64,000 nt of DNA from Halobaculum roseum (GTDB lineage Archaea > Halobacteriota > Halobacteria > Halobacteriales > Haloferacaceae), in NCBI RefSeq assembly GCF_019880245.1, contig NZ_CP082286.1, forward strand, positions 2,560,521-2,624,520, written 5' to 3'. A program made the translations under genes and the position numbers. Below the pieces are notes generated by a model. The model ran no database searches. It had not been told where the DNA came from and saw only the letters and a list, made by a program, of their open reading frames with translations. Each line of letters starts with the position of its first letter. Within the stretch, counting starts at the first letter, position 1. Shown here piece by piece: positions 1 through 64,000 of the stretch.

Positions 1-1398
1 GTCCAGTCGGCGAACTCGCCGTCACCCGCGGACCTCCCCGTCGGCGGGGCAGATACCGGTCAGGCGATCGCGTCGTCGCCTGGCGCTGCGTCCCCCCAAC
101 TCGCCTCGACCGTCGGCGCGCCGCGAACGAACTTCACCGTCTCCCTCCGGGAGGACCGCTCGGCCCGGTGGACCGTCGAAACGCGGGTCCGGCTCGACGA
201 CGAGCACGCCCGCGACGCCTTCCGTGAGTACGCCAGCGAGTACGAGGCGGGCGACGCGGAGGGTGGACCGACGGTCGAGCCGTTCGAGAACGCCGCGGCC
301 GCGGCCGCGGAGGCGACCGGCCGCGAGATGTCGATCGAGCGGGTGAACCGGACGGCGACGCTGACGAACCGATCCGGCGTCCTCCGGCTCCGGTTCACCT
401 GGACGAACTTCCTCGAACCGGGCGACGACGGCGTCCTCGCGCTCGGGGACGCGTTCCGGACACCGAGCAACGGCACGTGGTTCGGCTCGCTGTCGGCCTC
501 CCAGCGGCTCGTCATCGAGCCGCCCGCGGACTACGAGGTCAGCGACGTATCGCAAGGGTTCAGCTACTCGATCAGCGACCGCCGGATCGTCGCCGAGGGT
601 CCCCAGCGGTTCGAGGCCGGGGACATCTCGGTCCGGTACGAGCCCGGCGATCCCGAGCCGGAGTCGTCGTTCCTGCTCGAACTGCTCGCCGGCGCCGGCG
701 TCGTGTTGCTGTTCGTCGTCGCGGTGTTGGCGTACCGCCGCGGCAACGTCGCCGGCGCCGGTGCCGGCGGGAGCGCCGACGCCAACGCCGACGCCGGGAC
801 GGGATCGACGCCCGGGGGCGCCCGTGGGTCGACCGAGGGTGCCGCCGCCGACCCCGGTCCGAACGACGGCAACGGGCGCGATGGCGGATCCGCGGGCGCC
901 GCGCCCGATCGAGCGGAGACCGGTGAGGGATCGACCGGCGGTGCCGTCGGCGCGACCGCCGCGGGCGACGGGACGACGGCCGACGGAACGGACGGCGACG
1001 GTACTGCCGCCGCAGGCGAAGAACGGGACGACGGCGCCACTGAACCCGAGGAGGACCTTGAACTCCTCTCGGACGAGGAACGCGTCGAACGGCTCCTCGA
1101 CGGTCACGGCGGCCGGATGCGCCAGGGAACCATCGTCGACGAGACGGGGTGGTCCGACGCGAAGGTGTCGCAGCTACTGTCGGCGATGGCCGACGAGGGG
1201 CGCGTCGAGAAGCTGCGGCTCGGCCGGGAGAACCTCATCTCGCTGGTCGACGACGGGGACGACGACGGAGGCGACGACGACGGGAGCGAGGGCGACGGGT
1301 CGGGCGGGAACGGGAGCCGCGATGACGGAGACGGCGGAGGCGGATCGGGCGACGACGGGGGCGACGCGGTCGGTCCCGGACCCGGCGGCTGGTCGTAG
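1..1398 (+). CDS. Membrane-anchored winged-helix protein, N-terminus cut by window edge
   Basis: The frame is open from base 1, so the true start lies outside the window; 465 residues are visible. Residues 1 to about 220 look like an extracytoplasmic beta-rich domain. One hydrophobic segment follows (about 224-246, ending in YRRG), then a low-complexity Gly/Ala/Asp linker. A winged helix-turn-helix of about 65 residues follows (DEERVERLLDGHGGRMRQG to about NLISLVDD), and the protein ends in a Gly/Asp/Ser-rich tail. Haloarchaea have many such outside-sensor, inside-wHTH proteins (DUF7345/DUF7343-type architecture, recalled not searched). A role as a one-component membrane-bound transcription regulator is inferred; ligand and targets are unknown. 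Confidence 0.7.
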   Translation, partial: VQSANSPSPADLPVGGADTGQAIASSPGAASPQLASTVGAPRTNFTVSLREDRSARWTVETRVRLDDEHARDAFREYASEYEAGDAEGGPTVEPFENAAAAAAEATGREMSIERVNRTATLTNRSGVLRLRFTWTNFLEPGDDGVLALGDAFRTPSNGTWFGSLSASQRLVIEPPADYEVSDVSQGFSYSISDRRIVAEGPQRFEAGDISVRYEPGDPEPESSFLLELLAGAGVVLLFVVAVLAYRRGNVAGAGAGGSADANADAGTGSTPGGARGSTEGAAADPGPNDGNGRDGGSAGAAPDRAETGEGSTGGAVGATAAGDGTTADGTDGDGTAAAGEERDDGATEPEEDLELLSDEERVERLLDGHGGRMRQGTIVDETGWSDAKVSQLLSAMADEGRVEKLRLGRENLISLVDDGDDDGGDDDGSEGDGSGGNGSRDDGDGGGGSGDDGGDAVGPGPGGWS

Positions 1399-1477
1399 TC
1401 GCCGGGGCCGTCCGGCCCGGTCGACGGGGACCGTCGACCTCGACCGACGCCTCGCCCGTTGCCGGCGGTTCCGAAAC

Positions 1478-1486
1478 TGTTTACCC
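1478..1486 (+). promoter_or_regulatory. Probable TATA box of etfBA
   Basis: The motif CTGTTTACC is centred about 28 bases before the etfB ATG at 1510. That is the usual distance for a leaderless haloarchaeal gene, and it supports ATG 1510 over the in-frame ATG at 1459. Confidence 0.5.
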
Positions 1487-1509
1487 CCGACCATGGCAAC
1501 GTTTGCGCG

Positions 1510-2301
1510 ATGAAGATCCTCGTCACGGTCAAGGAGGTCGCGGAGGCGGCCGACGACTTCGAGATCGAGGGGACAGACATCGGGGAGCAGTTCCTCGAGT
1601 ACGACCTCAACGAGTGGGACGACTACGCCGTCGAGGCGGCCGTCCAGCTCTCGGAGGAGTACGACGACGTGGAGGTCGTCTCGGCCACCATCGGTCCCGA
1701 GCGCTCCGAGGAGACGATCCGGATGGCGCTCGCGAAGGGCGTCGACCGCGCGATCCGCGTGTGGGACGACGACGTCGCGGGCGCCGACCTCGACGTTGCG
1801 GCCAAGACGCGGCTGTTCGCGGCCGTCGTCGAGGAGGAGGAGCCCGACCTCGTGCTCTCGGGCGTGCAGGCGGCCGACGACGGCTTCGGCGCCACCGGCG
1901 TCTCGCTGGCCGACGAGATCGGCTTCGACTGGGCGGCCGTGGTCAACCACCTCGACACCGACGACGACCTTTCGACGGCGCACGTCCACCGCGAGCTCGA
2001 GGGGGGAATCGAGGAGCTGACCGACGTGGACCTCCCGGCGGTGCTCACGATCCAGACGGGACTGAACGAGCCGCGGTACGCCAGCCTGCGCGGCATTCGC
2101 CAGGCCCAGGGCAAGGAGATCGCCGAGTTCGGTCTCGCCGACCTCGGCCTCGACGCCGACGCGGTCGCCTCGCCCATCGAGCGCACCGCGATGTACGAGC
2201 CCGAGACGGAGTCGGACGCGACGTACTTCGACGGCTCTGCCGACGAACAGGCGGCGCAGTTGGCCGACGTGCTCCGCGACAAGGGGGTGGTGTCGGAATG
2301 A
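1510..2301 (+). CDS. etfB: Electron transfer flavoprotein beta subunit
   Basis: A 263-residue protein, normal length for the family. It carries the EtfB signature LNEPRYASLRGIRQAQ (residues 185-200) and the N-terminal DLNEWDDYAVEAAVQL block (32-47), matching the bacterial 'NPFDEFAVEEAL' region. With EtfA it forms the soluble FAD heterodimer that carries electrons from acyl-CoA dehydrogenases or similar enzymes to the membrane quinone pool. The start was chosen at ATG 1510 because a TATA-like box lies 28 bases upstream; a longer frame from 1459 adds 17 residues unlike EtfB. Its stop codon overlaps the etfA start (ATGA), indicating translational coupling. No FixC/FixX or Etf-QO gene is visible in the window. 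Confidence 0.95.
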   Translation: MKILVTVKEVAEAADDFEIEGTDIGEQFLEYDLNEWDDYAVEAAVQLSEEYDDVEVVSATIGPERSEETIRMALAKGVDRAIRVWDDDVAGADLDVAAKTRLFAAVVEEEEPDLVLSGVQAADDGFGATGVSLADEIGFDWAAVVNHLDTDDDLSTAHVHRELEGGIEELTDVDLPAVLTIQTGLNEPRYASLRGIRQAQGKEIAEFGLADLGLDADAVASPIERTAMYEPETESDATYFDGSADEQAAQLADVLRDKGVVSE

Positions 2302-3251
2302 GCGACGTGCTCGCGGTCGCCGACCACCGACGCGGCGAGCTTCGCGACGTGAGCTTCGAGATCGTCCGCGCCGGGCGCGAGTTGGCGGCCGACCTCGGCG
2401 GCGACCTCCACCTCGCGGTGATCGCCGGCGACACCGAGGCGTTCGCCGACCGGCTCTCGCTCGCGGGCGTCGACGCGATCCACGTCGTGGACGACGGCGT
2501 GGAGTTCAACCACGACCTGTACGCCGGCGCGACGGCCGCGCTGTTCGAGGAACTGTCGCCGACGGCGGTCCTGATGCCCAACTCCGTCAACGGCCTCGAC
2601 TACGCGCCGGCGGTCGCCAACCGCCTCGACCTGCCGCTGGTCGCCGACGCGGTCGGCCTCGCGTACGACGGCGGGTTGGAGGCCACCCGCGAGATGTACG
2701 GATCGAAGGTCGAGACGGCCGTCGGGGTGAGCGAGGAGCCGTTCGCCGTCACCGTCCGCGGGGGCGAGTGGGCCGCCGTCGAGGAGACGGCCGACGTCCC
2801 CGTCGAGGCGTTCGACTACGAGTTCGACGAGTCGGCCTCCGGCGCCCGCGTGCAGGGCTTCGAGGAGGTCGGCGCCGGCGACGTGGACATCGCAGACGCG
2901 GAGTTCCTCGTCTCGATCGGCCGCGGTATCGAGGAGGAAGAGAACCTCGAACTCATCGAGGAACTCGCCGAGGTCACCGGCGCGACGCTGTCGTCCTCGC
3001 GGCCGATCGTCGACAACGGCTGGCTCCCGAAGAACCGGCAGGTCGGCCAGTCGGGCAAGCAGGTGACGCCGGACGTGTACCTCGCGATCGGTATCTCCGG
3101 GGCCGTCCAGCACGTCGCCGGGATGAAGGGTGCCGAGACGATCATCGCGATCAACACGGACCCGAACGCGCCGATCTTCGACATCGCCGACTACGGGATC
3201 GTCGGCGACCTGTTCGACGTGGTGCCGGAACTCATCGAACAGTTCTCCTGA
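2298..3251 (+). CDS. etfA: Electron transfer flavoprotein alpha subunit
   Basis: A 317-residue protein overlapping etfB by 4 bases. The C-terminal FAD-binding domain is textbook: SRPIVDNGWLPKNRQVGQSG (234-253), GISGAVQHVAGM (265-276) and the terminal INTDPNAPIFDIADYGIVGD stretch (285-304). The N-terminal half has the Rossmann-like EtfA fold. It binds the electron-carrying FAD and docks with dehydrogenases. Downstream, a short gap separates it from an isoprenyl diphosphate synthase gene with its own start region. Confidence 0.95.
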   Translation: MSDVLAVADHRRGELRDVSFEIVRAGRELAADLGGDLHLAVIAGDTEAFADRLSLAGVDAIHVVDDGVEFNHDLYAGATAALFEELSPTAVLMPNSVNGLDYAPAVANRLDLPLVADAVGLAYDGGLEATREMYGSKVETAVGVSEEPFAVTVRGGEWAAVEETADVPVEAFDYEFDESASGARVQGFEEVGAGDVDIADAEFLVSIGRGIEEEENLELIEELAEVTGATLSSSRPIVDNGWLPKNRQVGQSGKQVTPDVYLAIGISGAVQHVAGMKGAETIIAINTDPNAPIFDIADYGIVGDLFDVVPELIEQFS

Positions 3252-3338
3252 TCGGCCGACGCTCGGATCGGCTTTCGCCCCCGGTCGCCGCTCCCGCATC
3301 CGGTACCCTCTTTTCCGACCGGACCCGAACACGCGTCA

Positions 3339-4181
3339 ATGGAGTATCTGGAGCGTCGGGTCGCGATGGTCGACGAGCGCCTCGCGGAGGTGACCGGGGC
3401 GGTCGAGCCGTCGGAACTCGGCGAGGAGATCGAGCACGTCGCGCTCGCGGGCGGCAAGCGCGTCCGCCCGACCGTGACGCTCCTGGCGTGTGAGGCCGCC
3501 GGCGGCGACCCCGAGGACGCCGTCGACTTCGCGGTCGGGGTCGAGCTCGTCCACAACGCCTCGCTGGTCATCGACGACATCATCGACCGCTCGGACGTGC
3601 GCCGCGGCACCCCCTCGGCGTGGGCGGCGTTCGGCTACGGCCCCGCGATCGTCGCCTCCGACGGCATGCTCGGGGAGGCGTTTCACCTCTTCTCCGCGAA
3701 CGAGCAGGCGATGCAGGTCGTCGCCGAGGCGATGGTGGAGCTCGGCGAGGGCGAGGCGACTGAGCTGGTCGCGAAGCCCACGAACGAGGAGGAGTACATG
3801 ACGCTCGCGCGCCGCAAGACGGGCGCGTTGTTCCGTGCGGCCGCCGAACTCGGCGCCGTCGCCGCCGGCGCCGACGGCTTCACGATCGAGGCGTTCGGCG
3901 AGTACGCCGAGCGCGTCGGCGTCGCCTTCCAGATCCGCGACGACGTGCTCGACGCGACCGCCGACGCCGAGGAGTTGGGCAAGCCGACCGGCGTCGACGA
4001 GGCTGTCGACCGACCGTCACTGCTGCAGGTGACGGACCTCACCCCGGAGGAGGCCGACCAGCGCGCCCGCGACCAGGCGGACGCGGCGCTGGAGGCGCTG
4101 GAGACCGCGGGGGTCGGCGAGTCGGACGCTCGCGGATACCTGCGGGATCTGGCGGAGTTCGTCGTGGTTCGGGAGCGGTAG
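3339..4181 (+). CDS. Short-chain polyprenyl (geranylgeranyl/farnesyl-type) diphosphate synthase
   Basis: A 280-residue trans-isoprenyl diphosphate synthase. Visible motifs are GGKRVRP (38-44, substrate contact), the first Asp-rich motif DDIID followed by RSDVRRG (79-90), and the second Asp-rich motif QIRDDVLD (198-205). It condenses isopentenyl diphosphate with allylic diphosphates to supply C15-C25 chains for archaeal ether lipids or quinones. At 280 residues it is shorter than many family members (about 320-350), so it may be an IdsA paralogue; chain length cannot be read from the sequence alone. The small five-carbon-motif residues before DDIID (H72, N73, A74, S75) are not bulky enough to suggest a clear product length. 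Confidence 0.88.
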   Translation: MEYLERRVAMVDERLAEVTGAVEPSELGEEIEHVALAGGKRVRPTVTLLACEAAGGDPEDAVDFAVGVELVHNASLVIDDIIDRSDVRRGTPSAWAAFGYGPAIVASDGMLGEAFHLFSANEQAMQVVAEAMVELGEGEATELVAKPTNEEEYMTLARRKTGALFRAAAELGAVAAGADGFTIEAFGEYAERVGVAFQIRDDVLDATADAEELGKPTGVDEAVDRPSLLQVTDLTPEEADQRARDQADAALEALETAGVGESDARGYLRDLAEFVVVRER

Positions 4182-4292
4182 GCCCCGCCGGAATCGCGAC
4201 GGCCGAACTCCCGTCGTACCGGGGAGAAGACACCGCGGATCGACGGTTCGAGGGATCTCCCCGGGCAGGAACGGGTAGCCCATGCACCGTCG

Positions 4293-4300
4293 TTTAAGCA
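4293..4300 (+). promoter_or_regulatory. TATA box of the 49-residue gene at 4322
   Basis: TTTAAGCA is centred 26 bases before ATG 4322, in otherwise GC-rich DNA. This is the expected geometry for leaderless transcription and is the main support for the small gene being real. Confidence 0.55.
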
Positions 4301-4321
4301 TAGACCGTTCCAGTGTCCTGT

Positions 4322-4471
4322 ATGGGTCCGTCGGCGCCGAGTCCGAAGTTGAACTCCGGCCTCGTCTCGGTACTCTGTTGGGTTCGTGGCCACGACTGGC
4401 CGGACGACGCCGACGGCGACGAGTGTCCTTCTCCGGTCCGGTGTCAGTTGTGTAACAAAGTAAAGCAGTGA
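4322..4471 (+). CDS. 49-residue Cys/His zinc-finger-like small protein
   Basis: An ORF of 49 residues starting MGPSAPSPKLNSGL and ending CQLCNKVKQ. It has four Cys and one His: C19 followed by WVRGHDW (the His at 24), then C35 and the CxxC pair C41/C44. The layout 'C-x4-H-D/K-W ... C...CxxC' resembles tiny zinc-binding proteins such as the DUF1660 type (from memory). A TATA-like box lies 26 bases before the ATG and the stop is followed by gene-free DNA, so it would be monocistronic and leaderless. Codon use is less GC-extreme than in the neighbours. No function is claimed. Confidence is limited because short ORFs arise easily in GC-rich DNA. Confidence 0.55.
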   Translation: MGPSAPSPKLNSGLVSVLCWVRGHDWPDDADGDECPSPVRCQLCNKVKQ

Positions 4472-4569
4472 CGCGGTCGAGGGAATCGCCGGCAGAAGGT
4501 ACTGTGAACCACGAGATCGGGCGATCTATCGACCAGTACTCTCGGAATTCAGCGGAGCCCCTACGTACC

Positions 4570-4616
4570 GTACCGCGAGCGAGCCAGCCGACGGCTGGCG
4601 AGCGAGCGGCCTTTTG
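4570..4616. repeat. Dispersed palindromic element, copy 1
   Basis: A 47-bp sequence, GTACCGCGAGCGAGCCAGCC...GGCTGGCGAGCGAGCGG, ending in CCTTTTG. The centre is an inverted repeat (GCCAGCCG/CGGCTGGC) flanked by GAGCGAGC direct repeats. A near-identical copy lies in opposite orientation at 51962-52010. Both copies sit just past the 3' end of a gene and are read in the same direction relative to that gene. Confidence 0.8.
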
Positions 4617-4634
4617 ATCATCGACGGGGTTTGG

Positions 4635-4667
4635 CGGGGGTCGAGCGCCGAAGGCGCGAGGCCCCCG
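4635..4667 (-). terminator. Hairpin downstream of korB
   Basis: CGGGGG (4635-4640) pairs with CCCCCG (4662-4667) around an inner GCGCC/GGCGC stem. On the minus strand a TTTT run (within 4669-4675) precedes it, immediately after the korB stop. The T run and hairpin together probably end korAB transcription. Confidence 0.4.
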
Positions 4668-4681
4668 TGAAAAGTGGTCGG

Positions 4682-5548
4682 TTAGTAGAACTCTCTCACG
4701 AGGTCCATCGCGCCCTCGGGGGCGCCCTCGTGGTCGATGTCGCTCATGTTCGAGTCGAGACCGTGCGTCTGCTCGTACGACCGGCTCTCCTCGTCCTGGT
4801 AGAGCACGCCCATGTACTCCTTGTCGGCGTCGAGAACCTTCTCCTTGGCCGCCTCGCGGTCGGTCGGGTCGTAGTCGGTGTCCGCGAGGTCGACCAGCGA
4901 GTCGCGGAAGTAGTCGTAGGTGTCGACGTCGTTGAACGTGACGCACGGCGAGAACACGTTCACGAAGCCGAACCCGTCGTGCTCGATCGCCTGCTTGACG
5001 ATCTCCTGGTGACGCAGGGCGTCACTGGAGAACGACTGGGCGATGAACGTCGCGCCCGATGCGAGCGCGAGCGCGAGCGGGTTGACGGGCGGCTGCTGGG
5101 GCCCCTCCGGCGTCGTCGAGGTCTCGAAGTCCTCCCGGCTGGTCGGGGAGGCCTGCCCCTTCGTCAGCCCGTAGATGCGGTTGTCCATCACGACGTAGCT
5201 CATGTCGACGTTGCGGCGGACGGCGTGGACGAAGTGGCCCGCGCCGATGGAGTAGCCGTCGCCGTCGCCGCCGGCGACCATCACTTCCAGGTCGGGGTTG
5301 GCCATCTTCACGCCGGCGCCGACCGGGAGCGCGCGGCCGTGGACGCCGTGGATCGCGTAGCTGTGCATGTACGTGCCGATCTTGCCCGAACAGCCGATGC
5401 CGGCGACCACGAAGGTGTTGTCGGGGTCGTTGCCCGTCTCCGCGAGCGCCTTCATCATGCCGTTCATCGTCCCGAAGTCGCCGCATCCGGGACACCACGT
5501 GGGCTGCTTGTCGGATTTGAAGTCGGTGAACCTGACCTGGGAACTCAT
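4682..5548 (-). CDS. korB: 2-oxoacid:ferredoxin oxidoreductase, beta subunit
   Basis: A 288-residue TPP-binding subunit. It has the thiamine diphosphate motif GDGDGYS (94-100) with N123, and the iron-sulfur cysteines C19 and C22 (WCPGCGD), C53 (GIGCSG) and C202 (SPCVTF), as in archaeal/bacterial 2-subunit enzymes. With KorA it oxidatively decarboxylates a 2-oxoacid with CoA and reduces ferredoxin. Haloarchaea have one pyruvate and one 2-oxoglutarate enzyme of this type; the kor assignment over por rests on family resemblance only. Its ATG overlaps the korA stop by 4 bases. Confidence 0.88.
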   Translation of the reverse strand: MSSQVRFTDFKSDKQPTWCPGCGDFGTMNGMMKALAETGNDPDNTFVVAGIGCSGKIGTYMHSYAIHGVHGRALPVGAGVKMANPDLEVMVAGGDGDGYSIGAGHFVHAVRRNVDMSYVVMDNRIYGLTKGQASPTSREDFETSTTPEGPQQPPVNPLALALASGATFIAQSFSSDALRHQEIVKQAIEHDGFGFVNVFSPCVTFNDVDTYDYFRDSLVDLADTDYDPTDREAAKEKVLDADKEYMGVLYQDEESRSYEQTHGLDSNMSDIDHEGAPEGAMDLVREFY

Positions 5549-7317
5549 GCTTCCACCTCCTGGCCCTCGTCGGGGGCCAGGGTCTCCTTGATGTCGTCGG
5601 CGAGCTCGTCCGCCTTGAACTGCACGCCGTTGTACTTGTTAACCCGTTTCACGCGCTGGAGCGTGTCGTGCTCGACCACGTCCGCGAACTGGCCCGTCGC
5701 GTTACACTCGACGACGACGACCTCGTCGGCCGCCTCGAACTCCTCGGTGAGGTCCGGACGCGGGAACAGGTACGGCACCGAGAGGATCCGCACGTCGATG
5801 TCCTCCTCCTCGAGGAACTCCAGCGCCTCGACGAGGGTCCCCTCGTTGGACCCCCACGTGACGACGAGGTTGTCCGACTCGGGGTCGCCGAACTCCCGCG
5901 GCGAGAAGTCCTCCCGCTCGCGGGCGGTCTCGACCTTGCGGTTGCGCTTGTCGACCTGCTTGACGCGCATCTCCGTGTCCTCGGTCCGGCGGCCCTGCTC
6001 GTCGTGCTCCAGGCCGGTGGACATGTGCGCGCCGCCCTCCGTGCCGGGGAACGCGCGCGGGGAGACGCCGTCCTCGGTGAGCTCGTGCGGCTTGAAGCCG
6101 CCAGACTCGGTCTGGTGCTCGCCGATCGTGTCCTCGTCTACGACCTTGCCGCGGTCGATCTCGACGGCGTCCATGTCGAAGGCGTCGGGCTCGAACGTCT
6201 GCTCGGTGACCGCCATCGCGAGGTCGGCCGCGAGGTAGACGGGGGTCTGGTACTTCTCGGCGAGGTTGAACGCCTCGACGGTCTTCCAAAAGCACTCGTC
6301 GACGGTCGTGGGCGCGACGACGAACCGCGGGATCTCGCCGTGCCCGCCGTACAGCATCATGTTGAGGTCGCCCTGCTCCTGCTTGGTCGGCATCCCCGTC
6401 GAGGGACCCGAGCGCATTACGTCGACGATGACCAGCGGGGTCTCGGAGGTCGCGACGAGGCCGAACGTCTCGGTCATCAGGTCGATGCCGGGCCCGGAGG
6501 TCGCCGTCATCGAGCGCGCTCCGGCGCGCGCGGCGCCGAGCGCCAGGTTGATCGCCGCGAGCTCGTCCTCCGCCTGGACGACGTGGCCGCCGAAGTTCTC
6601 GATGCGGCCCTTCAGGTACGTCATCACGTCCGTCGCGGGCGTGATCGGGTAGCCGGCGTAGTACTTGCAGCCGGCCGCGATGGCACCCATGCCGATCGCC
6701 TCGTCGCCGTTGAGCAGGACGTAGTCGTTGTCGGTCGTCTCCAGGTCGTAGTCGAACTCGATGTCGGAGTACTCCTCCTGAACGTACTCCTGGCCGAGTC
6801 GGGCCGCCTGCTTGTTGTTGTCGACGAGCGCCTGGCCCTTGTCGCCGAAGCGCTTCTTCAGCGAGGAGTCGAGGTGCTCGATGTCGAAGTTCGTCGCCTC
6901 GCAGGCTGCGCCCAGCGCGACGACGTTGCGCATGATGGCGCCGCCGGCGTCCTCCGCGAGGCTCTTGAGCGGCACGTCGAGCCCGATCATCCCGTCGGGG
7001 ATCTCGACGTCGGCCATCGTCGTCCGCTCGCCGTCGTAGATGATGACCGAGCCCTCGTGGAGCTCGTCGAGGTTCTCCTCGATCGTTCGGGGCGTGAGCG
7101 CGACGAGGACGTCCAGCCGGTCGACGACCGACCGGACCTTCTCCGTGGACGTGCGCACCTTGTACGCGGTGTAGCCGCCCCGGATCCGGGAGGCGAAGTC
7201 CTTCGACGTGAAGACGTGTCGACCCGCCCGGGAGAGCGCCTGCGCGAAGATCTTCCCGGTGGAGTCGATGCCATCGCCGGCCTCCCCGCCGATGGCCCAG
7301 TTGAAGTCCGCTGGCAT
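5545..7317 (-). CDS. korA: 2-oxoacid:ferredoxin oxidoreductase, fused gamma-alpha subunit
   Basis: A 590-residue fusion. The gamma domain comes first (GGEAGDGIDSTGK at 10-22, RIRGGYTAY at 44-52). The alpha domain follows from about 200 with YPITPATD (223-230), the EDELAAINLALGAA block and SGPGIDLMTE. The start was set at the ATG at 7315-7317 (MPADFNWAIGGE), since the 28 extra residues possible upstream do not belong to the family. It is followed directly by korB with a 4-base overlap. The reaction yields acyl-CoA, CO2 and reduced ferredoxin in the oxidative TCA cycle or pyruvate oxidation. Confidence 0.9.
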   Translation of the reverse strand: MPADFNWAIGGEAGDGIDSTGKIFAQALSRAGRHVFTSKDFASRIRGGYTAYKVRTSTEKVRSVVDRLDVLVALTPRTIEENLDELHEGSVIIYDGERTTMADVEIPDGMIGLDVPLKSLAEDAGGAIMRNVVALGAACEATNFDIEHLDSSLKKRFGDKGQALVDNNKQAARLGQEYVQEEYSDIEFDYDLETTDNDYVLLNGDEAIGMGAIAAGCKYYAGYPITPATDVMTYLKGRIENFGGHVVQAEDELAAINLALGAARAGARSMTATSGPGIDLMTETFGLVATSETPLVIVDVMRSGPSTGMPTKQEQGDLNMMLYGGHGEIPRFVVAPTTVDECFWKTVEAFNLAEKYQTPVYLAADLAMAVTEQTFEPDAFDMDAVEIDRGKVVDEDTIGEHQTESGGFKPHELTEDGVSPRAFPGTEGGAHMSTGLEHDEQGRRTEDTEMRVKQVDKRNRKVETAREREDFSPREFGDPESDNLVVTWGSNEGTLVEALEFLEEEDIDVRILSVPYLFPRPDLTEEFEAADEVVVVECNATGQFADVVEHDTLQRVKRVNKYNGVQFKADELADDIKETLAPDEGQEVEA

Positions 7318-7686
7318 ACTGGTCACACCTTCCCACGGTCGGTGGAAAAGCCTTCTGAATGGGGGGAGGACGGGACACTTGTGGATCGTCGGATAGTTCA
7401 CCGCCTCAAACGACGAATGTAAGTTCTTCTCGGCTGATAGCGGCGATTCGACGGACGAACGATCGGTTTTTCGTCGTCTCGCGGCACGATTCGCGCCCTC
7501 GGGCGAACGCGCCCGATTCCCGGTACGACAGGCGTATTAGCGCGGTTCGACGGGTGACGACGATCCGGCGACGGTGCACGGGATACCCGGACCGGGGATC
7601 CGGGATCGGGGATCGGGACTCCCGCCACGTGGCGTCGGGGCTCCGGAAGCGACACCTTCGGGTACCCCCGCGCGCAACCGACGCGC
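7318..7686. other. Divergent intergenic region between korA and the flavin reductase gene
   Basis: 369 bases without a convincing gene. The AT-richer patch at about 7404-7440 could hold the korA promoter with a leader. Near 7595-7618 there is a short run of GGGATC-type direct repeats. No RNA gene or strong TATA box was recognised. Confidence 0.5.
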
Positions 7687-8313
7687 ATGGACGCCACAGT
7701 CGCGGTGCGGTCGGTCGCGGAAGTCGGTCCCGATACGGTCGCGGTGACGCTCGATTCGCCCGCGGAGTTCGACGGGAGACCGGGGCAGTTCGTGAAGCTC
7801 ACCGCCGTCGTCGACGACGAGGAGGTGTCGCGCTTCTACACGATCTCCTCGCCCGACACCGACGGCGAGTTCGAGACGACCGTCGGCCTCGACGGCGGCG
7901 ACTTCTCGGCGTACCTCGCGGCCCTGGAGGCCGGCGACGAGATCGAGATGGCCGGTCCCTTCGGCGACGACTACTACCGGGGCGAGGCGCGCGCGGTCGT
8001 GCTCGCGGGCGGCCCGGGCGTCGGCCCCGCGGTCGCCATCGGCGAGGCGGCGCTGGCGGCGGGCAACGAGGCCGCCGTCGTCTACCGGGACGACGCGCCG
8101 GCACACACCGAGCGCCTCGACGCGCTGGCAGAGCGCGGCGCGAGCGTCGTGGTCACCGACGGCGACATCGCCGACGCGGTCGCCGAGGCGATCACGGGCG
8201 CCGACGGCGAGCAGGCGTTCGTCTACGGCTTCGCCGACTTCGTCGACACGGCGACCGCGGCGCTCTCGGCGGCGGGGTACGCGGGCGACGCGAAAGTCGA
8301 GAACTTCGGGTAA
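7687..8313 (+). CDS. FAD-binding ferredoxin--NAD(P)H reductase-like protein
   Basis: A 208-residue protein of the ferredoxin reductase superfamily. RFYTISS (49-55) matches the flavin-binding RxYSxS motif. LAGGPGVGPA (106-115) matches the nucleotide-binding Gly-rich loop. The C-terminal region has AFVYGFADFV where classical members have a YxCGP signature, so the cysteine is absent. The protein is short because it has no ferredoxin or other fused domain. It probably shuttles electrons between NAD(P)H and a carrier protein. Divergent placement beside ferredoxin-reducing korAB is suggestive but proves nothing. It starts with ATG at 7687. Confidence 0.75.
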   Translation: MDATVAVRSVAEVGPDTVAVTLDSPAEFDGRPGQFVKLTAVVDDEEVSRFYTISSPDTDGEFETTVGLDGGDFSAYLAALEAGDEIEMAGPFGDDYYRGEARAVVLAGGPGVGPAVAIGEAALAAGNEAAVVYRDDAPAHTERLDALAERGASVVVTDGDIADAVAEAITGADGEQAFVYGFADFVDTATAALSAAGYAGDAKVENFG

Positions 8314-8337
8314 CCCGTCGGTCGACGGCCGACCGAC

Positions 8338-9684
8338 TCAGACGAGGCTGGCGCCGTCGAAGTCGGCGCGGGCGTAGTCCACGTCCATCAGGTCGAGGAT
8401 AGTCGGCGCGATGTCGAGCAGGTCGGCGTCGGCGATCGTCGCGTCGGGGTCGTCGACGAACAGGGTCGCGTTCTCGAAGCTGTGCATCCCGTTTCGCGGC
8501 CCCGTCGAGAACACGCCGTCGTCGTGGGGCTTGAACTTCGCCTTCAGGTCGAAGCCGTGGTTCGGGATGATCGTCAGGTCCGGCGCGATGTCGTCGTGGT
8601 CGCCCCTGAACGCCTCCTCCTTCTCGACGACGCGCTTGGCGACGGGGGTGCCGTCGGGACCCTCGAGGGCCTCGATGTCCGCTTTCAGCTCGTCGCGGAC
8701 CTCCTCGTAGTCCTCCCGGGGCACCGACCCGCGGGGCTCGCGGCCCTCCAGGTTGAGGTACAGGCGGCCGGGGATGAGCGAGTACGCGCGCGCGTCGTCG
8801 GCGATGTCGCCCAGCTCCTCGTGGTCGTCGTCCTCGAACTCGAGCCACCCCTCGTTCTGGAGCCACCGGTTGATCTCCACCTCGTAGTCCTGCACGGTGA
8901 AGCCGTGGTCGGAGGCGACGACGAGCGTCACGTCCTCCGGGAGCATCTCGCGGATCTGCCCGACGTAGTCGTCGACCTTCTCGTAGAACTCCATGAACTC
9001 CTCGTAGTACTCGCCGTCGCGGGCGTAGTCCTCGAACAGGAAGTGGTTCACCCGGTCGGTCGTCATGAACACGCCGAAGAACAGGTCCCAGTCGTCCTGC
9101 TCGATGTAGTGGGTGAACGCCTCGAAGCGCTTGTCGAGGGTCTCGTGGGAGACCTCGAGGAACTCGCTCTTGTCGTCGTTGTGCCCGAGTTTCGCGTTCG
9201 TGTCGATCCGGTAGTCTATCGACTCGAGGTACTCCCGGAGGTCGTCGGGGTAGGCCGCCTTGTCGACGCCCGGCGAGAGGAACCCCGAGACCATCCGCTG
9301 GACGTTGCGCTGGGGCGGGAACGTCACCGGGACGTTCAGCACGCTCGCGTCGCGGCCGTCCTCGGCGATCCGGTCCCAGATGCGCGTCGCCTGCACGTCC
9401 CGACCCATCGGGACGTACGTGTCGTAGCTCCCGACCTCGCGGTCCTGGAAGCCGTACACGCCCGTCTCACCCGGGTTGACGCCGGTCGTGAGCGCCGGCC
9501 AGCACGCCGACGACTCCGGCGGAACGATGGAGTCGATGGCGGCGGACGAGCCCTCGTCGGCGAGCGCGGCGAAGTTCGGGAACCGGTCGGGGTGTTCCGC
9601 CAGCAGCGAGTTGGGCACCCCGTCGATACCGATGAACGCGACTCGGGGATCGTCGTCCCCGCGGAGCCGGTCGAATAGTCCCAT
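8338..9684 (-). CDS. Alkaline phosphatase superfamily (type I phosphodiesterase/nucleotide pyrophosphatase-like) enzyme
   Basis: A 448-residue protein. Metal-site motifs of the superfamily are visible: FIGIDGV near the N-terminus (first metal Asp), PPESSACWPALTTG (the nucleophile Ser region), TTDRVNHF (Asp and His), ASDHGF (Asp and His), and a late GMHS (His). No signal peptide or membrane segment is present, so it probably acts in the cytoplasm. Haloarchaeal relatives are annotated only as alkaline phosphatase family or nucleotide pyrophosphatase; the substrate is unknown. It is convergent with the reductase gene, and the start at 9684 leads straight into the GIDG motif. Confidence 0.82.
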   Translation of the reverse strand: MGLFDRLRGDDDPRVAFIGIDGVPNSLLAEHPDRFPNFAALADEGSSAAIDSIVPPESSACWPALTTGVNPGETGVYGFQDREVGSYDTYVPMGRDVQATRIWDRIAEDGRDASVLNVPVTFPPQRNVQRMVSGFLSPGVDKAAYPDDLREYLESIDYRIDTNAKLGHNDDKSEFLEVSHETLDKRFEAFTHYIEQDDWDLFFGVFMTTDRVNHFLFEDYARDGEYYEEFMEFYEKVDDYVGQIREMLPEDVTLVVASDHGFTVQDYEVEINRWLQNEGWLEFEDDDHEELGDIADDARAYSLIPGRLYLNLEGREPRGSVPREDYEEVRDELKADIEALEGPDGTPVAKRVVEKEEAFRGDHDDIAPDLTIIPNHGFDLKAKFKPHDDGVFSTGPRNGMHSFENATLFVDDPDATIADADLLDIAPTILDLMDVDYARADFDGASLV

Positions 9685-9886
9685 AGGGGGCTCATCTGCG
9701 GGGGCGCGTAAAGTAATTCAGGTTCTGTCGGTCGGTGCCGACGCTCGCGGACGCCGGCGATTCTCGCCGGCGGGGGCGCGGCGGTGTCGCACCGAACGCC
9801 GCACGCGGTCGACCGTCGCGACCGCGGGCGATCACAGGCGACCGCCCCCGGAACGGTTTTGCACCCGCCACCCGCAGTCGTCGGTG

Positions 9887-11224
9887 ATGCCGGACGATTC
9901 CGGGGCGGGGACCGGCGCGCAGACCGACGCGGACCCCGAACCGGACCCCCTCGACTCCTTCCGGCAGTTCGCCGCGCTCCCGGGCGACGTGTTCGTGCTC
10001 TCGCTTGCGATGTTCGCGTTCAGCCTCGGCTTTCAGGCGACCGGGCGGTACCTGCCGCAGTATCTCGCGGTGCTCGGCGCCTCCAGCCTCGCGCTCGGCG
10101 CCTACGGCTCGGTCGGCAACCTCGTCTCCGCGGTGTTCCCGTACCCGGGGGGCGCGCTGTCGGACCGGCTCGGCTCGCGCACGTCGCTCACGCTGTTCGG
10201 CCTCGCGTCGACGCTCGGCTTCCTCGTGTGGTGGGCGGCCGACCCGTTCCGGACGGTGCCAGTCGGCCCGACGAACCTCGCGGTCGTCATGATCTTCCTC
10301 GGGCTGTTCCTCTCGCAGGCGTGGAAGTCGTTCGGGCTCGGCGCGACGTTCGCGGTGGTGAAGCAGTCGGTGCCGCCCGACCGGCTCGCCTCCGGGTTCG
10401 CCGCCACGGAGACGTTTCGACGGACGGCGTTCCTGCTGGGGCCGCTGCTCGTCGCCGGCGTGCTCTCCGTGTACGCGTTCACCGAGGGATTCCGCCTCGT
10501 CTTGCTGGGCGCGGCCGTCGTCGGGGCGGTCGCGACGGTCGCCCAGTTCGTCCTCTACGACGCCTCGAACGACTCGATCGGGAAGTCGTTCGCGGGCGTC
10601 GGCATGGTCCTCGAGGACCTGCGGTCGCTGCCGGACACGCTCGGCCCGCTGCTCGTCGGCGACACGTTGGTGCGGTTCGCCAACGGGATGGTGTACGTGT
10701 TCTTCGTGCGCGTCGTCGTCGACGTGCTGGCGGTCGGCGCGACGCTCCCGGTCGTGGGGGAGCTCTCCCCGGAGGCGTACTTCGGCGTCCTGCTGGGGAT
10801 CGAGATGGCGGTCGCCCTGCTCACGATGGTGCCGGTCGCACGCCTCGCGCGGTCGGTCGGCCTCAAGCCCGTGGTCGCGCTCGGGTTCGCCGTCTACGCC
10901 GTGTTCCCCGCGATGTTGATCTTCGCGCCGCCGGACGCGACGCTGCTGGCGGTGCTGTTCGCGTTCTCTGGGCTCCGGTTCGCGGGCCTGCCCGCCCACA
11001 AGGCGCTCATCGTCGGGCCGGCCGAGGCCGACGCCGGCGGGCGCGTGACGGGCACGTACTACCTCGTCCGCAACGTGATCACCATCCCGAGCGCCCTCGT
11101 CGGCGGCTGGATCTACGGCCGGTCGCCGGAGGTCGCGTTCGCCCTCGCGACAGTCGTCGGCCTCGTCGGCGTCGCGTACTTCCTCCTGCAGGGCCGCGAG
11201 TTCGAGGCGTACGCGAGCGCCTGA
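9887..11224 (+). CDS. Major facilitator superfamily transporter
   Basis: A 445-residue polytopic membrane protein with about 12 hydrophobic segments after an acidic N-terminal tail. The loop between TM2 and TM3 contains the MFS signature variant GALSDRLGSRTSL. The start at ATG 9887 was preferred over the far upstream frame start at 9476, which would add 137 residues antisense to the phosphatase gene. The substrate cannot be inferred from the sequence. The next gene converges with it. Confidence 0.85.
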   Translation: MPDDSGAGTGAQTDADPEPDPLDSFRQFAALPGDVFVLSLAMFAFSLGFQATGRYLPQYLAVLGASSLALGAYGSVGNLVSAVFPYPGGALSDRLGSRTSLTLFGLASTLGFLVWWAADPFRTVPVGPTNLAVVMIFLGLFLSQAWKSFGLGATFAVVKQSVPPDRLASGFAATETFRRTAFLLGPLLVAGVLSVYAFTEGFRLVLLGAAVVGAVATVAQFVLYDASNDSIGKSFAGVGMVLEDLRSLPDTLGPLLVGDTLVRFANGMVYVFFVRVVVDVLAVGATLPVVGELSPEAYFGVLLGIEMAVALLTMVPVARLARSVGLKPVVALGFAVYAVFPAMLIFAPPDATLLAVLFAFSGLRFAGLPAHKALIVGPAEADAGGRVTGTYYLVRNVITIPSALVGGWIYGRSPEVAFALATVVGLVGVAYFLLQGREFEAYASA

Positions 11225-11239
11225 CCCGGCTACGGGGTT

Positions 11240-11704
11240 CTACGGCAGTCCGCTCGGTTCGCTTCCGTCGGTCGCCGCCGCGTGCGACACGCGCTCGACG
11301 AGCGCGTCCAGCGCGTCGAGGCCCCGGCGCTTCGAGATGGCCCCGTCGACCCCGGCAGCCCGGTCGGGGTCGTCGAGGGCGCCCGAGAGCGCGACGACCG
11401 GAACGCCCGCGTCGACGCGGCGGACCCCCGTCGCGACCTCGGCGGCGTCGGTCAGGGGCGGCCGGTGGTCGGTAACGACACAGTCGACGCCCGACCGGAC
11501 GGCCGCGACCGCGTCCGCGACGCCGTCCGCGTGCACGAGTTCGATCCCGGGGAAGCACCGTCGGAGATAGGCGTCCGTCAGCGCCGCGAACTCCGCGTCG
11601 GATTCGACGTGGACGACCCGGAGCGACTCCGCCGTCCCGTCGTCGCCACGGCTCTCGGCGCCCCGGTCCGCCGTCCCCGTTCGGATCGAGTCGTCCGTCG
11701 ACAT
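11240..11704 (-). CDS. Stand-alone response-regulator receiver domain
   Basis: A 154-residue protein that is only a CheY-like receiver after about 28 disordered residues. The phospho-acceptor is D79 (DCVVTDH), the switch Ser is S107 (ALSG) and the conserved Lys is K125 (AISKR). The N-terminal acidic pair is altered to VESD (E34, D36). No output domain and no adjacent histidine kinase are present, so the partner is elsewhere. Start ATG 11704 is supported by a TATA-like GTTAAGTA (minus strand, 11734-11741). In-frame ATGs at 11728 and 11743 are possible but too close to that box. Confidence 0.75.
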   Translation of the reverse strand: MSTDDSIRTGTADRGAESRGDDGTAESLRVVHVESDAEFAALTDAYLRRCFPGIELVHADGVADAVAAVRSGVDCVVTDHRPPLTDAAEVATGVRRVDAGVPVVALSGALDDPDRAAGVDGAISKRRGLDALDALVERVSHAAATDGSEPSGLP

Positions 11705-11841
11705 CCTTGGGACGCGCTCCAATGTCATGCTACTACTTAACATGATCGACGCCGTCAACCGCTGCGGGAACGGGCGTGGCGACCGCCGGTGCCGGCGCCG
11801 TGGGGCGATGGGGATTTGAGGCGGGGGCCCCAACTCGGGTC

Positions 11842-12180
11842 GTGAGCGAGGAGTCACGTGAGACCGGCGACGAGTCCGTCCCCGCCGAGTCGCGCCCGGA
11901 CCGTCCCCCGATCGCCGGGCTGGTGGAGACGCTGTCGGTGAAGCGAAACGTGACCGTCGGGGCGGCCGTCGGCGTCGCGCTCGCGGTCGCCGTGTACGCG
12001 GTGCGTGCGCTCGAACTGCTCGGCCCGGTCGGCGGCACCCGCGAGTATCCCGTGTTGGGCCCGGACGGCTACTTCCTGCTGCTCGCGTTCGTGCTCGCGT
12101 CGTCGACGACGCTGCTCGTCGCGTCGGTGCTGACCGTCGTCTCCGCGGTTCGCGCGCTTCGCGAACCCGACACCTCCTGA
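11842..12180 (+). CDS. Small two-TM membrane protein of unknown function
   Basis: A 112-residue protein beginning at GTG 11842 (VSEESRETGD). About 35 acidic, charged residues are followed by two hydrophobic segments (about 36-58 and 78-102) joined by a short loop containing GGTREYPVLGPDGYF. This looks like a haloarchaea-restricted family; no catalytic motif is seen. It is transcribed in the same direction as the next small membrane gene and could be co-transcribed with it. Confidence 0.6.
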   Translation: MSEESRETGDESVPAESRPDRPPIAGLVETLSVKRNVTVGAAVGVALAVAVYAVRALELLGPVGGTREYPVLGPDGYFLLLAFVLASSTTLLVASVLTVVSAVRALREPDTS

Positions 12181-12255
12181 GGGATGCGACGCCCCGAGGG
12201 GCGCGTCGCCGCGGCGGCGGAACGATAAGGTCTATGCGGTGAGTGATCGATCCGC

Positions 12256-12591
12256 ATGGCCGCGAGCACGGCCGAGGCCGCCGTCCGGCTCCTCCTCACG
12301 GGGGTGTTGTGTCTCGTCCCGACGGTCGCGTACCTCGGGTTGCTTCGGCTCCTCGACCGGCTCCGAAGCGACGTGCTCGTCGAGCACACGATGCGGATGG
12401 CCGCCGTGGAGGAAACTTCGGAGGCGTCCGGAGACGACTGGGAGGACCCGGGGCGGGCCCGTCGACTCGTCCTGTGTTCCGACTGCGCGACGCTGCGCTC
12501 GCCCCGTCCCGGGCGGTGTCCGACGTGCGGGGCGTCGCTCGAGGAGGTCGCCGATCGCCCGGCTCTCGACCGCAGCCCGCGGGGTTCGTGA
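12256..12591 (+). CDS. Small membrane protein with C-terminal zinc ribbon
   Basis: A 111-residue protein with one hydrophobic helix near the N-terminus (about residues 8-32), a charged linker, then CSDCATLRSPRPGRCPTCG, a two-CxxC zinc ribbon. The layout suggests a membrane-tethered protein- or nucleic-acid-binding ribbon facing the cytoplasm. Function unknown. It converges with the PhoU/RCK gene 8 bases downstream. Confidence 0.62.
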   Translation: MAASTAEAAVRLLLTGVLCLVPTVAYLGLLRLLDRLRSDVLVEHTMRMAAVEETSEASGDDWEDPGRARRLVLCSDCATLRSPRPGRCPTCGASLEEVADRPALDRSPRGS

Positions 12592-12599
12592 GCGCGGCG

Positions 12600-13925
12600 T
12601 CAGTCCACGTCGAACTCCTCGGGTGACCCGGCCATCGCTGTGAACCGCTCGGCGCCCGCGCGGGTCCCCTTCGCGATGAGCACGTCGCCGGCGCGCAGTC
12701 GCGTCTCGGCCCCCGGCGAGACGATCCACTCGCCGTTCCCGTCCTCCTCGTCGTCCGATCCGTCGGCCGCGTCGCCGTTCGCTCGGCCGTTCACGTCGCC
12801 GTCGGCGGGCTCGTCGCCGTCGCTCCCGTCCCGGCGACCGCGGCGGACGGCGATGACGCGCATGCCCGTCGCGGTCTTCACCTCGCGGTCGCCCAGCGTC
12901 GAGCCCGCGAGTTCCGATCCCGCGGCGACGACCGCGCGGACGATCACCTCGTCGGACTCCTCGACGGCCTCCGCGATGACCGGGTGGGCGTCCAGCCCGC
13001 GGAGGACGCCCTCGCTGATCTCGACGGCGGCGTCGCTGATCTCCTCGGTCGCGACCGCGAGGTGGACGAGCCCGCGGAGGCTGACCGGGTCGTCGACGCG
13101 CGCGGCCGCCCGGAGCGTCCACGCCTCGAAGCGCGACTTCAGCGCGTCGACCTCCGCCTCCAGCTCGGCGACCTCCTCGGCGACGCCGCGACTGTCGAAC
13201 AGCACCGCGCCGTACGCCAGGTCGACGGCGAGCTCGCTCATGTTCTTCATCAGGACGATAGAATCGACGGCGCGCTCGAGGTCCTCGACGGCGGGGTCCG
13301 GCGACTCCGGCGACTCGTACGCGTCGCCGGAGGCCGCCTCGTACACCTCCCGCAGCCCCTCCTCGAACCCGCGGAGGATCAGCGTGTCGCCCGCGCGCAG
13401 CTCCGTCTCGCGGTCGGGGTTCGTGATCCAGCGGGCCTTCCCGGTGGCCTGATCGCGGCGGACGGCGATGACGCGCACGCCCGTCTCGGTCTCCATGTTG
13501 ATGCCGGCGAGGGTCCGACCGACGTACGGCGAGTCGTCGGCGACGGGGACGCGAACGAGCGTCTCGACGGCCTCCGGCAGCGCCGCGCGCATCGCCTCGG
13601 GGAGCCCGACGTCCTCGAGGACGACCTTCGCGATGTCGCCGGCGGCGTCGCTGATCTTCTCGGCGGCGCCGACGACGCCCAACACGGGCGCCAGGTCCTC
13701 CACGTCCTCCGGCGAGCGCGCGGCCATCATCACGCTCATGCGCGCCTGCAACTGGAGCACGTCCATCCGGGATTCCAGCGCCAGCACCTCCGCCGCCAGG
13801 TCGGGGCTCCCGTGGAGCACCGCCGAGTACGACAGGTCGATGAGCAGCTCCGCGGTGTCCTTCATCTCGGCCAACACGGCCTTCACGCTCACCGGCTCGT
13901 ACTCGACGGGCTCGTCTCGATGCAT
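12600..13925 (-). CDS. Double PhoU / RCK-C (TrkA-C) domain protein
   Basis: A 441-residue protein built as two copies of one module. Each copy has an alpha-helical PhoU-like segment (about 10-105 and 215-310) followed by a TrkA-C/RCK-C-like beta domain ending in an 'RAGDTLILRGFEEG' or 'RAGDVLIAKGTRAG' strand. The second RCK-C copy is interrupted by a Gly/Asp-rich insert (about 370-405). There is no transmembrane channel domain. Haloarchaeal relatives are annotated as potassium channel family or TrkA-C proteins. A role as a soluble gating or ligand-sensing subunit of an ion transporter is inferred. Confidence 0.75.
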   Translation of the reverse strand: MHRDEPVEYEPVSVKAVLAEMKDTAELLIDLSYSAVLHGSPDLAAEVLALESRMDVLQLQARMSVMMAARSPEDVEDLAPVLGVVGAAEKISDAAGDIAKVVLEDVGLPEAMRAALPEAVETLVRVPVADDSPYVGRTLAGINMETETGVRVIAVRRDQATGKARWITNPDRETELRAGDTLILRGFEEGLREVYEAASGDAYESPESPDPAVEDLERAVDSIVLMKNMSELAVDLAYGAVLFDSRGVAEEVAELEAEVDALKSRFEAWTLRAAARVDDPVSLRGLVHLAVATEEISDAAVEISEGVLRGLDAHPVIAEAVEESDEVIVRAVVAAGSELAGSTLGDREVKTATGMRVIAVRRGRRDGSDGDEPADGDVNGRANGDAADGSDDEEDGNGEWIVSPGAETRLRAGDVLIAKGTRAGAERFTAMAGSPEEFDVD

Positions 13926-13973
13926 CCGATAGTGGAGCGGTTCGACGGGCCGGCGGAAAAGGGTTGCTCGGGG

Positions 13974-14441
13974 TTACTCCCGGTCGGCCTCCCGGAACAG
14001 CCGGTAGGAGGTGCGACCGACGGCCACGTCCTTCTGCTCGCCGTCCGGGGCGACGCTGGAGACGAGCGTATCGGTGAACCCCATCGAGCCGCCGGCGCGC
14101 AACACCTCCGCCTCGACGCGGAGGTCGTTGGTCGCGGGACGGAGGTACGTGACGTTGAGGTCGGTCGTCGCCAGCGACCCCGTCGTCGGCTCGTCGAACG
14201 TCGACCGCAGGGCGAACCCGGAGGCGGTGTCCACCAGCGTCGCCGCGATCCCCCCGTGGATCGAGCCCACCGGCGATCCGGGGTTGACGAGCTTCTCGTC
14301 GTACGGAACCGACATGACGATGCGGCCGCGGTCCAGCTCCTCGACGGTCAGGTCGAGCCACGAGAGGAAGCCGTGGCTCTCGATGAACGCTTGCAAGAGG
14401 TCGACGTGGTCGTCGTCGATGTGTGCGGGGTCGTCGCTCAT
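13974..14441 (-). CDS. PaaI-type hotdog thioesterase
   Basis: A 155-residue hotdog-fold protein. The conserved SIHGGIAATLVDTASG segment holds H62-G63-G64 and D71, the pattern of PaaI/YdiI-type acyl-CoA thioesterases. Start ATG 14441 (MSDDPAHIDD) was chosen over an upstream start adding ten Arg/Cys-rich residues. Hydrolysis of an acyl-CoA or aryl-CoA is inferred; the substrate is unknown. Confidence 0.83.
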   Translation of the reverse strand: MSDDPAHIDDDHVDLLQAFIESHGFLSWLDLTVEELDRGRIVMSVPYDEKLVNPGSPVGSIHGGIAATLVDTASGFALRSTFDEPTTGSLATTDLNVTYLRPATNDLRVEAEVLRAGGSMGFTDTLVSSVAPDGEQKDVAVGRTSYRLFREADRE

Positions 14442-14512
14442 GTGCCGAGTGGCGCCGGCGCGGCACTTCACCGTTCGGTTCGGAGGCTACGGAACGGAAC
14501 CGGCCGCCGGGG

Positions 14513-15154
14513 TCAGTCCTCGGATCCCGCCTCGACGACGTCGCGCAGGCTGGTCTCGCCCGGCGAGCCGTCCTTCCCCTCGCCGAAGCCGGCCGAGAGG
14601 ATGCGCGTGAGCGCCTCCTCGACCTTCTCGTCGGTCTCGGTGAGGTCCTCGGATTCGATCTCCATGACGAACCCGGTCGTGATGTTCGGCGCCGTCGGCA
14701 TGAACACGACCTCGCGGCCGTCGTCGGTCGTCTTGCCGGTCTTGAACGCGGTCATGCGCATCCCGTTCCACGGCTCGATCTTCACCGGCGTCTGGAGGTC
14801 CTCGGTCCCCGTGAGCGCGGTCTCGACGGCCAGCTTCGAGGCGTTGTAGATGACCCGCAGCCCCGGCACGCGATTGATCGCGCCGTCGAGGACCCCTTCC
14901 GCGAGCCTGCCGGCGGTCGTCCGCATGAGGTATCCCGCCGAGAACACCAGCAGAATGAACACCACGAGCGCGGTGATCACCTCGGCGAACTCGTACAGCG
15001 GGAGGTAGTCCGGGTTCGGGTTCTCCGGGGTTATCGTGGGGACGAACGGGAGCGTCGACAGGAGGTTGTACAGCCAGTTCGCGACGAAGAGGATGACGAG
15101 AAGCGGCGTGACCACGACCAGCCCGCTCGCGAAATCGCGCTTCCACGTGGACAT
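14513..15154 (-). CDS. DUF502 family membrane protein
   Basis: A 213-residue protein with two N-terminal membrane helices (about 8-33 and 58-80) and a soluble C-terminal domain. It has the DUF502 pattern: GLVVVTPLLVILFVANWL, then the RVPGLRVIYNASKL segment, then a beta-rich domain with VVFMPTAPNITTGFV. The family is widespread in bacteria and archaea; its molecular role is not established. The acidic C-terminus is typical of halophiles. Confidence 0.82.
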   Translation of the reverse strand: MSTWKRDFASGLVVVTPLLVILFVANWLYNLLSTLPFVPTITPENPNPDYLPLYEFAEVITALVVFILLVFSAGYLMRTTAGRLAEGVLDGAINRVPGLRVIYNASKLAVETALTGTEDLQTPVKIEPWNGMRMTAFKTGKTTDDGREVVFMPTAPNITTGFVMEIESEDLTETDEKVEEALTRILSAGFGEGKDGSPGETSLRDVVEAGSED

Positions 15155-15268
15155 TCGGAGTTCACACGTTCATCGGGGACGAGGGCATATCAGCCCTTCT
15201 ACACGGGGCTCGCCACCGCACCGCGGTCGACGTGCCCGACGACGGGGGTGTTCGAGGCGCTCGGGCCG

Positions 15269-16108
15269 TCAGACGCCGACGACCGCCCGGAGGGCGAACA
15301 GGGCGTTCTCCTTGCGCTCGCGAACGCGTCGGTAGAAGTACGACATCCACTTGTCGCCGTAGGGGGCGTACTGCCACGTCTCGACCCCCTCCTCCGCCAG
15401 CCGGCGCTGTTCGTCCTCGCGGACGCCCATGAGCATCTGCACCTCGTAGTCGGCGCCGTACTCGGCGGACAGTTCGGCCGCCAGTGAGACCATCTTCGGG
15501 TCGTGGCTGCCGACGGCGATGCCCCCCTCGCGCTCCTTGAACAGGAACTCCAGGTCCTCGCGGTAGGCCTCGTTCACGTCGGCCTTGTCGGTGTAGGCGA
15601 TCGACTCGGGCTCGTCGTACGCGCCCTTCACGAGCCGGATCTTCCCCGGAACGTCCGCCAGCCGGTCGAGGTCCTCGCGGGTGCGACGGAGGTTCGCCTG
15701 CACGCACTGTCCGACGCCGCCGTCGAACTCGCGGGTCAGCTCCTCGAAGGCGTCGAGCGTCGCGTCGGTCGTGTCGGCGTCCTCCATGTCACACCAGACG
15801 AACACGCCGTGTTCGTCGCCGGCCTCGACGACCCGGCGGAGGTTCTCGCGGAACACGTCGTCGCCGATGTCGATCCCGAGCTGGGAGGGCTTCACCGAGA
15901 CGCAGGCGTCCAGATCCGTACCGCCGATATCGCGGATCAGGGAGACGTACGCCTCGGCGTCGGCGGCGGCGGCCGAGCGCTCGCGGTAGTGCTCGCCGAG
16001 GAGGTTGAGGATCACCTTCACGCCGTCCTCGTTGGCGCGGCGAACGTGGTCGAACGCCGCGGCCGGCGTCTCGCCCGCGACGAAGCGGCTGGCGATGGGC
16101 GGGATCAT
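15269..16108 (-). CDS. Proline dehydrogenase
   Basis: A 279-residue (beta/alpha)8 protein of the monofunctional proline dehydrogenase family. Recognisable blocks are VSVKPSQLGID, CDMEDADTTDATLD, QANLRRTREDL, RLVKGAYDEP and the C-terminal YGDKWMSYFYRR with the substrate-binding Arg pair. It oxidises proline to pyrroline-5-carboxylate with FAD, passing electrons to quinone. The P5C dehydrogenase is not adjacent. Start ATG 16108 leads into MIPPIASRFVAG; longer frames upstream are Arg-rich shadow sequence. Confidence 0.85.
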   Translation of the reverse strand: MIPPIASRFVAGETPAAAFDHVRRANEDGVKVILNLLGEHYRERSAAAADAEAYVSLIRDIGGTDLDACVSVKPSQLGIDIGDDVFRENLRRVVEAGDEHGVFVWCDMEDADTTDATLDAFEELTREFDGGVGQCVQANLRRTREDLDRLADVPGKIRLVKGAYDEPESIAYTDKADVNEAYREDLEFLFKEREGGIAVGSHDPKMVSLAAELSAEYGADYEVQMLMGVREDEQRRLAEEGVETWQYAPYGDKWMSYFYRRVRERKENALFALRAVVGV

Positions 16109-16286
16109 GTCGGTGGCAACGCTTGCCGGTCGCGTGTCTTGAGTTCCGCGGATCCGCGCCGAGCGCCGGCGCCGCCGTCGGCGTCGACCGCCGCGCGGGT
16201 CGACGGTGCGGACCCACGGCGTTCGCCACACGCAGGCGCCCCGGAACCCCGCCCACTTAACACCGAACGCGAACCAGCCTCCGACG

Positions 16287-16835
16287 ATGGCCGGACTCGT
16301 CGAACTCGTCGCGGGCGCGCTGTGGGCGATGTTGCCGGCGTACGTTCCGAACAACGCCGCCGTGCTCGCGGGCGGGGGCGCGGCGATCGACGGCGGCCGG
16401 ACGTGGGGCGGCCGCCGCGTGCTCGGCGACGGGAAGACGTGGCGCGGCACCGCCGTCGGCACGCTCGCGGGCATCGCGCTCGCGGTCGCACTCAACGCGG
16501 TCGCGGACCCCGTCGGCGCCGCCGTCGGCGTCGACCTCCCGACGTTCCCGCCGCTGGCGGCGCTCGGGCTCGCGCTGGGCGCGATGCTCGGCGACATCGG
16601 CGCCTCGTTCGTCAAACGCAGGTCGGGTCGCGAGCGGGGCGCCTCCTTCCCCGGGCTCGACCAGCTCGACTTCGTCGTCGGCGCGCTCGTGCTCGCGCTG
16701 GCGCTGGCGCCCGCGTGGACGCTCGCGACGTTCACGCTCGAACGCCTCGCCGTCGTGCTCGTCGCGACGCCGCTGTTGCACGTCGCGACGAACGTCATTG
16801 CCTACCTGATCGGGGTCAAGAACGAGCCGTGGTAG
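16287..16835 (+). CDS. carS: CDP-archaeol synthase
   Basis: A 182-residue membrane protein of the CarS/DUF46 family. The hallmark LGDGKTWRG is at 46-54. The second signature, [11 protein letters not shown]...GRERG followed by FPGLDQLDF, covers about 102-129. Four to five hydrophobic segments are visible. It transfers CMP from CTP to 2,3-di-O-geranylgeranylglyceryl phosphate, an early step of archaeal polar lipid synthesis in the membrane. The start was chosen at ATG 16287 because upstream codons (from 16206) are not membrane-protein-like. Confidence 0.92.
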
Positions 16836-16931
16836 AGCCCCTGTAGTCGACGCGAGGACGACGCCCGCCCCGAATTCACTCGTGAGAATCGGGCCGGTGC
16901 GGTTTTGAGGGCTCCCCGCGGCAGCTCGGAC

Positions 16932-17444
16932 GTGAGCGACTCGGACGTCTCGGAGTCCAGCGACCCCCCGGAGGGAGTCGAGGAGGAGGGCGAGCTGTCG
17001 CCACGCGAGCACGTCCGGGTCATGTTTCCGAGCATCGCGCTGGCGTTCATGCTGCTTGCGGCCGCCAGCGTCGCGGGGATCGGCGGCGTCGTCGCGACGG
17101 GCCTCGGCGGCGAGCCGATCGACCGACCCGAGGGCTTCTCCTTCTCCGTCGCCGGCGAGGGTGACGACACGGCTATCGTGGTCACGCATCCCGACGGAAC
17201 CGTCCCCTCCGAGGAGCGTGTCGTCGTCGTCGACGAGGCGGGCACGAAGGTCCCGTGGACCGACCTCCGGACCGACACGGGCGAGGCGGAGATCACCGGC
17301 CGTAGCGCGCTCGCGTGTCCGACCCAGGGGGCGACGTACCGCGTCGTCTTCGAGGGTCGCGCGGCCGACCACACCGTCGGCGCCTACGAGGTCGACGCGC
17401 CCATCCCCGCGAGCGTCGTCGAGCGGTGCGAGGCGGCGAACTGA
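16932..17444 (+). CDS. Single-TM exported-domain protein of unknown function
   Basis: A 170-residue protein starting at GTG 16932 ([10 protein letters not shown]). A 30-residue acidic N-terminus precedes one long hydrophobic helix ([18 protein letters not shown] region) and a soluble beta-rich domain with two cysteines (ALACPTQG and VERCEAAN) that could form a disulfide outside the cell. The overall look recalls archaeal pilin-like DUFs, but the RGxSP-type processing site is missing. No function is assigned. Confidence 0.6.
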
Positions 17445-17539
17445 CCGGACGATCCGGCGGGTCACGTTCTCGCTACGACGAGCCCCGGCGGCGGTCGCGG
17501 ACCGATAGCCTTTCGCGGCACCGTGCGCCTCCCTCGGGT

Positions 17540-18085
17540 ATGCGCGACTCCACCGACGACGCCGTCACGGACGCGGAGCTGATCGCCGCGCTTCGGGACG
17601 CGGAGGCCGTCCTGTTCGGCGAGTTCGAACTCGCCCACGGGGGGACGAGCGACTACTACGTCGACAAGTACCGCTTCGAGACGGATCCCACGTGTCTGGG
17701 CCTCGTCGCCCGGGCGTACGCCGAGCGCGTCGGCGAGGCGAAGCTCGCCGGCGTCGCACTCGGCGCCGTCCCGCTGGTGGCCGCGACCGCCGTCGAGACC
17801 GGTTCCCCGTACGTCATCGTCCGCAAGGCGGCCAAGGAGTACGGCACCGGGAACCGGATCGAGGGGGCCCTCGACGAGGGCGAGGAGGTCGTCGTGCTCG
17901 AGGACATCGCCACGACCGGCCAGTCCGCCCTCGACGCCGTCGAGGCGCTGCGGGAGGCGGGTGCGACCGTGAACAAGGTGCTCGTCGTCGTCGACCGCGA
18001 GGAGGGCGCCGCGGAGCTGCTCGCGGACCACGACGTGGAGCTGGAGTCGCTGCTGACGGCGACGCGCCTGCTCGAGGACAGGTAG
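17540..18085 (+). CDS. pyrE: Orotate phosphoribosyltransferase
   Basis: A 181-residue type I phosphoribosyltransferase. The PRPP-binding loop [11 protein letters not shown] lies at 119-129, and the orotate-site [13 protein letters not shown] region at 33-45. [14 protein letters not shown] (97-110) is the flexible catalytic loop. It converts orotate and PRPP to OMP in pyrimidine synthesis. The start at ATG 17540 follows a short gap from the previous gene. A strong hairpin follows the stop. Confidence 0.92.
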
Positions 18086-18114
18086 CGTCCGGCCGCGTCG
18101 GAAGCGTTTCTTCG

Positions 18115-18143
18115 CCGAAAACACTCGGAACCCGTGTTTTCGG
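18115..18143 (+). terminator. Hairpin terminator of pyrE
   Basis: A perfect 10-bp inverted repeat, CCGAAAACAC/GTGTTTTCGG, with a 9-base loop, 30 bases after the pyrE stop. The 3' arm carries a TTTT tract. Either the hairpin or the T tract could terminate the transcript. Confidence 0.6.
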
Positions 18144-18231
18144 CCGTCGTTACCGGTCGCCAGTGGCGGATCGACGATCTAGCCACACATACGCAAGACT
18201 GGCAGATCGACGGATGATCGAATCCGAAGTG

Positions 18232-18244
18232 TTCATACTTGCAC
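18232..18244 (+). promoter_or_regulatory. Promoter of the PRTase regulator with possible operator
   Basis: TTCATACTT is centred 25 bases before ATG 18261. It contains CATACTTG, whose reverse complement CAAGTATG recurs at 19356-19363, just before the NCS2 permease start. Confidence 0.4.
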
Positions 18245-18260
18245 GAACGAGCATAGATCC

Positions 18261-18974
18261 ATGAACAGGGCCGAGAAGGCCGCCCTGCAGTTGCAGGCGG
18301 TCGCCGTGTTGCGGACGCTGAAGGAGACGCGAACGTACGACGAACTCGCCGAGGTGACCGGCCTGCCGGCGGGCGATCTGAACCGCTACGTCAACGGGCA
18401 CGTCCTCCCGGGCGCCGAGCGCGCCCAGGAGGTCGTCGGCGGCATCGGTCACGAGACGCTCGCCGCGGAGCTCGAAGCGCGCATCGGCTTCGACGACGAG
18501 GGGTACGTCGACAACTCCGGCGTCGTGTTCGACCAGCCGTTCCTCGATCTGGTCGCGCCCGTCGCCGCCGAGTCGTTCGCCTTCGAGACGCCCGACGTGG
18601 TGCTCACGGCCGCGACCGACGGGATCACCCTCGGCGCGGCGATGGCGAGCCACTTCGACGCCCGCGTCGCCTACGCGAAGAAGTCGAAGGAGACCGCCGT
18701 CGAGGAGTTCATCGAGTCGCGCCAGCGGCTCGCCTCAGGGATCGAGCTGACGTACTACCTCCCCGCGGGCGCCATCGACGCCGGCGAGTCCGTGCTCGTC
18801 GTCGACGACCTCATCCGGTCGGGCGAGACGCAGGAGCTGCTGCTCGACATCGCGCTTCAGGCCGACGCCGACGTGACCGGCGTGTTCGCGCTCATCGCCG
18901 TCGGCGACGAGGGGACCGACCGGGCGTCGGAGATCACCGACGCGCCGGTGGGTGCGTTGACGCGGTTCGAGTAA
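18261..18974 (+). CDS. PRTase-fold transcription regulator with N-terminal helix-turn-helix (PurR/GfcR-like)
   Basis: A 237-residue protein. The N-terminal 60 residues form an HTH (YDELAEVTGLPAGDLNRYVNG). The rest is a type I phosphoribosyltransferase fold with the PRPP loop VLVVDDLIRSGET (178-190). This layout is shared with bacterial PurR and haloarchaeal GfcR, where the PRTase domain senses rather than catalyses. The N-terminus differs from the GfcR sequence I remember, so it is more likely a paralogue controlling nucleobase salvage. Support comes from the next gene, an NCS2 purine permease in the same orientation. Confidence 0.75.
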   Translation: MNRAEKAALQLQAVAVLRTLKETRTYDELAEVTGLPAGDLNRYVNGHVLPGAERAQEVVGGIGHETLAAELEARIGFDDEGYVDNSGVVFDQPFLDLVAPVAAESFAFETPDVVLTAATDGITLGAAMASHFDARVAYAKKSKETAVEEFIESRQRLASGIELTYYLPAGAIDAGESVLVVDDLIRSGETQELLLDIALQADADVTGVFALIAVGDEGTDRASEITDAPVGALTRFE

Positions 18975-19008
18975 GGCGAGGCCGACCGCAGGGAGGCCTC
19001 GGAAGTAC

Positions 19009-19035
19009 GGCGGAGCGGTCCCGTGCCGCTCCGCC
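19009..19035 (-). repeat. Dispersed hairpin module (perfect 10-bp stem)
   Basis: GGCGGAGCGG, 7-base loop, CCGCTCCGCC. Its reverse complement matches 41028-41054 in 26 of 27 bases. It belongs to a family of GGCGG-type intergenic hairpins also found at 19078-19105, 22437-22603 and 41100-41160. Confidence 0.75.
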
Positions 19036-19142
19036 CACAGAAAGAGCGTCGTCGAGCGAAGCGAGACGACGGAATTCGGCGGCGAGGTCTTCGTGCCGAG
19101 CCGCCCACAGAAAGAGCGTCGTCGAGCGAAGCGAGACGACGG
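19031..19142. repeat. Perfect 42-bp direct repeat (two copies, 70-bp period)
   Basis: CCGCCCACAGAAAGAGCGTC and its continuation to GACGACGG is present at 19031-19072 and again, unchanged, at 19101-19142. Each copy holds the GTCGTC...GACGAC inner palindrome. With the flanking GGCGGC/GCCGCC hairpins it forms a two-hairpin module. It fills most of the gap between the PRTase regulator and the NCS2 permease. Confidence 0.85.
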
Positions 19143-19302
19143 TAAACGGCGGCGAGCTTGTGGGCGAGCCGCTCATGGTGCGACAGCGAGTATTCCGATG
19201 CGCGACCGATTCTCGTCGATTGTCGCCGCCGCGGTCGGTTTGTTTCGTGTCGCCGTCGGCGAGACGGACGGCTCGGGACAACGTACTGACGCTTCCGTCC
19301 CG

Positions 19303-19354
19303 ACTAATATCCACATTAGTGCATATATTGTCGGGAAAAAGCCGAACGCTTAAG
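19303..19354 (+). promoter_or_regulatory. NCS2 permease promoter region with inverted repeat
   Basis: ACTAAT-N6-ATTAGT (19303-19320) is a perfect 6-bp inverted repeat in an AT-rich patch. CTTAAG (19349-19354) is a TATA-like box 27 bases before ATG 19379. The repeat lies where an activator or repressor of the permease could bind. Confidence 0.5.
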
Positions 19355-19378
19355 CCAAGTATGCACAAGTGTGGCGAC

Positions 19379-20833
19379 ATGGGGCTGCAACAGCAGTTGG
19401 CGGAGTACTTCAACTTCGACGAGCTCGGGACGGATCTCCGGACTGAGGTCGTGGCCGGGATCACGACGTTCCTGACGATGAGCTACATCGTCATCGTCAA
19501 TCCGAGCATCCTCGCGGTGGCGATCGTGAACGGGCCGGGGCCCGACATCGGCCGGTCGTTGCCCGAGGTCCAGCAGATGATCGCGGTGGTGACGCTCATC
19601 TCCGCGGCGGTCGCGACGCTCGTGATGGCGCTGTACGCGAAGCGGCCGTTCGGGCAGGCACCCGGGCTCGGGCTGAACGCGTTCTTCGCGTTCACGGTCG
19701 TGCTCGGGCTCGGCGTCCCGTGGAACACCGCGCTCGCGGCGGTCGTCGTCGAGGGGATCGTGTTCATGCTGCTCACCGTCGCCGGAGCGCGTGAGTACGT
19801 GATCAAGCTGTTCCCCGAGCCGGTGAAGTTCGCGGTCGGGGGCGGTATCGGGCTGTTCCTCGCCATCATCGGGTTGGAAGCGATGCGCGTCGTCGCCTCC
19901 GACCCCGCGACGTACGTCCAGTTCTCGCCGGTGTTCGCGCAGGACCCGGTCGCCGTGTTGTCGGTCGTCGGGTTGTTCCTCACGTTCATGCTGTACGCCC
20001 GCGGCGTCCCGGGGAGCATCGTCTTCGGGATCCTCGGGACGAGCGTGCTCGGGTGGATCGTGTCGACGCTCGGCTACTCCGCGTACGCCGTTCCCGACGA
20101 CGCCGGCTTCGTCCTCGCCGACGCGTCGCTGTCGCCGGCGCTGGACACGCTGACGTACTCGGCGGCCGGCTACGACATCACGCCGCTCGTCGGCGCGTTC
20201 GTCTCCGGGTTCTCGAACGTGGACGCGTTCGCGTTCGCGCTCATCGTGTTCACGTTCTTCTTCGTCGACTTCTTCGACACCGCCGGCACGCTGGTCGGCG
20301 TCTCGCAGGTCGCGGGCTTCCTCGACGAGGACGGCAACCTCCCCGACATCGACAGGCCGCTGATGGCCGACGCGATCGGCACCACCGTGGGCGGCATCCT
20401 CGGCACCTCGACGGTGACGACGTACATCGAGTCCGCCGCCGGCGTCGAGGAGGGCGGCCGTTCGGGGATGACTGCGCTGGTCATCGCGGTGCTGTTCGTG
20501 TTCTCGCTCGCGGCCGTGCCGCTCGCGGCGGCCGTGCCGATCTGGGCGAGCCACATCGCGCTCGTCGCCATCGCGGTGCTCATGCTGCGCAACCTGGTCG
20601 ACATCGACTGGGCCGACTACACCAACGCGGTGCCCGCGGGGCTGACGATCCTCGTGATGCCGTTCACCTACTCCATCGCCTACGGTATCGCGGCGGGCAT
20701 CGTCTCGTACCCGCTGGTCAAGGTCGCCGCCGGCGAGTACGACGACGTCCGCCCGGGCCACTGGGTGCTCGCGGCCGCGTTCGTCGCCTACTTCTTCGTC
20801 CGGACGGGCGGCGTCCTCGGCGGCGCGCTCTGA
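19379..20833 (+). CDS. NCS2/AzgA-type purine (guanine/hypoxanthine/adenine) permease
   Basis: A 484-residue polytopic membrane protein. Family signatures are GQAPGLGLNAFFAFTVV, the repeated Asp/Glu-rich FFFVDFFDTAGTLVGV segment, and GTSTVTTYIESAAGVEEGG, as in the AzgA branch of nucleobase transporters. It probably imports purine bases with protons. The ATG at 19379 has a TATA-like box 27 bases upstream; an in-frame ATG at 19361 would add six residues. It follows the PRTase-type regulator, which may sense PRPP and control it. Confidence 0.88.
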   Translation: MGLQQQLAEYFNFDELGTDLRTEVVAGITTFLTMSYIVIVNPSILAVAIVNGPGPDIGRSLPEVQQMIAVVTLISAAVATLVMALYAKRPFGQAPGLGLNAFFAFTVVLGLGVPWNTALAAVVVEGIVFMLLTVAGAREYVIKLFPEPVKFAVGGGIGLFLAIIGLEAMRVVASDPATYVQFSPVFAQDPVAVLSVVGLFLTFMLYARGVPGSIVFGILGTSVLGWIVSTLGYSAYAVPDDAGFVLADASLSPALDTLTYSAAGYDITPLVGAFVSGFSNVDAFAFALIVFTFFFVDFFDTAGTLVGVSQVAGFLDEDGNLPDIDRPLMADAIGTTVGGILGTSTVTTYIESAAGVEEGGRSGMTALVIAVLFVFSLAAVPLAAAVPIWASHIALVAIAVLMLRNLVDIDWADYTNAVPAGLTILVMPFTYSIAYGIAAGIVSYPLVKVAAGEYDDVRPGHWVLAAAFVAYFFVRTGGVLGGAL

Positions 20834-20929
20834 GGAACGGACACGGGCAAGGGCGGGATCCCCGACCCGATTCCCGCCGCGCCGTGACGGAGCACAAGAG
20901 TTTCCACCCCGCACCCCTCCGTTCGCAGT

Positions 20930-22348
20930 ATGGCTCTCTCCCTCCCTCTCTCCAGACGTACGGCCGCCCGCGTGCTCGTCGGGCTGGTCGTCGTCGGGCT
21001 GTTCGCGCCCGCGGCCGTCCAGGCGTTCGTCCCGGGCGACTCGGGCACGCCTGGAACCGTCGGACTCGAGGCCGGAACGATCGACTCGGAGGCCAGCAAC
21101 GACACCGTGGTCGCGATCCAGGGCTTCCACTTCCAGGGACAGGGATCACAGAAGAAACCCGCCCGGCTCGTCCAGGTGACGCCCGACGGCTCGACCGACT
21201 GGGTGTACGACGGCTCGAACCTGAACGCCCGGTGGTTCTACGACGTCGACCCGCTGGCGAACGGGAACCTGCTCGTCGTCGGCACGAACGCCGGCGGGAC
21301 GGTCGTCGCGGAACTCGACCGCGAGACGCGAGAGCCGGTCTGGACCGAGCGCTTCGACTTCAAGGACACTCACGACGTGGAGATGCTCCCGAGCGGGAAC
21401 CTGCTGATCGCCAATATGCGTAACTGGAACGAGGAGGAGCAGCGCTCGGACGACCGCATCCTCGTGTACAACCGCTCGACCGAGGAGATCGACTGGCAGT
21501 GGACGTTCAGAAACCACTACCCCAACTCGACCGACGGCGGCTTCAGCGAGGACTGGACGCACGTCAACGACGTCGACCGCATCGCCGAGGGGCAGTACCT
21601 CGTCTCCCCGCGTAACTTCGATCAGGCGATCGTGGTGAACCGCTCGACGAAGGAGATCGACTACCGCCTCGGCGAGGACGACAACCACGATATCATGAAC
21701 GAGCAGCACAACCCCGACTGGCTCGTCAGCGAGGACGGGAACCCGACGATCCTCGTCGCCGACTCCGAGAACGACCGCGTCGTCGAGTACGAGCGCCGCG
21801 ACGGCGAGTGGGTCGAGGTGTGGGAGGTCGGCACCGGACAGCTCTCGTGGCCCCGGGACGCCGACCGCCTGCCGAACGGGAACACGCTCATCACCGACTC
21901 GCTCAACCACCGCGTCATCGAGGTGACGCCGCAGGGGGAGATCGTCTGGGAGTACTACGCCACCTGGGGCCCGTACGACGCCGAGCGCATCGGCACGGGC
22001 GCCGAGTCCAACGGCCCGACGATGGCCGATCAGGGCGTCTCCGGGAGCTACCAGATCTACGGCTCGGCCGGCCTCATCGAGGGCACAGGCGGCTCGCTGA
22101 CGTTCGCCGGGGCGGTGCAGAACACGTTCGCGGGCACCCCCCTGGGCGCCCCGGCTCAGGAGTTCGCGACGCGGTGGGCCCACGTCACGCCGTGGATCCG
22201 CCCGGCCTGGATGGGCTCGTGGGCGTTCGCCGGCGCCCTCGCCGGGACGATCCTCCTGTTCGGCTGGGCGTTCGGGGAGGCGTTCGCCGAGCGAGACTCG
22301 ATCCGACGGGGCATGCAGAAGGCAGCGCGAGACATCCGCGCGCGCTGA
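20930..22348 (+). CDS. Arylsulfotransferase-like beta-propeller membrane protein
   Basis: A 472-residue protein. It has an N-terminal signal or membrane segment (about 14-32), then a propeller with repeated 'G..LV...N.r.vE....G...W' motifs (for example LPNGNTLITDSLNHRVIEV). A C-terminal membrane helix (about 428-450) and a short basic tail follow. It matches the arylsulfotransferase (ASST) family in haloarchaea, though the catalytic His of bacterial ASST cannot be assigned with certainty. The propeller would face outside, anchored at both ends. Confidence 0.75.
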   Translation: MALSLPLSRRTAARVLVGLVVVGLFAPAAVQAFVPGDSGTPGTVGLEAGTIDSEASNDTVVAIQGFHFQGQGSQKKPARLVQVTPDGSTDWVYDGSNLNARWFYDVDPLANGNLLVVGTNAGGTVVAELDRETREPVWTERFDFKDTHDVEMLPSGNLLIANMRNWNEEEQRSDDRILVYNRSTEEIDWQWTFRNHYPNSTDGGFSEDWTHVNDVDRIAEGQYLVSPRNFDQAIVVNRSTKEIDYRLGEDDNHDIMNEQHNPDWLVSEDGNPTILVADSENDRVVEYERRDGEWVEVWEVGTGQLSWPRDADRLPNGNTLITDSLNHRVIEVTPQGEIVWEYYATWGPYDAERIGTGAESNGPTMADQGVSGSYQIYGSAGLIEGTGGSLTFAGAVQNTFAGTPLGAPAQEFATRWAHVTPWIRPAWMGSWAFAGALAGTILLFGWAFGEAFAERDSIRRGMQKAARDIRAR

Positions 22349-22436
22349 GCGCCGCCGACGCGGTATTCGGTCGTCTCGGCCGTTCGCTACGCCATCGGTT
22401 GACGGTACGCTTAATAGGCGGCTCGGCCCGATTCTT

Positions 22437-22603
22437 GGGCGGCTCGGCACGGGGACCTCGCCGCCGTCCCCCGTCGTCTCGCTCGTTCGCTCCGCTCACT
22501 CGCTCGACGACGCACACTTGATGGGCGGCTCGGCACGGGGACCTCGCCGCCGTCCCCCGTCGTCTCGCTCGTTCGCTCCGCTCACTCGCTCGACGACGCA
22601 CAC
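22437..22603. repeat. Tandem duplication of an 81-bp hairpin module
   Basis: Bases 22437-22517 recur without change at 22523-22603, separated by TTGAT. Each copy begins GGGCGGCTCGGCACGGGGAC, has a GGCGGC/GCCGCC hairpin, then a GTCGTC...GACGAC hairpin. A partial third unit precedes them (22416-22430). The same module family occurs near 19.0 and 41.0 kb. Confidence 0.9.
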
Positions 22604-22625
22604 GACGCACGCGTTCCGCAAACAC

Positions 22626-22650
22626 CTTATATCGACGTGGGCAAACCCAC
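22626..22650 (+). promoter_or_regulatory. Promoter of the ATP synthase operon
   Basis: CTTATATC (22626-22633) is a clear TATA box 36 bases before the atpH ATG, implying a leader of about 10 bases. GTGGG-CAAA-CCCAC (22637-22650) is an inverted repeat between the TATA box and the expected transcription start and could be an operator. Confidence 0.6.
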
Positions 22651-22665
22651 AGACGACGAGTATCC

Positions 22666-22998
22666 ATGCCGAGACCCGAAGTTCTCGAACGCGTGAAGGA
22701 GGCCGAAGCCGATGCCGAGGAGATCGTCGCCGAGGCCGAGGCCGACCGCGAGGCGCGGATCTCGGAGGCCCGGTCGGAGGCCGACGAGATCGTCGCCGAG
22801 GCCGAAGCCGAGGCCGACCGCATCGAGCAGGAGCGCCTCGACGAAGCGCGCGAACAGATCGAGGAGAAACGGGAGGAGACCATCGCGGCGGGCCGCCGCG
22901 AGCGGAACGAACTCGTCGACGAGGCGAGCGACCGGATCGACGAGGTCGTCGAGTTCGCGGTGGAACGGTTCGAGGAGGCGGTACATGCTCAGGCCTGA
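22666..22998 (+). CDS. atpH: A-type ATP synthase subunit H (peripheral stalk)
   Basis: A 110-residue, nearly all-helical protein made of Glu/Ala-rich heptads (EEIVAEAEADREARISEA type), as expected for the coiled-coil peripheral stalk partner of subunit E. First gene of the atp cluster. It overlaps atpI by 14 bases. AtpH and AtpE together brace the A3B3 head against the membrane stator. Confidence 0.85.
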   Translation: MPRPEVLERVKEAEADAEEIVAEAEADREARISEARSEADEIVAEAEAEADRIEQERLDEAREQIEEKREETIAAGRRERNELVDEASDRIDEVVEFAVERFEEAVHAQA

Positions 22999-25249
22999 GC
23001 GGATGAGCAAGGTCTCGGTGACCGGCTCCAAGGCGTACATGGAGTCGGTCATCGAGGCGGTTCACGAGCTGAACCTCCTGCACGTCACCGAGTACGGTGG
23101 CGGCTGGGAGGGATTCGTCCAGGGTAACCCGCAGTCGGGCGCGGAGGACGCGGCCGACAAGCTGGTCACCGTTCGGTCGCTGAAGTCCATGCTCGGCGTC
23201 GAGGACGACGAGGCGGGGCCGACCCGCGTGCTCGACGACGGCGAGCTGACGGCCGAGCTCGAGGAGCTCCGCGAGGAGGTCAACGCGCTCGACGATCGGC
23301 GCGACGAGATCCGCTCGCAGCTGCGGTCCGTCGAGGAGCGCATCGAGGCGGTCGAGCCCTTCGCGGAGCTGGGTATCGACCTCGACCTGCTGCAGGGGTA
23401 CGACTCCCTCCAGGTCGCGGTCGGCGAGGGCGACCGTGACGCCGTCGAGCGCGCCGTGCTCGACGCGCCCGGGCTCACCGAGTACCAGGTGTTCGGCGAC
23501 GACGTGATCGCCGTCTTCGCGCGCCCCGAGCGTGACGCCGACGAGAGCGCCCTCACGGACGCGCTGGTGAGCGCCGAGTTCGCCGCCCACGAGGTACCCG
23601 ACGTCGAGGGCGACAGCGTCTCGCCGGAGGCGTACGTCGACGACCTGGAGAGCCAGCGACAGTCGCTGGAGTCGGACCTCGAATCGGTCGAGGCCGAGAT
23701 CGAGGCGGTGCGGGCGGACGCGGCCGGCTTCCTGCTGGCCGCCGAGGAGAAGCTCGCTATCGAGGTACAGAAGTCGGAGGCCCCCCTGTCGTACGCGACG
23801 ACGCGCAACGCGTTCGTCGCCGAGGGGTGGATCCCCACCGACAGCTACACCGAGTTCAAGTCGGCGGTGCAGGACGCCGTCGGCAGCCACGTCGAGATCG
23901 AGGAGATCGAGCGCGCGTCCTTCGGCGCGGACGGCGAGGTGCAGGTCCGCGAGGACGTGCCGCCGGCCGTCGAGGACGCCGGTCGCGAGGAGGGCGCCGA
24001 GGCGACCGGCGACGGCGAGTCCGAGCAGCGACGCGCGGTCGCGGACGGCGGCGGCTCGGTCGTCATGCGCAACGACGACCCGCCGGTCGTCCAGGACAAC
24101 CCCGGGCTCGTCTCCCCGTTCGAGGTGCTCGTGCAGGCGGTCGGGCGCCCGAACTACCGCGAGTTCGACCCGTCGGTGATCCTGTTCCTCACGTTCCCGG
24201 CGTTCTTCGGGTTCATGATCGGCGACCTCGGATACGGGATCCTCTACACCGCGATCGGGTACTTCCTGTACTCGAACTTCGACTCGAAGGCGTTCAAGTC
24301 CATGGGGGGCGTCACCATCGCCGCGGGGCTGTTCACCGCGGTGTTCGGCGTCTTCTACGGCGAGTTCTTCGGGTTGCACGTCATCTCGACGTACTTCTGG
24401 GAGGGCGTCGTCGGCCTCTCCAGCGCCCCGATCCACAAGGGGCTCCAGCCCGCTGACATCTACTGGGCGCAGGCGTGGCTCGTCGTCTCGACGGTCGTCG
24501 CCCTGTTCCACCTGAACATCGGGTACGTCTTCGGTTTCCTCGAGGAGCTCGAGTTCCACGGGGCGAAGGCGGCCATCACCGAGAAGGGCTCGTGGCTGTT
24601 GGGCATGAACGGCCTCTGGCTGTTCGTGTTCAGCCGGCTGTACGAGGCGAAGAAGCCCGCCTTCATCTTCACCGTCTTCGACGGCTCGGGCGCGGCGCCG
24701 GAGGCGTCCGGCGAGTTCGCCTCCACGGCGTTCGCGCTCGGCTTCAACGGCTTCTCGCCGACCGTCGGCATGCTCGGGCTCGGGCTGTTCGCCCTGGGCG
24801 CGCTCCTGCTGGTGCTCGGCGCGCCGGCGGAGATCCTCGAGATCTTCGACGTGCTCGTGAACGTGCTGAGCTACACTCGTATCGCCGCGGTGCTGCTCGC
24901 GAAGGCGGGGATGGCGTTCGTCGTCAACCTCCTGTTCTTCGGGGCGTACCAGACGGCCGACGGCGAGTTCCACTTCATGCTCACCCACGGCCCCGAGTAC
25001 TACGCCGCCGAGTACGGTCGCGAGGCGATCATGTTCGGCGGGCTGGTCCACGGCGGCGCGGCGGCGCTCGTGGGCGGCCTGGTGATCCTCGTGCTCGGGC
25101 ACCTGCTCGTGCTCGCGCTGGGCGTCACCTCCGCCGGCCTGCAGGCGGTCCGTCTCGAGTACTACGAGTTCTTCTCGAAGTTCTTCGAGGGCGGCGGCAC
25201 GGAGTACGAACCGTTCGGCAGCGAGCGGCGCTTCACCGTCGACGAGTAA
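22985..25249 (+). CDS. atpI: A-type ATP synthase subunit I (membrane stator, a-subunit equivalent)
   Basis: A 754-residue protein. The N-terminal 430 residues are cytoplasmic with coiled coils. The C-terminal part has about seven membrane helices, and R632 in VLSYTRIAAVLLAKAGMA is the half-channel arginine. A low-complexity Glu/Gly/Asp stretch (about 322-365) links the two parts and looks lineage-specific. The start at ATG 22985 (MLRPERMSKVSVTGS) overlaps atpH by 14 bases; an alternative ATG at 23003 would abolish the overlap. It conducts ions past the c-ring. Confidence 0.92.
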   Translation: MLRPERMSKVSVTGSKAYMESVIEAVHELNLLHVTEYGGGWEGFVQGNPQSGAEDAADKLVTVRSLKSMLGVEDDEAGPTRVLDDGELTAELEELREEVNALDDRRDEIRSQLRSVEERIEAVEPFAELGIDLDLLQGYDSLQVAVGEGDRDAVERAVLDAPGLTEYQVFGDDVIAVFARPERDADESALTDALVSAEFAAHEVPDVEGDSVSPEAYVDDLESQRQSLESDLESVEAEIEAVRADAAGFLLAAEEKLAIEVQKSEAPLSYATTRNAFVAEGWIPTDSYTEFKSAVQDAVGSHVEIEEIERASFGADGEVQVREDVPPAVEDAGREEGAEATGDGESEQRRAVADGGGSVVMRNDDPPVVQDNPGLVSPFEVLVQAVGRPNYREFDPSVILFLTFPAFFGFMIGDLGYGILYTAIGYFLYSNFDSKAFKSMGGVTIAAGLFTAVFGVFYGEFFGLHVISTYFWEGVVGLSSAPIHKGLQPADIYWAQAWLVVSTVVALFHLNIGYVFGFLEELEFHGAKAAITEKGSWLLGMNGLWLFVFSRLYEAKKPAFIFTVFDGSGAAPEASGEFASTAFALGFNGFSPTVGMLGLGLFALGALLLVLGAPAEILEIFDVLVNVLSYTRIAAVLLAKAGMAFVVNLLFFGAYQTADGEFHFMLTHGPEYYAAEYGREAIMFGGLVHGGAAALVGGLVILVLGHLLVLALGVTSAGLQAVRLEYYEFFSKFFEGGGTEYEPFGSERRFTVDE

Positions 25250-25261
25250 GCGTCGCGTCGG

Positions 25262-25282
25262 GGGTCGCTCCCGAGGCGACCC
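25262..25282 (+). terminator. Hairpin between atpI and atpK
   Basis: GGGTCGC-N7-GCGACCC, a perfect 7-bp stem 12 bases after the atpI stop. It may attenuate read-through or protect the upstream mRNA end inside the operon. Confidence 0.45.
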
Positions 25283-25388
25283 GCGCCCACGTTGCGGCTT
25301 CGGTCGGACCGATCGAATGGGGTTGGTTGACACGGTAGCGACGCGTGACGACCGTGTATTCGGCCGTCTCGTCGTTCGTTTTGGGAAG

Positions 25389-25396
25389 CTTTATGC
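25389..25396 (+). promoter_or_regulatory. Internal promoter before atpK
   Basis: CTTTATGC, flanked by the AT-rich GTTTTGGGAAG, lies about 60 bases before the atpK ATG. It sits in a 203-base gap that is unusually large for this operon. It would give a leader of about 36 bases. Confidence 0.5.
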
Positions 25397-25452
25397 ACTC
25401 CACAGGTGCAACCACGACTTGTCCGGAGTTAGGCATCCGCCTACCGAATACC

Positions 25453-25710
25453 ATGCTCGAAATCGCACCCGAACTCGCTAACGTTGTACTGCAGGAAGGT
25501 AGTAACGCCCCGGCCATCCCGTCCGCGTCCGCCGCGGCGCTGGCGGTCGGTCTGGCCGCCTTCGGCGCCGGCTATGCCGAGCGCGGCATCGGCTCGGCCG
25601 CCGTCGGCGCCGTCGCCGAGGACGAGGACCTGTTCGTCACGGGCCTGATCTTCACGGTCCTGCCCGAGACCCTCGTCATTCTCGCACTGGTCACCATCTT
25701 CCTGGTCTAA
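25453..25710 (+). CDS. atpK: A-type ATP synthase subunit K (proteolipid, c-subunit)
   Basis: An 85-residue, two-helix proteolipid with a Gly/Ala-rich first helix, a polar loop (AEDEDLF), and the second helix FTVLPETLVILALVTIFLV, whose Glu is the ion-binding carboxylate. One hairpin per subunit, as in bacterial c-subunits. Start ATG 25453 (MLEIAPELANVV) is chosen; the longer frame from 25345 reads through promoter DNA. A separate promoter would help make the many copies needed for the ring. Ion type (H+ or Na+) cannot be settled by eye. Confidence 0.93.
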   Translation: MLEIAPELANVVLQEGSNAPAIPSASAAALAVGLAAFGAGYAERGIGSAAVGAVAEDEDLFVTGLIFTVLPETLVILALVTIFLV

Positions 25711-25731
25711 ACCGCCCCCTCCCTTTCCACC

Positions 25732-26316
25732 ATGAGTCTGGAGACAGTCGTCGAAGACATCCGAGACGAGGCCCACGCGCGTGCGGAGGACATCCGTGAA
25801 GAGGCCGAAGAGCGCGCCGAGGAGATCGTCGCGGAGGCCGAGGAGGAGGCCGAGAGTATCGTCGAAGAACGAGAACAAGCGGTCGAGCGGCAGATCGAAC
25901 AGGAGCGTGAGCAGACGCTCTCCGCGGCGAAGCTGGAGGCGAAACAGCAGCGACTCGAGGCGCGCCGGGACGTGCTCGCCGACGTGCGCGAGCGGACCGA
26001 GGCGGCCATCGCCGACCTCGAGGGCGAGGAGCGCGAGGAGCTGACCCGCGCACTGCTCGATGCGGCGGCCCCCGAGTTCGACGACGGCGAGACGGTCTCC
26101 GTCTACGGGCGGGCCGACGACGAGGAGCTGTTGACCGACGTGCTCGACGACTACGACGGCTGGTCGTACGCCGGCGAGCGAGAGTGTCTCGGCGGCGTCG
26201 TCGTCGAGAGCGAGGAGTCGCGCGTCCGTGTGAACAACACGTTCGACTCGGTCCTCGAGGCGGTCTGGGAGGACAACCTCAAGGAGCTGAGCGACCGACT
26301 GTTCGACGATGAGTAG
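25732..26316 (+). CDS. atpE: A-type ATP synthase subunit E (peripheral stalk)
   Basis: A 194-residue protein. The first 100 residues are a charged coiled coil. The C-terminal globular domain ends with GGVVVESEESRVRVNNTFDS, the conserved subunit E tail that contacts the A3B3 head. It begins 21 bases after atpK and overlaps atpC by 8 bases. Confidence 0.92.
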   Translation: MSLETVVEDIRDEAHARAEDIREEAEERAEEIVAEAEEEAESIVEEREQAVERQIEQEREQTLSAAKLEAKQQRLEARRDVLADVRERTEAAIADLEGEEREELTRALLDAAAPEFDDGETVSVYGRADDEELLTDVLDDYDGWSYAGERECLGGVVVESEESRVRVNNTFDSVLEAVWEDNLKELSDRLFDDE

Positions 26317-27361
26317 CCGCGCCGGCACGTCGAACCCCGAGTACGTGAACGCCCGCGTCCGATCGCGGCGGGCGTCGCTGTTCGAGGAGGACGACTATCG
26401 GAAGCTGGTTAGGATGAGCCCGGCGGAGATCGCCCGGTTCATGGAGGAATCGCCGGCGTACGAGGAGGAGATCAACGCGCTCGGGTCGCGGTTCTCGGGC
26501 GTCGACCTCATCGAGTACGCGCTGAACGCGAGCCTCGCCGACGACTTCGAGGACATCCTCCGCTGGTGTGAGGGTGAGCTGTACGGGCACGTCGCCCGCT
26601 ACCTCCGCAAGTTCGACGCGTGGAACGTGAAGACCGTTCTGCGGGGCATCTACTCGGACACCGAGCGCGAGGCCGTCGCCGACGACCTCATCCGCGCCGG
26701 CGAGTTCGACGACCGGCTGCTCGACCGGCTCCTGGACGCCGGGAGCATCGAGGAGGCCATCGAGGTGCTCGATCGGACCGTCTTCGGCGACTCGCTCGCG
26801 GCCGCGCTCGACGACTACAAGTCGTCTGGCGTGCTGGTGCCGCTGGAGAACGCGGTCGACCGCGCGTACTACGAACTGCTCCGCACCGACGACCTCTCCG
26901 GCGAGGCGCTTTCGGAGTACCGCGAGTTCCTCGAGGCGGAGATCGACTTCCGCAACGCGATCAACGCCCTGCGGCTGGCCCGCTCGGGCGCCGATCTAAA
27001 CCCCTCGCAGTACTTCATCGAGGGGGGCATTCTGTTCTCGGCGTCCGAGCTCCGTCAGCTCGCGTCCAACACCGACGAACTGATCGCCCGTATCCGCGAG
27101 TCGCGGTACGGCGAGCAGCTCTCGGACGCGTTGACCGAGCTCGAGGGGGCCGAGAGCCTCATCGGGTTCGAGCACGCGCTGGAGGCGGCGCTGTTGGAGT
27201 ACGCGGACTCGCTCGGGCTGGTCCACCCGCTGTCGGTGACTCCCGTCGTGTCGTACGTGCTCGCGAAGGAGCGCGAGGTCGACAACATCCGCGCCATCGC
27301 GCGCGGGAAGGAGGCCGGCCTCGGCCCCGAGGAGATCGAATCCGAGCTGGTGATCCTATGA
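26309..27361 (+). CDS. atpC: A-type ATP synthase subunit C (central rotor adaptor)
   Basis: A 350-residue all-helical protein of the V-type subunit C/d family, made of three similar helical repeats. It links the central stalk to the c-ring. It overlaps atpE at its start (8 bases) and atpF at its end (ATGA), so it is translationally coupled on both sides. Confidence 0.9.
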   Translation: MSSRAGTSNPEYVNARVRSRRASLFEEDDYRKLVRMSPAEIARFMEESPAYEEEINALGSRFSGVDLIEYALNASLADDFEDILRWCEGELYGHVARYLRKFDAWNVKTVLRGIYSDTEREAVADDLIRAGEFDDRLLDRLLDAGSIEEAIEVLDRTVFGDSLAAALDDYKSSGVLVPLENAVDRAYYELLRTDDLSGEALSEYREFLEAEIDFRNAINALRLARSGADLNPSQYFIEGGILFSASELRQLASNTDELIARIRESRYGEQLSDALTELEGAESLIGFEHALEAALLEYADSLGLVHPLSVTPVVSYVLAKEREVDNIRAIARGKEAGLGPEEIESELVIL

Positions 27362-27681
27362 GTCAGGAGATCGCGGTAATCGGCAGCCCCGAGTTCACCA
27401 CCGGCTTCCGGCTCGCCGGCGTCCGCAAGTGTGCGAACGTCCCCGAGGACGAGAAGGACGACCGCCTCGACGAGGCCGTCGAGGAGACGCTCGCGGACGA
27501 CGACGTCGGCATCGTCGTGATGCGCGACGCTGACCTCGAGCACCTCTCGCGGACCGTCCGCAGGGACGTGGAGGGGAGCGTGGAACCGGTACTGGTCACG
27601 CTCGGCGGCGGCGCCGGGAGCGGCCTACGCGAACAGATCAAGAGAGCCATCGGGATCGACCTGATGGACGAGGACGAGTGA
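27358..27681 (+). CDS. atpF: A-type ATP synthase subunit F
   Basis: A 107-residue Rossmann-like protein ([19 protein letters not shown] at the start) of the V-type subunit F family, part of the rotating central stalk with subunit D. Coupled to atpC by a 4-base overlap; atpA follows after 4 bases. Confidence 0.92.
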
Positions 27682-27685
27682 ACAC

Positions 27686-29449
27686 ATGAGTCAGGCAAGC
27701 GAACCCGAGACGACCGAAGGAACCGGACGCATCAAGAGCGTGAGCGGCCCGGTCGTGAAGGCCGTCGATCTCGACGCCCGGATGAACGACGTCGTCTACG
27801 TGGGCGACGAAGGGCTGATGGGCGAGGTCATCGAGATCGAGGGCGACGTCACGACCATTCAGGTGTACGAGGAGACCTCCGGGGTCGCCCCCGGCGAACC
27901 CGTCGAGAACACGGGCGAACCCCTCTCCGTCGACCTGGGCCCCGGCATGCTGGACGCCATCTACGACGGCGTGCAGCGCCCGCTCGACGTGCTGGAGGAG
28001 AAGATGGACAGCGCGTTCCTCGACCGCGGGGTCGACGCGCCCGGCATCGACCTGGAGAAGGAGTGGGAGTTCACTCCCGAGGTCGAGGCGGGCGACAACG
28101 TCGAACCCGGCGACATCGTCGGCGTCGTGCCGGAGACGGTCACCATCGACCACAAGGTCATGGTGCCGCCGGACTACGAGGGCGGCGTCGTCGAGAGCGC
28201 CGAGGAGGGCGAGTTCACCGTCGACGACCCCGTCGTCACGCTTGAGAACGGCGAGGAGATCGCGATGCGCCAGGAGTGGCCGGTGCGCGAGCAGCGCCCG
28301 ACCGTCGAGAAGCGCACCCCGCGCACCCCGCTGGTGTCGGGCCAGCGCATCCTCGACGGCCTCTTCCCCATCGCCAAGGGCGGTACCGCGGCGATCCCGG
28401 GGCCGTTCGGCTCCGGAAAGACGGTCACCCAGCACAGCCTCGCCAAGTTCGCCGACGCCGACATCGTCGTGTACGTCGGCTGCGGCGAGCGCGGCAACGA
28501 GATGACCGAGGTGATCGAGGACTTCCCCGAGCTGGAGGACCCGAAGACGGGCAACTCGCTGATGGCCCGCACCTCGCTCATCGCGAACACCTCGAACATG
28601 CCAGTCGCCGCCCGCGAGTCGTGCGTGTACACCGGCATCACCATCGCCGAGTACTACCGCGACATGGGCTACGACGTGGCGCTCATGGCCGACTCCACCT
28701 CGCGGTGGGCCGAGGCCATGCGCGAGATCTCCTCGCGGCTGGAGGAGATGCCCGGCGAGGAGGGGTACCCCGCGTACCTCGCCGCGCGCCTCGCGGAGTT
28801 CTACGAGCGCGCCGGCTACTTCGAGAACCTCAACGGCACCGAGGGCTCCGTGTCGGCGATCGGCGCGGTCAGCCCGCCCGGCGGCGACTTCTCCGAGCCG
28901 GTCACCCAGAACACGCTGCGTATTGTGAAGACGTTCTGGGCGCTGGACGCCGACCTCGCCGAGCGTCGGCACTTCCCGGCGATCAACTGGAACGAGTCGT
29001 ACTCGCTGTACCAGGACCAGCTCGACCCGTGGTTCAAGGAGAACGTCGCGGAGGACTGGGCCGAGCGACGGCAGTGGGCCGTCGACACGCTCGACGAGGA
29101 GGGCGAACTCCAGGAGATCGTCCAGCTCGTCGGGAAGGACGCCCTGCCGGAGGACCAGCAGCTCACCCTCGAGATCGCGCGCTACCTGCGTGAGGGATAC
29201 CTCCAGCAGAACGCCTTCATCGACGTGGACATGTACTGTCCGCCCGAGAAGACGTACGCGATCCTCTCGACGATCCAGACGTACAACGACGAGGCGTTCG
29301 ACGCGCTCGACGCCGGCGTCCCGATCGAGGACATCACGTCCATCGACGCGGCGCCGAAGCTCAACCGGATCGCCACCCAGGAGGACTGGGAGGAGTTCGT
29401 CGAGGAGCTTCAAGCAGACATCACCGAGCAGCTCCGCTCGCTCTACTAA
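27686..29449 (+). CDS. atpA: A-type ATP synthase catalytic subunit A
   Basis: A 587-residue catalytic subunit. The P-loop is GPFGSGKT (239-246), preceded by the A-type non-homologous insert (about 115-190). The family signature ([16 protein letters not shown]) and the [17 protein letters not shown] region are present. No intein is seen. It makes or hydrolyses ATP in the A3B3 hexamer with AtpB. The overlapping antisense frame is a shadow. Confidence 0.97.
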
Positions 29450-29451
29450 CC

Positions 29452-30888
29452 ATGAAAGAGTACCAGACAATCACGGAAGTCAGCGGCCCGCTGGTGTACG
29501 CCGAGGTCGACGAGCCCATCGGCTACGACGAGATCGTCGAGATCGAGACGCCGAGCGGCGAGACGAAGCGCGGTCAGGTCCTCGAATCCGAGGAGGGCGT
29601 CGTCGCCATCCAGGTGTTCGAGGGCACCACCGGCATCGACCGCAACGCCTCGGTGCGGTTCCTGGGCGAGACGCTGAAGATGCCCGTGACCGAGGACCTC
29701 CTCGGTCGCGTGCTCGACGGCTCCGGCAACCCGATCGACGGCGGGCCGGAGATCGTCCCGGACGAGCGCCGCGACATCGTCGGCGCCGCGATCAACCCGT
29801 ACAGCCGCGAGTACCCCGAGGACTTCATCCAGACGGGCGTCTCGGCCATCGACGGGATGAACACGCTCGTGCGCGGCCAGAAGCTCCCGATCTTCTCGGG
29901 CTCCGGCCTGCCGCACAACGACCTCGCGCTCCAGATCGCCCGCCAGGCGACCGTCCCGGAGGAAGAGGGCGAGGGCGAGGGCGACGAGGACGAGTCGGAG
30001 TTCGCGGTGATCTTCGGCGCGATGGGTATCACGCAGGAGGAGGCCAACGAGTTCATGCAGGACTTCGAGCGGACGGGCGCGCTGGAGCGCTCGGTCGTCT
30101 TCATGAACCTCGCGGACGACCCCGCCGTCGAGCGGACGGTCACGCCGCGGCTGGCCCTGACGACCGCGGAGTACCTCGCGTTCGACAAGGGGTACCACGT
30201 GCTCGTCGTCCTGACGGACATGACCAACTACTGCGAGGCGCTGCGCGAGATCGGCGCCGCCCGCGAGGAGGTGCCCGGCCGCCGTGGCTACCCCGGGTAC
30301 ATGTACACCGACCTGGCGCAGCTGTACGAGCGCGCGGGTCGCCTCAAGGACCGCGAGGGCTCGGTGACGCAGATCCCGATCCTCACGATGCCCGGCGACG
30401 ACGACACCCACCCGATCCCCGACCTGACGGGATACATCACGGAGGGGCAGATCATGATGGACCGCCCGCTCCACAGCCAGGGCATCAAGCCGCCGGTCAA
30501 CGTGCTGCCCAGCCTGTCGCGGCTGATGGACGACGGTATCGGCGAGGGCCTCACCCGCGCCGACCACGCCGACGTGTCCGACCAGATGTACGCGGCGTAC
30601 GCGGAAGGTGAGGACCTCCGCGACCTCGTGAACATCGTCGGCCGCGAGGCGCTCTCCGAGCGCGACAACAAGTACCTCGACTTCGCGGACGCCTTCGAGG
30701 AGGAGTTCGTCCAGCAGGGGTTCGACACCGACCGCACGATCGACGAGACGATCGAGCTCGGCTGGGACCTGCTGTCGACGCTGCCGAAGACGGAGCTCAA
30801 CCGCGTCGACGAGGAGCTCATCGAGGAGCACTACCGCGAGGACGCCGCGGCCGCCGGCGACGAGGCCGAGGAAGTCTCCGCGGACTGA
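29452..30888 (+). CDS. atpB: A-type ATP synthase regulatory subunit B
   Basis: A 478-residue non-catalytic nucleotide-binding subunit. In place of the Walker A loop it has [18 protein letters not shown], as expected. The segment [11 protein letters not shown] and the [20 protein letters not shown] stretch are conserved. An acidic insert ([13 protein letters not shown]) at about 169-181 looks like a halophilic addition. It begins 2 bases after the atpA stop. Confidence 0.97.
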
Positions 30889-31042
30889 CGGGCGAGCGCG
30901 AACACCGCGGACACCGACTTCGGTTCACTTCTTTCGACCGCCCGACCCGCGAGCCGCGGCCGTGTCGTCGACCGACCGCCTCACGCGCGCACGCCGACTA
31001 ACAAGGATTAACACCCTCGCCGCGCAACCGTCTGGCAAGACT

Positions 31043-31753
31043 ATGGCGGAGGACGTCAAGCCGACCCGGAAGAACCTGATGGAGATCGAGGACCGCATCG
31101 ATCTGTCCGAGCGCGGTCACGACACGCTCGAACAGAAGCGCGACGGGCTCATCATGGAGTTCATGGACATCCTCGACCAGGCGCAGGACGTCCGCGACCA
31201 GCTGGAGTCCGACTACGACACGGCCCAGGAGAAGATCAACAAGGCCCGCGCGATGGAGGGCGACGTGGCCGTCCGCGGCGCCGCGGCGGCGCTGAAGGAG
31301 CACCCCGAGATCACGACCCAGTCGAAGAACATCATGGGCGTGGTCGTCCCGCAGATCGAGTCCTCGAAGGTGCGCAAGGACCTCGACGAGCGCGGCTACG
31401 GCGTGCTCGGCTCCTCCGCCCGCATCGACGAGGCGGCCGACGCCTACGAGGAGCTGCTGGAGTCGATCATCCTCGCCGCGGAGGTCGAGACGGCGATGAA
31501 GAAGATGCTCGAGGAGATCGAGACGACGAAGCGCCGCGTCAACGCGCTGGAGTTCAAGCTCCTGCCCGAGCTCAACGAGAACAAGGAGTACATCGAGCAG
31601 AAGCTCGAGGAGCAAGAGCGCGAGGAGATCTTCCGCCTCAAGAAGATCAAGGCCAAGAAGGAGGAGGAGGAGAAGGCCGAGGAGGAGCGCGAGGCCGAAG
31701 CGAAGGCCGAGGCCGAGGCGCTCGAAGCCGGCGTCGCCGAGAGCGACGACTGA
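31043..31753 (+). CDS. atpD: A-type ATP synthase subunit D (central stalk)
   Basis: A 236-residue helical protein with the subunit D pattern. The N-terminal [15 protein letters not shown] and the C-terminal [20 protein letters not shown] form the antiparallel rotor coiled coil. The end is a long Lys/Glu/Ala tail. A 154-base gap with an AT-richer patch (ACAAGGATTAACA, about 31003-31015) separates it from atpB and may hold its own promoter. The start at 31043 excludes 27 Arg-rich residues of the longer frame. Confidence 0.93.
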
Positions 31754-31790
31754 CGGCGCGAGGCCGTCCCCGACCGACGGCGCGGTCAGT

Positions 31791-31844
31791 GTTCGTTCCG
31801 TTCCATTCCCTTCGTTCCGTTCCGTTCACTTCCGTTCGCTCCCG
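31791..31844. repeat. TTCCGTTC pyrimidine-rich microrepeat after atpD
   Basis: About 54 bases composed of imperfect GTTCCGTTCC/TTCCGTTCAC units. The T-rich strand lies downstream of atpD and may help end its transcript. Confidence 0.5.
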
Positions 31845-31911
31845 TATCTCGTCGCTTCGACCCCCGTCCTCGGTCCCCGATGTTTATGAGCCGGCGGGGG
31901 TCACGCGGTGT

Positions 31912-32322
31912 ATGAACTGTCCCCACTGTGACACCGAGGTCGTCGTGTTCGCGGTGCCGGCGGATCTGCGCGAGCACGCCCCCGAGTCGGCGTCGACGGC
32001 GACCGTCTGTCCGAACTGTCTGGCCGTCGACTCCGCGGACGCGAACGACGCCGGTGCCGATCCCGAGTTTCCCCGAGTTCACGAGTCCTTCCCCGACGGC
32101 GACGGCGGCGTCGCGTTCGCGCTGTTGATCGGGACGTTGCCCTCGATCGCGTTGAACAAGGCGTCCGCGCGGGCGCTCCGCGAGCGCGCCGAACGCGAGG
32201 GCGTCGACACCGCCCTCGCGTTCGACCGCCTGATCGACGCCGTCCACGACGCCGAGATCGTGCCCGAGTTCGACCTCCAACGGCGGGTCCGACAGCTCGA
32301 CTCGCTGTTGGACCGTTCCTGA
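31912..32322 (+). CDS. Small zinc-ribbon protein (DUF6276-like) next to the ATP synthase
   Basis: A 136-residue protein. The N-terminal zinc ribbon is CPHCD at the start plus CPNC at 33-36. The remainder has a helical ALLIGTLPSIALNKASARAL segment and a charged C-terminus. TTTATG (31883-31888), a good TATA box 27 bases before the ATG, supports the start. It sits just after the atp cluster but has its own promoter. The DUF6276 label is from memory; function unknown. Confidence 0.65.
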   Translation: MNCPHCDTEVVVFAVPADLREHAPESASTATVCPNCLAVDSADANDAGADPEFPRVHESFPDGDGGVAFALLIGTLPSIALNKASARALRERAEREGVDTALAFDRLIDAVHDAEIVPEFDLQRRVRQLDSLLDRS

Positions 32323-32439
32323 GCGGGCGCGCCGGTTCCTCGCCCCCGATCGGCCGAGGTGTTGGACCGTCCCCCAATGGGACCGGGGCGAACGGCAAGA
32401 CGTATCCCGGCGGTGGGCCTCCGACCCGAACACGAACCG

Positions 32440-33327
32440 ATGGACAGCGACAGGGTCGGCAGTCTCCTCGTGCTCGCGTCGGCGGCCGCCTTCGGCACGC
32501 TCGGCGTGCTCGGCGAGGTCGCGTTCCGCGAGGGGCTGTCCGTGCCGTCGGCGCTCGCCTTACGCTTCGTCGTCGGCTCGTTCGTCGTCTGGGTCGGGGT
32601 GCTCGGCTACCGCGCGACGACCGGCGGCGACGCCCCGGCGCTCGGGTTGCCGCCCCGCGAGGCGGTCACCGCGATCGCGTTGGGCGCGGTCGGCTACGCG
32701 GGCGTCAGCTACGGCTTCTTCGTCGGCGTCGAGCGGATGAGCGCCGGCCTCGCCGCGGTGATCCTCTACACGTACCCGCTGTTCGTCGTCGCGCTGGCGG
32801 CGGCGTTCCTCGACGAGCGCGTGGGCCTCCGAACCGGCGTCGCCGCCGGGCTCACCCTCTCCGGGGTGGTGCTGATATCGTGGACCGGGGCGGGGGCGTT
32901 CGACCCCCTCGGCGCGGCCGCGACGCTCGCGGCCGCGGGGATGTACGCGGCGTACATCGTCGTCTCGCGGCTGACCCTGGAGTCGGCCGACGAGCGCGTG
33001 CTCACGGCCTACGTCGCCCCGGCGGCCGCCGCGTCGCTGGCGCTCGTCGCGACCGCGACGGACGCGGTCACGCTCCCGACGACCGCGACCGGCTGGGGGA
33101 CGGTGGTCGCGCTGGGCGTCGTCGCCACGGCGTTCGCGATGTTCGCGTTCTTCGCCGGGCTGGCGCGCGTCGGCGCCGGGCGCGCGGGCGTGCTCTCGAC
33201 GGCCGAGCCGACGGTGGCGGTCGCGCTGGGCGCGGCCTTCCTCGGCGAACCGGTGACGCCGGCGATGATCGCGGGCGGCGTGCTGGTGATCGTCGGCGTC
33301 GTGCTGGTTCAGACTGCCGAGGAGTGA
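32440..33327 (+). CDS. EamA/DMT-family transporter
   Basis: A 295-residue protein with ten hydrophobic segments in two EamA repeats. Each repeat ends with a typical 'AAFLDERVGLRTGVAAGLTLSGVVL' or 'AAFLGEPVTPAMIAGGVLVIVGVVL' pattern. Such proteins mostly export amino acids, nucleobases or other metabolites. The start was set at ATG 32440 (MDSDRVGSLLVLAS) because the 27 residues upstream are Pro/Arg-rich. Confidence 0.85.
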   Translation: MDSDRVGSLLVLASAAAFGTLGVLGEVAFREGLSVPSALALRFVVGSFVVWVGVLGYRATTGGDAPALGLPPREAVTAIALGAVGYAGVSYGFFVGVERMSAGLAAVILYTYPLFVVALAAAFLDERVGLRTGVAAGLTLSGVVLISWTGAGAFDPLGAAATLAAAGMYAAYIVVSRLTLESADERVLTAYVAPAAAASLALVATATDAVTLPTTATGWGTVVALGVVATAFAMFAFFAGLARVGAGRAGVLSTAEPTVAVALGAAFLGEPVTPAMIAGGVLVIVGVVLVQTAEE

Positions 33328-33372
33328 GAGCGACGCGGGTGAGGGGGACGTGGAGGGGTCAGTCGTCGCGGT

Positions 33373-34638
33373 TTATACGCCCGTGGAGTAGCGGAGAATG
33401 CCGGCGACGCCGCCGAAGGCGTCCATGAGCTGGTCGCCCTTCTCGAAGTCGGTGGAGATGAACTTCGTCTCGGTGCCGCGCTGTTCTGCGATCTCGATGA
33501 GGTGCTCGACGATGTCCTCGCGCTCGCCGGCGTCGTTCGCCGAGACCGTCTCGCCGCACTCCCCGCACTCGTGGTCGGGGGTCGAGTGGCGGCGCTCGAC
33601 GACTTCGCGCTCCTCGTGGCCGTTCGGGCACTCGTAGGTGATCACGTCGTGGTGGAGGTCCTCCGAGAGGAGGAGGCGCTCGACCGAGCCCATGATCAGG
33701 TTGCGGCGGGTCTCCTCGAAGCCGTAGGTGGCCTTGTCGCCGCTGTGGAGGTTCTCGAAGAACTCCTCCATCTCCCGCTTGTCCTTCATCACCTCCTGGT
33801 CGGCGAGCACGTCGCTCGCGGCGTCGACCAGGTCGTACAGCCCCGACTCGTCGGTGTAGGCCACGTCGAACTTCCCGATGACGTGGTCCTGCAGCTCGTG
33901 GTGGAGGTAGTCGCCGTCGAGGAACTCGTCCTTCGTCGGCGAGGGGCCGCCCACGAGGATGCCCTCGAGGTCGTGGCGCTTGTCCACCATCAGGTCGTTC
34001 GCCATCCCCGCGACCTCCTGATAGAAGTTGTCGATGGCCTCCAGGCGCAGGCGGGCGAACCGCTGTGCCGACTGGCCACCCTTCCGCTGTTTCCCGGGCA
34101 CGAGCGAGGAGGCTGACTTGACCGGCTCGACGCGCTTGCCCTTGAGCCAGCCGACGTTCGCCTCCCGGCGGTCGAGGACGATGAGCCCGAACAGGCCCTT
34201 GTCGGTCATCATGTCCTCCAGCGGCCCGGTCAGGAAGTTCGAGTCGCAGTGGTAGCGGAACGACTGGATCGGCTCGGGTGGCGACTCCAGCACCTTCGTC
34301 ACCATCTCGGTTTGTCCGCCGCCGGAGTCGACCGCGCCCGAGAAGATCACGATGCCGTTGTCCGGCGGGTAGACGTCGTAGTAGCGCAGGCGGTCCTTGA
34401 TGCTGGTGAGCGCGTCCTGCACGGCCGTCCGGGTCTGCTTGGACTTGATGTTGGACGCCTCGCTGTGCTCCTGGGTGACGTGGGCGACCACGTCGGAGAT
34501 CTGCTTGTCGTCGGGGATGTAGATCGTGACGAGCTGGGTGCCCGAGCCCTCGAAGTCGTCGAGCTCGTCGAGGACCTTCCGGAACTCGTACTTCCGGCGG
34601 TCCTCGCTCGCCTGCCCCTCCTGGGCGTCGCTGCTCAT
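33373..34638 (-). CDS. prf1: Peptide chain release factor aRF1
   Basis: A 421-residue archaeal/eukaryotic class I release factor. All key motifs are present: NIKS (63-66) and YHCDSNF (129-135, the YxCxxxF motif) for stop-codon reading, and GGQ (187-189) for peptidyl-tRNA hydrolysis. The C-terminal domain has a zinc-finger-like YECPNGH plus CGECG. It recognises all three stop codons. A TATA-like GGTACTTACCCC (minus strand, 34661-34672) lies 29 bases upstream. It is divergent from the MinD-type gene. Confidence 0.96.
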   Translation of the reverse strand: MSSDAQEGQASEDRRKYEFRKVLDELDDFEGSGTQLVTIYIPDDKQISDVVAHVTQEHSEASNIKSKQTRTAVQDALTSIKDRLRYYDVYPPDNGIVIFSGAVDSGGGQTEMVTKVLESPPEPIQSFRYHCDSNFLTGPLEDMMTDKGLFGLIVLDRREANVGWLKGKRVEPVKSASSLVPGKQRKGGQSAQRFARLRLEAIDNFYQEVAGMANDLMVDKRHDLEGILVGGPSPTKDEFLDGDYLHHELQDHVIGKFDVAYTDESGLYDLVDAASDVLADQEVMKDKREMEEFFENLHSGDKATYGFEETRRNLIMGSVERLLLSEDLHHDVITYECPNGHEEREVVERRHSTPDHECGECGETVSANDAGEREDIVEHLIEIAEQRGTETKFISTDFEKGDQLMDAFGGVAGILRYSTGV

Positions 34639-34777
34639 TACGCTCTAGTTCGCCGGCCGCGGGGTAAGTACCTGTTGAATACCACGGTGACACACCGCAT
34701 GCGCGCCGTCGACGGCCGGATCGTCGACCGCAGGTCGGGAAGCCGCCCCGGCTCCGGGGCCGGGCGACGGGACCCAC

Positions 34778-34785
34778 CTTTATCA
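34778..34785 (+). promoter_or_regulatory. Promoter of the MinD4-like gene
   Basis: CTTTATCA is centred 29 bases before ATG 34811, giving a leaderless or nearly leaderless transcript. Confidence 0.5.
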
Positions 34786-34810
34786 CGTGTGACCGCCGTA
34801 GCCACGGTAA

Positions 34811-36115
34811 ATGCCGAAGATCTACGCCGTCGCGAGCGTGAAGGGGGGTGTCGGCAAGACGACCACGGCCGCCAACCTCGCGGCCACGCTCGCGGCCGCC
34901 GGCTACGAGACCGTCGCGGTCGACGCCGACCTCGGATCGGCCAGCCTCGGCCCGTCCCTGGGCGTCGACCCGGAGGGGACGACGCTGCACGACGTGCTCG
35001 CGGGCGAGGCCGACCCCGCGGAGGCGACCCGCGAGGGGCCACACGGCCTCGCGGTGCTCCCCGGGGGCGACAGCCTGGAGCACTTCCGGAAGGCAGAGCC
35101 GAGCGAGATCGTCGACGTGCTGGAGGAGATCACGGGCGTCGACTACGTGATCGTCGACACGGGCGCCGGGTTGACCCACCAGACGGCGCTCCCGCTGTCG
35201 GTCGCCGACGGCGTCCTCCTGGTGTCGACGCCGACGCGCGACGGACTCGCGAACACCCGGAAGACCCAGGACCTCACCGAGAAGCTCGAGGGCGAAGTCG
35301 TCGGCCTCGCGCTCAACGAGGCCGAGGGCGACGAGGACACCGGCGACATCGACGTGCCCGTGTTGGGCGCGATCCCGGACGACCCGCTGGTCGCCGAGGC
35401 GCAGGCGGCCGGCAGCCCCCTCTCGGCGTACGGCCCCGGCAGCGACGCCGCGGCGGCGTTCCGGTCGCTGGCGTCCTCGCTCACCGGCGAGCCGATCCGG
35501 CCCGCGGTGACGCCGGACAACTCGGAGGCGACGCCGGAGGACCCGGCGTACGAGGCGGCAGCCCCCGACGAGGCACCCGAAGCCGCGCTCGACCTGCCCG
35601 AGGTCGACGAGGAGGCGGACTCGGCGGATGAGACACCGGAGGAGACGCTCACGGAAGCCGAGTCGGTCGTGGAAGCCGAGTCGGACGTGGAGGCCGACGC
35701 CGAAGCGGAAGCCGACGCGGAAGCGGAAGTCGACCCGGACGCGGACGCCGAAGCGGAAACCGACGCGGACACGGAGGTCGACCCCGAGCCGGATGTCGAC
35801 GACGCCGTCATCCTCGACGACGAGCCCGCCGGCGACGACGCCGAGGACGACGCGGCCGTCGCGGCCCGGACGACGGTGCTCGACGAGGCGGAGTACGACG
35901 CCCGCCGGAACGACGACGAGGACGAGGTCGCGACCGTCGAGGACGCCGAGTCGGGCGAGTCCGCCGACATCGGCGAGGACGTGATCCCCTTCGCCCAGCA
36001 GAGCAAGGAGCGCACGGAGGAGGCGAAACAGCAGCGCGACGGCGACGACGCCGACGACGGGGACGACGGCCGCGACGGGGGCGGCTTCCTCGGTCGGCTG
36101 TTCCGGTCGTCGTAG
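34811..36115 (+). CDS. minD4: MinD4-like cell-positioning ATPase with long acidic tail
   Basis: A 434-residue protein. Residues 1 to about 230 are a MinD/ParA ATPase with the deviant Walker A KGGVGKTTT (11-19) and a VIVDTGAG switch. About 190 residues of Glu/Asp/Ala repeats (EAEADAEAEVDPDAD type) follow, and the protein ends in GGGFLGRLFRSS. That end resembles the membrane-targeting helix of bacterial MinD (GFLKRLFGG). In Haloferax volcanii, MinD4 oscillates and positions archaella and chemosensory arrays, and its extended C-terminal tail is a known feature. Orthology is inferred from the architecture and the prf1-argS neighbourhood. Confidence 0.8.
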   Translation: MPKIYAVASVKGGVGKTTTAANLAATLAAAGYETVAVDADLGSASLGPSLGVDPEGTTLHDVLAGEADPAEATREGPHGLAVLPGGDSLEHFRKAEPSEIVDVLEEITGVDYVIVDTGAGLTHQTALPLSVADGVLLVSTPTRDGLANTRKTQDLTEKLEGEVVGLALNEAEGDEDTGDIDVPVLGAIPDDPLVAEAQAAGSPLSAYGPGSDAAAAFRSLASSLTGEPIRPAVTPDNSEATPEDPAYEAAAPDEAPEAALDLPEVDEEADSADETPEETLTEAESVVEAESDVEADAEAEADAEAEVDPDADAEAETDADTEVDPEPDVDDAVILDDEPAGDDAEDDAAVAARTTVLDEAEYDARRNDDEDEVATVEDAESGESADIGEDVIPFAQQSKERTEEAKQQRDGDDADDGDDGRDGGGFLGRLFRSS

Positions 36116-36171
36116 CCCGCCGCGGGAGGCGGATCGGGAGTTTCTTTTCGTCGCCGCCACCTCTCGGGAGT

Positions 36172-36312
36172 ATGAGCGAAGCAGGCAACGACTCCGTGCC
36201 GATCTGGTGGATCCTCGTCTTCATCGTCCTCGCGCTCGGGCTGGGCGCTATCGCGGTGCTCTCGGTCGGCGGGAGCCTGATCGATCCGGCGATGCTGCTG
36301 CCGCTGGCGTAG
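36172..36312 (+). CDS. 46-residue single-TM protein between minD4 and argS
   Basis: A complete small ORF, MSEAGNDSVPIWWILVFIVL followed by a Gly/Ala/Leu-rich stretch and ending AMLLPLA. A 10-residue polar N-terminus, one hydrophobic helix of about 23 residues (11-33), and a second weaker hydrophobic stretch at the C-terminus. It starts 56 bases after the minD4 stop on the same strand. A T-rich GTTTCTTTTCG (about 36140-36150) lies 26-30 bases before the ATG and could be its promoter or the minD4 terminator. No homologue was recognised. Co-location with minD4 suggests, without proving, a related role. Confidence 0.6.
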   Translation: MSEAGNDSVPIWWILVFIVLALGLGAIAVLSVGGSLIDPAMLLPLA

Positions 36313-36367
36313 TCGAACCGCGGTCCGAAAAGAGGGGAAACGACGACGACTGTGGCTGTTCTCCGCT

Positions 36368-38128
36368 CTACATCGACTCGGGCGCCTCGACCCCGAGCAC
36401 GTCGAGGGCGTTGGCGATCGTGTGGCGCGCGGCGGCGACGAGCGCGAGGCGCGCCTCCCGGGTCGCCTCGTCGTCGGCCGTGAGCACCGGACACTCCCGG
36501 TAGAAGGCGTTGAACGTCTCCGCGAACTCGCGGGTGTAGGTGGCGATCCGGTGGGGTTCCAGGTCGTCGGCGGCCTCCTCGACGACGGCCGGGAACCGCG
36601 CGACGACCTTCAGCAGGTCGCGTTCCTCGGGCGTCGACAGCGCCTCCGGATCGACGGCGGCGTCGGGGGCCAGCCCCTCCTCGCCGGCTTCCGAGACGAT
36701 CCCGCAGCAACGCGCGTGGACGTACTGGACGTACGGCGCCGACTGCGCCTCGAAGTCGAGCGCGCGGTCCCACTCGAAGGTGATCGACTTCGTCGGCTGC
36801 TTGCTGACGATGTCGTAGCGGACGGCGCCGATGCCGACCTGCCGGGCGATGCGTTCGACGTCCTCCTCGCTCAGGTCGTCGTCGCGGATGCGGTCGTCCA
36901 TGCGCGACTCCACCTCCTGGCGGGCGCGGTCGATCGCCTCGTCGAGCAGGTCGTCGAGGTTCACCGCCGTGCCAGCGCGCGTGGACATCTTCCCCTCGGG
37001 GAGGTTCACGTACGAGTAGAACATCGACTGCAGGCGGTCGGTGTCGTTGCCGAGGAGCTCGAGCGCGGCCTGGAGCTGGCCGGCCTGGAGCTTGTGGTCC
37101 TCGCCCAGCACCGTCACCGCGCGGTCGTAGTTCTCGAACTTCCACTCGTGGTGCGCGAGGTCCCGCGTCGTGTACAGCGAGGTGCCGTCCGAGCGGAGGA
37201 ACACGAGCTTCTTCTCGTAGCCGTGCGCCGAGAGGTCGACCTGCCAGGCGCCCTCCTCGAGGACGGACTCGTCGAGGTCCTTCAGGCGCCGTGCCACGTC
37301 GTCGGAGGAGCCGTCGCGGATGAAGCGCGTCTCCTTGACGAACTCGTCGAACTCGGCGGGCAGGCGCGCGAGCGACGCCTCCATCCCCGAGAGCACCGTG
37401 TCGACGACCTCGCCGACGCGCTCATAGGTGTCCTCGTCGCCCGACTCGAGCCCCTGGAGGATCGAGGCGATCTCCGCCTCGGCCGCCTCCACCGTCTCCT
37501 CGTCGCCCTCCTCCAGCACCTCGTTGCCCTTGCGGTAGTAGCGCACGAGGTCGTAGTCGGGCTTGTCGCGGGCGGGCTCGGGGAGGTCGGACTCGTCGAA
37601 CGTCTCGTAGGCCCACGTGAAGATCGCCATCTGTCGGCCGGCGTCGTTGACGTAGTAGTGGCGGTCCACGTCGTAGCCGGCGTACTCGACGGCGTTGGCG
37701 ACGGCGTCGCCGATGATGGGGTTGCGCGCGCGGCCGACGTGGACCGGCCCCGTCGGGTTCGCGGAGGTGTGCTCCACGACGACGGACTCGTCCTTCCGCG
37801 GGAGTCGGCCGAACTCGGCGTCGCGGGCGGCGTCGAGCGTGTCCGCGAGGTAGGCGTCGTCGACGAAGAAGTTCACGTACGGGCCGCTGGTGTCCACGCG
37901 CGCGAGGTACTCCGTGGCGGCCACGTCGACCGCGTCGGCGACCTCGCCGGCGACCTGCGGCGGCGGCGCGCCCGCCTCGCCGGCTAACCGGAAGGCGACG
38001 CTGGAGGCGAGCGTCGCGTCGACGCCGTCGGGCGGGTCCTCGATGCCGAGGTCGTCGGTCGGATAGCCGAGGTCGGCGAGCGCGTCCGTCAGCGCCGCCG
38101 CCACGGCCGACCGGAACTGTCTGAACAT
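36368..38128 (-). CDS. argS: Arginyl-tRNA synthetase
   Basis: A 586-residue class I synthetase. Domains: an N-terminal Arg-S additional domain (1 to about 95), the HIGH-type motif in [16 protein letters not shown] (121-136), a KMSK-like GKMSTRAG, and an anticodon-binding helical bundle at the C-terminus ending in [14 protein letters not shown]. It charges tRNA-Arg. Convergent with the minD4 cluster. Antisense frames spanning it are shadows. Confidence 0.96.
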
Positions 38129-38321
38129 GCGCGTGGCTTCCCCCGCCGCCGATAAATGGGTTTCCGAACCGCACCGCCGACCGCGGCGGCAACCGCGTCC
38201 CGTTCTCGTTCCCGTTCACCGGACGCGACCCGGCTCGCCGGCACCGACGCCTTTTGGTGTATCGGGCCCACAGCATCGGTACGAATCCCGGTCGCGTGAC
38301 GATCCGTAACGATTCTGTTAT

Positions 38322-38341
38322 GCATACCGGATTCGGTATGC
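38322..38341. promoter_or_regulatory. Perfect palindromic operator of rbkR-ribB
   Basis: GCATACCGGATTCGGTATGC: two perfect 8-bp half sites around GATT. The right half overlaps a TATA-like TATGCTTTT 30 bases before the rbkR ATG. Binding there would block transcription. RbkR proteins are known to bind palindromes upstream of riboflavin genes, so autoregulation is the simplest reading. Confidence 0.65.
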
Positions 38342-38371
38342 TTTTGGGTCGCGCCCTCCGACCTGTGGGCA

Positions 38372-39127
38372 ATGAGCACTTCCACGACGGCCGTCGGCCA
38401 CGACGAGGTGGCCGCGCTGAAGACGGTCGCGCTGCGGGGCGGCCTCCGCGAGCCGGTGAAGGTCTCCTGTTCGACGCTCGGCGAGCGCCTCGACGCCTCC
38501 AGTCAGACGGCCTCGCGACGGCTCCAGCGGCTCGAGTCCGCCGGACTGCTCGATCGCGACGTCGTCGGCGACGGGCAGTGGGTGACGGTGACAGACGCCG
38601 GCGAGCGTCGCCTGCGCGGGGAGTACGCCGACTACCGTCGCCTGTTCGAGGGCGAGGCCGGCCTCTCGCTGTCCGGGACGGTCACCTCCGGGATGGGCGA
38701 GGGACGCCACTACATCCAGCTGTCGGGCTACCACGAGCAGTTCGTCGAGCGCCTCGGCTACGAGCCGTTCCCGGGCACGCTGAACGTCGAGCTCTCGGAG
38801 GCGGCCGTCCGCGCCCGCGCGGGGCTGGACTCCGTCGACGGGATCCCGATCGACGGCTGGGAGGACGAGGAGCGCACGTTCGGCCCGGCGACGTGTTACG
38901 CCGCCGAGGTGCGCGCCGACGGCGACGCGTTCGCGCCGGCGCACGTGATCGTGCCCGAGCGCACCCACCACGACGAGGACCAGCTCGAACTCATCGCGCC
39001 CGCGAAGCTGCGCGAGGAGCTGGATCTGGCCGACGGCGACGAGGTGCGCGTGCGCGTCACCGACGCCGAGCGCGCCGACGAGCCCGCCCCGTCGGCCGGG
39101 GGCGCTGACGCCGGGGGGTCGGCGTGA
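38372..39127 (+). CDS. rbkR: Bifunctional wHTH regulator / CTP-dependent riboflavin kinase
   Basis: A 251-residue protein. Residues 10-80 form a winged helix ([20 protein letters not shown]). Residues 95-225 are the archaeal DUF120 riboflavin kinase, with [14 protein letters not shown] (111-124) and [12 protein letters not shown] (129-140). It phosphorylates riboflavin to FMN using CTP, and the HTH represses or activates riboflavin genes in response. The first 30 bases upstream hold the palindromic operator. Its stop overlaps the ribB start. An acidic, Gly/Ala-rich tail ends the protein. Confidence 0.92.
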
Positions 39128-39798
39128 GCCGGCAGGCCGGCCGGCTGGACCGCGCGCTCGCCGCCTTCCGCGCTGGCGAGCCGGTGCTCGTCCACGACTT
39201 CGACGACCGCGAGGGGGAGACGGACCTCGTGTACCCCGCGGGCGCCGTCGAGCCGGCGGACGTGACGCGCATGCGCAACGACGCCGGCGGGCTGATCTGC
39301 GTGGCCGTCTCCGACGCCGTCGCCGACGCCGCCGACCTCCCGTTCCTCGAGGAGCAGATCGACCACCCGGCGGCCGCGAGCCACGACCTCGCGTACGACG
39401 ACCGCTCGTCGTTCTCGCTGCCGGTGAACCACCGCGACACCTTCACCGGGATCACCGACGACGACCGCGCGCTGACGATCACGGAGCTTGCCTCGATGGC
39501 CTCCGCCGTCGAGGCGGGCGTCGAGTACGGCCCCGACGAGTTCGCCGCCGAGTTCCGCGCGCCCGGCCACGTCCACGTGCTCCGGGGCGCCCCCGACGGG
39601 CTCTCGGACCGACTGGGGCACACCGAGCTGGGGCTCGCGATGGCCGCGGAGACGGGCAACCCGCCCGCCGCGGTCGTCTGTGAGATGCTCGACGACGAGA
39701 CCGGCCGGGCGCTGTCGACCCGGGCGGCCCGCGAGTACGCACAGCGCCACGGCTTCCCGTACGTCGAGGGCGAGGAGCTGGTCGAGGCGCTGCGGTAG
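39124..39798 (+). CDS. ribB: 3,4-dihydroxy-2-butanone 4-phosphate synthase
   Basis: A 224-residue RibB. It carries [13 protein letters not shown] (27-39, the acidic metal and substrate loop) and [10 protein letters not shown], as in other archaeal enzymes. It converts ribulose 5-phosphate to the four-carbon riboflavin precursor. It begins with GTG 39124 overlapping the rbkR stop by 4 bases, so both are made from one mRNA under the palindromic operator. Confidence 0.92.
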
Positions 39799-39823
39799 CG
39801 TCCCCGGTCCCGCCGGCGGCGAC

Positions 39824-40885
39824 TCAGCCGAGCAGCCCGAACAGCCCGAGTACCCATCGACCGATCTCCGATCCCGCGAACAGCGCGCCCTCCGGACGGG
39901 AAAGCTGTCGCCCGGTCCACAGCGCGGCGACCATCAGAACCGTGACGCCGGCCAGCCACGCCAATGTCTCCAGCGCGTTCGCGGACACGGCCAGCGGCCG
40001 GACGAGCGCCGCCGCCCCCATGATCCCAGTGATGTTGAACACGTTGCTGCCGACGACGTTGCCGACGGAGACGCCGAGGCTCCCGCGGCTCAGCGCCACC
40101 AGCGACACCGCGAACTCCGGGGTCGACGTGCCGGCGGCGACGATGGTCCCGCCGATCACCCACTCGGAGATCCCGGCCCCGCGCGCGAGCGTCGACGCCG
40201 CGGCGACCATGTAGTCGCCGCTCACCAGCACCAGCGCCAGCCCGCCGACGAGTAACAGCGCGTCGCGACCGCGGAACGACACTCGCCCCGTGATGTCGGT
40301 CGTCGCCGCGTCGCCGGGGAACGTCCCCGGATCGGATCCGGGTTTCACGTCCGAGGGGGCGGAGCCCGCCTCGGGCTCCACTTCCGGCTCTTCGTCCTCG
40401 GTCCCCGCTCCGGCAACCGTGGACCCGCCCTCGGCGCGGAGCAGATAGGCGGTGTACGTGACGAACAGCCCGGCGAGCACGGCGCCCTCGACGCGGGAGA
40501 CGGCGAGGTCGACCAGCGCGATCCCGCCGACGGCGGTGCTCGCCAGCAGCGCGAGGCCGTCCCGGTGAACCAGCGTCTCGGCGATCGGGATCACCCGGAT
40601 CAGCGCGACGACGCCGAGGATGAACGCGAGGTTGTAGACGTTCGACCCGAGGACGTTCGCGACGGCGATGTCGCCGAGTCCGTTCGCCGCGGCGTCGAGG
40701 GAGACCGACAGCTCCGGCGTCGACGTGCCCATCGCGACGACCGTGAGGCCGATGGCGAGTTCGGAGAGCCCGAACCGCCGGGCGAGCCGGACCACCGCGT
40801 CCACGAGGAGGCGCGCGCCGATCCACAGCCCCAGCACCGAGAGGACGACGATCCCGACCTGCACGAGCGGCCCGCCCTGTACCAT
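39824..40885 (-). CDS. Sodium/calcium exchanger family protein
   Basis: A 353-residue CaCA antiporter with the two alpha-repeats clearly visible: GTSTPELSVSLDAA (with NVLGSNVYN) in the first half and GTSTPEFAVSLVAL (with NVVGSNVFN) in the second. A hydrophilic loop of about 45 acidic residues (about 148-195) separates the halves. It exchanges Na+ or H+ for Ca2+ across the membrane. It converges on ribB. Confidence 0.93.
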   Translation of the reverse strand: MVQGGPLVQVGIVVLSVLGLWIGARLLVDAVVRLARRFGLSELAIGLTVVAMGTSTPELSVSLDAAANGLGDIAVANVLGSNVYNLAFILGVVALIRVIPIAETLVHRDGLALLASTAVGGIALVDLAVSRVEGAVLAGLFVTYTAYLLRAEGGSTVAGAGTEDEEPEVEPEAGSAPSDVKPGSDPGTFPGDAATTDITGRVSFRGRDALLLVGGLALVLVSGDYMVAAASTLARGAGISEWVIGGTIVAAGTSTPEFAVSLVALSRGSLGVSVGNVVGSNVFNITGIMGAAALVRPLAVSANALETLAWLAGVTVLMVAALWTGRQLSRPEGALFAGSEIGRWVLGLFGLLG

Positions 40886-41027
40886 CGTTCGACCGTACCG
40901 TCCGGGCGTCGAGGAATCAACCTTCGGGCCGGGGGAGCGTGGTCGCCGGTCGAGATCCGGGACCGGGCGGTCGGAACGCCGGCGTCGTTCCCGGGGGACC
41001 CCTCCGGTCGACCTTGTGTCGGTTATG

Positions 41028-41054
41028 GGCGGAGCGGCACAGGACCGCTCCGCC
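41028..41054 (+). repeat. Dispersed hairpin module, copy near NhaC
   Basis: GGCGGAGCGG, 7-base loop, CCGCTCCGCC, the inverse of 19009-19035 with one changed base. A second, looser GGCTCGGC...CTCGCCGCG module follows at 41103-41160. The 279-base gap between the exchanger and NhaC genes is mostly this repeat. Confidence 0.75.
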
Positions 41055-41164
41055 GTACTCCGAGACGCTCGGCTTCGCCTCGCGTCGCGCCCAATTCGTG
41101 CGCGGCTCGGCCCGAAGACCTCGCCGCGGTTCTTCCGAGACGCTCGCTTCGCTCGCGTCTCGCC

Positions 41165-42604
41165 TCAGTCGTCGGCGGGGACGGCCCCCGCCGGCGCATC
41201 GGTCGGCGTCGTCGCCCGGCCGGCCAGCGCGAGCCCGACGAGCGCCAGCACCGACAGGGGCCCGAAGAAGTAGTACGGGACGAACGCCCACGACGATTCG
41301 AAGCCGAGCGCGGCCGCCATGAAGACCGCGCCGGCGTGCCACGGGAACAGCGGTCCGGTGGGGGTGCCGGCGGCCTCGACGGCCCGCGAGAGGTCCCGCG
41401 AGTCGAGCCCGTACTCGTCGTACAGCCCCCGGAGGCTCACGCCCGGCACGACGATGCTCATGTACTGCTGGGCGGTGAAGGCGTTCGTGAGCAGCGCGGA
41501 CGCGCCGGTGCCGACCACGAGGGAGTTGCGCGACCACACCACGTCGGCCAGGCGGTCGGCGACGACCGCGAGCACGTCGGTTCCCTCCAGCAGCCCGCCC
41601 AGCGCCAGCGCCGCCACGACGACGGCGATCGTCCAGCCCGAGCCCGCGAGCCCGCCCGTCGCCAGCAGGCCGTTGACGAGCTCGCTTCCCGTCTCAGGCG
41701 CGGTGCCGCTCAGGAACGCCTCCCAGGCGGCGGTGAAGGAGCGCCCCTGCGCGAGCACGGTCGTCCCGGCGCCCGCGAACACGCCGGCGATCAGCGCCGG
41801 GAGCGCGGGGTACCCCCGGATCGCGAGGCCGAACGTGACCACCAGCGGGAGGAACACGAGCGGGCCGAGCGCGTACGTCGACGCCAGCGGCCCGGTGATC
41901 GCCGAAGGGTCGCCGCCGGAGCCGGTCACGGCGTACGCGCCGAGGACGGCGTAGCCGACGACCGAGAGGCCGAACGCGACGGCGGTGCCGAGGCGCATCG
42001 CGTTGATGTGGTCGTACAGGTCGGTGTTCGTCACCGCGGCCGCGAGGTTCGTCGTGTCCGACAGCGGGCTCTGCTTGTCGCCGGCGTACGCGCCCGAGAC
42101 GATGGCGCCGGCGGTCATCGGCGCCGACACGTCCAGTCCCGAGCCGATGCCGATGAAGGCGACGCCGAGCGTCCCGACGGTCGTCCACGACGAGCCGATC
42201 GCGAAGGCGACGACGGCCGCGAGCACGGCCGTCACGGGGAGGAACACCGCCGGCGACAGCAGCCCGAGCCCGTAGTACATGAGCCCCGGGATCGTGCCGG
42301 CGCTGGTCCACGTCGCGATCAGCCCGTAGATGACGAACAGGATGAGGATCGCCTGCATGCCCATCCGCAGGCCGCCCTCGGCGGCGTCGTACACGCCGTC
42401 CCAGTCGTAGCCGAGCCGGTAGCGCGCGAACAACCCGGCGAAGGCGATGCTCCAAAGCAGCGGTCCGTGCGGGGCCAGGCCGAGCAGCCCCGAGCCGACG
42501 GCCAACGAGGCGACGACGACCGCGAGCGGCACGAGCGCCTCGCCGAACGTCGGCCGCCGCGCGTCGCCGAGGGGCTCGTCGGCGCGTGGCGGTTGCGTAT
42601 CCAT
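41165..42604 (-). CDS. NhaC-family Na+/H+ antiporter
   Basis: A polytopic membrane protein of 479 residues from ATG 42604 (MDTQPPRADEPLG), or 485 from GTG 42622. It has 11-13 hydrophobic helices and NhaC-type motifs such as GSSWTTVGTLGVAFIGIG and GAYAGDKQSPLSDTTNLAA. It expels Na+ for H+, important in a halophile. Both starts have a TATA-like box 27 bases upstream (GTTTAATTACC for ATG, AATAATAAAG for GTG); ATG is preferred for its better box. Confidence 0.88.
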   Translation of the reverse strand: MDTQPPRADEPLGDARRPTFGEALVPLAVVVASLAVGSGLLGLAPHGPLLWSIAFAGLFARYRLGYDWDGVYDAAEGGLRMGMQAILILFVIYGLIATWTSAGTIPGLMYYGLGLLSPAVFLPVTAVLAAVVAFAIGSSWTTVGTLGVAFIGIGSGLDVSAPMTAGAIVSGAYAGDKQSPLSDTTNLAAAVTNTDLYDHINAMRLGTAVAFGLSVVGYAVLGAYAVTGSGGDPSAITGPLASTYALGPLVFLPLVVTFGLAIRGYPALPALIAGVFAGAGTTVLAQGRSFTAAWEAFLSGTAPETGSELVNGLLATGGLAGSGWTIAVVVAALALGGLLEGTDVLAVVADRLADVVWSRNSLVVGTGASALLTNAFTAQQYMSIVVPGVSLRGLYDEYGLDSRDLSRAVEAAGTPTGPLFPWHAGAVFMAAALGFESSWAFVPYYFFGPLSVLALVGLALAGRATTPTDAPAGAVPADD

Positions 42605-42625
42605 CACCGGTTCGTAATTCACTGA

Positions 42626-42653
42626 GGTAATTAAACTGCACGTCTTTATTATT
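42626..42653 (-). promoter_or_regulatory. Double TATA region of the NhaC gene
   Basis: Two AT-rich boxes read on the minus strand, GTTTAATTACC (42626-42636) and AATAATAAAG (42644-42653), are each about 27 bases before one of the two candidate start codons. Confidence 0.5.
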
Positions 42654-42801
42654 CATGGTCGTAAATGGGGGTCGTTGCCGGCGAAATCGAGGCGGTGACA
42701 GAAGGGTGACCGAGCGCGTCGCGGCTGTGACGGAACCGTGACGGCGCGGCGACGACGCGGACGGGGGGACGGGCGGGGGTGGACGCCCGGTGTTTCTGTG
42801 G

Positions 42802-42809
42802 TATTTATT
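42802..42809 (+). promoter_or_regulatory. Promoter of ilvE
   Basis: TATTTATT, a strong TATA box centred 28 bases before ATG 42834. Confidence 0.55.
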
Positions 42810-42833
42810 GTCCGGCAAATCCTGCGACCGCGT

Positions 42834-43766
42834 ATGGCTGGCTTCGCGGAGATGGACGTCGACACCATCTGGCAAAACGGCGAGTACGTCGATTGGGAGG
42901 ACGCGACCACGCACGTCCTCACACACGGACTGCACTACGGCACGGGCGTCTTCGAGGGCGTGCGCGCGTACGACACCGAGAAGGGGACGGCGGTGTTCCG
43001 CTGGGAGGAGCACCTCGACCGCTTCTTCGAGTCGACGAAGCCGTACGACATGGAGATCCCCTACTCCCGGGAGGAGCTGACCGAGGCGACGATGGAGGTC
43101 ATCCGCCGCAACGACCTCGAATCGGCGTACGTCCGCCCCATCGCCTACTACGGCTACCACTCGCTCGGCGTCTCGCCGGGCGACTGTCCCACCGACGTGG
43201 CGATCGCGGCGTGGCCGTGGGGCGCGTACCTCGGAGACGACGCGCTGGAGAACGGCATCAAGGCGATGGTGTCCTCCTGGCGCAAGCACTCCTCCTCGCA
43301 GATCCCGACGAACGCGAAGACGACGGGGCTGTACGTCAACTCCCTGCTCGCGGGCGAGGAGGCCCGCCGCAACGGCTACAAGGAGGCGATCGTCCTCAAC
43401 AAGGAGGGCAACGTCGCGGAGGGCCCCGGCGAGAACATCTTCCTCGTGCGCGACGGCGAGATCTTCACGCCCGGGCTCTCGGAGTCGATCCTCGACGGCA
43501 TCACCCGCAACACGGTGATCGAGCTGGCTCGCGAGCGCGGCTACACCGTCCACGACAACGTGAGCATCTCCCGCGGCGAGTTGAACACGGCCGACGAGCT
43601 GTTCTTCACCGGCTCGGCGGCGGAGGTCACCCCGATCCGGCAGGTCGACAACGTCGAGATCGGCAACGGCTCGCGCGGGCCGGTCACCGAGGAGCTGCAG
43701 ACCGCGTTCTTCGACCTCGTGGAGCGTCGCACCGACGACCACGAGGAGTGGTTCACCTACGTCTGA
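42834..43766 (+). CDS. ilvE: Branched-chain amino acid aminotransferase
   Basis: A 310-residue class IV PLP enzyme. The catalytic Lys is K162 in NAKTTGLYVNSLLAGEEARR, and the phosphate-binding region follows (EGPGENIFLV). RRNDLESAYVRPIAYYGYHS is typical of BCATs. It transaminates Val, Leu and Ile. ATG 42834 is chosen by its TATA box at 42802-42809; an internal ATG at 42852 is also possible. Normal family length. Confidence 0.93.
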   Translation: MAGFAEMDVDTIWQNGEYVDWEDATTHVLTHGLHYGTGVFEGVRAYDTEKGTAVFRWEEHLDRFFESTKPYDMEIPYSREELTEATMEVIRRNDLESAYVRPIAYYGYHSLGVSPGDCPTDVAIAAWPWGAYLGDDALENGIKAMVSSWRKHSSSQIPTNAKTTGLYVNSLLAGEEARRNGYKEAIVLNKEGNVAEGPGENIFLVRDGEIFTPGLSESILDGITRNTVIELARERGYTVHDNVSISRGELNTADELFFTGSAAEVTPIRQVDNVEIGNGSRGPVTEELQTAFFDLVERRTDDHEEWFTYV

Positions 43767-43921
43767 GCCGCCGGCGCGCCGTCCGGTCGAACCGCGGCTC
43801 CTCGCGCGCGCCCGATCGGTTCGGATCCCGTCACCGGACTGAGCTACCGACCACGGCAGCCGCCCCGAGGAACTCGACCCCGACCACGACCTCGATCTCG
43901 CCTTCGATCTCGCCTTCGACG

Positions 43922-43940
43922 GCGACCGGCCGCCGGTCGC
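43922..43940 (-). terminator. Hairpin directly after the cupredoxin stop codon
   Basis: GCGACCGG-CCG-CCGGTCGC, a perfect 8-bp stem abutting the TAA at 43941-43943. Confidence 0.4.
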
Positions 43941-44951
43941 TTACCCGTCCGCCTCGGTCTCCGTCGAGGTCCCGGCGTCGTCCGCTGTCGTCGTTTCGGT
44001 TTCGTCTTCTGCCGCCGTTTCGGTCTCGGTTCCGGCCTCAGCTTCGGTCTCGGTTTCGCCCTCGGGTTCGGTTTCCGTCCCCGCCTCCGTCTCGGTCGGC
44101 GACGGCTCGCCGAGCGAGAGATCCGCCCAGGCGACGGTCCCCTGCTCGACGACGTTCGCCGGTTCGAGTTCCGGGGCCGTGAGGACCCGCCGATCGTTCG
44201 GGAAGAGCCCCTCGGGCCCGGGGACCGAGAACGCGTCGTCCGACACGTCGTCCTCCTCGGGGTCGATCACGACGATCCGGCCGACCATTCCGAGCCCCAG
44301 GTGCGGCAGGCAGAGGTAGTCGTACACCCCCGGCTCGGTGAACTCGTACACCCACGACTGCCCCGGCGTCAGGGGCGGGGAGGTGAACGGTTCGACTCCC
44401 TCCGGAACCCGCCGCGGTACCTCGAGGTCAGGTTCAGCGAGCTCCGTGAACGCGGTCACCGTGTGGAGACCGTTGACGTCGACGAACTGAACGAGGTCGC
44501 CCGGTTCGATCTGCAGCCCCACGGGGTCGAAGAGGAACTCCGCGGGGACCTCGAGGAACGACCCCGGTGAGTCCTCGTCGGGTTCGGACGGGAACTGCGG
44601 GTGGTCGCCCTCGCCCTCCTCGGTGGTCACGTCCACGACGTGCTCGACGGTCACGCCGTCGGTCTCGTCGGCCGCGAGCGGGTACCCGAAGGTGGGGTCC
44701 ACGAGGTCGTCGAGCACCGCGTCGCTGCCGGCGGACTCTCCGTCGCCCCCGTCGTCGCCGTCGTCTCCCGATCCGTCCCCGTCCTCGCCGTCGTCCTGCT
44801 GGCCCGCGACCATGCCGGCCCCGCCCAGCGTCGCCGCCGCGGCGGCCGCCCCGCCGAACTTGATCACCCGTCTGCGCGACGCCTCCGGTATCCAGCCGTG
44901 TTCGTCCGTCGATCCGCCCCTCTCGTCGGTTTCGTCGCTTTGGTTCGACAT
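43941..44951 (-). CDS. Tat-exported cupredoxin (halocyanin-like) with Thr/Glu-rich tail
   Basis: A 336-residue protein. A twin-arginine signal (RRR at 26-28, then an Ala/Gly-rich core) is followed by a Gly/Asp linker. The plastocyanin-type copper domain has ligands H163, C214, H217 and M222 (YDYLCLPHLGLGM). After it come about 55 residues of Thr/Glu repeats (TETEAGTETE type), unusual for halocyanins and possibly a glycosylated stalk, with no C-terminal anchor. It would carry electrons outside the membrane. Two 25-bp direct repeats lie upstream. Confidence 0.82.
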   Translation of the reverse strand: MSNQSDETDERGGSTDEHGWIPEASRRRVIKFGGAAAAAATLGGAGMVAGQQDDGEDGDGSGDDGDDGGDGESAGSDAVLDDLVDPTFGYPLAADETDGVTVEHVVDVTTEEGEGDHPQFPSEPDEDSPGSFLEVPAEFLFDPVGLQIEPGDLVQFVDVNGLHTVTAFTELAEPDLEVPRRVPEGVEPFTSPPLTPGQSWVYEFTEPGVYDYLCLPHLGLGMVGRIVVIDPEEDDVSDDAFSVPGPEGLFPNDRRVLTAPELEPANVVEQGTVAWADLSLGEPSPTETEAGTETEPEGETETEAEAGTETETAAEDETETTTADDAGTSTETEADG

Positions 44952-44990
44952 GCGGACACACTGTCCACGCGACGCTACATTGCTACCTCC

Positions 44991-45047
44991 TCCGTACGGT
45001 CGAGTACGGTCACCCCTAGCCCTCCGTACGGTCGGGTACGGTCACCC
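44991..45047. repeat. Two near-perfect 25-bp direct repeats upstream of the cupredoxin gene
   Basis: Units at 44991-45015 and 45023-45047 differ at one base. Each carries TCCGTACGGT (a CCGTACGG palindrome) and GTACGGTCACCC, giving four GTACGGT half-sites with a 32-bp period. They lie 40-96 bases before the cupredoxin start, as expected for a regulator-binding array. Confidence 0.75.
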
Positions 45048-45198
45048 TGCGAGAACGGAGCCGGAGGAACGGACAGCCTCGCAGTCGATCCGTTCGGTCG
45101 ACGGGATCGCACGCCCGACGGGAGTAACGAGCCGTTTCGTCGACGGTCGGAACCGGTCGTCAGTTGGTCCGCGAGGGAATCGAGGTGGGTCCCGCCGA

Positions 45199-46272
45199 TC
45201 AGTCGTCCTCGTCGCCGTCCCGCTCGCGGACACACTCGCGCACGGGCTCGACCAGCTCGTCGGCGACCGTGTACGGGTCCGTCTCCCTCGCCAGCACGCG
45301 GTCGGCGAGCGCCTCGATCCCGCCGCGGGATTCGATCACGTCCTCGAGCAGGCCGGCGGTGTCCGCCCGCACGAGCTGCCGGATCTCCTCGGCGTACCGG
45401 GTGCGCGCCCGCTCGTCGATCCGGCCCGTCTCGTGAAGCCAGTCGGCGTGGTCGCCGAGCGTGTCGATCAGCTCGTCGACGCCGGTTGCGTCGGTGGCGA
45501 CCGTCTCGACGACCCGCGCGTCCCACGCCTCCTCGTCCTCTTCGTCGAGCGCCACCTCCGCCATCTCCTCCTCGTCGACGGGGCCGTGGTGGCCCGTGTC
45601 CAGCCCCGCGGCGGGGTTCTCGCGCATGTGGATCATCTCCTCCAGCTCGGCGACGGTGCGCTCGGCCCCGTCCATGTCGGCCTTGTTGACGACGAACACG
45701 TCGCCGATCTCGAGGATGCCCGCCTTCAGCATCTGCACGTCGTCGCCCGACCCCGGCTGGACGAGCACGCACACCGTGTCGGCGGTCTTCACGATGTCGA
45801 CCTCGTTTTGCCCGGCGCCGACCGTCTCGATGATCACCTTGTCCTTGCCGAAGGCGTCGAGCGCCTTCACCGCGTCCGCGGTGGCCGTCGAGAGCCCGCC
45901 GAGGGTCCCCCTCGCGCTCATCGACCGGAAGAACACGTCCATGTCGCCGACGTTGGAGGCCATGCGGATGCGATCGCCCAGCACCGCCCCGCCGGTGTAC
46001 GGCGAGGAGGGGTCGACAGCGATGACGCCCACCGTCTCGTCGCGGTCGCGATACGACTTCGCCAGCTTGTCGACCAGCGTCGACTTGCCGGCGCCGGGGC
46101 TGCCCGTGATCCCGATCACGTCCGCGGTCCCGGTGTGGGTGTGGAGCGCGGAGACGATGTCGCGGTACCCCGGCGAGCGGTTCTCGATCTTCGTGATGAC
46201 GCGCGCGAGCGCCCGGTGTTTCCCGTCCAGCAGGTCGTCGACCAGCGACGACTCCGTCCCTGTGACCGTCAT
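45199..46272 (-). CDS. meaB: Methylmalonyl-CoA mutase-associated GTPase MeaB
   Basis: A 357-residue G3E-family GTPase. P-loop GSPGAGKST (57-65), VDPSSPYTGGAVLGDRIRM, ETVGAGQNEVDI and the NKAD specificity motif match MeaB/ArgK. A chaperone for B12 loading and repair of methylmalonyl-CoA mutase. ATG 46272 overlaps the stop of the mutase B12-subunit gene by one base; GTG 46275 is the alternative. The pair is one transcription unit. Confidence 0.94.
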   Translation of the reverse strand: MTVTGTESSLVDDLLDGKHRALARVITKIENRSPGYRDIVSALHTHTGTADVIGITGSPGAGKSTLVDKLAKSYRDRDETVGVIAVDPSSPYTGGAVLGDRIRMASNVGDMDVFFRSMSARGTLGGLSTATADAVKALDAFGKDKVIIETVGAGQNEVDIVKTADTVCVLVQPGSGDDVQMLKAGILEIGDVFVVNKADMDGAERTVAELEEMIHMRENPAAGLDTGHHGPVDEEEMAEVALDEEDEEAWDARVVETVATDATGVDELIDTLGDHADWLHETGRIDERARTRYAEEIRQLVRADTAGLLEDVIESRGGIEALADRVLARETDPYTVADELVEPVRECVRERDGDEDD

Positions 46273-46697
46273 CACTCGCGGTCGTGGACGTTCTCGCGGA
46301 CGAACTCGATCGTCTCCTCCATCGGCGTCCCCGGCCCGAAGACGGCGCCGACGCCCATCTCGAGGAGGTCCTCCCGGTCGTCGTCGGGGATGATGCCGCC
46401 GACGAGGATCAGGGTGTCCTCGAAGGCGTCGTACTCCTTCAGGCCGTCGACGATCTTCGGGACGAGCGTGTTGTGCGCCCCCGAGAGAATGGAGATGCCG
46501 AGGACGTCGACGTCCTCCTGGACGGCCGCCTGGACGATCTCGTCGGGCGCACGGTGGAGCCCGGAGTAGATGACCTCGAAGCCGGCGTCGCGGAACGCCC
46601 GCGAGATGACGTGTGCGCCCCGGTCGTGCCCGTCGAGGCCGACCTTCGCGATGAGACAGCGGATCTGGCGCCCCGTCTCTCGTTCTTGCGTACTCAT
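46272..46697 (-). CDS. Methylmalonyl-CoA mutase, B12-binding small subunit
   Basis: A 141-residue cobalamin-binding domain with the DxHxxG motif LDGHDRG (D22, H24, G27) supplying the axial His, plus GISILSGAHNTLVP and GGIIPDDD. The large catalytic subunit is encoded elsewhere, as is usual in haloarchaea. Together they interconvert methylmalonyl-CoA and succinyl-CoA. A TATA-like CGTTAAAG (minus strand, 46727-46734) lies about 33 bases upstream. Confidence 0.92.
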   Translation of the reverse strand: MSTQERETGRQIRCLIAKVGLDGHDRGAHVISRAFRDAGFEVIYSGLHRAPDEIVQAAVQEDVDVLGISILSGAHNTLVPKIVDGLKEYDAFEDTLILVGGIIPDDDREDLLEMGVGAVFGPGTPMEETIEFVRENVHDRE

Positions 46698-46804
46698 GCG
46701 ATCCGGTTGGACGCCGCCTGTGTTGACTTTAACGGACGTCCATGACGTGTCGCCTGCGGGGAGTCGTCCGGATCGGCGGTCGCCCGCCGGCCCCGCGTGG
46801 CGTA

Positions 46805-47986
46805 CTACGGGAACTCCACGTCGGCGGCGTACAGCCCGAAGGCGGCGGTTTCGACCCCCGAAAGCGGGATCGGGACCGCGCCGACGATCAGGTCGGCCGG
46901 TCCGTCGGTCGTCTCGCGTGTGATGTCGCGGTGGACGACCTCGTCGGGACCGTCGAAGCCGAACAGTTCCCGTTCGGTCTCGGTCGGGAACCCCTCCGAC
47001 ACCGGGCTGCCGACGCCGTCGGCGCCGAACAGCGCCTCGTAGGCCGTGTTCACCTCCACCAGGACGGGCTCGTCGCCGTCGGTCGACTCCACGTACACGG
47101 CCGGCGATTTGATCCCGTCGAAGAAGTAGTGGAGGCGGTCGCGCTCGACGCGGAGGTCCGCCTCCCGCTGGAGTCGCGCGAGCGCCTCCGCCGCGTGGGA
47201 GGCGACGATCTCGAGGAACTCGGCGTCCTGCTGGTCGAACGCTCCCGTCCGATCGGTCGTCACCTGGAGAACGCCGTGGTCGCCGACGGGGGTACTCAGC
47301 ACCGAGGCCACGTCGTCCGCGTCGCGGATCTTGTCGGGGTCGGCGTCGTACTCGTTGACGACCTGCGTCTCCTCCGTCCGGTACGTGCGTCCGATGACCC
47401 CCTCGTCGGTGTCGGCCTCGACGTCGTAATCGTTCGGGAGCGTATGGCCGTACGGGAAGAAGGTCCCGTCGTCGAGCATGGCGAGGACGACCTCCTCGTG
47501 GCCGAGGGCGTTCGTGACGGCCTCGACCACGGTGTCGCTCACCTCGCGGACGGTCTCACAGCCGGTCAGCTCGCGGGTGTAGGCGTTGAGCGCCGACAGC
47601 TTCGCGTTCGCCTCCGTGAGGGCGTTTCGCTCGCGTTCGCGCTCGATGCGTTCGGCGACGCGGCGCACGAGCAGGTCCGTGCCGCCGTCGGTCGCGATCA
47701 CCTCGTCGACCGGGACCGACGGGACCTCGTCGCCGTAGACGATCAGTGGCACCTCCCCCGCCTCGGAGACGAGATTCTCCACGCAGGTCGACCGATCGGA
47801 CACGACGACGACGCAATCGAGCGTCGGCCCGAGTTCGCGGAGGAACTCCGTGGCGACGGCGCCACGTTTGTGCAGGACGGTCGCGTTCAGGCCCGATTCG
47901 ATCGCCTCCACGACGTCCGCGCCGAACTCGTTCGGCGTCTGATCCGACACCGCGACTAAGACGCGCGCGTCGTGTACGGTGGCCAT
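46805..47986 (-). CDS. GAF/PAS sensor protein, promoter region interrupted by an IS
   Basis: A 393-residue protein. An N-terminal receiver-like domain (1-120) lacks an obvious phospho-Asp environment. A coiled coil and GAF domain (about 135-285) follow, then a PAS-like C-terminal domain (about 295-393). There is no kinase, HTH or membrane segment. Haloarchaeal relatives include GAF-containing bacterio-opsin-activator-like proteins, but the output HTH is missing. ATG 47986 is the natural start; 25 extra upstream residues would read into the IS6 element that starts 25 bases before it. Confidence 0.72.
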   Translation of the reverse strand: MATVHDARVLVAVSDQTPNEFGADVVEAIESGLNATVLHKRGAVATEFLRELGPTLDCVVVVSDRSTCVENLVSEAGEVPLIVYGDEVPSVPVDEVIATDGGTDLLVRRVAERIERERERNALTEANAKLSALNAYTRELTGCETVREVSDTVVEAVTNALGHEEVVLAMLDDGTFFPYGHTLPNDYDVEADTDEGVIGRTYRTEETQVVNEYDADPDKIRDADDVASVLSTPVGDHGVLQVTTDRTGAFDQQDAEFLEIVASHAAEALARLQREADLRVERDRLHYFFDGIKSPAVYVESTDGDEPVLVEVNTAYEALFGADGVGSPVSEGFPTETERELFGFDGPDEVVHRDITRETTDGPADLIVGAVPIPLSGVETAAFGLYAADVEFP

Positions 47987-48002
47987 CGATCGTCCCGTCG
48001 CT

Positions 48003-48010
48003 AATGAAGG
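48003..48010. repeat. Target-site duplication, left
   Basis: AATGAAGG, repeated at 48708-48715 on the other side of the insertion. An 8-bp duplication is typical of the IS6 family. Confidence 0.85.
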
Positions 48011-48707
48011 GGTAGTGTTCAGATAAGCTGGTTCCATGCGAAGGCGAACGCTTGAAGCCAATTTTCGACGGTGTCTGCTTCGGCGTGGCTAAAACAGTTT
48101 GAGAACTGGTTAGTTCGTCGTTTTAGTTCTCTGAAGACACGTTCAACGGCATTCCGATTACCATGTTTTTCGTATCTGTAATCGAGGCCGTGTCGGTGAA
48201 GTGCCGCTTGCAGCCACGGTGCGGAATCGACGAGAAAGAGCGCGTCATCGACGAGATGTTTGTCGCGGAGTTCCGCAAGAAACATCTCGGTAATCGCTTG
48301 ATTTCTCGTCGGAGAGAGCTTCACGTGCAACAAACGATTCGTGTCGGGATCGACGGCAGCGTACAGCCAGAACCGTTGGTCGTTGAGCTGGATCACGGTC
48401 TCGTCAACCGCGACGTGATCCGGATTGGCGCCATCGAGGGGCTGTAGATCGGCCTTCTGAACCCAGTTGTGAACGGTCGTTCGACAGCGGTCGACACCCA
48501 ACCTATCGAGAATTGAAACGGTATCCGAAAGTGATAGTCCAGCCAAATGGAGTCGGATACCGAGCTTCATCGCCGGCTCGGGTGTCGCCTCTCGCTCCAC
48601 AAAATCTAACTCGAAGCAATCGCTACCTCCGTCGAGGCGGGCGATTTCGAGCATTGATCACTCAAAAATCGTTCCGCCTCACTCTTCATCCTTATCTGAA
48701 CACCGCC
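48011..48707 (-). mobile_element. Complete IS6-family insertion sequence
   Basis: A 697-bp element bounded by 17-bp terminal inverted repeats (GG[TC][AG]GTGTTCAGATAAG, 15 of 17 matching) and an 8-bp target duplication AATGAAGG. Size, single transposase and duplication length fit haloarchaeal IS6-type elements (ISH14/ISH15-like, from memory). It is inserted between the GAF sensor and the S9 peptidase gene, with its transposase transcribed toward the sensor. Confidence 0.9.
48019..48654 (-). CDS. IS6-family DDE transposase
   Basis: A 211-residue transposase. The DDE triad is visible in VAVDETVIQL, LFLVDSAPW and RNAVERVFRELK. A short HTH-like N-terminus precedes it (LSLSDTVSILDRLGVD). Full-length, without stop or frameshift, so the element is probably active. 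Codon use is less GC-biased than in the surrounding genes, a sign of recent transfer. Confidence 0.93.
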   Translation of the reverse strand: MLEIARLDGGSDCFELDFVEREATPEPAMKLGIRLHLAGLSLSDTVSILDRLGVDRCRTTVHNWVQKADLQPLDGANPDHVAVDETVIQLNDQRFWLYAAVDPDTNRLLHVKLSPTRNQAITEMFLAELRDKHLVDDALFLVDSAPWLQAALHRHGLDYRYEKHGNRNAVERVFRELKRRTNQFSNCFSHAEADTVENWLQAFAFAWNQLI

Positions 48708-48715
48708 AATGAAGG
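48708..48715. repeat. Target-site duplication, right
   Basis: AATGAAGG, matching 48003-48010. Confidence 0.85.
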
Positions 48716-48789
48716 ATCCCAAAGAGATAACTCATTCGTCTACCCGGTCTCGCGCCGACCCGCCGCCGGCGGTCGTACGAGTGTGTGAC

Positions 48790-50679
48790 TCACACGTGTT
48801 CGTTCAGGAACTCCACGATCGCGCGGTACGCCTCGATCCGGTTCTCCAGCTTCGAGAAACCGTGCCCCTCGTCCTCGAAGATCAGCTTCCGCGTGGGGAC
48901 GTGCTCGCTGGCCTCCTCGACGATCTGTTCGGCCTCGCCGACGGGAACCCGCGGGTCGTTCGCGCCGTGGAGGACGAACAGGGGCGCCGCGATCTCGTCG
49001 ACGTGATTGATCGGCGAGACGGACTCGAGGAACTCACGGTCGTCAGCCAGGCTGCCGTACTCGGCCTCGCGCAGCTCGCGGCGCCAGTCGCCGGTGTTCT
49101 CGAGGAACGTCACGAAGCTGGCGATGCCGACGATGTCGATCCCGGCGGCCCACAGGTCGGGGTACTCGGTCATCGCCGCGAGCACCATGAACCCGCCGTA
49201 GCTGCCGCCCATGGCGACGATCCGCTCGGGGTCGACGACGGGGTGATCGTGGAGCCACTCGACGGCCGCCTCGATGTCGGCGACCGAGTCCATCCGGTGT
49301 TCCACGTCGTCGAGGTGGCTGTACGCCTTCCCGTACCCCGAGGAGCCGCGGACGTTCGGCTCGAACACGGCGTAGCCGTTGTTGAGGAAGTACTGCTTGA
49401 CGGCGTTGAACGACGGCCGGCGCTGGCTCTCGGGCCCGCCGTGGATGTCGACGATGACGGGCGTGTCGCCCTCGCCGGCGTCGTCCGGCGTCGAGAAGAA
49501 CGCCGGGATGTCCCGGCCGTCGAAGGTCGGGTAGTGGACCAACTCGGGCTCGACGAACGTGTCCTCGGGGATGCCCGCGGTCGCGGCGTGGGTCCACCGC
49601 GTCGCCTCGCCCCGTTTCACGTCCACGACGTACGTATTCGTGTTGACGGTGCTGCCGGTGACGGTGACGGCCAACCGGTCGGCGTCGGGGCCGAAGGAGA
49701 CGCCGCCGGCGACGCCCTTCGGGAGGTCCGGCTCGGCGAACGGGTCGACCCGGTCGGGCGCGGTGAGCTCCCCGACGGTGATCTCCGTGTAGCCGTCGAC
49801 GTTGCGCGAGTAGGCGACGCGGCCGGTGTCCTCGTCGACCGCGACGCCGTCGACGTTCCAGCCGTCGCCGTCCTCGACGACGAACAGGTCCCCGAGGGTC
49901 CCGCCGTCGGCGTCGCCGGCCCCGCCGGCTCCGCCGTCGCTCCCGTCCCCGCTGCCCCCTCGGTCGCCGCCGGCCTCGTTACCGAGCGCGATCCGCTCCA
50001 GCCGGAGGGTGTCGGAAGCGTGGTCGGTGCACACGTACACGCCGTCGCCGTCTGGCGCCCACTCGGGGCTCTGGAACCGTGCCTCGGTCGCGTGCGGCGT
50101 CAGATGGGTGAGTTCGCCGGTCTCCACGTCGAGCACGTGGAGGTCGTGGTCGAAGCTCGCGTGGGCCTCGTGGACGAGCACGCGCGTGTCGTCGGGCGAC
50201 CACCCGGCGACCGATAGCCAGCCGTCGCCCTCGTACACCAACTCGGCCTCGTCGCCGGTCTCGTCGCGCCCCTGCACGTACACGTCGAAGACGGACTCGT
50301 CGCGGCGGTTCGAGGCGAACGCGAACCGCTCGCCGTCGTGGGACCAGCCGCCCCAGCGGTGTTTCGCCTCTGGCATCCCCGTCAGCTCGGTGACGACGCC
50401 GGAATCGGGGTCGAGCCGGTACAGCTGCATCCGCTCGTCGCCGCCCTCGTCCATCCCGAAGGCGAGCTCGCGGCGCTCGGGCGACCAGTCCACGAACGTG
50501 ACGCGCTCCTCGTAGAACGTGTGTTGCTGGGGCCAGGCGGCCGGCTCGTCGAGGCTCCACACCTGCGGCGTGCCGGTGGTGTCCATCAGGAACGCGAGGG
50601 TGCCGTCGGGGGCGAACGCGGCGCCGTGGGCCGAGCGCACGTTGAGGTAGCGCTCGATGTCGTAGGTCGGGTCGCTCAT
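48790..50679 (-). CDS. S9 family (acylaminoacyl-peptidase-like) serine peptidase
   Basis: A 629-residue protein: an N-terminal beta-propeller (1 to about 370) and a C-terminal alpha/beta-hydrolase. The triad is S493 (GGSYGGF), D575 (HGANDPRVP) and H606 (DEGHGFSK). A Gly/Asp-rich disordered loop (GDRGGSGDGSDGGAGGAG) interrupts the propeller, probably a halophile addition. ATG 50679 follows a short leader. It cleaves short peptides in the cytoplasm; no signal peptide. Confidence 0.9.
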   Translation of the reverse strand: MSDPTYDIERYLNVRSAHGAAFAPDGTLAFLMDTTGTPQVWSLDEPAAWPQQHTFYEERVTFVDWSPERRELAFGMDEGGDERMQLYRLDPDSGVVTELTGMPEAKHRWGGWSHDGERFAFASNRRDESVFDVYVQGRDETGDEAELVYEGDGWLSVAGWSPDDTRVLVHEAHASFDHDLHVLDVETGELTHLTPHATEARFQSPEWAPDGDGVYVCTDHASDTLRLERIALGNEAGGDRGGSGDGSDGGAGGAGDADGGTLGDLFVVEDGDGWNVDGVAVDEDTGRVAYSRNVDGYTEITVGELTAPDRVDPFAEPDLPKGVAGGVSFGPDADRLAVTVTGSTVNTNTYVVDVKRGEATRWTHAATAGIPEDTFVEPELVHYPTFDGRDIPAFFSTPDDAGEGDTPVIVDIHGGPESQRRPSFNAVKQYFLNNGYAVFEPNVRGSSGYGKAYSHLDDVEHRMDSVADIEAAVEWLHDHPVVDPERIVAMGGSYGGFMVLAAMTEYPDLWAAGIDIVGIASFVTFLENTGDWRRELREAEYGSLADDREFLESVSPINHVDEIAAPLFVLHGANDPRVPVGEAEQIVEEASEHVPTRKLIFEDEGHGFSKLENRIEAYRAIVEFLNEHV

Positions 50680-50791
50680 GGCGTAGTAGTCCCCGCCGCG
50701 CATCGAAAACGTTCGGGTCGGCGAACAGGTTCGATCGCGCCGGCAGGGCGCCGCCGGCGGCCGCCCGACCCCGGGGGAGTATCGCCTCCCT

Positions 50792-50799
50792 TTTTATTC
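50792..50799 (+). promoter_or_regulatory. Promoter of the glycosyltransferase gene
   Basis: TTTTTATT, centred 27 bases before ATG 50823: a clear leaderless-type promoter. Confidence 0.6.
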
Positions 50800-50822
50800 T
50801 CCCACCGGTACCGGATCGCACA

Positions 50823-51884
50823 ATGCGCGTCGCGGTGGTCTCGATGGACACGGTGGCGACGCGGGACGCGCCCGCGGTCCGCCGGACGCGGCGCGTCGCC
50901 GCCGGGCTCGCCGCCGCCGGACACGACGTCCACTGGCTGTGTGCACAGTGGTGGGGCGGCGAGATCGAGCACTTCGAGCAGGACGGCATCGAGTACCACG
51001 CGGTGACCGAGCGCCCCTCGTCCGGGCGGTTCCGGTCGAAGCTCCCGTTCGTCCTCCGCCGCGTCGACCCGGACGTCGTCCACGCCGTTTCGGTGCCGCC
51101 GGGGCACGCGACGACCGCCAAGACGACCGCCGCGATGCTTCGGGTCCCGGTCGTCCTCGACTGGTGGGAACGCGATCCCGACCGCGGTTCCGGCCGACAG
51201 TACCGGAAGGCCGCGACGCGCGCCGACCGGGTGATCGCGCCCTCCGAGACGGTCCGCACCGCCGTGCGCGAGCACGGCGCCAGCGACGTGAACGCCCGGG
51301 TGATCCCCGAGAGCATCGACATGGACCTGGTGCGGTCGGCCGACGCGGACGACCGCTTCGACATGGTGTGGGGGCGCGACCTCGACGGCGACGCCAACGT
51401 CGGGGAGTTCCTCCTGGCGCTGGCGGAGCTTCGCGACCGCGACTGGACGGCGGCGATCGTCGGCGACGGGCCCGCCCGCGACGACGCCGAGCGCATGGCC
51501 GCCGACCTCCGGATCGACGACCGCGTCCGGTTCCTCGGCGACCTCGACGAGGCGGCGTTCGTCCCGGTGTTGAAGGGGTCGCACGTGTTCGCCCAGACGG
51601 CGACGTACGAGCCGTTCGCGACCGGGTTGCTGTGGGCGCTGGCGTGCGGCTGCGTCGGCATCGTCGAGTATCAGGCGGGCTCGTCCGCCCACGAGCTCGT
51701 CGAGGGGCTCGACCGCGGCCGACTGGTCACCTCCCCGCAGGAGTTGGCCGACGAGATCGTCGCCTGCGGCTCGCTGCCGGAGTGGGAGACCAACGACGGG
51801 TTCGCCGGCTTCGACCACGACGAGGTGCGCTCCGAGTGGGTCGAGTGCTACGAGGACGCGATCGAGGGGCACGGCTGGCTCTGA
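50823..51884 (+). CDS. GT-B glycosyltransferase (family 4-like)
   Basis: A 353-residue GT-B protein. The N-terminal domain has Gly/Ala-rich RRTRRVAAGLAAAGHDVHWL. The C-terminal donor domain has AAIVGDGPARDDAERMA, VRFLGDLD and the E-x7-E-like YEPFATGLLWALACG. It transfers a sugar from a nucleotide donor; acceptor unknown. It is isolated, not in a surface-glycan cluster. Confidence 0.85.
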   Translation: MRVAVVSMDTVATRDAPAVRRTRRVAAGLAAAGHDVHWLCAQWWGGEIEHFEQDGIEYHAVTERPSSGRFRSKLPFVLRRVDPDVVHAVSVPPGHATTAKTTAAMLRVPVVLDWWERDPDRGSGRQYRKAATRADRVIAPSETVRTAVREHGASDVNARVIPESIDMDLVRSADADDRFDMVWGRDLDGDANVGEFLLALAELRDRDWTAAIVGDGPARDDAERMAADLRIDDRVRFLGDLDEAAFVPVLKGSHVFAQTATYEPFATGLLWALACGCVGIVEYQAGSSAHELVEGLDRGRLVTSPQELADEIVACGSLPEWETNDGFAGFDHDEVRSEWVECYEDAIEGHGWL

Positions 51885-51897
51885 ACCGCTTTTCTGA

Positions 51898-51943
51898 CGA
51901 GGGGTTTCCTCGGCCGCCTCCGGCGGCCTGCGGGAACCCCTCG
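51898..51943 (+). terminator. Long hairpin after the glycosyltransferase gene
   Basis: CGAGGGGTTTCC pairs with GGGAACCCCTCG around an inner GGCCGCC/GGCGGCC stem-loop, starting 14 bases after the stop. TTGAAAACCC follows. Confidence 0.55.
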
Positions 51944-51961
51944 TTGAAAACCCGTTCATGA

Positions 51962-52010
51962 CAAAAGGGCCGCTCGCTCGCCAGCCTGCCGGCTGGCTCG
52001 CTCGCGGTAC
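51962..52010. repeat. Dispersed palindromic element, copy 2
   Basis: 49 bp, near-identical (about 45 positions) to the reverse complement of 4570-4616, starting CAAAAGGGCCGCTCGCTCGC and ending CGCGGTAC. Similarity extends a further 15 bases upstream (AACCCGTTCATGA). Located after the glycosyltransferase terminator. Confidence 0.8.
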
Positions 52011-52022
52011 AACTGCTAGTGA

Positions 52023-52209
52023 CTTCCGCACCGCCACCGCGTCCGCACAGCTTCCGCGACCGCACCGCCACCGCGTCCGCACAGCTTCCGCGACCGCACC
52101 GCCACCGCGTCCGCACAGCTTCCGCGACCGCACCGCCACCGCGTCCGCACAGCTTCCGCGACCGCACCGCCACCGCGTCCGCACAGCTTCCGCGACCGCA
52201 CCGCCGCCG
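52023..52209. repeat. 34-bp minisatellite upstream of the halocyanin gene
   Basis: Four perfect 34-bp units at 52051-52084, 52085-52118, 52119-52152 and 52153-52186, each beginning CTTCCGCGACCGCACCGCCA. They are flanked by a shortened first unit (52023-52050) and a decaying last one. No spacer sequences, so not CRISPR. It occupies most of the 396-base gap between the glycosyltransferase and halocyanin genes. Confidence 0.92.
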
Positions 52210-52249
52210 CGTCGCCTCCCCGCCGTCCCGCCACGGATTCGATCGACGG

Positions 52250-52256
52250 ATATACG
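52250..52256 (+). promoter_or_regulatory. Promoter of the halocyanin gene
   Basis: ATATACG box centred 28 bases before ATG 52281, just past the minisatellite. Confidence 0.5.
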
Positions 52257-52280
52257 TTCGGGAGACGCCAAGCCGCGTGC

Positions 52281-52847
52281 ATGGAAGACGACACGCTCAG
52301 CCGCCGGAGCTTCATCCGGGGGGCGGCGGGCGCGACCGCCGCAGCCGGCGCGGTCGCCGCGGGATCGGGGACCGCCGCCGCGCAGGCGACCGCGGACGGC
52401 GAGGGGACCGTCGAGGTCGGCGCCGGCAGCGACGGACTCCTGTTCACGCCCGGAACCGAGGAGACGTTCTACGTGACGCCCGGGACCACGGTGACGTTCG
52501 AATGGGTCTCCGGCGGCCACAACATCGCCGTCAACAGCCAACCCGATGGAGCCGGCTGGGAGGGCCACACTCCGATCGAGGACGAGGGCTTCTCGACGGA
52601 GTTCACCTTCGAGACCGTCGGCGTCTACGAGTACGTCTGCGAGCCCCACGCCTCCGTCGGTATGGAGGGAACCATCGAGGTCGTCGAACAGCTCCCGACC
52701 CCGACGCCGACGGCCGCCGGCCCGCCGGAGGTCCCCGACTCCGCCAAGAGCCTCGGCATCGCCTCCTTCATCGCGATGGTGTCGACGCTCGGCCTCGCGT
52801 TCTTCTTCACCAAGTACGGCGGCGACTACGAACCGCCCGAGGAGTAA
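52281..52847 (+). CDS. Halocyanin with Tat signal and C-terminal membrane anchor
   Basis: A 188-residue blue copper protein. Tat signal SRRSFIRGA (7-15). Copper ligands H80, C120, H123 and M128 (YEYVCEPHASVGM). A Pro/Thr linker (137-147), then a C-terminal membrane helix (about 158-176). It carries electrons on the outer face of the membrane between respiratory complexes. Monocistronic, with its own promoter. Confidence 0.92.
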   Translation: MEDDTLSRRSFIRGAAGATAAAGAVAAGSGTAAAQATADGEGTVEVGAGSDGLLFTPGTEETFYVTPGTTVTFEWVSGGHNIAVNSQPDGAGWEGHTPIEDEGFSTEFTFETVGVYEYVCEPHASVGMEGTIEVVEQLPTPTPTAAGPPEVPDSAKSLGIASFIAMVSTLGLAFFFTKYGGDYEPPEE

Positions 52848-52961
52848 CCGAAGGGACCCGCCGTCGGATTCGGCCGACGGTTCCACATCGTTTCGACCGC
52901 CGTTTTCGATCCCGCTATCGCCGACGAGTGACCGGTGCCCGTGATGCGAAACCTGGAGGCG

Positions 52962-54026
52962 TCAGTCGTCGTCGCCGGCGGTGACGCCGACTCCGTCGCC
53001 GACGCGCGACCCGTCGTCCGCGGCGGTGTCGGCTCGTCGGACGGCCGCCCGGAGTCCGGCCTCGGCGATCGCCGCGCCGTGGTCGGCGGTCCGGCCGACG
53101 GCGTCGACGGCCGCGGTCAGCCGGGGGTCCGCCCCGTCCGACTCGAACAGCCGGCGGTCGAGCGCGCCCGTCGCCTCGCGGAGGTCGTCGCGCGCGACCA
53201 GCGCCCCGCGGGCGGACGCGATCCCCCGCTCGTCGACGACGACGTCAACCGCCGCCTCGACGACGTCGCGCGCGTCGCGAGCGCACTCGCGGAGGTCGGC
53301 CCCGACGCGCTCGTCGACACAGTCGTCGAGCCGACGCGCGGTCTCGGCCAGCTCAGTCGCGCGGCGGGCGACGCGTTCGAGCTCCCGGCTCGTCGTCCAC
53401 AGATCGAACAGCTCCGGCCGGGTGAGCCCGAGCGCGTCCACCTCGTCGAGCCGCGAGAGGCTGCGACGGAAGTGTCGGTCGACCAGCGCGTGGAGGCGGC
53501 GCGCCTGGTCGCCGCGGTCGACGACGGCGTCGTGGCTTCCCCCGTCGAGCACGGCCGCCGTCGCGTCGCGGTGCGTCGACAGCGCGACGAACGACAGGTG
53601 GCGCACCGACTGTCGGATCGAAACCTCCGACGGATCCAGCGGCGTGGCCGCGGTGATCTCCGAGTCGGTTCCGTCGGCGACGGTCGTCCCCGTAAGCCCT
53701 CTGGCGGTGCGTTCGATCTCGCGGCGCGTCTCGACGGAGAACCCGTCCTCCGCCTCGATCGTCGCCCGGTCGACGCCCGCGGCGTACGCCGCTCGGAGGA
53801 GCCGCCCAGCGTGGGTCGGGTCCGCGCCGTCGACCGGCAGGTCGACACGGCCGCCGCCGGACTGATCGTCCGCCGCCGCGTCCGTCTCCACGACGAGCAC
53901 GCCGTCGAGGTGGGCGTGCAGCGAGACCTCGTCGCCGGGCTCGACCCCCTGCGACTCCGCCCACCCCTTCGGCAGGGAGACGCTGTAGGTGCCGCCGCCG
54001 ACGAGCTGGATCTTGCGTCTCGTCAT
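52962..54026 (-). CDS. PhoU-type regulator with N-terminal SpoVT/AbrB domain
   Basis: A 354-residue protein. Residues 1-45 are an AbrB-like swapped-hairpin (RKIQLVGGGTYSVSLPKGWA). Helical PhoU-like bundles fill about 115-340. Last gene of the pst operon, after pstB (gap 55 bases). It likely links phosphate transport to gene expression or controls PstB, and the AbrB domain suggests direct DNA binding. Only one gene of this kind is present in the window. Confidence 0.82.
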   Translation of the reverse strand: MTRRKIQLVGGGTYSVSLPKGWAESQGVEPGDEVSLHAHLDGVLVVETDAAADDQSGGGRVDLPVDGADPTHAGRLLRAAYAAGVDRATIEAEDGFSVETRREIERTARGLTGTTVADGTDSEITAATPLDPSEVSIRQSVRHLSFVALSTHRDATAAVLDGGSHDAVVDRGDQARRLHALVDRHFRRSLSRLDEVDALGLTRPELFDLWTTSRELERVARRATELAETARRLDDCVDERVGADLRECARDARDVVEAAVDVVVDERGIASARGALVARDDLREATGALDRRLFESDGADPRLTAAVDAVGRTADHGAAIAEAGLRAAVRRADTAADDGSRVGDGVGVTAGDDD

Positions 54027-54081
54027 CCGTCCGGGCGGAGGGTGTCGGTCGGCGCGGTCGAGCGTGTCGAGCCCACGGCGA

Positions 54082-55008
54082 TCACCCGAACTTGCCGCTG
54101 ATGTACTCCTCCACGCGCTGTGACTCGGGGTTCTCGAAGATCTTGTCGGTCGCGTCGTACTCGACGAGCTCGCCGCCGGTGAGGAAGACGGCGGTCTGGT
54201 CGGAGATGCGCGCCGCCTGCTGCATGTTGTGGGTGACGATGACGACCGTGTACTCCTCGCTCAGGTCGTCGATGAGGTCCTCGATCTTGGCGGTCGCGAT
54301 CGGGTCCAGCGCCGAGGCGGGCTCGTCCATCAGGATGACCTCCGGGTCGACGGAGAGACAGCGGGCGATGCAGAGTCGTTGTTGTTGGCCGCCGGAGAGC
54401 CCGAGCGCGTTGTCGTCGAGGCGGTCGTTCACCTCGTCCCACAGCGCGGCGTCTCGTAGGCACCGTTCGACGAGTTCCTCGCGCTCGTCCTCGTCGGATC
54501 GGCCGAGCAGGCGAGCGAGCAGGCCCGTCTCGAGGTCGCCGTGCTTGCGGGGGCCGTAGGAGATGTTGTCGCGGATCGACTTCGGGAACGGGTTCGGCGA
54601 CTGAAACACCATGCCGACGCGCTTGCGCAACTCGACGAGGTTCACGCCCTCCTGGTAGATCTCCTCGCCGTCGAGCCGCACCGAGCCGTCGATCCGGGCG
54701 GAGCTCACCCTGTCGTTCATCCGGTTGAGACACCGAAGGAACGTCGACTTGCCGCAGCCCGAGGGGCCGATCAGCGCGGTGACGCTCCGCTCGGGGATGT
54801 CGATCGAGACGTCCTTCAGCGCGTGGTCGTCGCAGTAGTGCACGTTCAGGTTCTCGACCGACAGCTTCGCCCGCCCGGCGAACTCGTGATCGCGCCACTC
54901 CTCGCGGACGCGCTCGTCGCTCTCGCCGGTCGTCGTCGTGGTCGTCGCCGTCGCCTCGGCCGATTCGCCGATCTCGCCCGCCTGTCGTGTCTGTGTTGTG
55001 TCACTCAT
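54082..55008 (-). CDS. pstB: Phosphate ABC transporter ATP-binding protein
   Basis: A 308-residue ABC ATPase. Walker [10 protein letters not shown] (81-89), signature LSGGQQQRL (204-212) and Walker [12 protein letters not shown] (225-235) are present. The NRMND segment after Walker A is typical of PstB. A 48-residue Thr/Glu-rich N-terminal extension precedes the family core and is longer than in most bacteria. ATG 55008 lies 2 bases after the pstA stop. Confidence 0.95.
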
Positions 55009-55010
55009 TG

Positions 55011-56639
55011 TCACTCGTACCGCAGCTTCCGCCGGAAGTAGTATCGCGTGCCGATGCCGATGGCGTAAAACGACAGGACCACCAGCAGGAGGACGAGCGC
55101 GGTCGCCCACCGGAACTCGTCCGGGTTCGCGACGTTCTCCCCGAGACCGACGCCAGCCGTGATGAGCGCGAACAGTTGGTAGGGGAGCGCCGAGGTGGCC
55201 TGGAGCAGCTCCGGGTTCGCGACGAACGGGGGCGACGCGGTGAACTCGAAGCCGCCGATAACGTCGACCGTCTGTCCGCCCGGGACGAACGTCCCGCCCG
55301 CCATCGTCAGCAGGATCGGGGCCGTCTCGCCGGCGATACGGCCGACGCCGAGGATGACCCCGGTGACGACGCCCGGCAGCGCCGCGGGCAGGACGACGCT
55401 GCGGATCGTCTGCCACTTGTTCACGCCGAGGGCGGCGCTGGCGTCGCGGTACTCGTCGGGGACCGAGAGCATCGCCTCGCGGCTGGTGATCAACACCAGC
55501 GGGAGCAGCATGAACCCGAGCGTGATCATCCCCGACAGCAGCGACTTGCCGTTCCCGAACCGCGGGACGAGGAACGCGAAGCCGAACAGCCCGAAGACGA
55601 TGCTCGGCGTCGACCACAGCCCGTTTGTCGCGACCTCGACGGCCTGCGTGAACCGGCCGCGGTCGGCGTACTCGGTGAGGAAGACGGCCGCCCCGACCCC
55701 GAGCGGCACCGCGAACAGCACCGCGCCGACGACGAGCCAGACGGTCCCGACGATCGCCGGGAGTACGCCCTGGTAGTCGTTCAACAGCGCGACGCCGTTC
55801 ATCACGAAGGGGACGGAGAACGGCACCCGGACGCTCACCTCCAGTCCGAACAGCCCGAGCGTCGTCGACGGTCCGACGCCGGGGCCGAACTGGGCACCCG
55901 TAAGCAGCCCGGGGACTCCCTTGACGACGGTGAACGCGACGAGGACGAACAGGAACGCGACGATCGAGAGCGCGTTCAGGTAGACGAGCGTGTACGCGCC
56001 GAGGTGCCGGCCGCGGGCGCCGAAGCCGCCGTACGCCTTCGCGGCCGCCCAGCCGGCGACCATCGCGCTGAACAGGGTCGCGACCGGGATGACGAACGCG
56101 GCGGTCAGCGACGCGCCCTGCTCCCAGCCGAGGTCGAACACCCACTCGGGGCCGAGCGTCCCCGTCAGAAACACCAGTCCGGTCAACACGGGTACCGCCC
56201 CGATCGGGACCGTCGAGCCGACGTCCTCCCGGGGGAGGACGGTCGCCGCGAAGGCCACGGCGCCGGCGAGGAGCCCGACGGCGGCGGTTCCGATGTCGCC
56301 GATCAGCAGGCTTCCGACGCCGCTGCCCAGGACGACCCACAGGGCGCCGGCGACGACTCCGGCGATCAAGCCGGCGGTCGCGTCCGGGGTCGTCGACACC
56401 GCTTCGAGGCGGGACCCGACGCCGAAGACCATCACGGCCCCGCCGAGCAGGACGAGCAGGGTCCCCAGCAGCGACACGGTCGGGACGCCCGCGACCGAGC
56501 CCGTGATCGACACGAGGTCAGCGAGCGCCACGATCGAGAGGCCGAACAGCAGCGCCGAGATCGCGACGGCGACGGCGGCGACCGCGTCGGTTCCGGAGGT
56601 GTCCTGACTGACGAGTTCGGTTCGCGTCGCGCCCGCCAT
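55011..56639 (-). CDS. pstA: Phosphate ABC transporter permease PstA with long N-terminal extension
   Basis: A 542-residue permease. The core (about 235-542) has the ABC inner-membrane motif [23 protein letters not shown] and the [11 protein letters not shown] segment. The first 220 residues form about six extra hydrophobic segments not found in bacterial PstA (about 300 residues). Its start overlaps the pstC stop by one base. Confidence 0.92.
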
Positions 56640-57772
56640 CAGATCTCACCCCCGAACTTCTCGCTCATCCGCCACTCGATGTACTGCGAGCCGACCGAGA
56701 TGACGAGGACGGTGACGAAGAGGATCACGCCGGCGACGAACAGGGCGTCCATCTGGAGGCCGTCGGCGTCGCCGTAGTTGCGCGCGATGAGCGAGGTGAG
56801 GGTCTCCTGTCCGTAGAAGACGTTGTACAGCGGGTCCGTGAGCCGGGGCACCCCGCGCAACATCACCGTCGCGGCCATCGTCTCGCCGATCGCCCGCCCG
56901 ACCCCGAGCAGTACGGCCGCGGAGACGCCCGAGAACGCCGCGGGGAGCGTGATCGAGGTCATCGTCTGCCAGCCGGTCGTGCCGATCGCGAGCGACCCGC
57001 TCTTCATCGACTCGGGGACGCTCGAGAGGGCGTCCTCGGCGACGGAAACGACCGTCGGCAGCGCCATCAGCCCGACGACGATGCCGACGAAGAGGTACGT
57101 CCCCTGCCCGTTGAGGTCGAACTGGGTCGACGCCCACGGACTCAACACGGTGAACCCGATGAACCCGTAGACAATGGAGGGGATCCCGGCGAGTATCTCG
57201 ACGCCGGGCTTGACCGCCTCCCGGACCATCGGGGGCGCGATCTCCGAGAGGAACAGCGCCGCGGCGACCCCCAGCGGGCCGGCCACCGCCGTGGCGATGA
57301 CGGTCACCATCACCGTCCCGTGGATCATCGGCACCATCGAGTACCGAACCGGATCCGACACCGCGTCCCATCGCGGCTCGATGAACATCCGGAGCCCGGG
57401 AACGCTCACGCCGAACACGGTGGCGCTCTCGTAGGCGATCACCGGGATCGACTCCATGAAGATGAAGACGATGATGAGCGCGAGGACGAGGACGGTCGAG
57501 ACGGTCATCATCAGCGTCACGACGCGCGCGGTGACCTCCTGGTGGCTGATCCAGCCGTAGCCGATCGCCGCGATGGCGACCGCGAACGGGAGGACGGTCA
57601 GCGACGAGACCAGCAGGAAGCCGACGAACGTGGCGGCCATCGACGCGACCGCGACGACGACGGCCGCGAGCGCCGCCGGTTCGGTCTCGTCCACGAAGTC
57701 CCTCCCCCGGCGAACCCGCCGCCGGAGGGCCCCCAGAACGCCCGATTCTACCCGTTCCGTGTCTGTTGTCAT
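56639..57772 (-). CDS. pstC: Phosphate ABC transporter permease PstC
   Basis: A 377-residue permease with about eight hydrophobic segments. EEA-type loop: SVPESMKSGSLAIGTTGWQT, followed by GVGRAIGETMAATVML. ATG 57772 (MTTDTERVESG) is preferred over a TTG three codons upstream. It follows pstS after 64 bases and is coupled to pstA. Confidence 0.93.
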   Translation of the reverse strand: MTTDTERVESGVLGALRRRVRRGRDFVDETEPAALAAVVVAVASMAATFVGFLLVSSLTVLPFAVAIAAIGYGWISHQEVTARVVTLMMTVSTVLVLALIIVFIFMESIPVIAYESATVFGVSVPGLRMFIEPRWDAVSDPVRYSMVPMIHGTVMVTVIATAVAGPLGVAAALFLSEIAPPMVREAVKPGVEILAGIPSIVYGFIGFTVLSPWASTQFDLNGQGTYLFVGIVVGLMALPTVVSVAEDALSSVPESMKSGSLAIGTTGWQTMTSITLPAAFSGVSAAVLLGVGRAIGETMAATVMLRGVPRLTDPLYNVFYGQETLTSLIARNYGDADGLQMDALFVAGVILFVTVLVISVGSQYIEWRMSEKFGGEI

Positions 57773-57809
57773 TTCAGTCAAATAGTATCGTTCGTTGCCG
57801 CGCTGTCCC

Positions 57810-57833
57810 GGGGGTGCGGAGGCGACCGCCCCC
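57810..57833 (-). terminator. Hairpin between pstS and pstC
   Basis: GGGG..GCGG pairs with CCGC..CCCC (8 bp with a 2-base bulge), located just after the pstS stop. Probably a partial terminator that keeps pstS mRNA more abundant than pstCAB. Confidence 0.4.
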
Positions 57834-57836
57834 GAC

Positions 57837-59045
57837 TCAGTAGTCGATCCAGTCGCTCAGCTTCTCCCGCTCGGATTCGATGTCGGCGGTCGGCAGCGGG
57901 ATGTAGTTCACGTCCTCGACGAACAGCTGCTGGCCGAAGTCGGTCAGGAACATGTTGAGGAACGCGGCCTCGCGGCGGTCGGTCCCGCTGGGCGTGTCCT
58001 CGGTGATCTTCGTGTACATGTGCAGGTCGCGGTTCAGCGGGTACTCGCTGTCGAAGATCGTGTTCTCCGCGTCCGGGTCCGGCTCGTACAGCGTGCCCTC
58101 GAAGTCGATCCCGATGGGCGTGACCTCCTCGCTGGTGAACGCGAGCGCCATGTACGCGATGGCCCCGTCGTTCTGCGAGACGAGCTGGGCGACCTGCTGG
58201 TTCTGCCCCTGGCGGGTGTCGACGTCCATGGGCGCGTCGGCGTCGCCGAGCATGTTGAGCCTGAACGCGGTGTCGGTTCCGGAGCCCTCGGCGCGGCCGA
58301 TGACGTAGATCTCCTGGTCGTAGTCGACGCCCTCGAGGTCGCTCCAGTTGTCGACCTCGCCCTGGAAGATCCGACGGATCTGATCGCCGGTGAGCTGGGT
58401 GACGCCGGCGTCCGACACGTCCGAGCTGACGACGACGGGCTGGCCGTCGCGGCCGACGACGTGGTCGACGACCTCCTCGTCCCTGCGCTCCTCGCTCCAG
58501 TCGAGCTCGGCCGTGATGGGGCCCGAGGAGTTGCCGATGTCGACGAGGCCGTCGACGACCGCCTCACAGCCGGTCCCCGAGTGCGAGAGGCCGACCGTCG
58601 TCGGGAACGGCGGATCCGACCGCTGTTCGGTCGGCTCGAAGCCGGCCTTGCTCGCGAAGTAATCGGCGATCATCATGTCCGGCTCGCCCAGCTCCTCCCA
58701 GCCCGGAACGGTGCTCTCGGAGTTGGACCCCCAGTACTCGCCGTCGCTCGGCGGCGCGTTGGAGTTCCAGTAGGAGCTCCCCTTGTTCGAGATGGGGTAC
58801 ACCGTCGAGGACCCCTCGGCGTTGAGCAGGGACGTGTCCGTTCCGTCGCTATCGGCCGACCCGCTGTCGCCGCCGGAGTCGCCGCCGGAGCCCCCCGATC
58901 CGCCCGACCCGTCCGAGGCGTCGGTGTTGGACCCCCCGCTGGAACCGGAACAGCCCGCGAGCCCCGTCGCGCCGGCCGCGCCGGCGGCGACGAGGAACTT
59001 TCTCCGCGAAACGAACTCGCTCCGAGCCGCTTTCTCCTTCGTCAT
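57837..59045 (-). CDS. pstS: Phosphate-binding lipoprotein PstS
   Basis: A 402-residue protein. Tat lipoprotein signal: SRRKFLVAAG with the lipobox LAGC (C32). A Ser/Gly/Asp linker (33 to about 75), then the periplasmic-type phosphate-binding fold (AEGSSTVYPIS, SHSGTGCEAV, GRAEGSGTDTAF). It delivers phosphate to PstCA. ATG 59045 is chosen; 26 extra residues upstream run through promoter DNA. Confidence 0.94.
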   Translation of the reverse strand: MTKEKAARSEFVSRRKFLVAAGAAGATGLAGCSGSSGGSNTDASDGSGGSGGSGGDSGGDSGSADSDGTDTSLLNAEGSSTVYPISNKGSSYWNSNAPPSDGEYWGSNSESTVPGWEELGEPDMMIADYFASKAGFEPTEQRSDPPFPTTVGLSHSGTGCEAVVDGLVDIGNSSGPITAELDWSEERRDEEVVDHVVGRDGQPVVVSSDVSDAGVTQLTGDQIRRIFQGEVDNWSDLEGVDYDQEIYVIGRAEGSGTDTAFRLNMLGDADAPMDVDTRQGQNQQVAQLVSQNDGAIAYMALAFTSEEVTPIGIDFEGTLYEPDPDAENTIFDSEYPLNRDLHMYTKITEDTPSGTDRREAAFLNMFLTDFGQQLFVEDVNYIPLPTADIESEREKLSDWIDY

Positions 59046-59078
59046 CACCTGAACGCTCCCGGGATTAGTAAAAAGGGG

Positions 59079-59108
59079 TTTATAATAGGGGTACCCGGAC
59101 CCGGGTAC
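59079..59108 (-). promoter_or_regulatory. pst operon promoter with adjoining palindrome
   Basis: TATTATAAA (minus strand, 59079-59087) is a strong TATA box about 38 bases before pstS. GTACCCGG-AC-CCGGGTAC (59091-59108) is a perfect 8-bp palindrome immediately upstream of it, where a phosphate-responsive activator could bind. Confidence 0.65.
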
Positions 59109-59170
59109 TCCGCCGGAGGACACGGGTGCGGTCAGTACCGATGAGAGGACCGCGTCCCGGTCACGTGCGG

Positions 59171-59198
59171 TATATAGGACTCCGTTGGTGACGGAGTC
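59171..59198. promoter_or_regulatory. TATATAG box and inverted repeat between pstS and its divergent gene
   Basis: TATATAG (59171-59177) followed by GACTCCGT-TGGTG-ACGGAGTC (59178-59198), a perfect 8-bp inverted repeat. It may serve either direction. Confidence 0.45.
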
Positions 59199-59270
59199 GG
59201 TACGTATCCGAACGTATACACGTCAACTACGGAAAATATTTGTCGCGGTAGCGGCGAGCCTCGACCGAGC

Positions 59271-60341
59271 ATGGAACGTGCCGAGCGGTCCGAGGACGGC
59301 CGGATCGGGAGTCGATCCGTCGAGGACATCGCCGAGACGGTCGCCGCGGCGGACGGCATCGACGCGGGAGACTCCGCGGAGATCGCGGCGACGCTGCGAG
59401 GGGTGGCCGTCGACGGCGTCCTCACCGGGGAGAGCGTCGACTCGGCGATGGCGCACCTCTCGAAGGTCGTCTCGACGCCAGCCACCCGCGTGGAGCTGTC
59501 GCGGATGGAATTCGATTCCGCGCGCGAGGACGCGACCGAGGTGGCCGACGTACCGAGCGTCGCCGCCCGGCTGGACGGGTTCGCCGCACGCGTGGGGGCG
59601 ATCGAGTCGGACGTGGAGACGCTGGACGCGGACCTCCGGGACCTCGTCGACCGTGCCGAGGAAACGGCCGTTCCGGCGGACCCTTCCGAGAGCGAGGGAG
59701 TCGAGCTGTACCGGATCGCCGCCGAGGGTCGACGGATCCACGCCGAGGCGACGCGACTCCAGGGGGAGGCCGACGAACTCACGACGGAGATCGAGTCGTT
59801 CGGACGGTGGATCGCGCGGCCCTCGGTCCGACACGACGAACTCCGGACGGACGCCGAGGAGTTGACCGCCGCGGTCGAGGCACTGGAGGACGATGCGGCG
59901 TCCCTTGCCGACGCGGTGGACGCGGCCGACGCCGCCGACGCGGAGGACGCCACCGACGCTGACGACGCCGACCACGGTGACGGCGACGCCGATGTCGCCG
60001 ACACCTCCGCCCGAACGTGGTTCGACTGCACGCTCCGCCGCCGCGTGTTGGAACTGCAGGCCGCCGACCTGCGCGCGGCGGCCGCCGATGTGACGACCGT
60101 CGACGAGCGGCTCGGGGCCGAGCCCGAGGACCCCGCCCACGAGGCCGTCCGGGACCTGACGGCCGACCTCGAGGACCGACTCGCCGTGACCGCCGACCGG
60201 CTCGACGCGCTCGCCCGGCAGTCCTGGCGCGACCGGTACGACCGGAAGTCGGAAGCGATCGACGAGGACCTGGCGACGGTCGAACCGCCGGTCGAGTGGG
60301 GAGGCGTGCTAACGGCGCTGGAGAAGGCTCGGGCGAGCTAA
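59271..60341 (+). CDS. Coiled-coil protein of the 'halo transducer' type
   Basis: A 356-residue soluble, helical, acidic protein with GVLTGESVDSAMAHLSKVVS and TPATRVELSRMEFDSAREDA. I recall this pattern from haloarchaeal proteins annotated as 'halo transducer protein', though no methyl-accepting or HAMP domain is visible. Ala/Asp-rich low-complexity insert at about 224-246. Divergent from pstS with 225 bases between them. Function unknown. Confidence 0.6.
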   Translation: MERAERSEDGRIGSRSVEDIAETVAAADGIDAGDSAEIAATLRGVAVDGVLTGESVDSAMAHLSKVVSTPATRVELSRMEFDSAREDATEVADVPSVAARLDGFAARVGAIESDVETLDADLRDLVDRAEETAVPADPSESEGVELYRIAAEGRRIHAEATRLQGEADELTTEIESFGRWIARPSVRHDELRTDAEELTAAVEALEDDAASLADAVDAADAADAEDATDADDADHGDGDADVADTSARTWFDCTLRRRVLELQAADLRAAAADVTTVDERLGAEPEDPAHEAVRDLTADLEDRLAVTADRLDALARQSWRDRYDRKSEAIDEDLATVEPPVEWGGVLTALEKARAS

Positions 60342-60452
60342 CCGGGAGTTTCGGCCACCGTCGTGACGATACTCGATCGCAATCCGGAAACTACTGTCTC
60401 AAAAACAACACGTTCATGAGTGAGTGTCCGAACGATCGATCGGGGGGAGAAG

Positions 60453-60506
60453 AAGGGTTCACGGGGGGATCGGGGAGTTCACCGAGGGATCGGGAAGTTC
60501 ACTGGA
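60453..60506. repeat. Short tandem repeat after the halo-transducer gene
   Basis: Two 20-bp units (GGGATCGGG[GA]AGTTCAC[CT]G type, about 60467-60506) and a degenerate third upstream. Lies in a 248-base gap that also holds a T/A-rich patch (60390-60417). Confidence 0.5.
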
Positions 60507-60589
60507 GGCAGCCGACGTGCCGCCGACCGATCACCGGGGGGATCGGTCGCGGCGGCCTCCGTCGGCGCCGGCGCTCCGCACCGAGTCGC

Positions 60590-61642
60590 CTATAGGGAGT
60601 AGTCGTTGCCGCCGTCCTCGCTCGCGAGGAACGCCGTCAACAGGTCGATCGTCGAGCGGATGTCGTCGCCGTGGGCGGTCTCGGTGACGGTGTGGAGGTA
60701 GCGCGTCGGGATCGAGATCGCGCCGACCGGCTTCGCGCCGTTGGCCTTCTGGAAGGCGGCGGTGTCGGTGCCGCCCGAGGGAAGCACTTCGAGCTGGTGC
60801 TCGATCCCCTCGGCCTCCGCCACGTCGCGCAGGCGGCGCGTCACCTTCGGGTTCGTGATGACCGAGCCGTCCTTGAGTTTCACCGCCGTGCCCTCGCCCA
60901 GCCGGGTCACCTGCTTGTCCTCGGCGACGCCCGCGGTGTCGGAGGCGATCGTCACGTCGAGCGCGACCGCCAGATCCGGGTCCACGTCGACGCCGAGCGC
61001 CTGGGCGCCCCGCAGGCCGACCTCCTCCTGGACGGTCGCACAGAAGTGGACCGTCGCCTCCGGGTCCGCCAGCTCGCGGGCGGACTCCAGCATCGCGAAC
61101 AGACACACGCGGTCGTCGAGCGCCTTCCCGGTGACCGTATCGTCCATCTTCACCGTCGACTGCTCCATCGTGACGAGGTCCCCGACGGAGACGATCTCCT
61201 CGACCTCCTCGCCCTCGCGCCCGAGGTCGATCACCACGTCCTCGACGGCGTCCTCCTTCTCGCGTTCCTCCTCGGAGAGCGTGTGCGGCGGTACCGAGCC
61301 GATGACGCCCGTGAGGTCGCCCTGCTGGGTGTGAACGCGGACGCGCTGGGCGCGTAGCACGCGGGCGTCCCACCCGCCGAGGGCGTCGACCTTGAGGAAG
61401 CCGTCGTCGGTGACGTGTTTCACCATGAAGCCGATCTCGTCCATGTGGGCGGCCACGGCGACCTCGTAGTCGCCGGTTCCCTCGACGGTCCCGATCACGT
61501 TGCCCATCGAGTCGGTGCGCACCTCGTCGACGGCCCCCTCGAACACGGTCCGAACGCGGTCGCGGACGCGGTCCTCGTAGCCGGGGACGCCGCTCGCCTC
61601 GGTCAACTCCCGCAGCAGGTCGAAGTCGAAATCGAACGCCAT
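60590..61642 (-). CDS. M42 family metallopeptidase (TET-type aminopeptidase)
   Basis: A 350-residue dinuclear zinc peptidase. Metal ligands: AAHMDEIGF (H66, D68), LDDRVC (Asp), QEEVGLRGA (catalytic Glu-Glu), ALDVTIASD and YLHTVTE (His). Large self-compartmentalising aminopeptidases of this family degrade peptides in haloarchaea. ATG 61642 (MAFDFDFDLL) is chosen; the 92-residue upstream extension is shadow sequence. Confidence 0.93.
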   Translation of the reverse strand: MAFDFDFDLLRELTEASGVPGYEDRVRDRVRTVFEGAVDEVRTDSMGNVIGTVEGTGDYEVAVAAHMDEIGFMVKHVTDDGFLKVDALGGWDARVLRAQRVRVHTQQGDLTGVIGSVPPHTLSEEEREKEDAVEDVVIDLGREGEEVEEIVSVGDLVTMEQSTVKMDDTVTGKALDDRVCLFAMLESARELADPEATVHFCATVQEEVGLRGAQALGVDVDPDLAVALDVTIASDTAGVAEDKQVTRLGEGTAVKLKDGSVITNPKVTRRLRDVAEAEGIEHQLEVLPSGGTDTAAFQKANGAKPVGAISIPTRYLHTVTETAHGDDIRSTIDLLTAFLASEDGGNDYSL

Positions 61643-61769
61643 GGCCGCCCGTTCGGCACGGCCCCGATTAATCGCGGGGGTTCCGGCCCGGACCGCCGGG
61701 TGTGAAAACTCTCCCGGAGTTCTCTGTGGTTCCGGAACGCTTTTGCGGTCGTCGCCCCGCGATGTGGGT

Positions 61770-62030
61770 ATGTCAGACGACGTCGAAGCCGACCTCCGCG
61801 AGCAGTTCACGGACGCGTTCTCCGGCGCCGACTTCCCGGTGTCGAGCCAGATGGACCTCGTGCCCGCGCTGCCGCAAGGCCCCGGGACGAAGTTCGAGTC
61901 CGGCGACTTCTCGGTCACCGCGATGGAGCTGGCGGCGAAGCTGGGCTCCAGCCAGGACTTCCCCTACGAGGACGTCGAGTCGCTCGTCGACGACGTCATC
62001 GAGGGCCTGAAGGACAACGGGATGATCTGA
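61770..62030 (+). CDS. MTH865-like small protein
   Basis: An 86-residue acidic protein of the MTH865-like family (pattern FPVSSQMDLVPALPQGPGTK followed by a helical segment). Structures in the family show a small helical fold with no known activity. ATG 61770 lies downstream of a TTTTGC patch that may be its promoter. Divergent from the M42 peptidase gene. Confidence 0.75.
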   Translation: MSDDVEADLREQFTDAFSGADFPVSSQMDLVPALPQGPGTKFESGDFSVTAMELAAKLGSSQDFPYEDVESLVDDVIEGLKDNGMI

Positions 62031-62076
62031 GCGGCGACGACAACCTGCCCTTCTCGAACTTTCTCGATCCCGCGTC

Positions 62077-62124
62077 GGCGACGGCGCCAGCGACCGCACC
62101 GGCGACGGCGCCAGCGGCCCCACC
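62077..62124. repeat. 24-bp tandem duplication
   Basis: GGCGACGGCGCCAGCGACCG-type units at 62077-62100 and 62101-62124 (22 of 24 identical), with a partial third. Located between the MTH865-like and J-domain genes. Confidence 0.7.
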
Positions 62125-62193
62125 GGCGACCGCGGCGACGGATCGTCGCCCGACCGGCGAGGGGTTCAATAGCGACCGTCGCCAATCGCGGGT

Positions 62194-62829
62194 GTGATCG
62201 GTGAGTGGCTCGCGGCGCTGCCGGGATGGCTCGTGTGGGGCGTCGCCGCCGGCGTGGTCGCCTCCGCCGGCGTCGCGGGCGTCTTCCTCGCGGCCAACCG
62301 CCTGTTCCCGGACCCACCCGCACGGACCGGTGCCCCCGACCAGGGGTCGCTCCGGCGGAAGGCGGAGATCCGCGACTACCTCAGGCGCATCGACGAGCGG
62401 TTCGTCGAGAACGCCGACCTCGACGGCACGCGCGTCGAGTTCTACCTCCCAGAGCGGGACGTCGCGCTCACCTTCGACGTCCACGCGTACTTCGGCATCC
62501 GCGACGACGAGGACCGTCACACCCGCGTGATCCTCTGTGAGCACGAGATGCCCGGCCGCCACCTCGGGCGGCGCCTCCCGTTCGAGGTTCCCGACCTCCA
62601 CCTCGGACCGGACCCGACCGCGAGGCCGGTCACCGCCGCCTTCGACACGCTCGATCTGCCCGCCACCGCCGACGAGGAGTCCGTCGAGCGGGCATACCGC
62701 GAGAAGGTGAAGGAGACCCACCCGGACCAGGGCGGGAGCCGCGAGGCGTTCTCGGAGGTTCGAGAGGCGTACGCGACCGCGCTGGATCACGCCGAGGAGT
62801 CGTCCGGGACCGGTCGCGGCCGCGTCTGA
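62194..62829 (+). CDS. Membrane-anchored J-domain protein
   Basis: A 211-residue protein starting at GTG 62194. An N-terminal membrane helix (about 12-35), a middle domain of unknown fold (about 50-140), and a C-terminal J domain with the HPD motif (THPDQGG). It would recruit DnaK/Hsp70 to the membrane. The J domain is at the C-terminus rather than the N-terminus; no Gly/Phe or zinc region, so it is a class III type. Confidence 0.8.
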   Translation: MIGEWLAALPGWLVWGVAAGVVASAGVAGVFLAANRLFPDPPARTGAPDQGSLRRKAEIRDYLRRIDERFVENADLDGTRVEFYLPERDVALTFDVHAYFGIRDDEDRHTRVILCEHEMPGRHLGRRLPFEVPDLHLGPDPTARPVTAAFDTLDLPATADEESVERAYREKVKETHPDQGGSREAFSEVREAYATALDHAEESSGTGRGRV

Positions 62830-62843
62830 CCGACCGTCCGTTC

Positions 62844-63797
62844 CTACCGCGAGATCCCGCCGTCGCCCTCGGCGACGACGCGTTCGACCTCTTCTGGGGT
62901 GACGACCGCGAGGTCGCCGGCGATCGTGCGCTTGAGCGACGCCGTCGCGGCGCCCCACTCCAGGGCGGCGTCGATGTCGCCGCCGAGCGCGCGCTTCGAG
63001 AGGAAGCCGCCGACGAACGCGTCGCCGGTGCCGATGGCGTCGAGCGTGTCGGCCTCGTACACAGGCTGCTCGAACACCTCTCCGTCGTGGAGCGCGAGCG
63101 CGCCGCGGTCGCCGCGGGTGATCACGACGGTCTCGAAGCCGAAGTCGGTCGCCAGCCCGTGGGCGACCTCGACGGCCTCGCCGTCGCGGTCGAGTACCGC
63201 CTCCGCGTCGCGCTTGGCGACGAACAGCGCGTCGACGTGCTCCAACAGGTCCGTCAGGGTCTCGCGGGCCTCGGCGTGGCTCCAGAGCTTGCTCCGGTAG
63301 TTCAGATCGAAGCTCGTCGTCGCGCCCGCCTCGCTCGCCCGTTCCAGCACCGCCCGGGTCGTCTCGGCGGCGGCATCGGACAGCGCCGGGGTGATCCCCG
63401 TCGTGTGGAACGCGGTCGCGTCGTCGAGCACGCCCAGCGGGATCTCCTCGGGCGCGACGGTCGTCACCGCGGAGTCCGCGCGGTCGTAGATGACGTTCGT
63501 GCCGCGGGGCTCGCCGCCGTGTTCGAGGTAGTAGGTGCCGAGGCGGGCGTCGTCGTCCCACGCCACGCCGGTGCGGACGCCGTGGGCGCGCAGTTCGCTC
63601 ACGACCCGGCGGCCGAGCGGCGAGCGCGGGAGCTTCGACAGCCACACCGAGTCCAGCCCCAGCGACGCGCCCGCGACGGCGACGTTGCTCTCGGCGCCGC
63701 CGACGCGCACGTCGAACTCCTCGGTCGTCTCCAGCCTGGTCCCCTGCGGCGGGGAGAGTCGCAGCATCGTCTCCCCGAACGTGACGAGGTCGGTCAT
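62844..63797 (-). CDS. kdgK: 2-keto-3-deoxygluconate kinase (PfkB family)
   Basis: A 317-residue PfkB kinase. Substrate signature [11 protein letters not shown] and [10 protein letters not shown] near the N-terminus, and the catalytic [13 protein letters not shown] with the base Asp. Sequence and length match haloarchaeal KDG kinases of the semiphosphorylative Entner-Doudoroff pathway. ATG 63797 ([11 protein letters not shown]) is chosen over a start 9 codons upstream. Confidence 0.87.
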
Positions 63798-63858
63798 GCG
63801 CGAGGCGACGGCGGGGTCCACCAAGAAGGGTCTGGAAGCGCGGCGGCGACGAGTCGAT

Positions 63859-64000
63859 CTACTCCGCGCGCCGCCCGCCGTGGCCGGGATAGTCGCGCTC
63901 GAACCGATCTTCGATCTCCCCGCGGCCGAACTCCACGAGCACGGGCCGTCCGTGCGGGCACGCGTATGGGTTCTCGCAGGCGTCGAGCGCGTCCAGCAGG
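63859..64000 (-). CDS. mutL: DNA mismatch repair protein MutL, C-terminal fragment
   Basis: The last 47 codons of a gene running off the window. The visible residues include [19 protein letters not shown], the conserved MutL C-terminal CPHGRP motif, and end GRRAE. MutL is an ATPase and endonuclease that couples mismatch recognition to repair. Only the tail is visible, so completeness cannot be judged. Confidence 0.85.

Follow-up and report, generated by a model that had tools for sequence, protein, structure and literature searches.

A conserved single-pass membrane microprotein encoded beside haloarchaeal minD4, probably not a MinE-like partner

Introduction

Does a 46-codon reading frame lying directly after a minD4-like gene encode a real protein and, if so, does that protein work with MinD4? 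The frame was found in a 64,000-nucleotide stretch of the Halobaculum roseum genome (NZ_CP082286.1, positions 2,560,521 to 2,624,520), which we call the window. In Haloferax the Walker motifs of MinD4 are dispensable for its oscillation, which has been suggested to track a different, unknown oscillator, and MinE has no known counterpart there (PMC11621097). A literature search on HVO_0321/0323/0324 found nothing.

Results

The microORF and its neighbours

The microORF occupies positions 36172-36312 on the forward strand and is complete, running from ATG to TAG with 46 codons and the product MSEAGNDSVPIWWILVFIVLALGLGAIAVLSVGGSLIDPAMLLPLA. Exactly 56 nt separate it from the stop codon of the minD4-like gene (34811..36115, forward strand), which encodes a 434-aa P-loop ATPase with a deviant Walker A motif (KGGVGKTT), a long acidic tail, and the amphipathic C-terminal sequence GGFLGRLFRSS. 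The peptide chain release factor gene aRF1 (33373..34638, reverse strand; TIGR03676, 532 bits) is divergent from minD4, and the arginine--tRNA ligase gene argS (36368..38128, reverse strand; TIGR00456, 485.5 bits) is convergent with the microORF. This gene order, with aRF1 and argS on one strand flanking minD4 and the microORF on the other, is the usual one at microORF loci. By eye, the ORFs at 38372-39798 resemble a gene for a winged-helix archaeal riboflavin kinase and, after it, ribB (DHBP synthase). AlphaFold2 predicts a single confident helix for the microprotein (residues 11-31, pLDDT about 97), followed by a short C-terminal helix, and the conserved core reads VPxWWxxxFxxLALGxGAxxVxxVGGSL. 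Both the coordinates and the model agree with the initial annotation, which had described a complete single-TM micro-ORF on the same strand, 56 bases past the MinD4-like gene.

The neighbouring ATPase scores 183 bits against the TIGR01969 cutoff of 201.75, that is, below threshold. In a tree of 110 MinDs it groups with the MinDs of aRF1/argS loci, apart from the other paralogues. Gene order and the long tail are our basis for identifying it, provisionally, with Haloferax MinD4 (HVO_0322). The length of the acidic tail is very variable between lineages, with MinD4 ranging from about 240 to 735 aa.

Conservation and selection

The length of the frame is uninformative in itself, because 43 ORFs of at least 30 aa overlap the same 6 kb; we count the microORF as a gene because it is conserved. 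Among the matches listed, relatives at E <= 2e-5 occur in 96 of 148 family genomes, and others are found in several further haloarchaeal families; the closest named relatives are from Halobaculum species. Across 12 sequences from different genera, 15 core residues are invariant. The conserved positions are P10, W13, F17, L20, L22, G23, G25, A26, G33 and G34, of which W13 and G33 are unchanged in 74/74 sequences. For 11 Halobaculum genomes (54 pairs, first 40 codons), a mean dN of 0.051 and a mean dS of 0.396 give a dN/dS of about 0.13, and differences from the window microORF fall 23/15/75 at codon positions 1/2/3. The initial annotation had proposed a cross-genome comparison and a Ka/Ks test as checks, and both come out in favour of a protein under purifying selection. 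Family f2 carries at the same place a shorter TM protein of 33-36 aa (for example MATDNSISTGWLILYVLLALGLLYGVLAFVGAL), probably a member that has diverged (HMM E 1e-4 to 0.07).

The region is GC-rich and full of short ORFs, and a T-rich tract lies upstream of the microORF, features expected if the frame were a chance ORF covering regulatory or terminator sequence in the minD4-argS interval. That non-coding reading is extremely improbable, and we reject it: dN/dS is about 0.13, W13 and G33 do not change, and the frame is kept across families and also away from minD4. Judged on sequence conservation, the microORF is very likely a genuine gene, and we regard it as an anciently inherited haloarchaeal single-pass membrane microprotein under purifying selection. 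No Pfam or NCBIfam model matches the microprotein above threshold, so no curated family covers it. The best PDB match is at chance level (E 0.16), Pfam FixP_N (the N-terminal helix of CcoP) reaches E 0.058, which we take as a lead only, and we found no plasmid or phage copies.

A predicted promoter of its own

Upstream of the microORF, at 36132..36148 on the forward strand, we find a predicted BRE/TATA-type promoter, GATCGGGAG TTTCTTTT, its T-rich part lying 24-31 nt ahead of the ATG. In an alignment of upstream regions anchored on the ATG (76 distinct microORF relatives, with 75 distinct upstream sequences), the A/T content peaks at -27/-26 (0.93 and 0.89) and a BRE-like AACGGGAAG spans -40 to -32; an A stands at -10 and a T at -1. 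BRE and TATA elements at these distances are the haloarchaeal promoter layout, with the transcript starting at or next to the ATG. The element thus predicts a separate leaderless transcript for the microORF. TATA-like elements also precede the microORF at loci without minD4 (L092, L095). Since this predicted promoter is conserved, transcription shared with minD4 would be unnecessary, though some read-through from minD4 may occur.

MinD4 and the microORF are separable

A MinD4-like gene directly precedes the microORF, in the same orientation, in 30/30 of the first family loci and in 32/33 of the named genome loci. In the Haloplanus-like genus g24 (L016, L023, L030), argS is gone from the locus and the microORF is still beside minD4. 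(In two whole genomes of this genus, G024 and G046, argS is not found at E 1e-120; a different arginyl-tRNA synthetase may be in use there.) The two genes also occur apart, in both directions. In g66 (G230, G292), G299, G275 and the MAG L054, aRF1 and argS flank the microORF and minD4 is missing from the locus; in G230, G292 and G299 the best MinD matches checked fall within a different paralogue group, and G275 has a single MinD match that is weak and partial. Conversely, minD4 is present without the microORF in Natrialbaceae-like and Haloarcula-like genomes and in g2, g8, g29, g41, g58, g64 and G161, and in Halorubrum and g11 MinD4 has been relocated and the microORF is absent. In Halorubrum, g11, G176 and G192 the microORF did not travel with the relocated minD4.

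The 116 loci we tabulated fall into five classes. Both genes are present in 56 and neither in 12, and MinD4 alone in 31. The class with the microORF only has 6, wrongly including L107, where MinD4 adjoins the microORF; the class with a relocated MinD4 has 11, in which six copies were examined directly and the other loci assigned by genus. The microORF likeness at L198, where the ATG start is missing, is doubtful. Altogether, MinD4 occurs without the microORF in at least seven lineages and the microORF without MinD4 in at least four. The two are separable in evolution, as judged from these genomes, and since each occurs without the other in several lineages, an obligate partnership is excluded. 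In Natrialbaceae-like genomes the interval between minD4 and argS is occupied not by the microORF but by a conserved lipoprotein-like gene, MERRKILLGSGAALATVLAGCSS... (loci L123, L124, L125, L150, L152, L154, L155, L156, L158 and L160).

MinD4 ends and the cytoplasmic tail of the microprotein

The last ten residues of MinD4 are often amphipathic; those of Natrialbaceae-like MinD4s end SSAITEAES instead. By a simple pattern, an amphipathic C-terminal membrane-targeting end (e.g. GGFLGRLFR) is found in 61/72 MinD4s beside a microORF and in 20/37 MinD4s without one, and lineages whose MinD4 is without the targeting sequence are mostly without the microORF as well. A MinD4 that usually has its own targeting end has no obvious need of a further anchor, which weakens the initial proposal of a membrane anchor. 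A substitute anchor for those MinD4s that do not carry the sequence is ruled out, as Natrialbaceae-like MinD4s are without both. The proposal of an activator fares no better. Activators of the MinE/ParB type are expected to carry a conserved basic finger on their cytoplasmic part, and the N-terminal tail of the microprotein has any K/R in 12/76 sequences only, with no basic residue conserved.

A related helix in cytochrome oxidase clusters

Weak, recurrent side matches in Haloferax and Halorubrum genomes led to one uncharacterised membrane protein of about 150 aa (alignment A2), encoded for example at L193:847-1323 (reverse strand) and L192:805-1260 (forward strand) beside haloarchaeal cox genes, with coxB and coxA adjoining. 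No Pfam or NCBIfam model was found for this oxidase-cluster family. The microprotein helix matches TM2 of this protein with an hhalign probability of 94.9-95.3 (E 2e-8 to 5e-8), an E-value that carries some look-elsewhere effect since the relative was chosen because it matches, and is 50-53% identical to it over 32 columns. Both have the pattern P-x2-W-x3-F ... LG-x-GA-x2-VL-x-VGG with equal spacing, which places P10, W13, F17, G23, G25, A26, V29, G33 and G34 of the microprotein in register. As a control, 300 column shuffles score at most 22.4 against 43.9 for the real comparison, and the reversed helix scores 16.2. Reciprocally, a search with the oxidase-cluster profile recovers the window microORF at a genome-wide E of 1.7e-6, and the same locus in many other genomes. 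We conclude, from profile comparison, that the microprotein helix is homologous to TM2 of the oxidase-cluster protein. The rest differs: the oxidase-cluster protein has several TM helices and lies beside coxA/coxB, and the microORF has neither that architecture nor that location.

No co-occurrence of the microORF with the 150-aa protein was found: in g9, g19 and g21-g24 only the microORF is present, and in Halorubrum only the 150-aa protein. Given this lack of co-occurrence, we read the shared helix more as a sign of common ancestry than as a pointer to a shared partner. The relative has basic loops before TM2 and after TM3, which suggest an N-in/C-out orientation for the helix. Its own predicted fold is uncertain (mean pLDDT 65.9). 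There is also a weak alignment between the oxidase-family profile and the N-terminus of CoxA-like frames of 580-619 aa, which the first two helices of the 150-aa protein weakly resemble.

Discussion

What does the microprotein do? Our preferred explanation, held tentatively and at somewhat less than even confidence, is that it is an independent accessory single-pass membrane protein, with a link to respiration as the best guess. It would be made from its own leaderless mRNA, and its helix would span the membrane N-in/C-out, with 8-10 acidic residues on the cytoplasmic side and the GGSL/LP end facing outwards. By packing against another helix through the LALGxGA face, it could serve a membrane protein complex as an accessory or stabilising subunit. 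Since its helix is related to that of the oxidase-cluster protein, the best single guess for that complex is a respiratory one (haem-copper oxidase). Its position beside minD4 would then be mostly inherited gene order (aRF1-minD4-microORF-argS), not partnership. Against a respiratory role, the microORF lies outside any oxidase cluster and shows no co-occurrence with the 150-aa protein, homology over 32 TM residues may be functionally meaningless, the relative is itself uncharacterised, and a link to MinD4 would also explain the adjacency in most lineages with both genes. A function in some other membrane complex or in a stress response, related neither to MinD4 nor to respiration, is possible though rather doubtful. 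Both the neighbourhood and the likeness to the oxidase helix would then be functionally uninformative, as fits a gene that is separable from MinD4, that does not accompany the oxidase-cluster protein, and whose database matches amount to no curated family and a chance-level PDB hit; a helix homology that is reciprocal and well above its shuffled controls does not fit so well.

The initial annotation had proposed a partner of MinD4. The adjacency behind that proposal is upheld, same strand and order being kept in nearly all genomes with both genes; the partnership itself is put in question by the separability of the genes and the predicted promoter. In its weaker form, the microprotein would be a non-essential, losable accessory of MinD4 where both are present, a membrane modulator of MinD4 binding, polar caps or oscillation. 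In its favour, the microORF does stay by minD4 when argS leaves, and the oscillation, with no need of Walker motifs, has been suggested to follow some unknown oscillator (PMC11621097). Both genes are also missing from the locus in several lineages, but one deletion of neighbours would give the same joint absence. MinD4 without the microORF, the microORF without MinD4 (including G275, with almost no MinD homologue), a predicted promoter of its own, a MinD4 with its own targeting end, and a short cytoplasmic part lacking a conserved basic residue all stand against this accessory role, and we consider it unlikely. The microprotein is probably not the missing MinE-like partner of MinD4, because it has its own predicted promoter, is lost and retained independently, and has a helix related to one of the oxidase clusters. 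More speculative still, and quite improbable, is that in lineages with both genes it is a membrane-embedded cue that MinD4 follows. It would then have been recruited from an oxidase-type helix and, unlike MinE, would be an ATPase-independent component of the archaeal pole-to-pole oscillator.

What is new here is a well-supported, uncurated family of small membrane proteins across haloarchaeal families. It extends to Haloferax species closely related to the genetic model Hfx. volcanii, and the question of a MinD4 partner becomes directly testable, with reasons to expect a negative answer. More generally, when a gene has its own promoter and is lost independently of an interesting neighbour, their conserved synteny says little about partnership.

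Like MinE of Escherichia coli, the microprotein is small and encoded beside a MinD. Unlike MinE, it has a TM helix instead of a soluble topological-specificity (dimer) domain, the conserved basic residues that contact MinD are absent (K/R in 12/76 tails), and its presence is not tied to that of its MinD, MinD4, as that of a MinE-type regulator would be. There is also a likeness to CydX, CcoQ and ba3 subunit IIa, single-TM accessory subunits of terminal oxidases, with which it shares size, a single helix and a packing face of small residues. Unlike those subunits it is not encoded with an oxidase here, and searches of Pfam and PDB found no significant sequence match to them. HVO_0596, encoded after minD2 in Haloferax, is another conserved gene immediately downstream of a haloarchaeal minD; its mNeonGreen fusion is diffuse and its deletion gives no shape or motility phenotype (PMC11588486).
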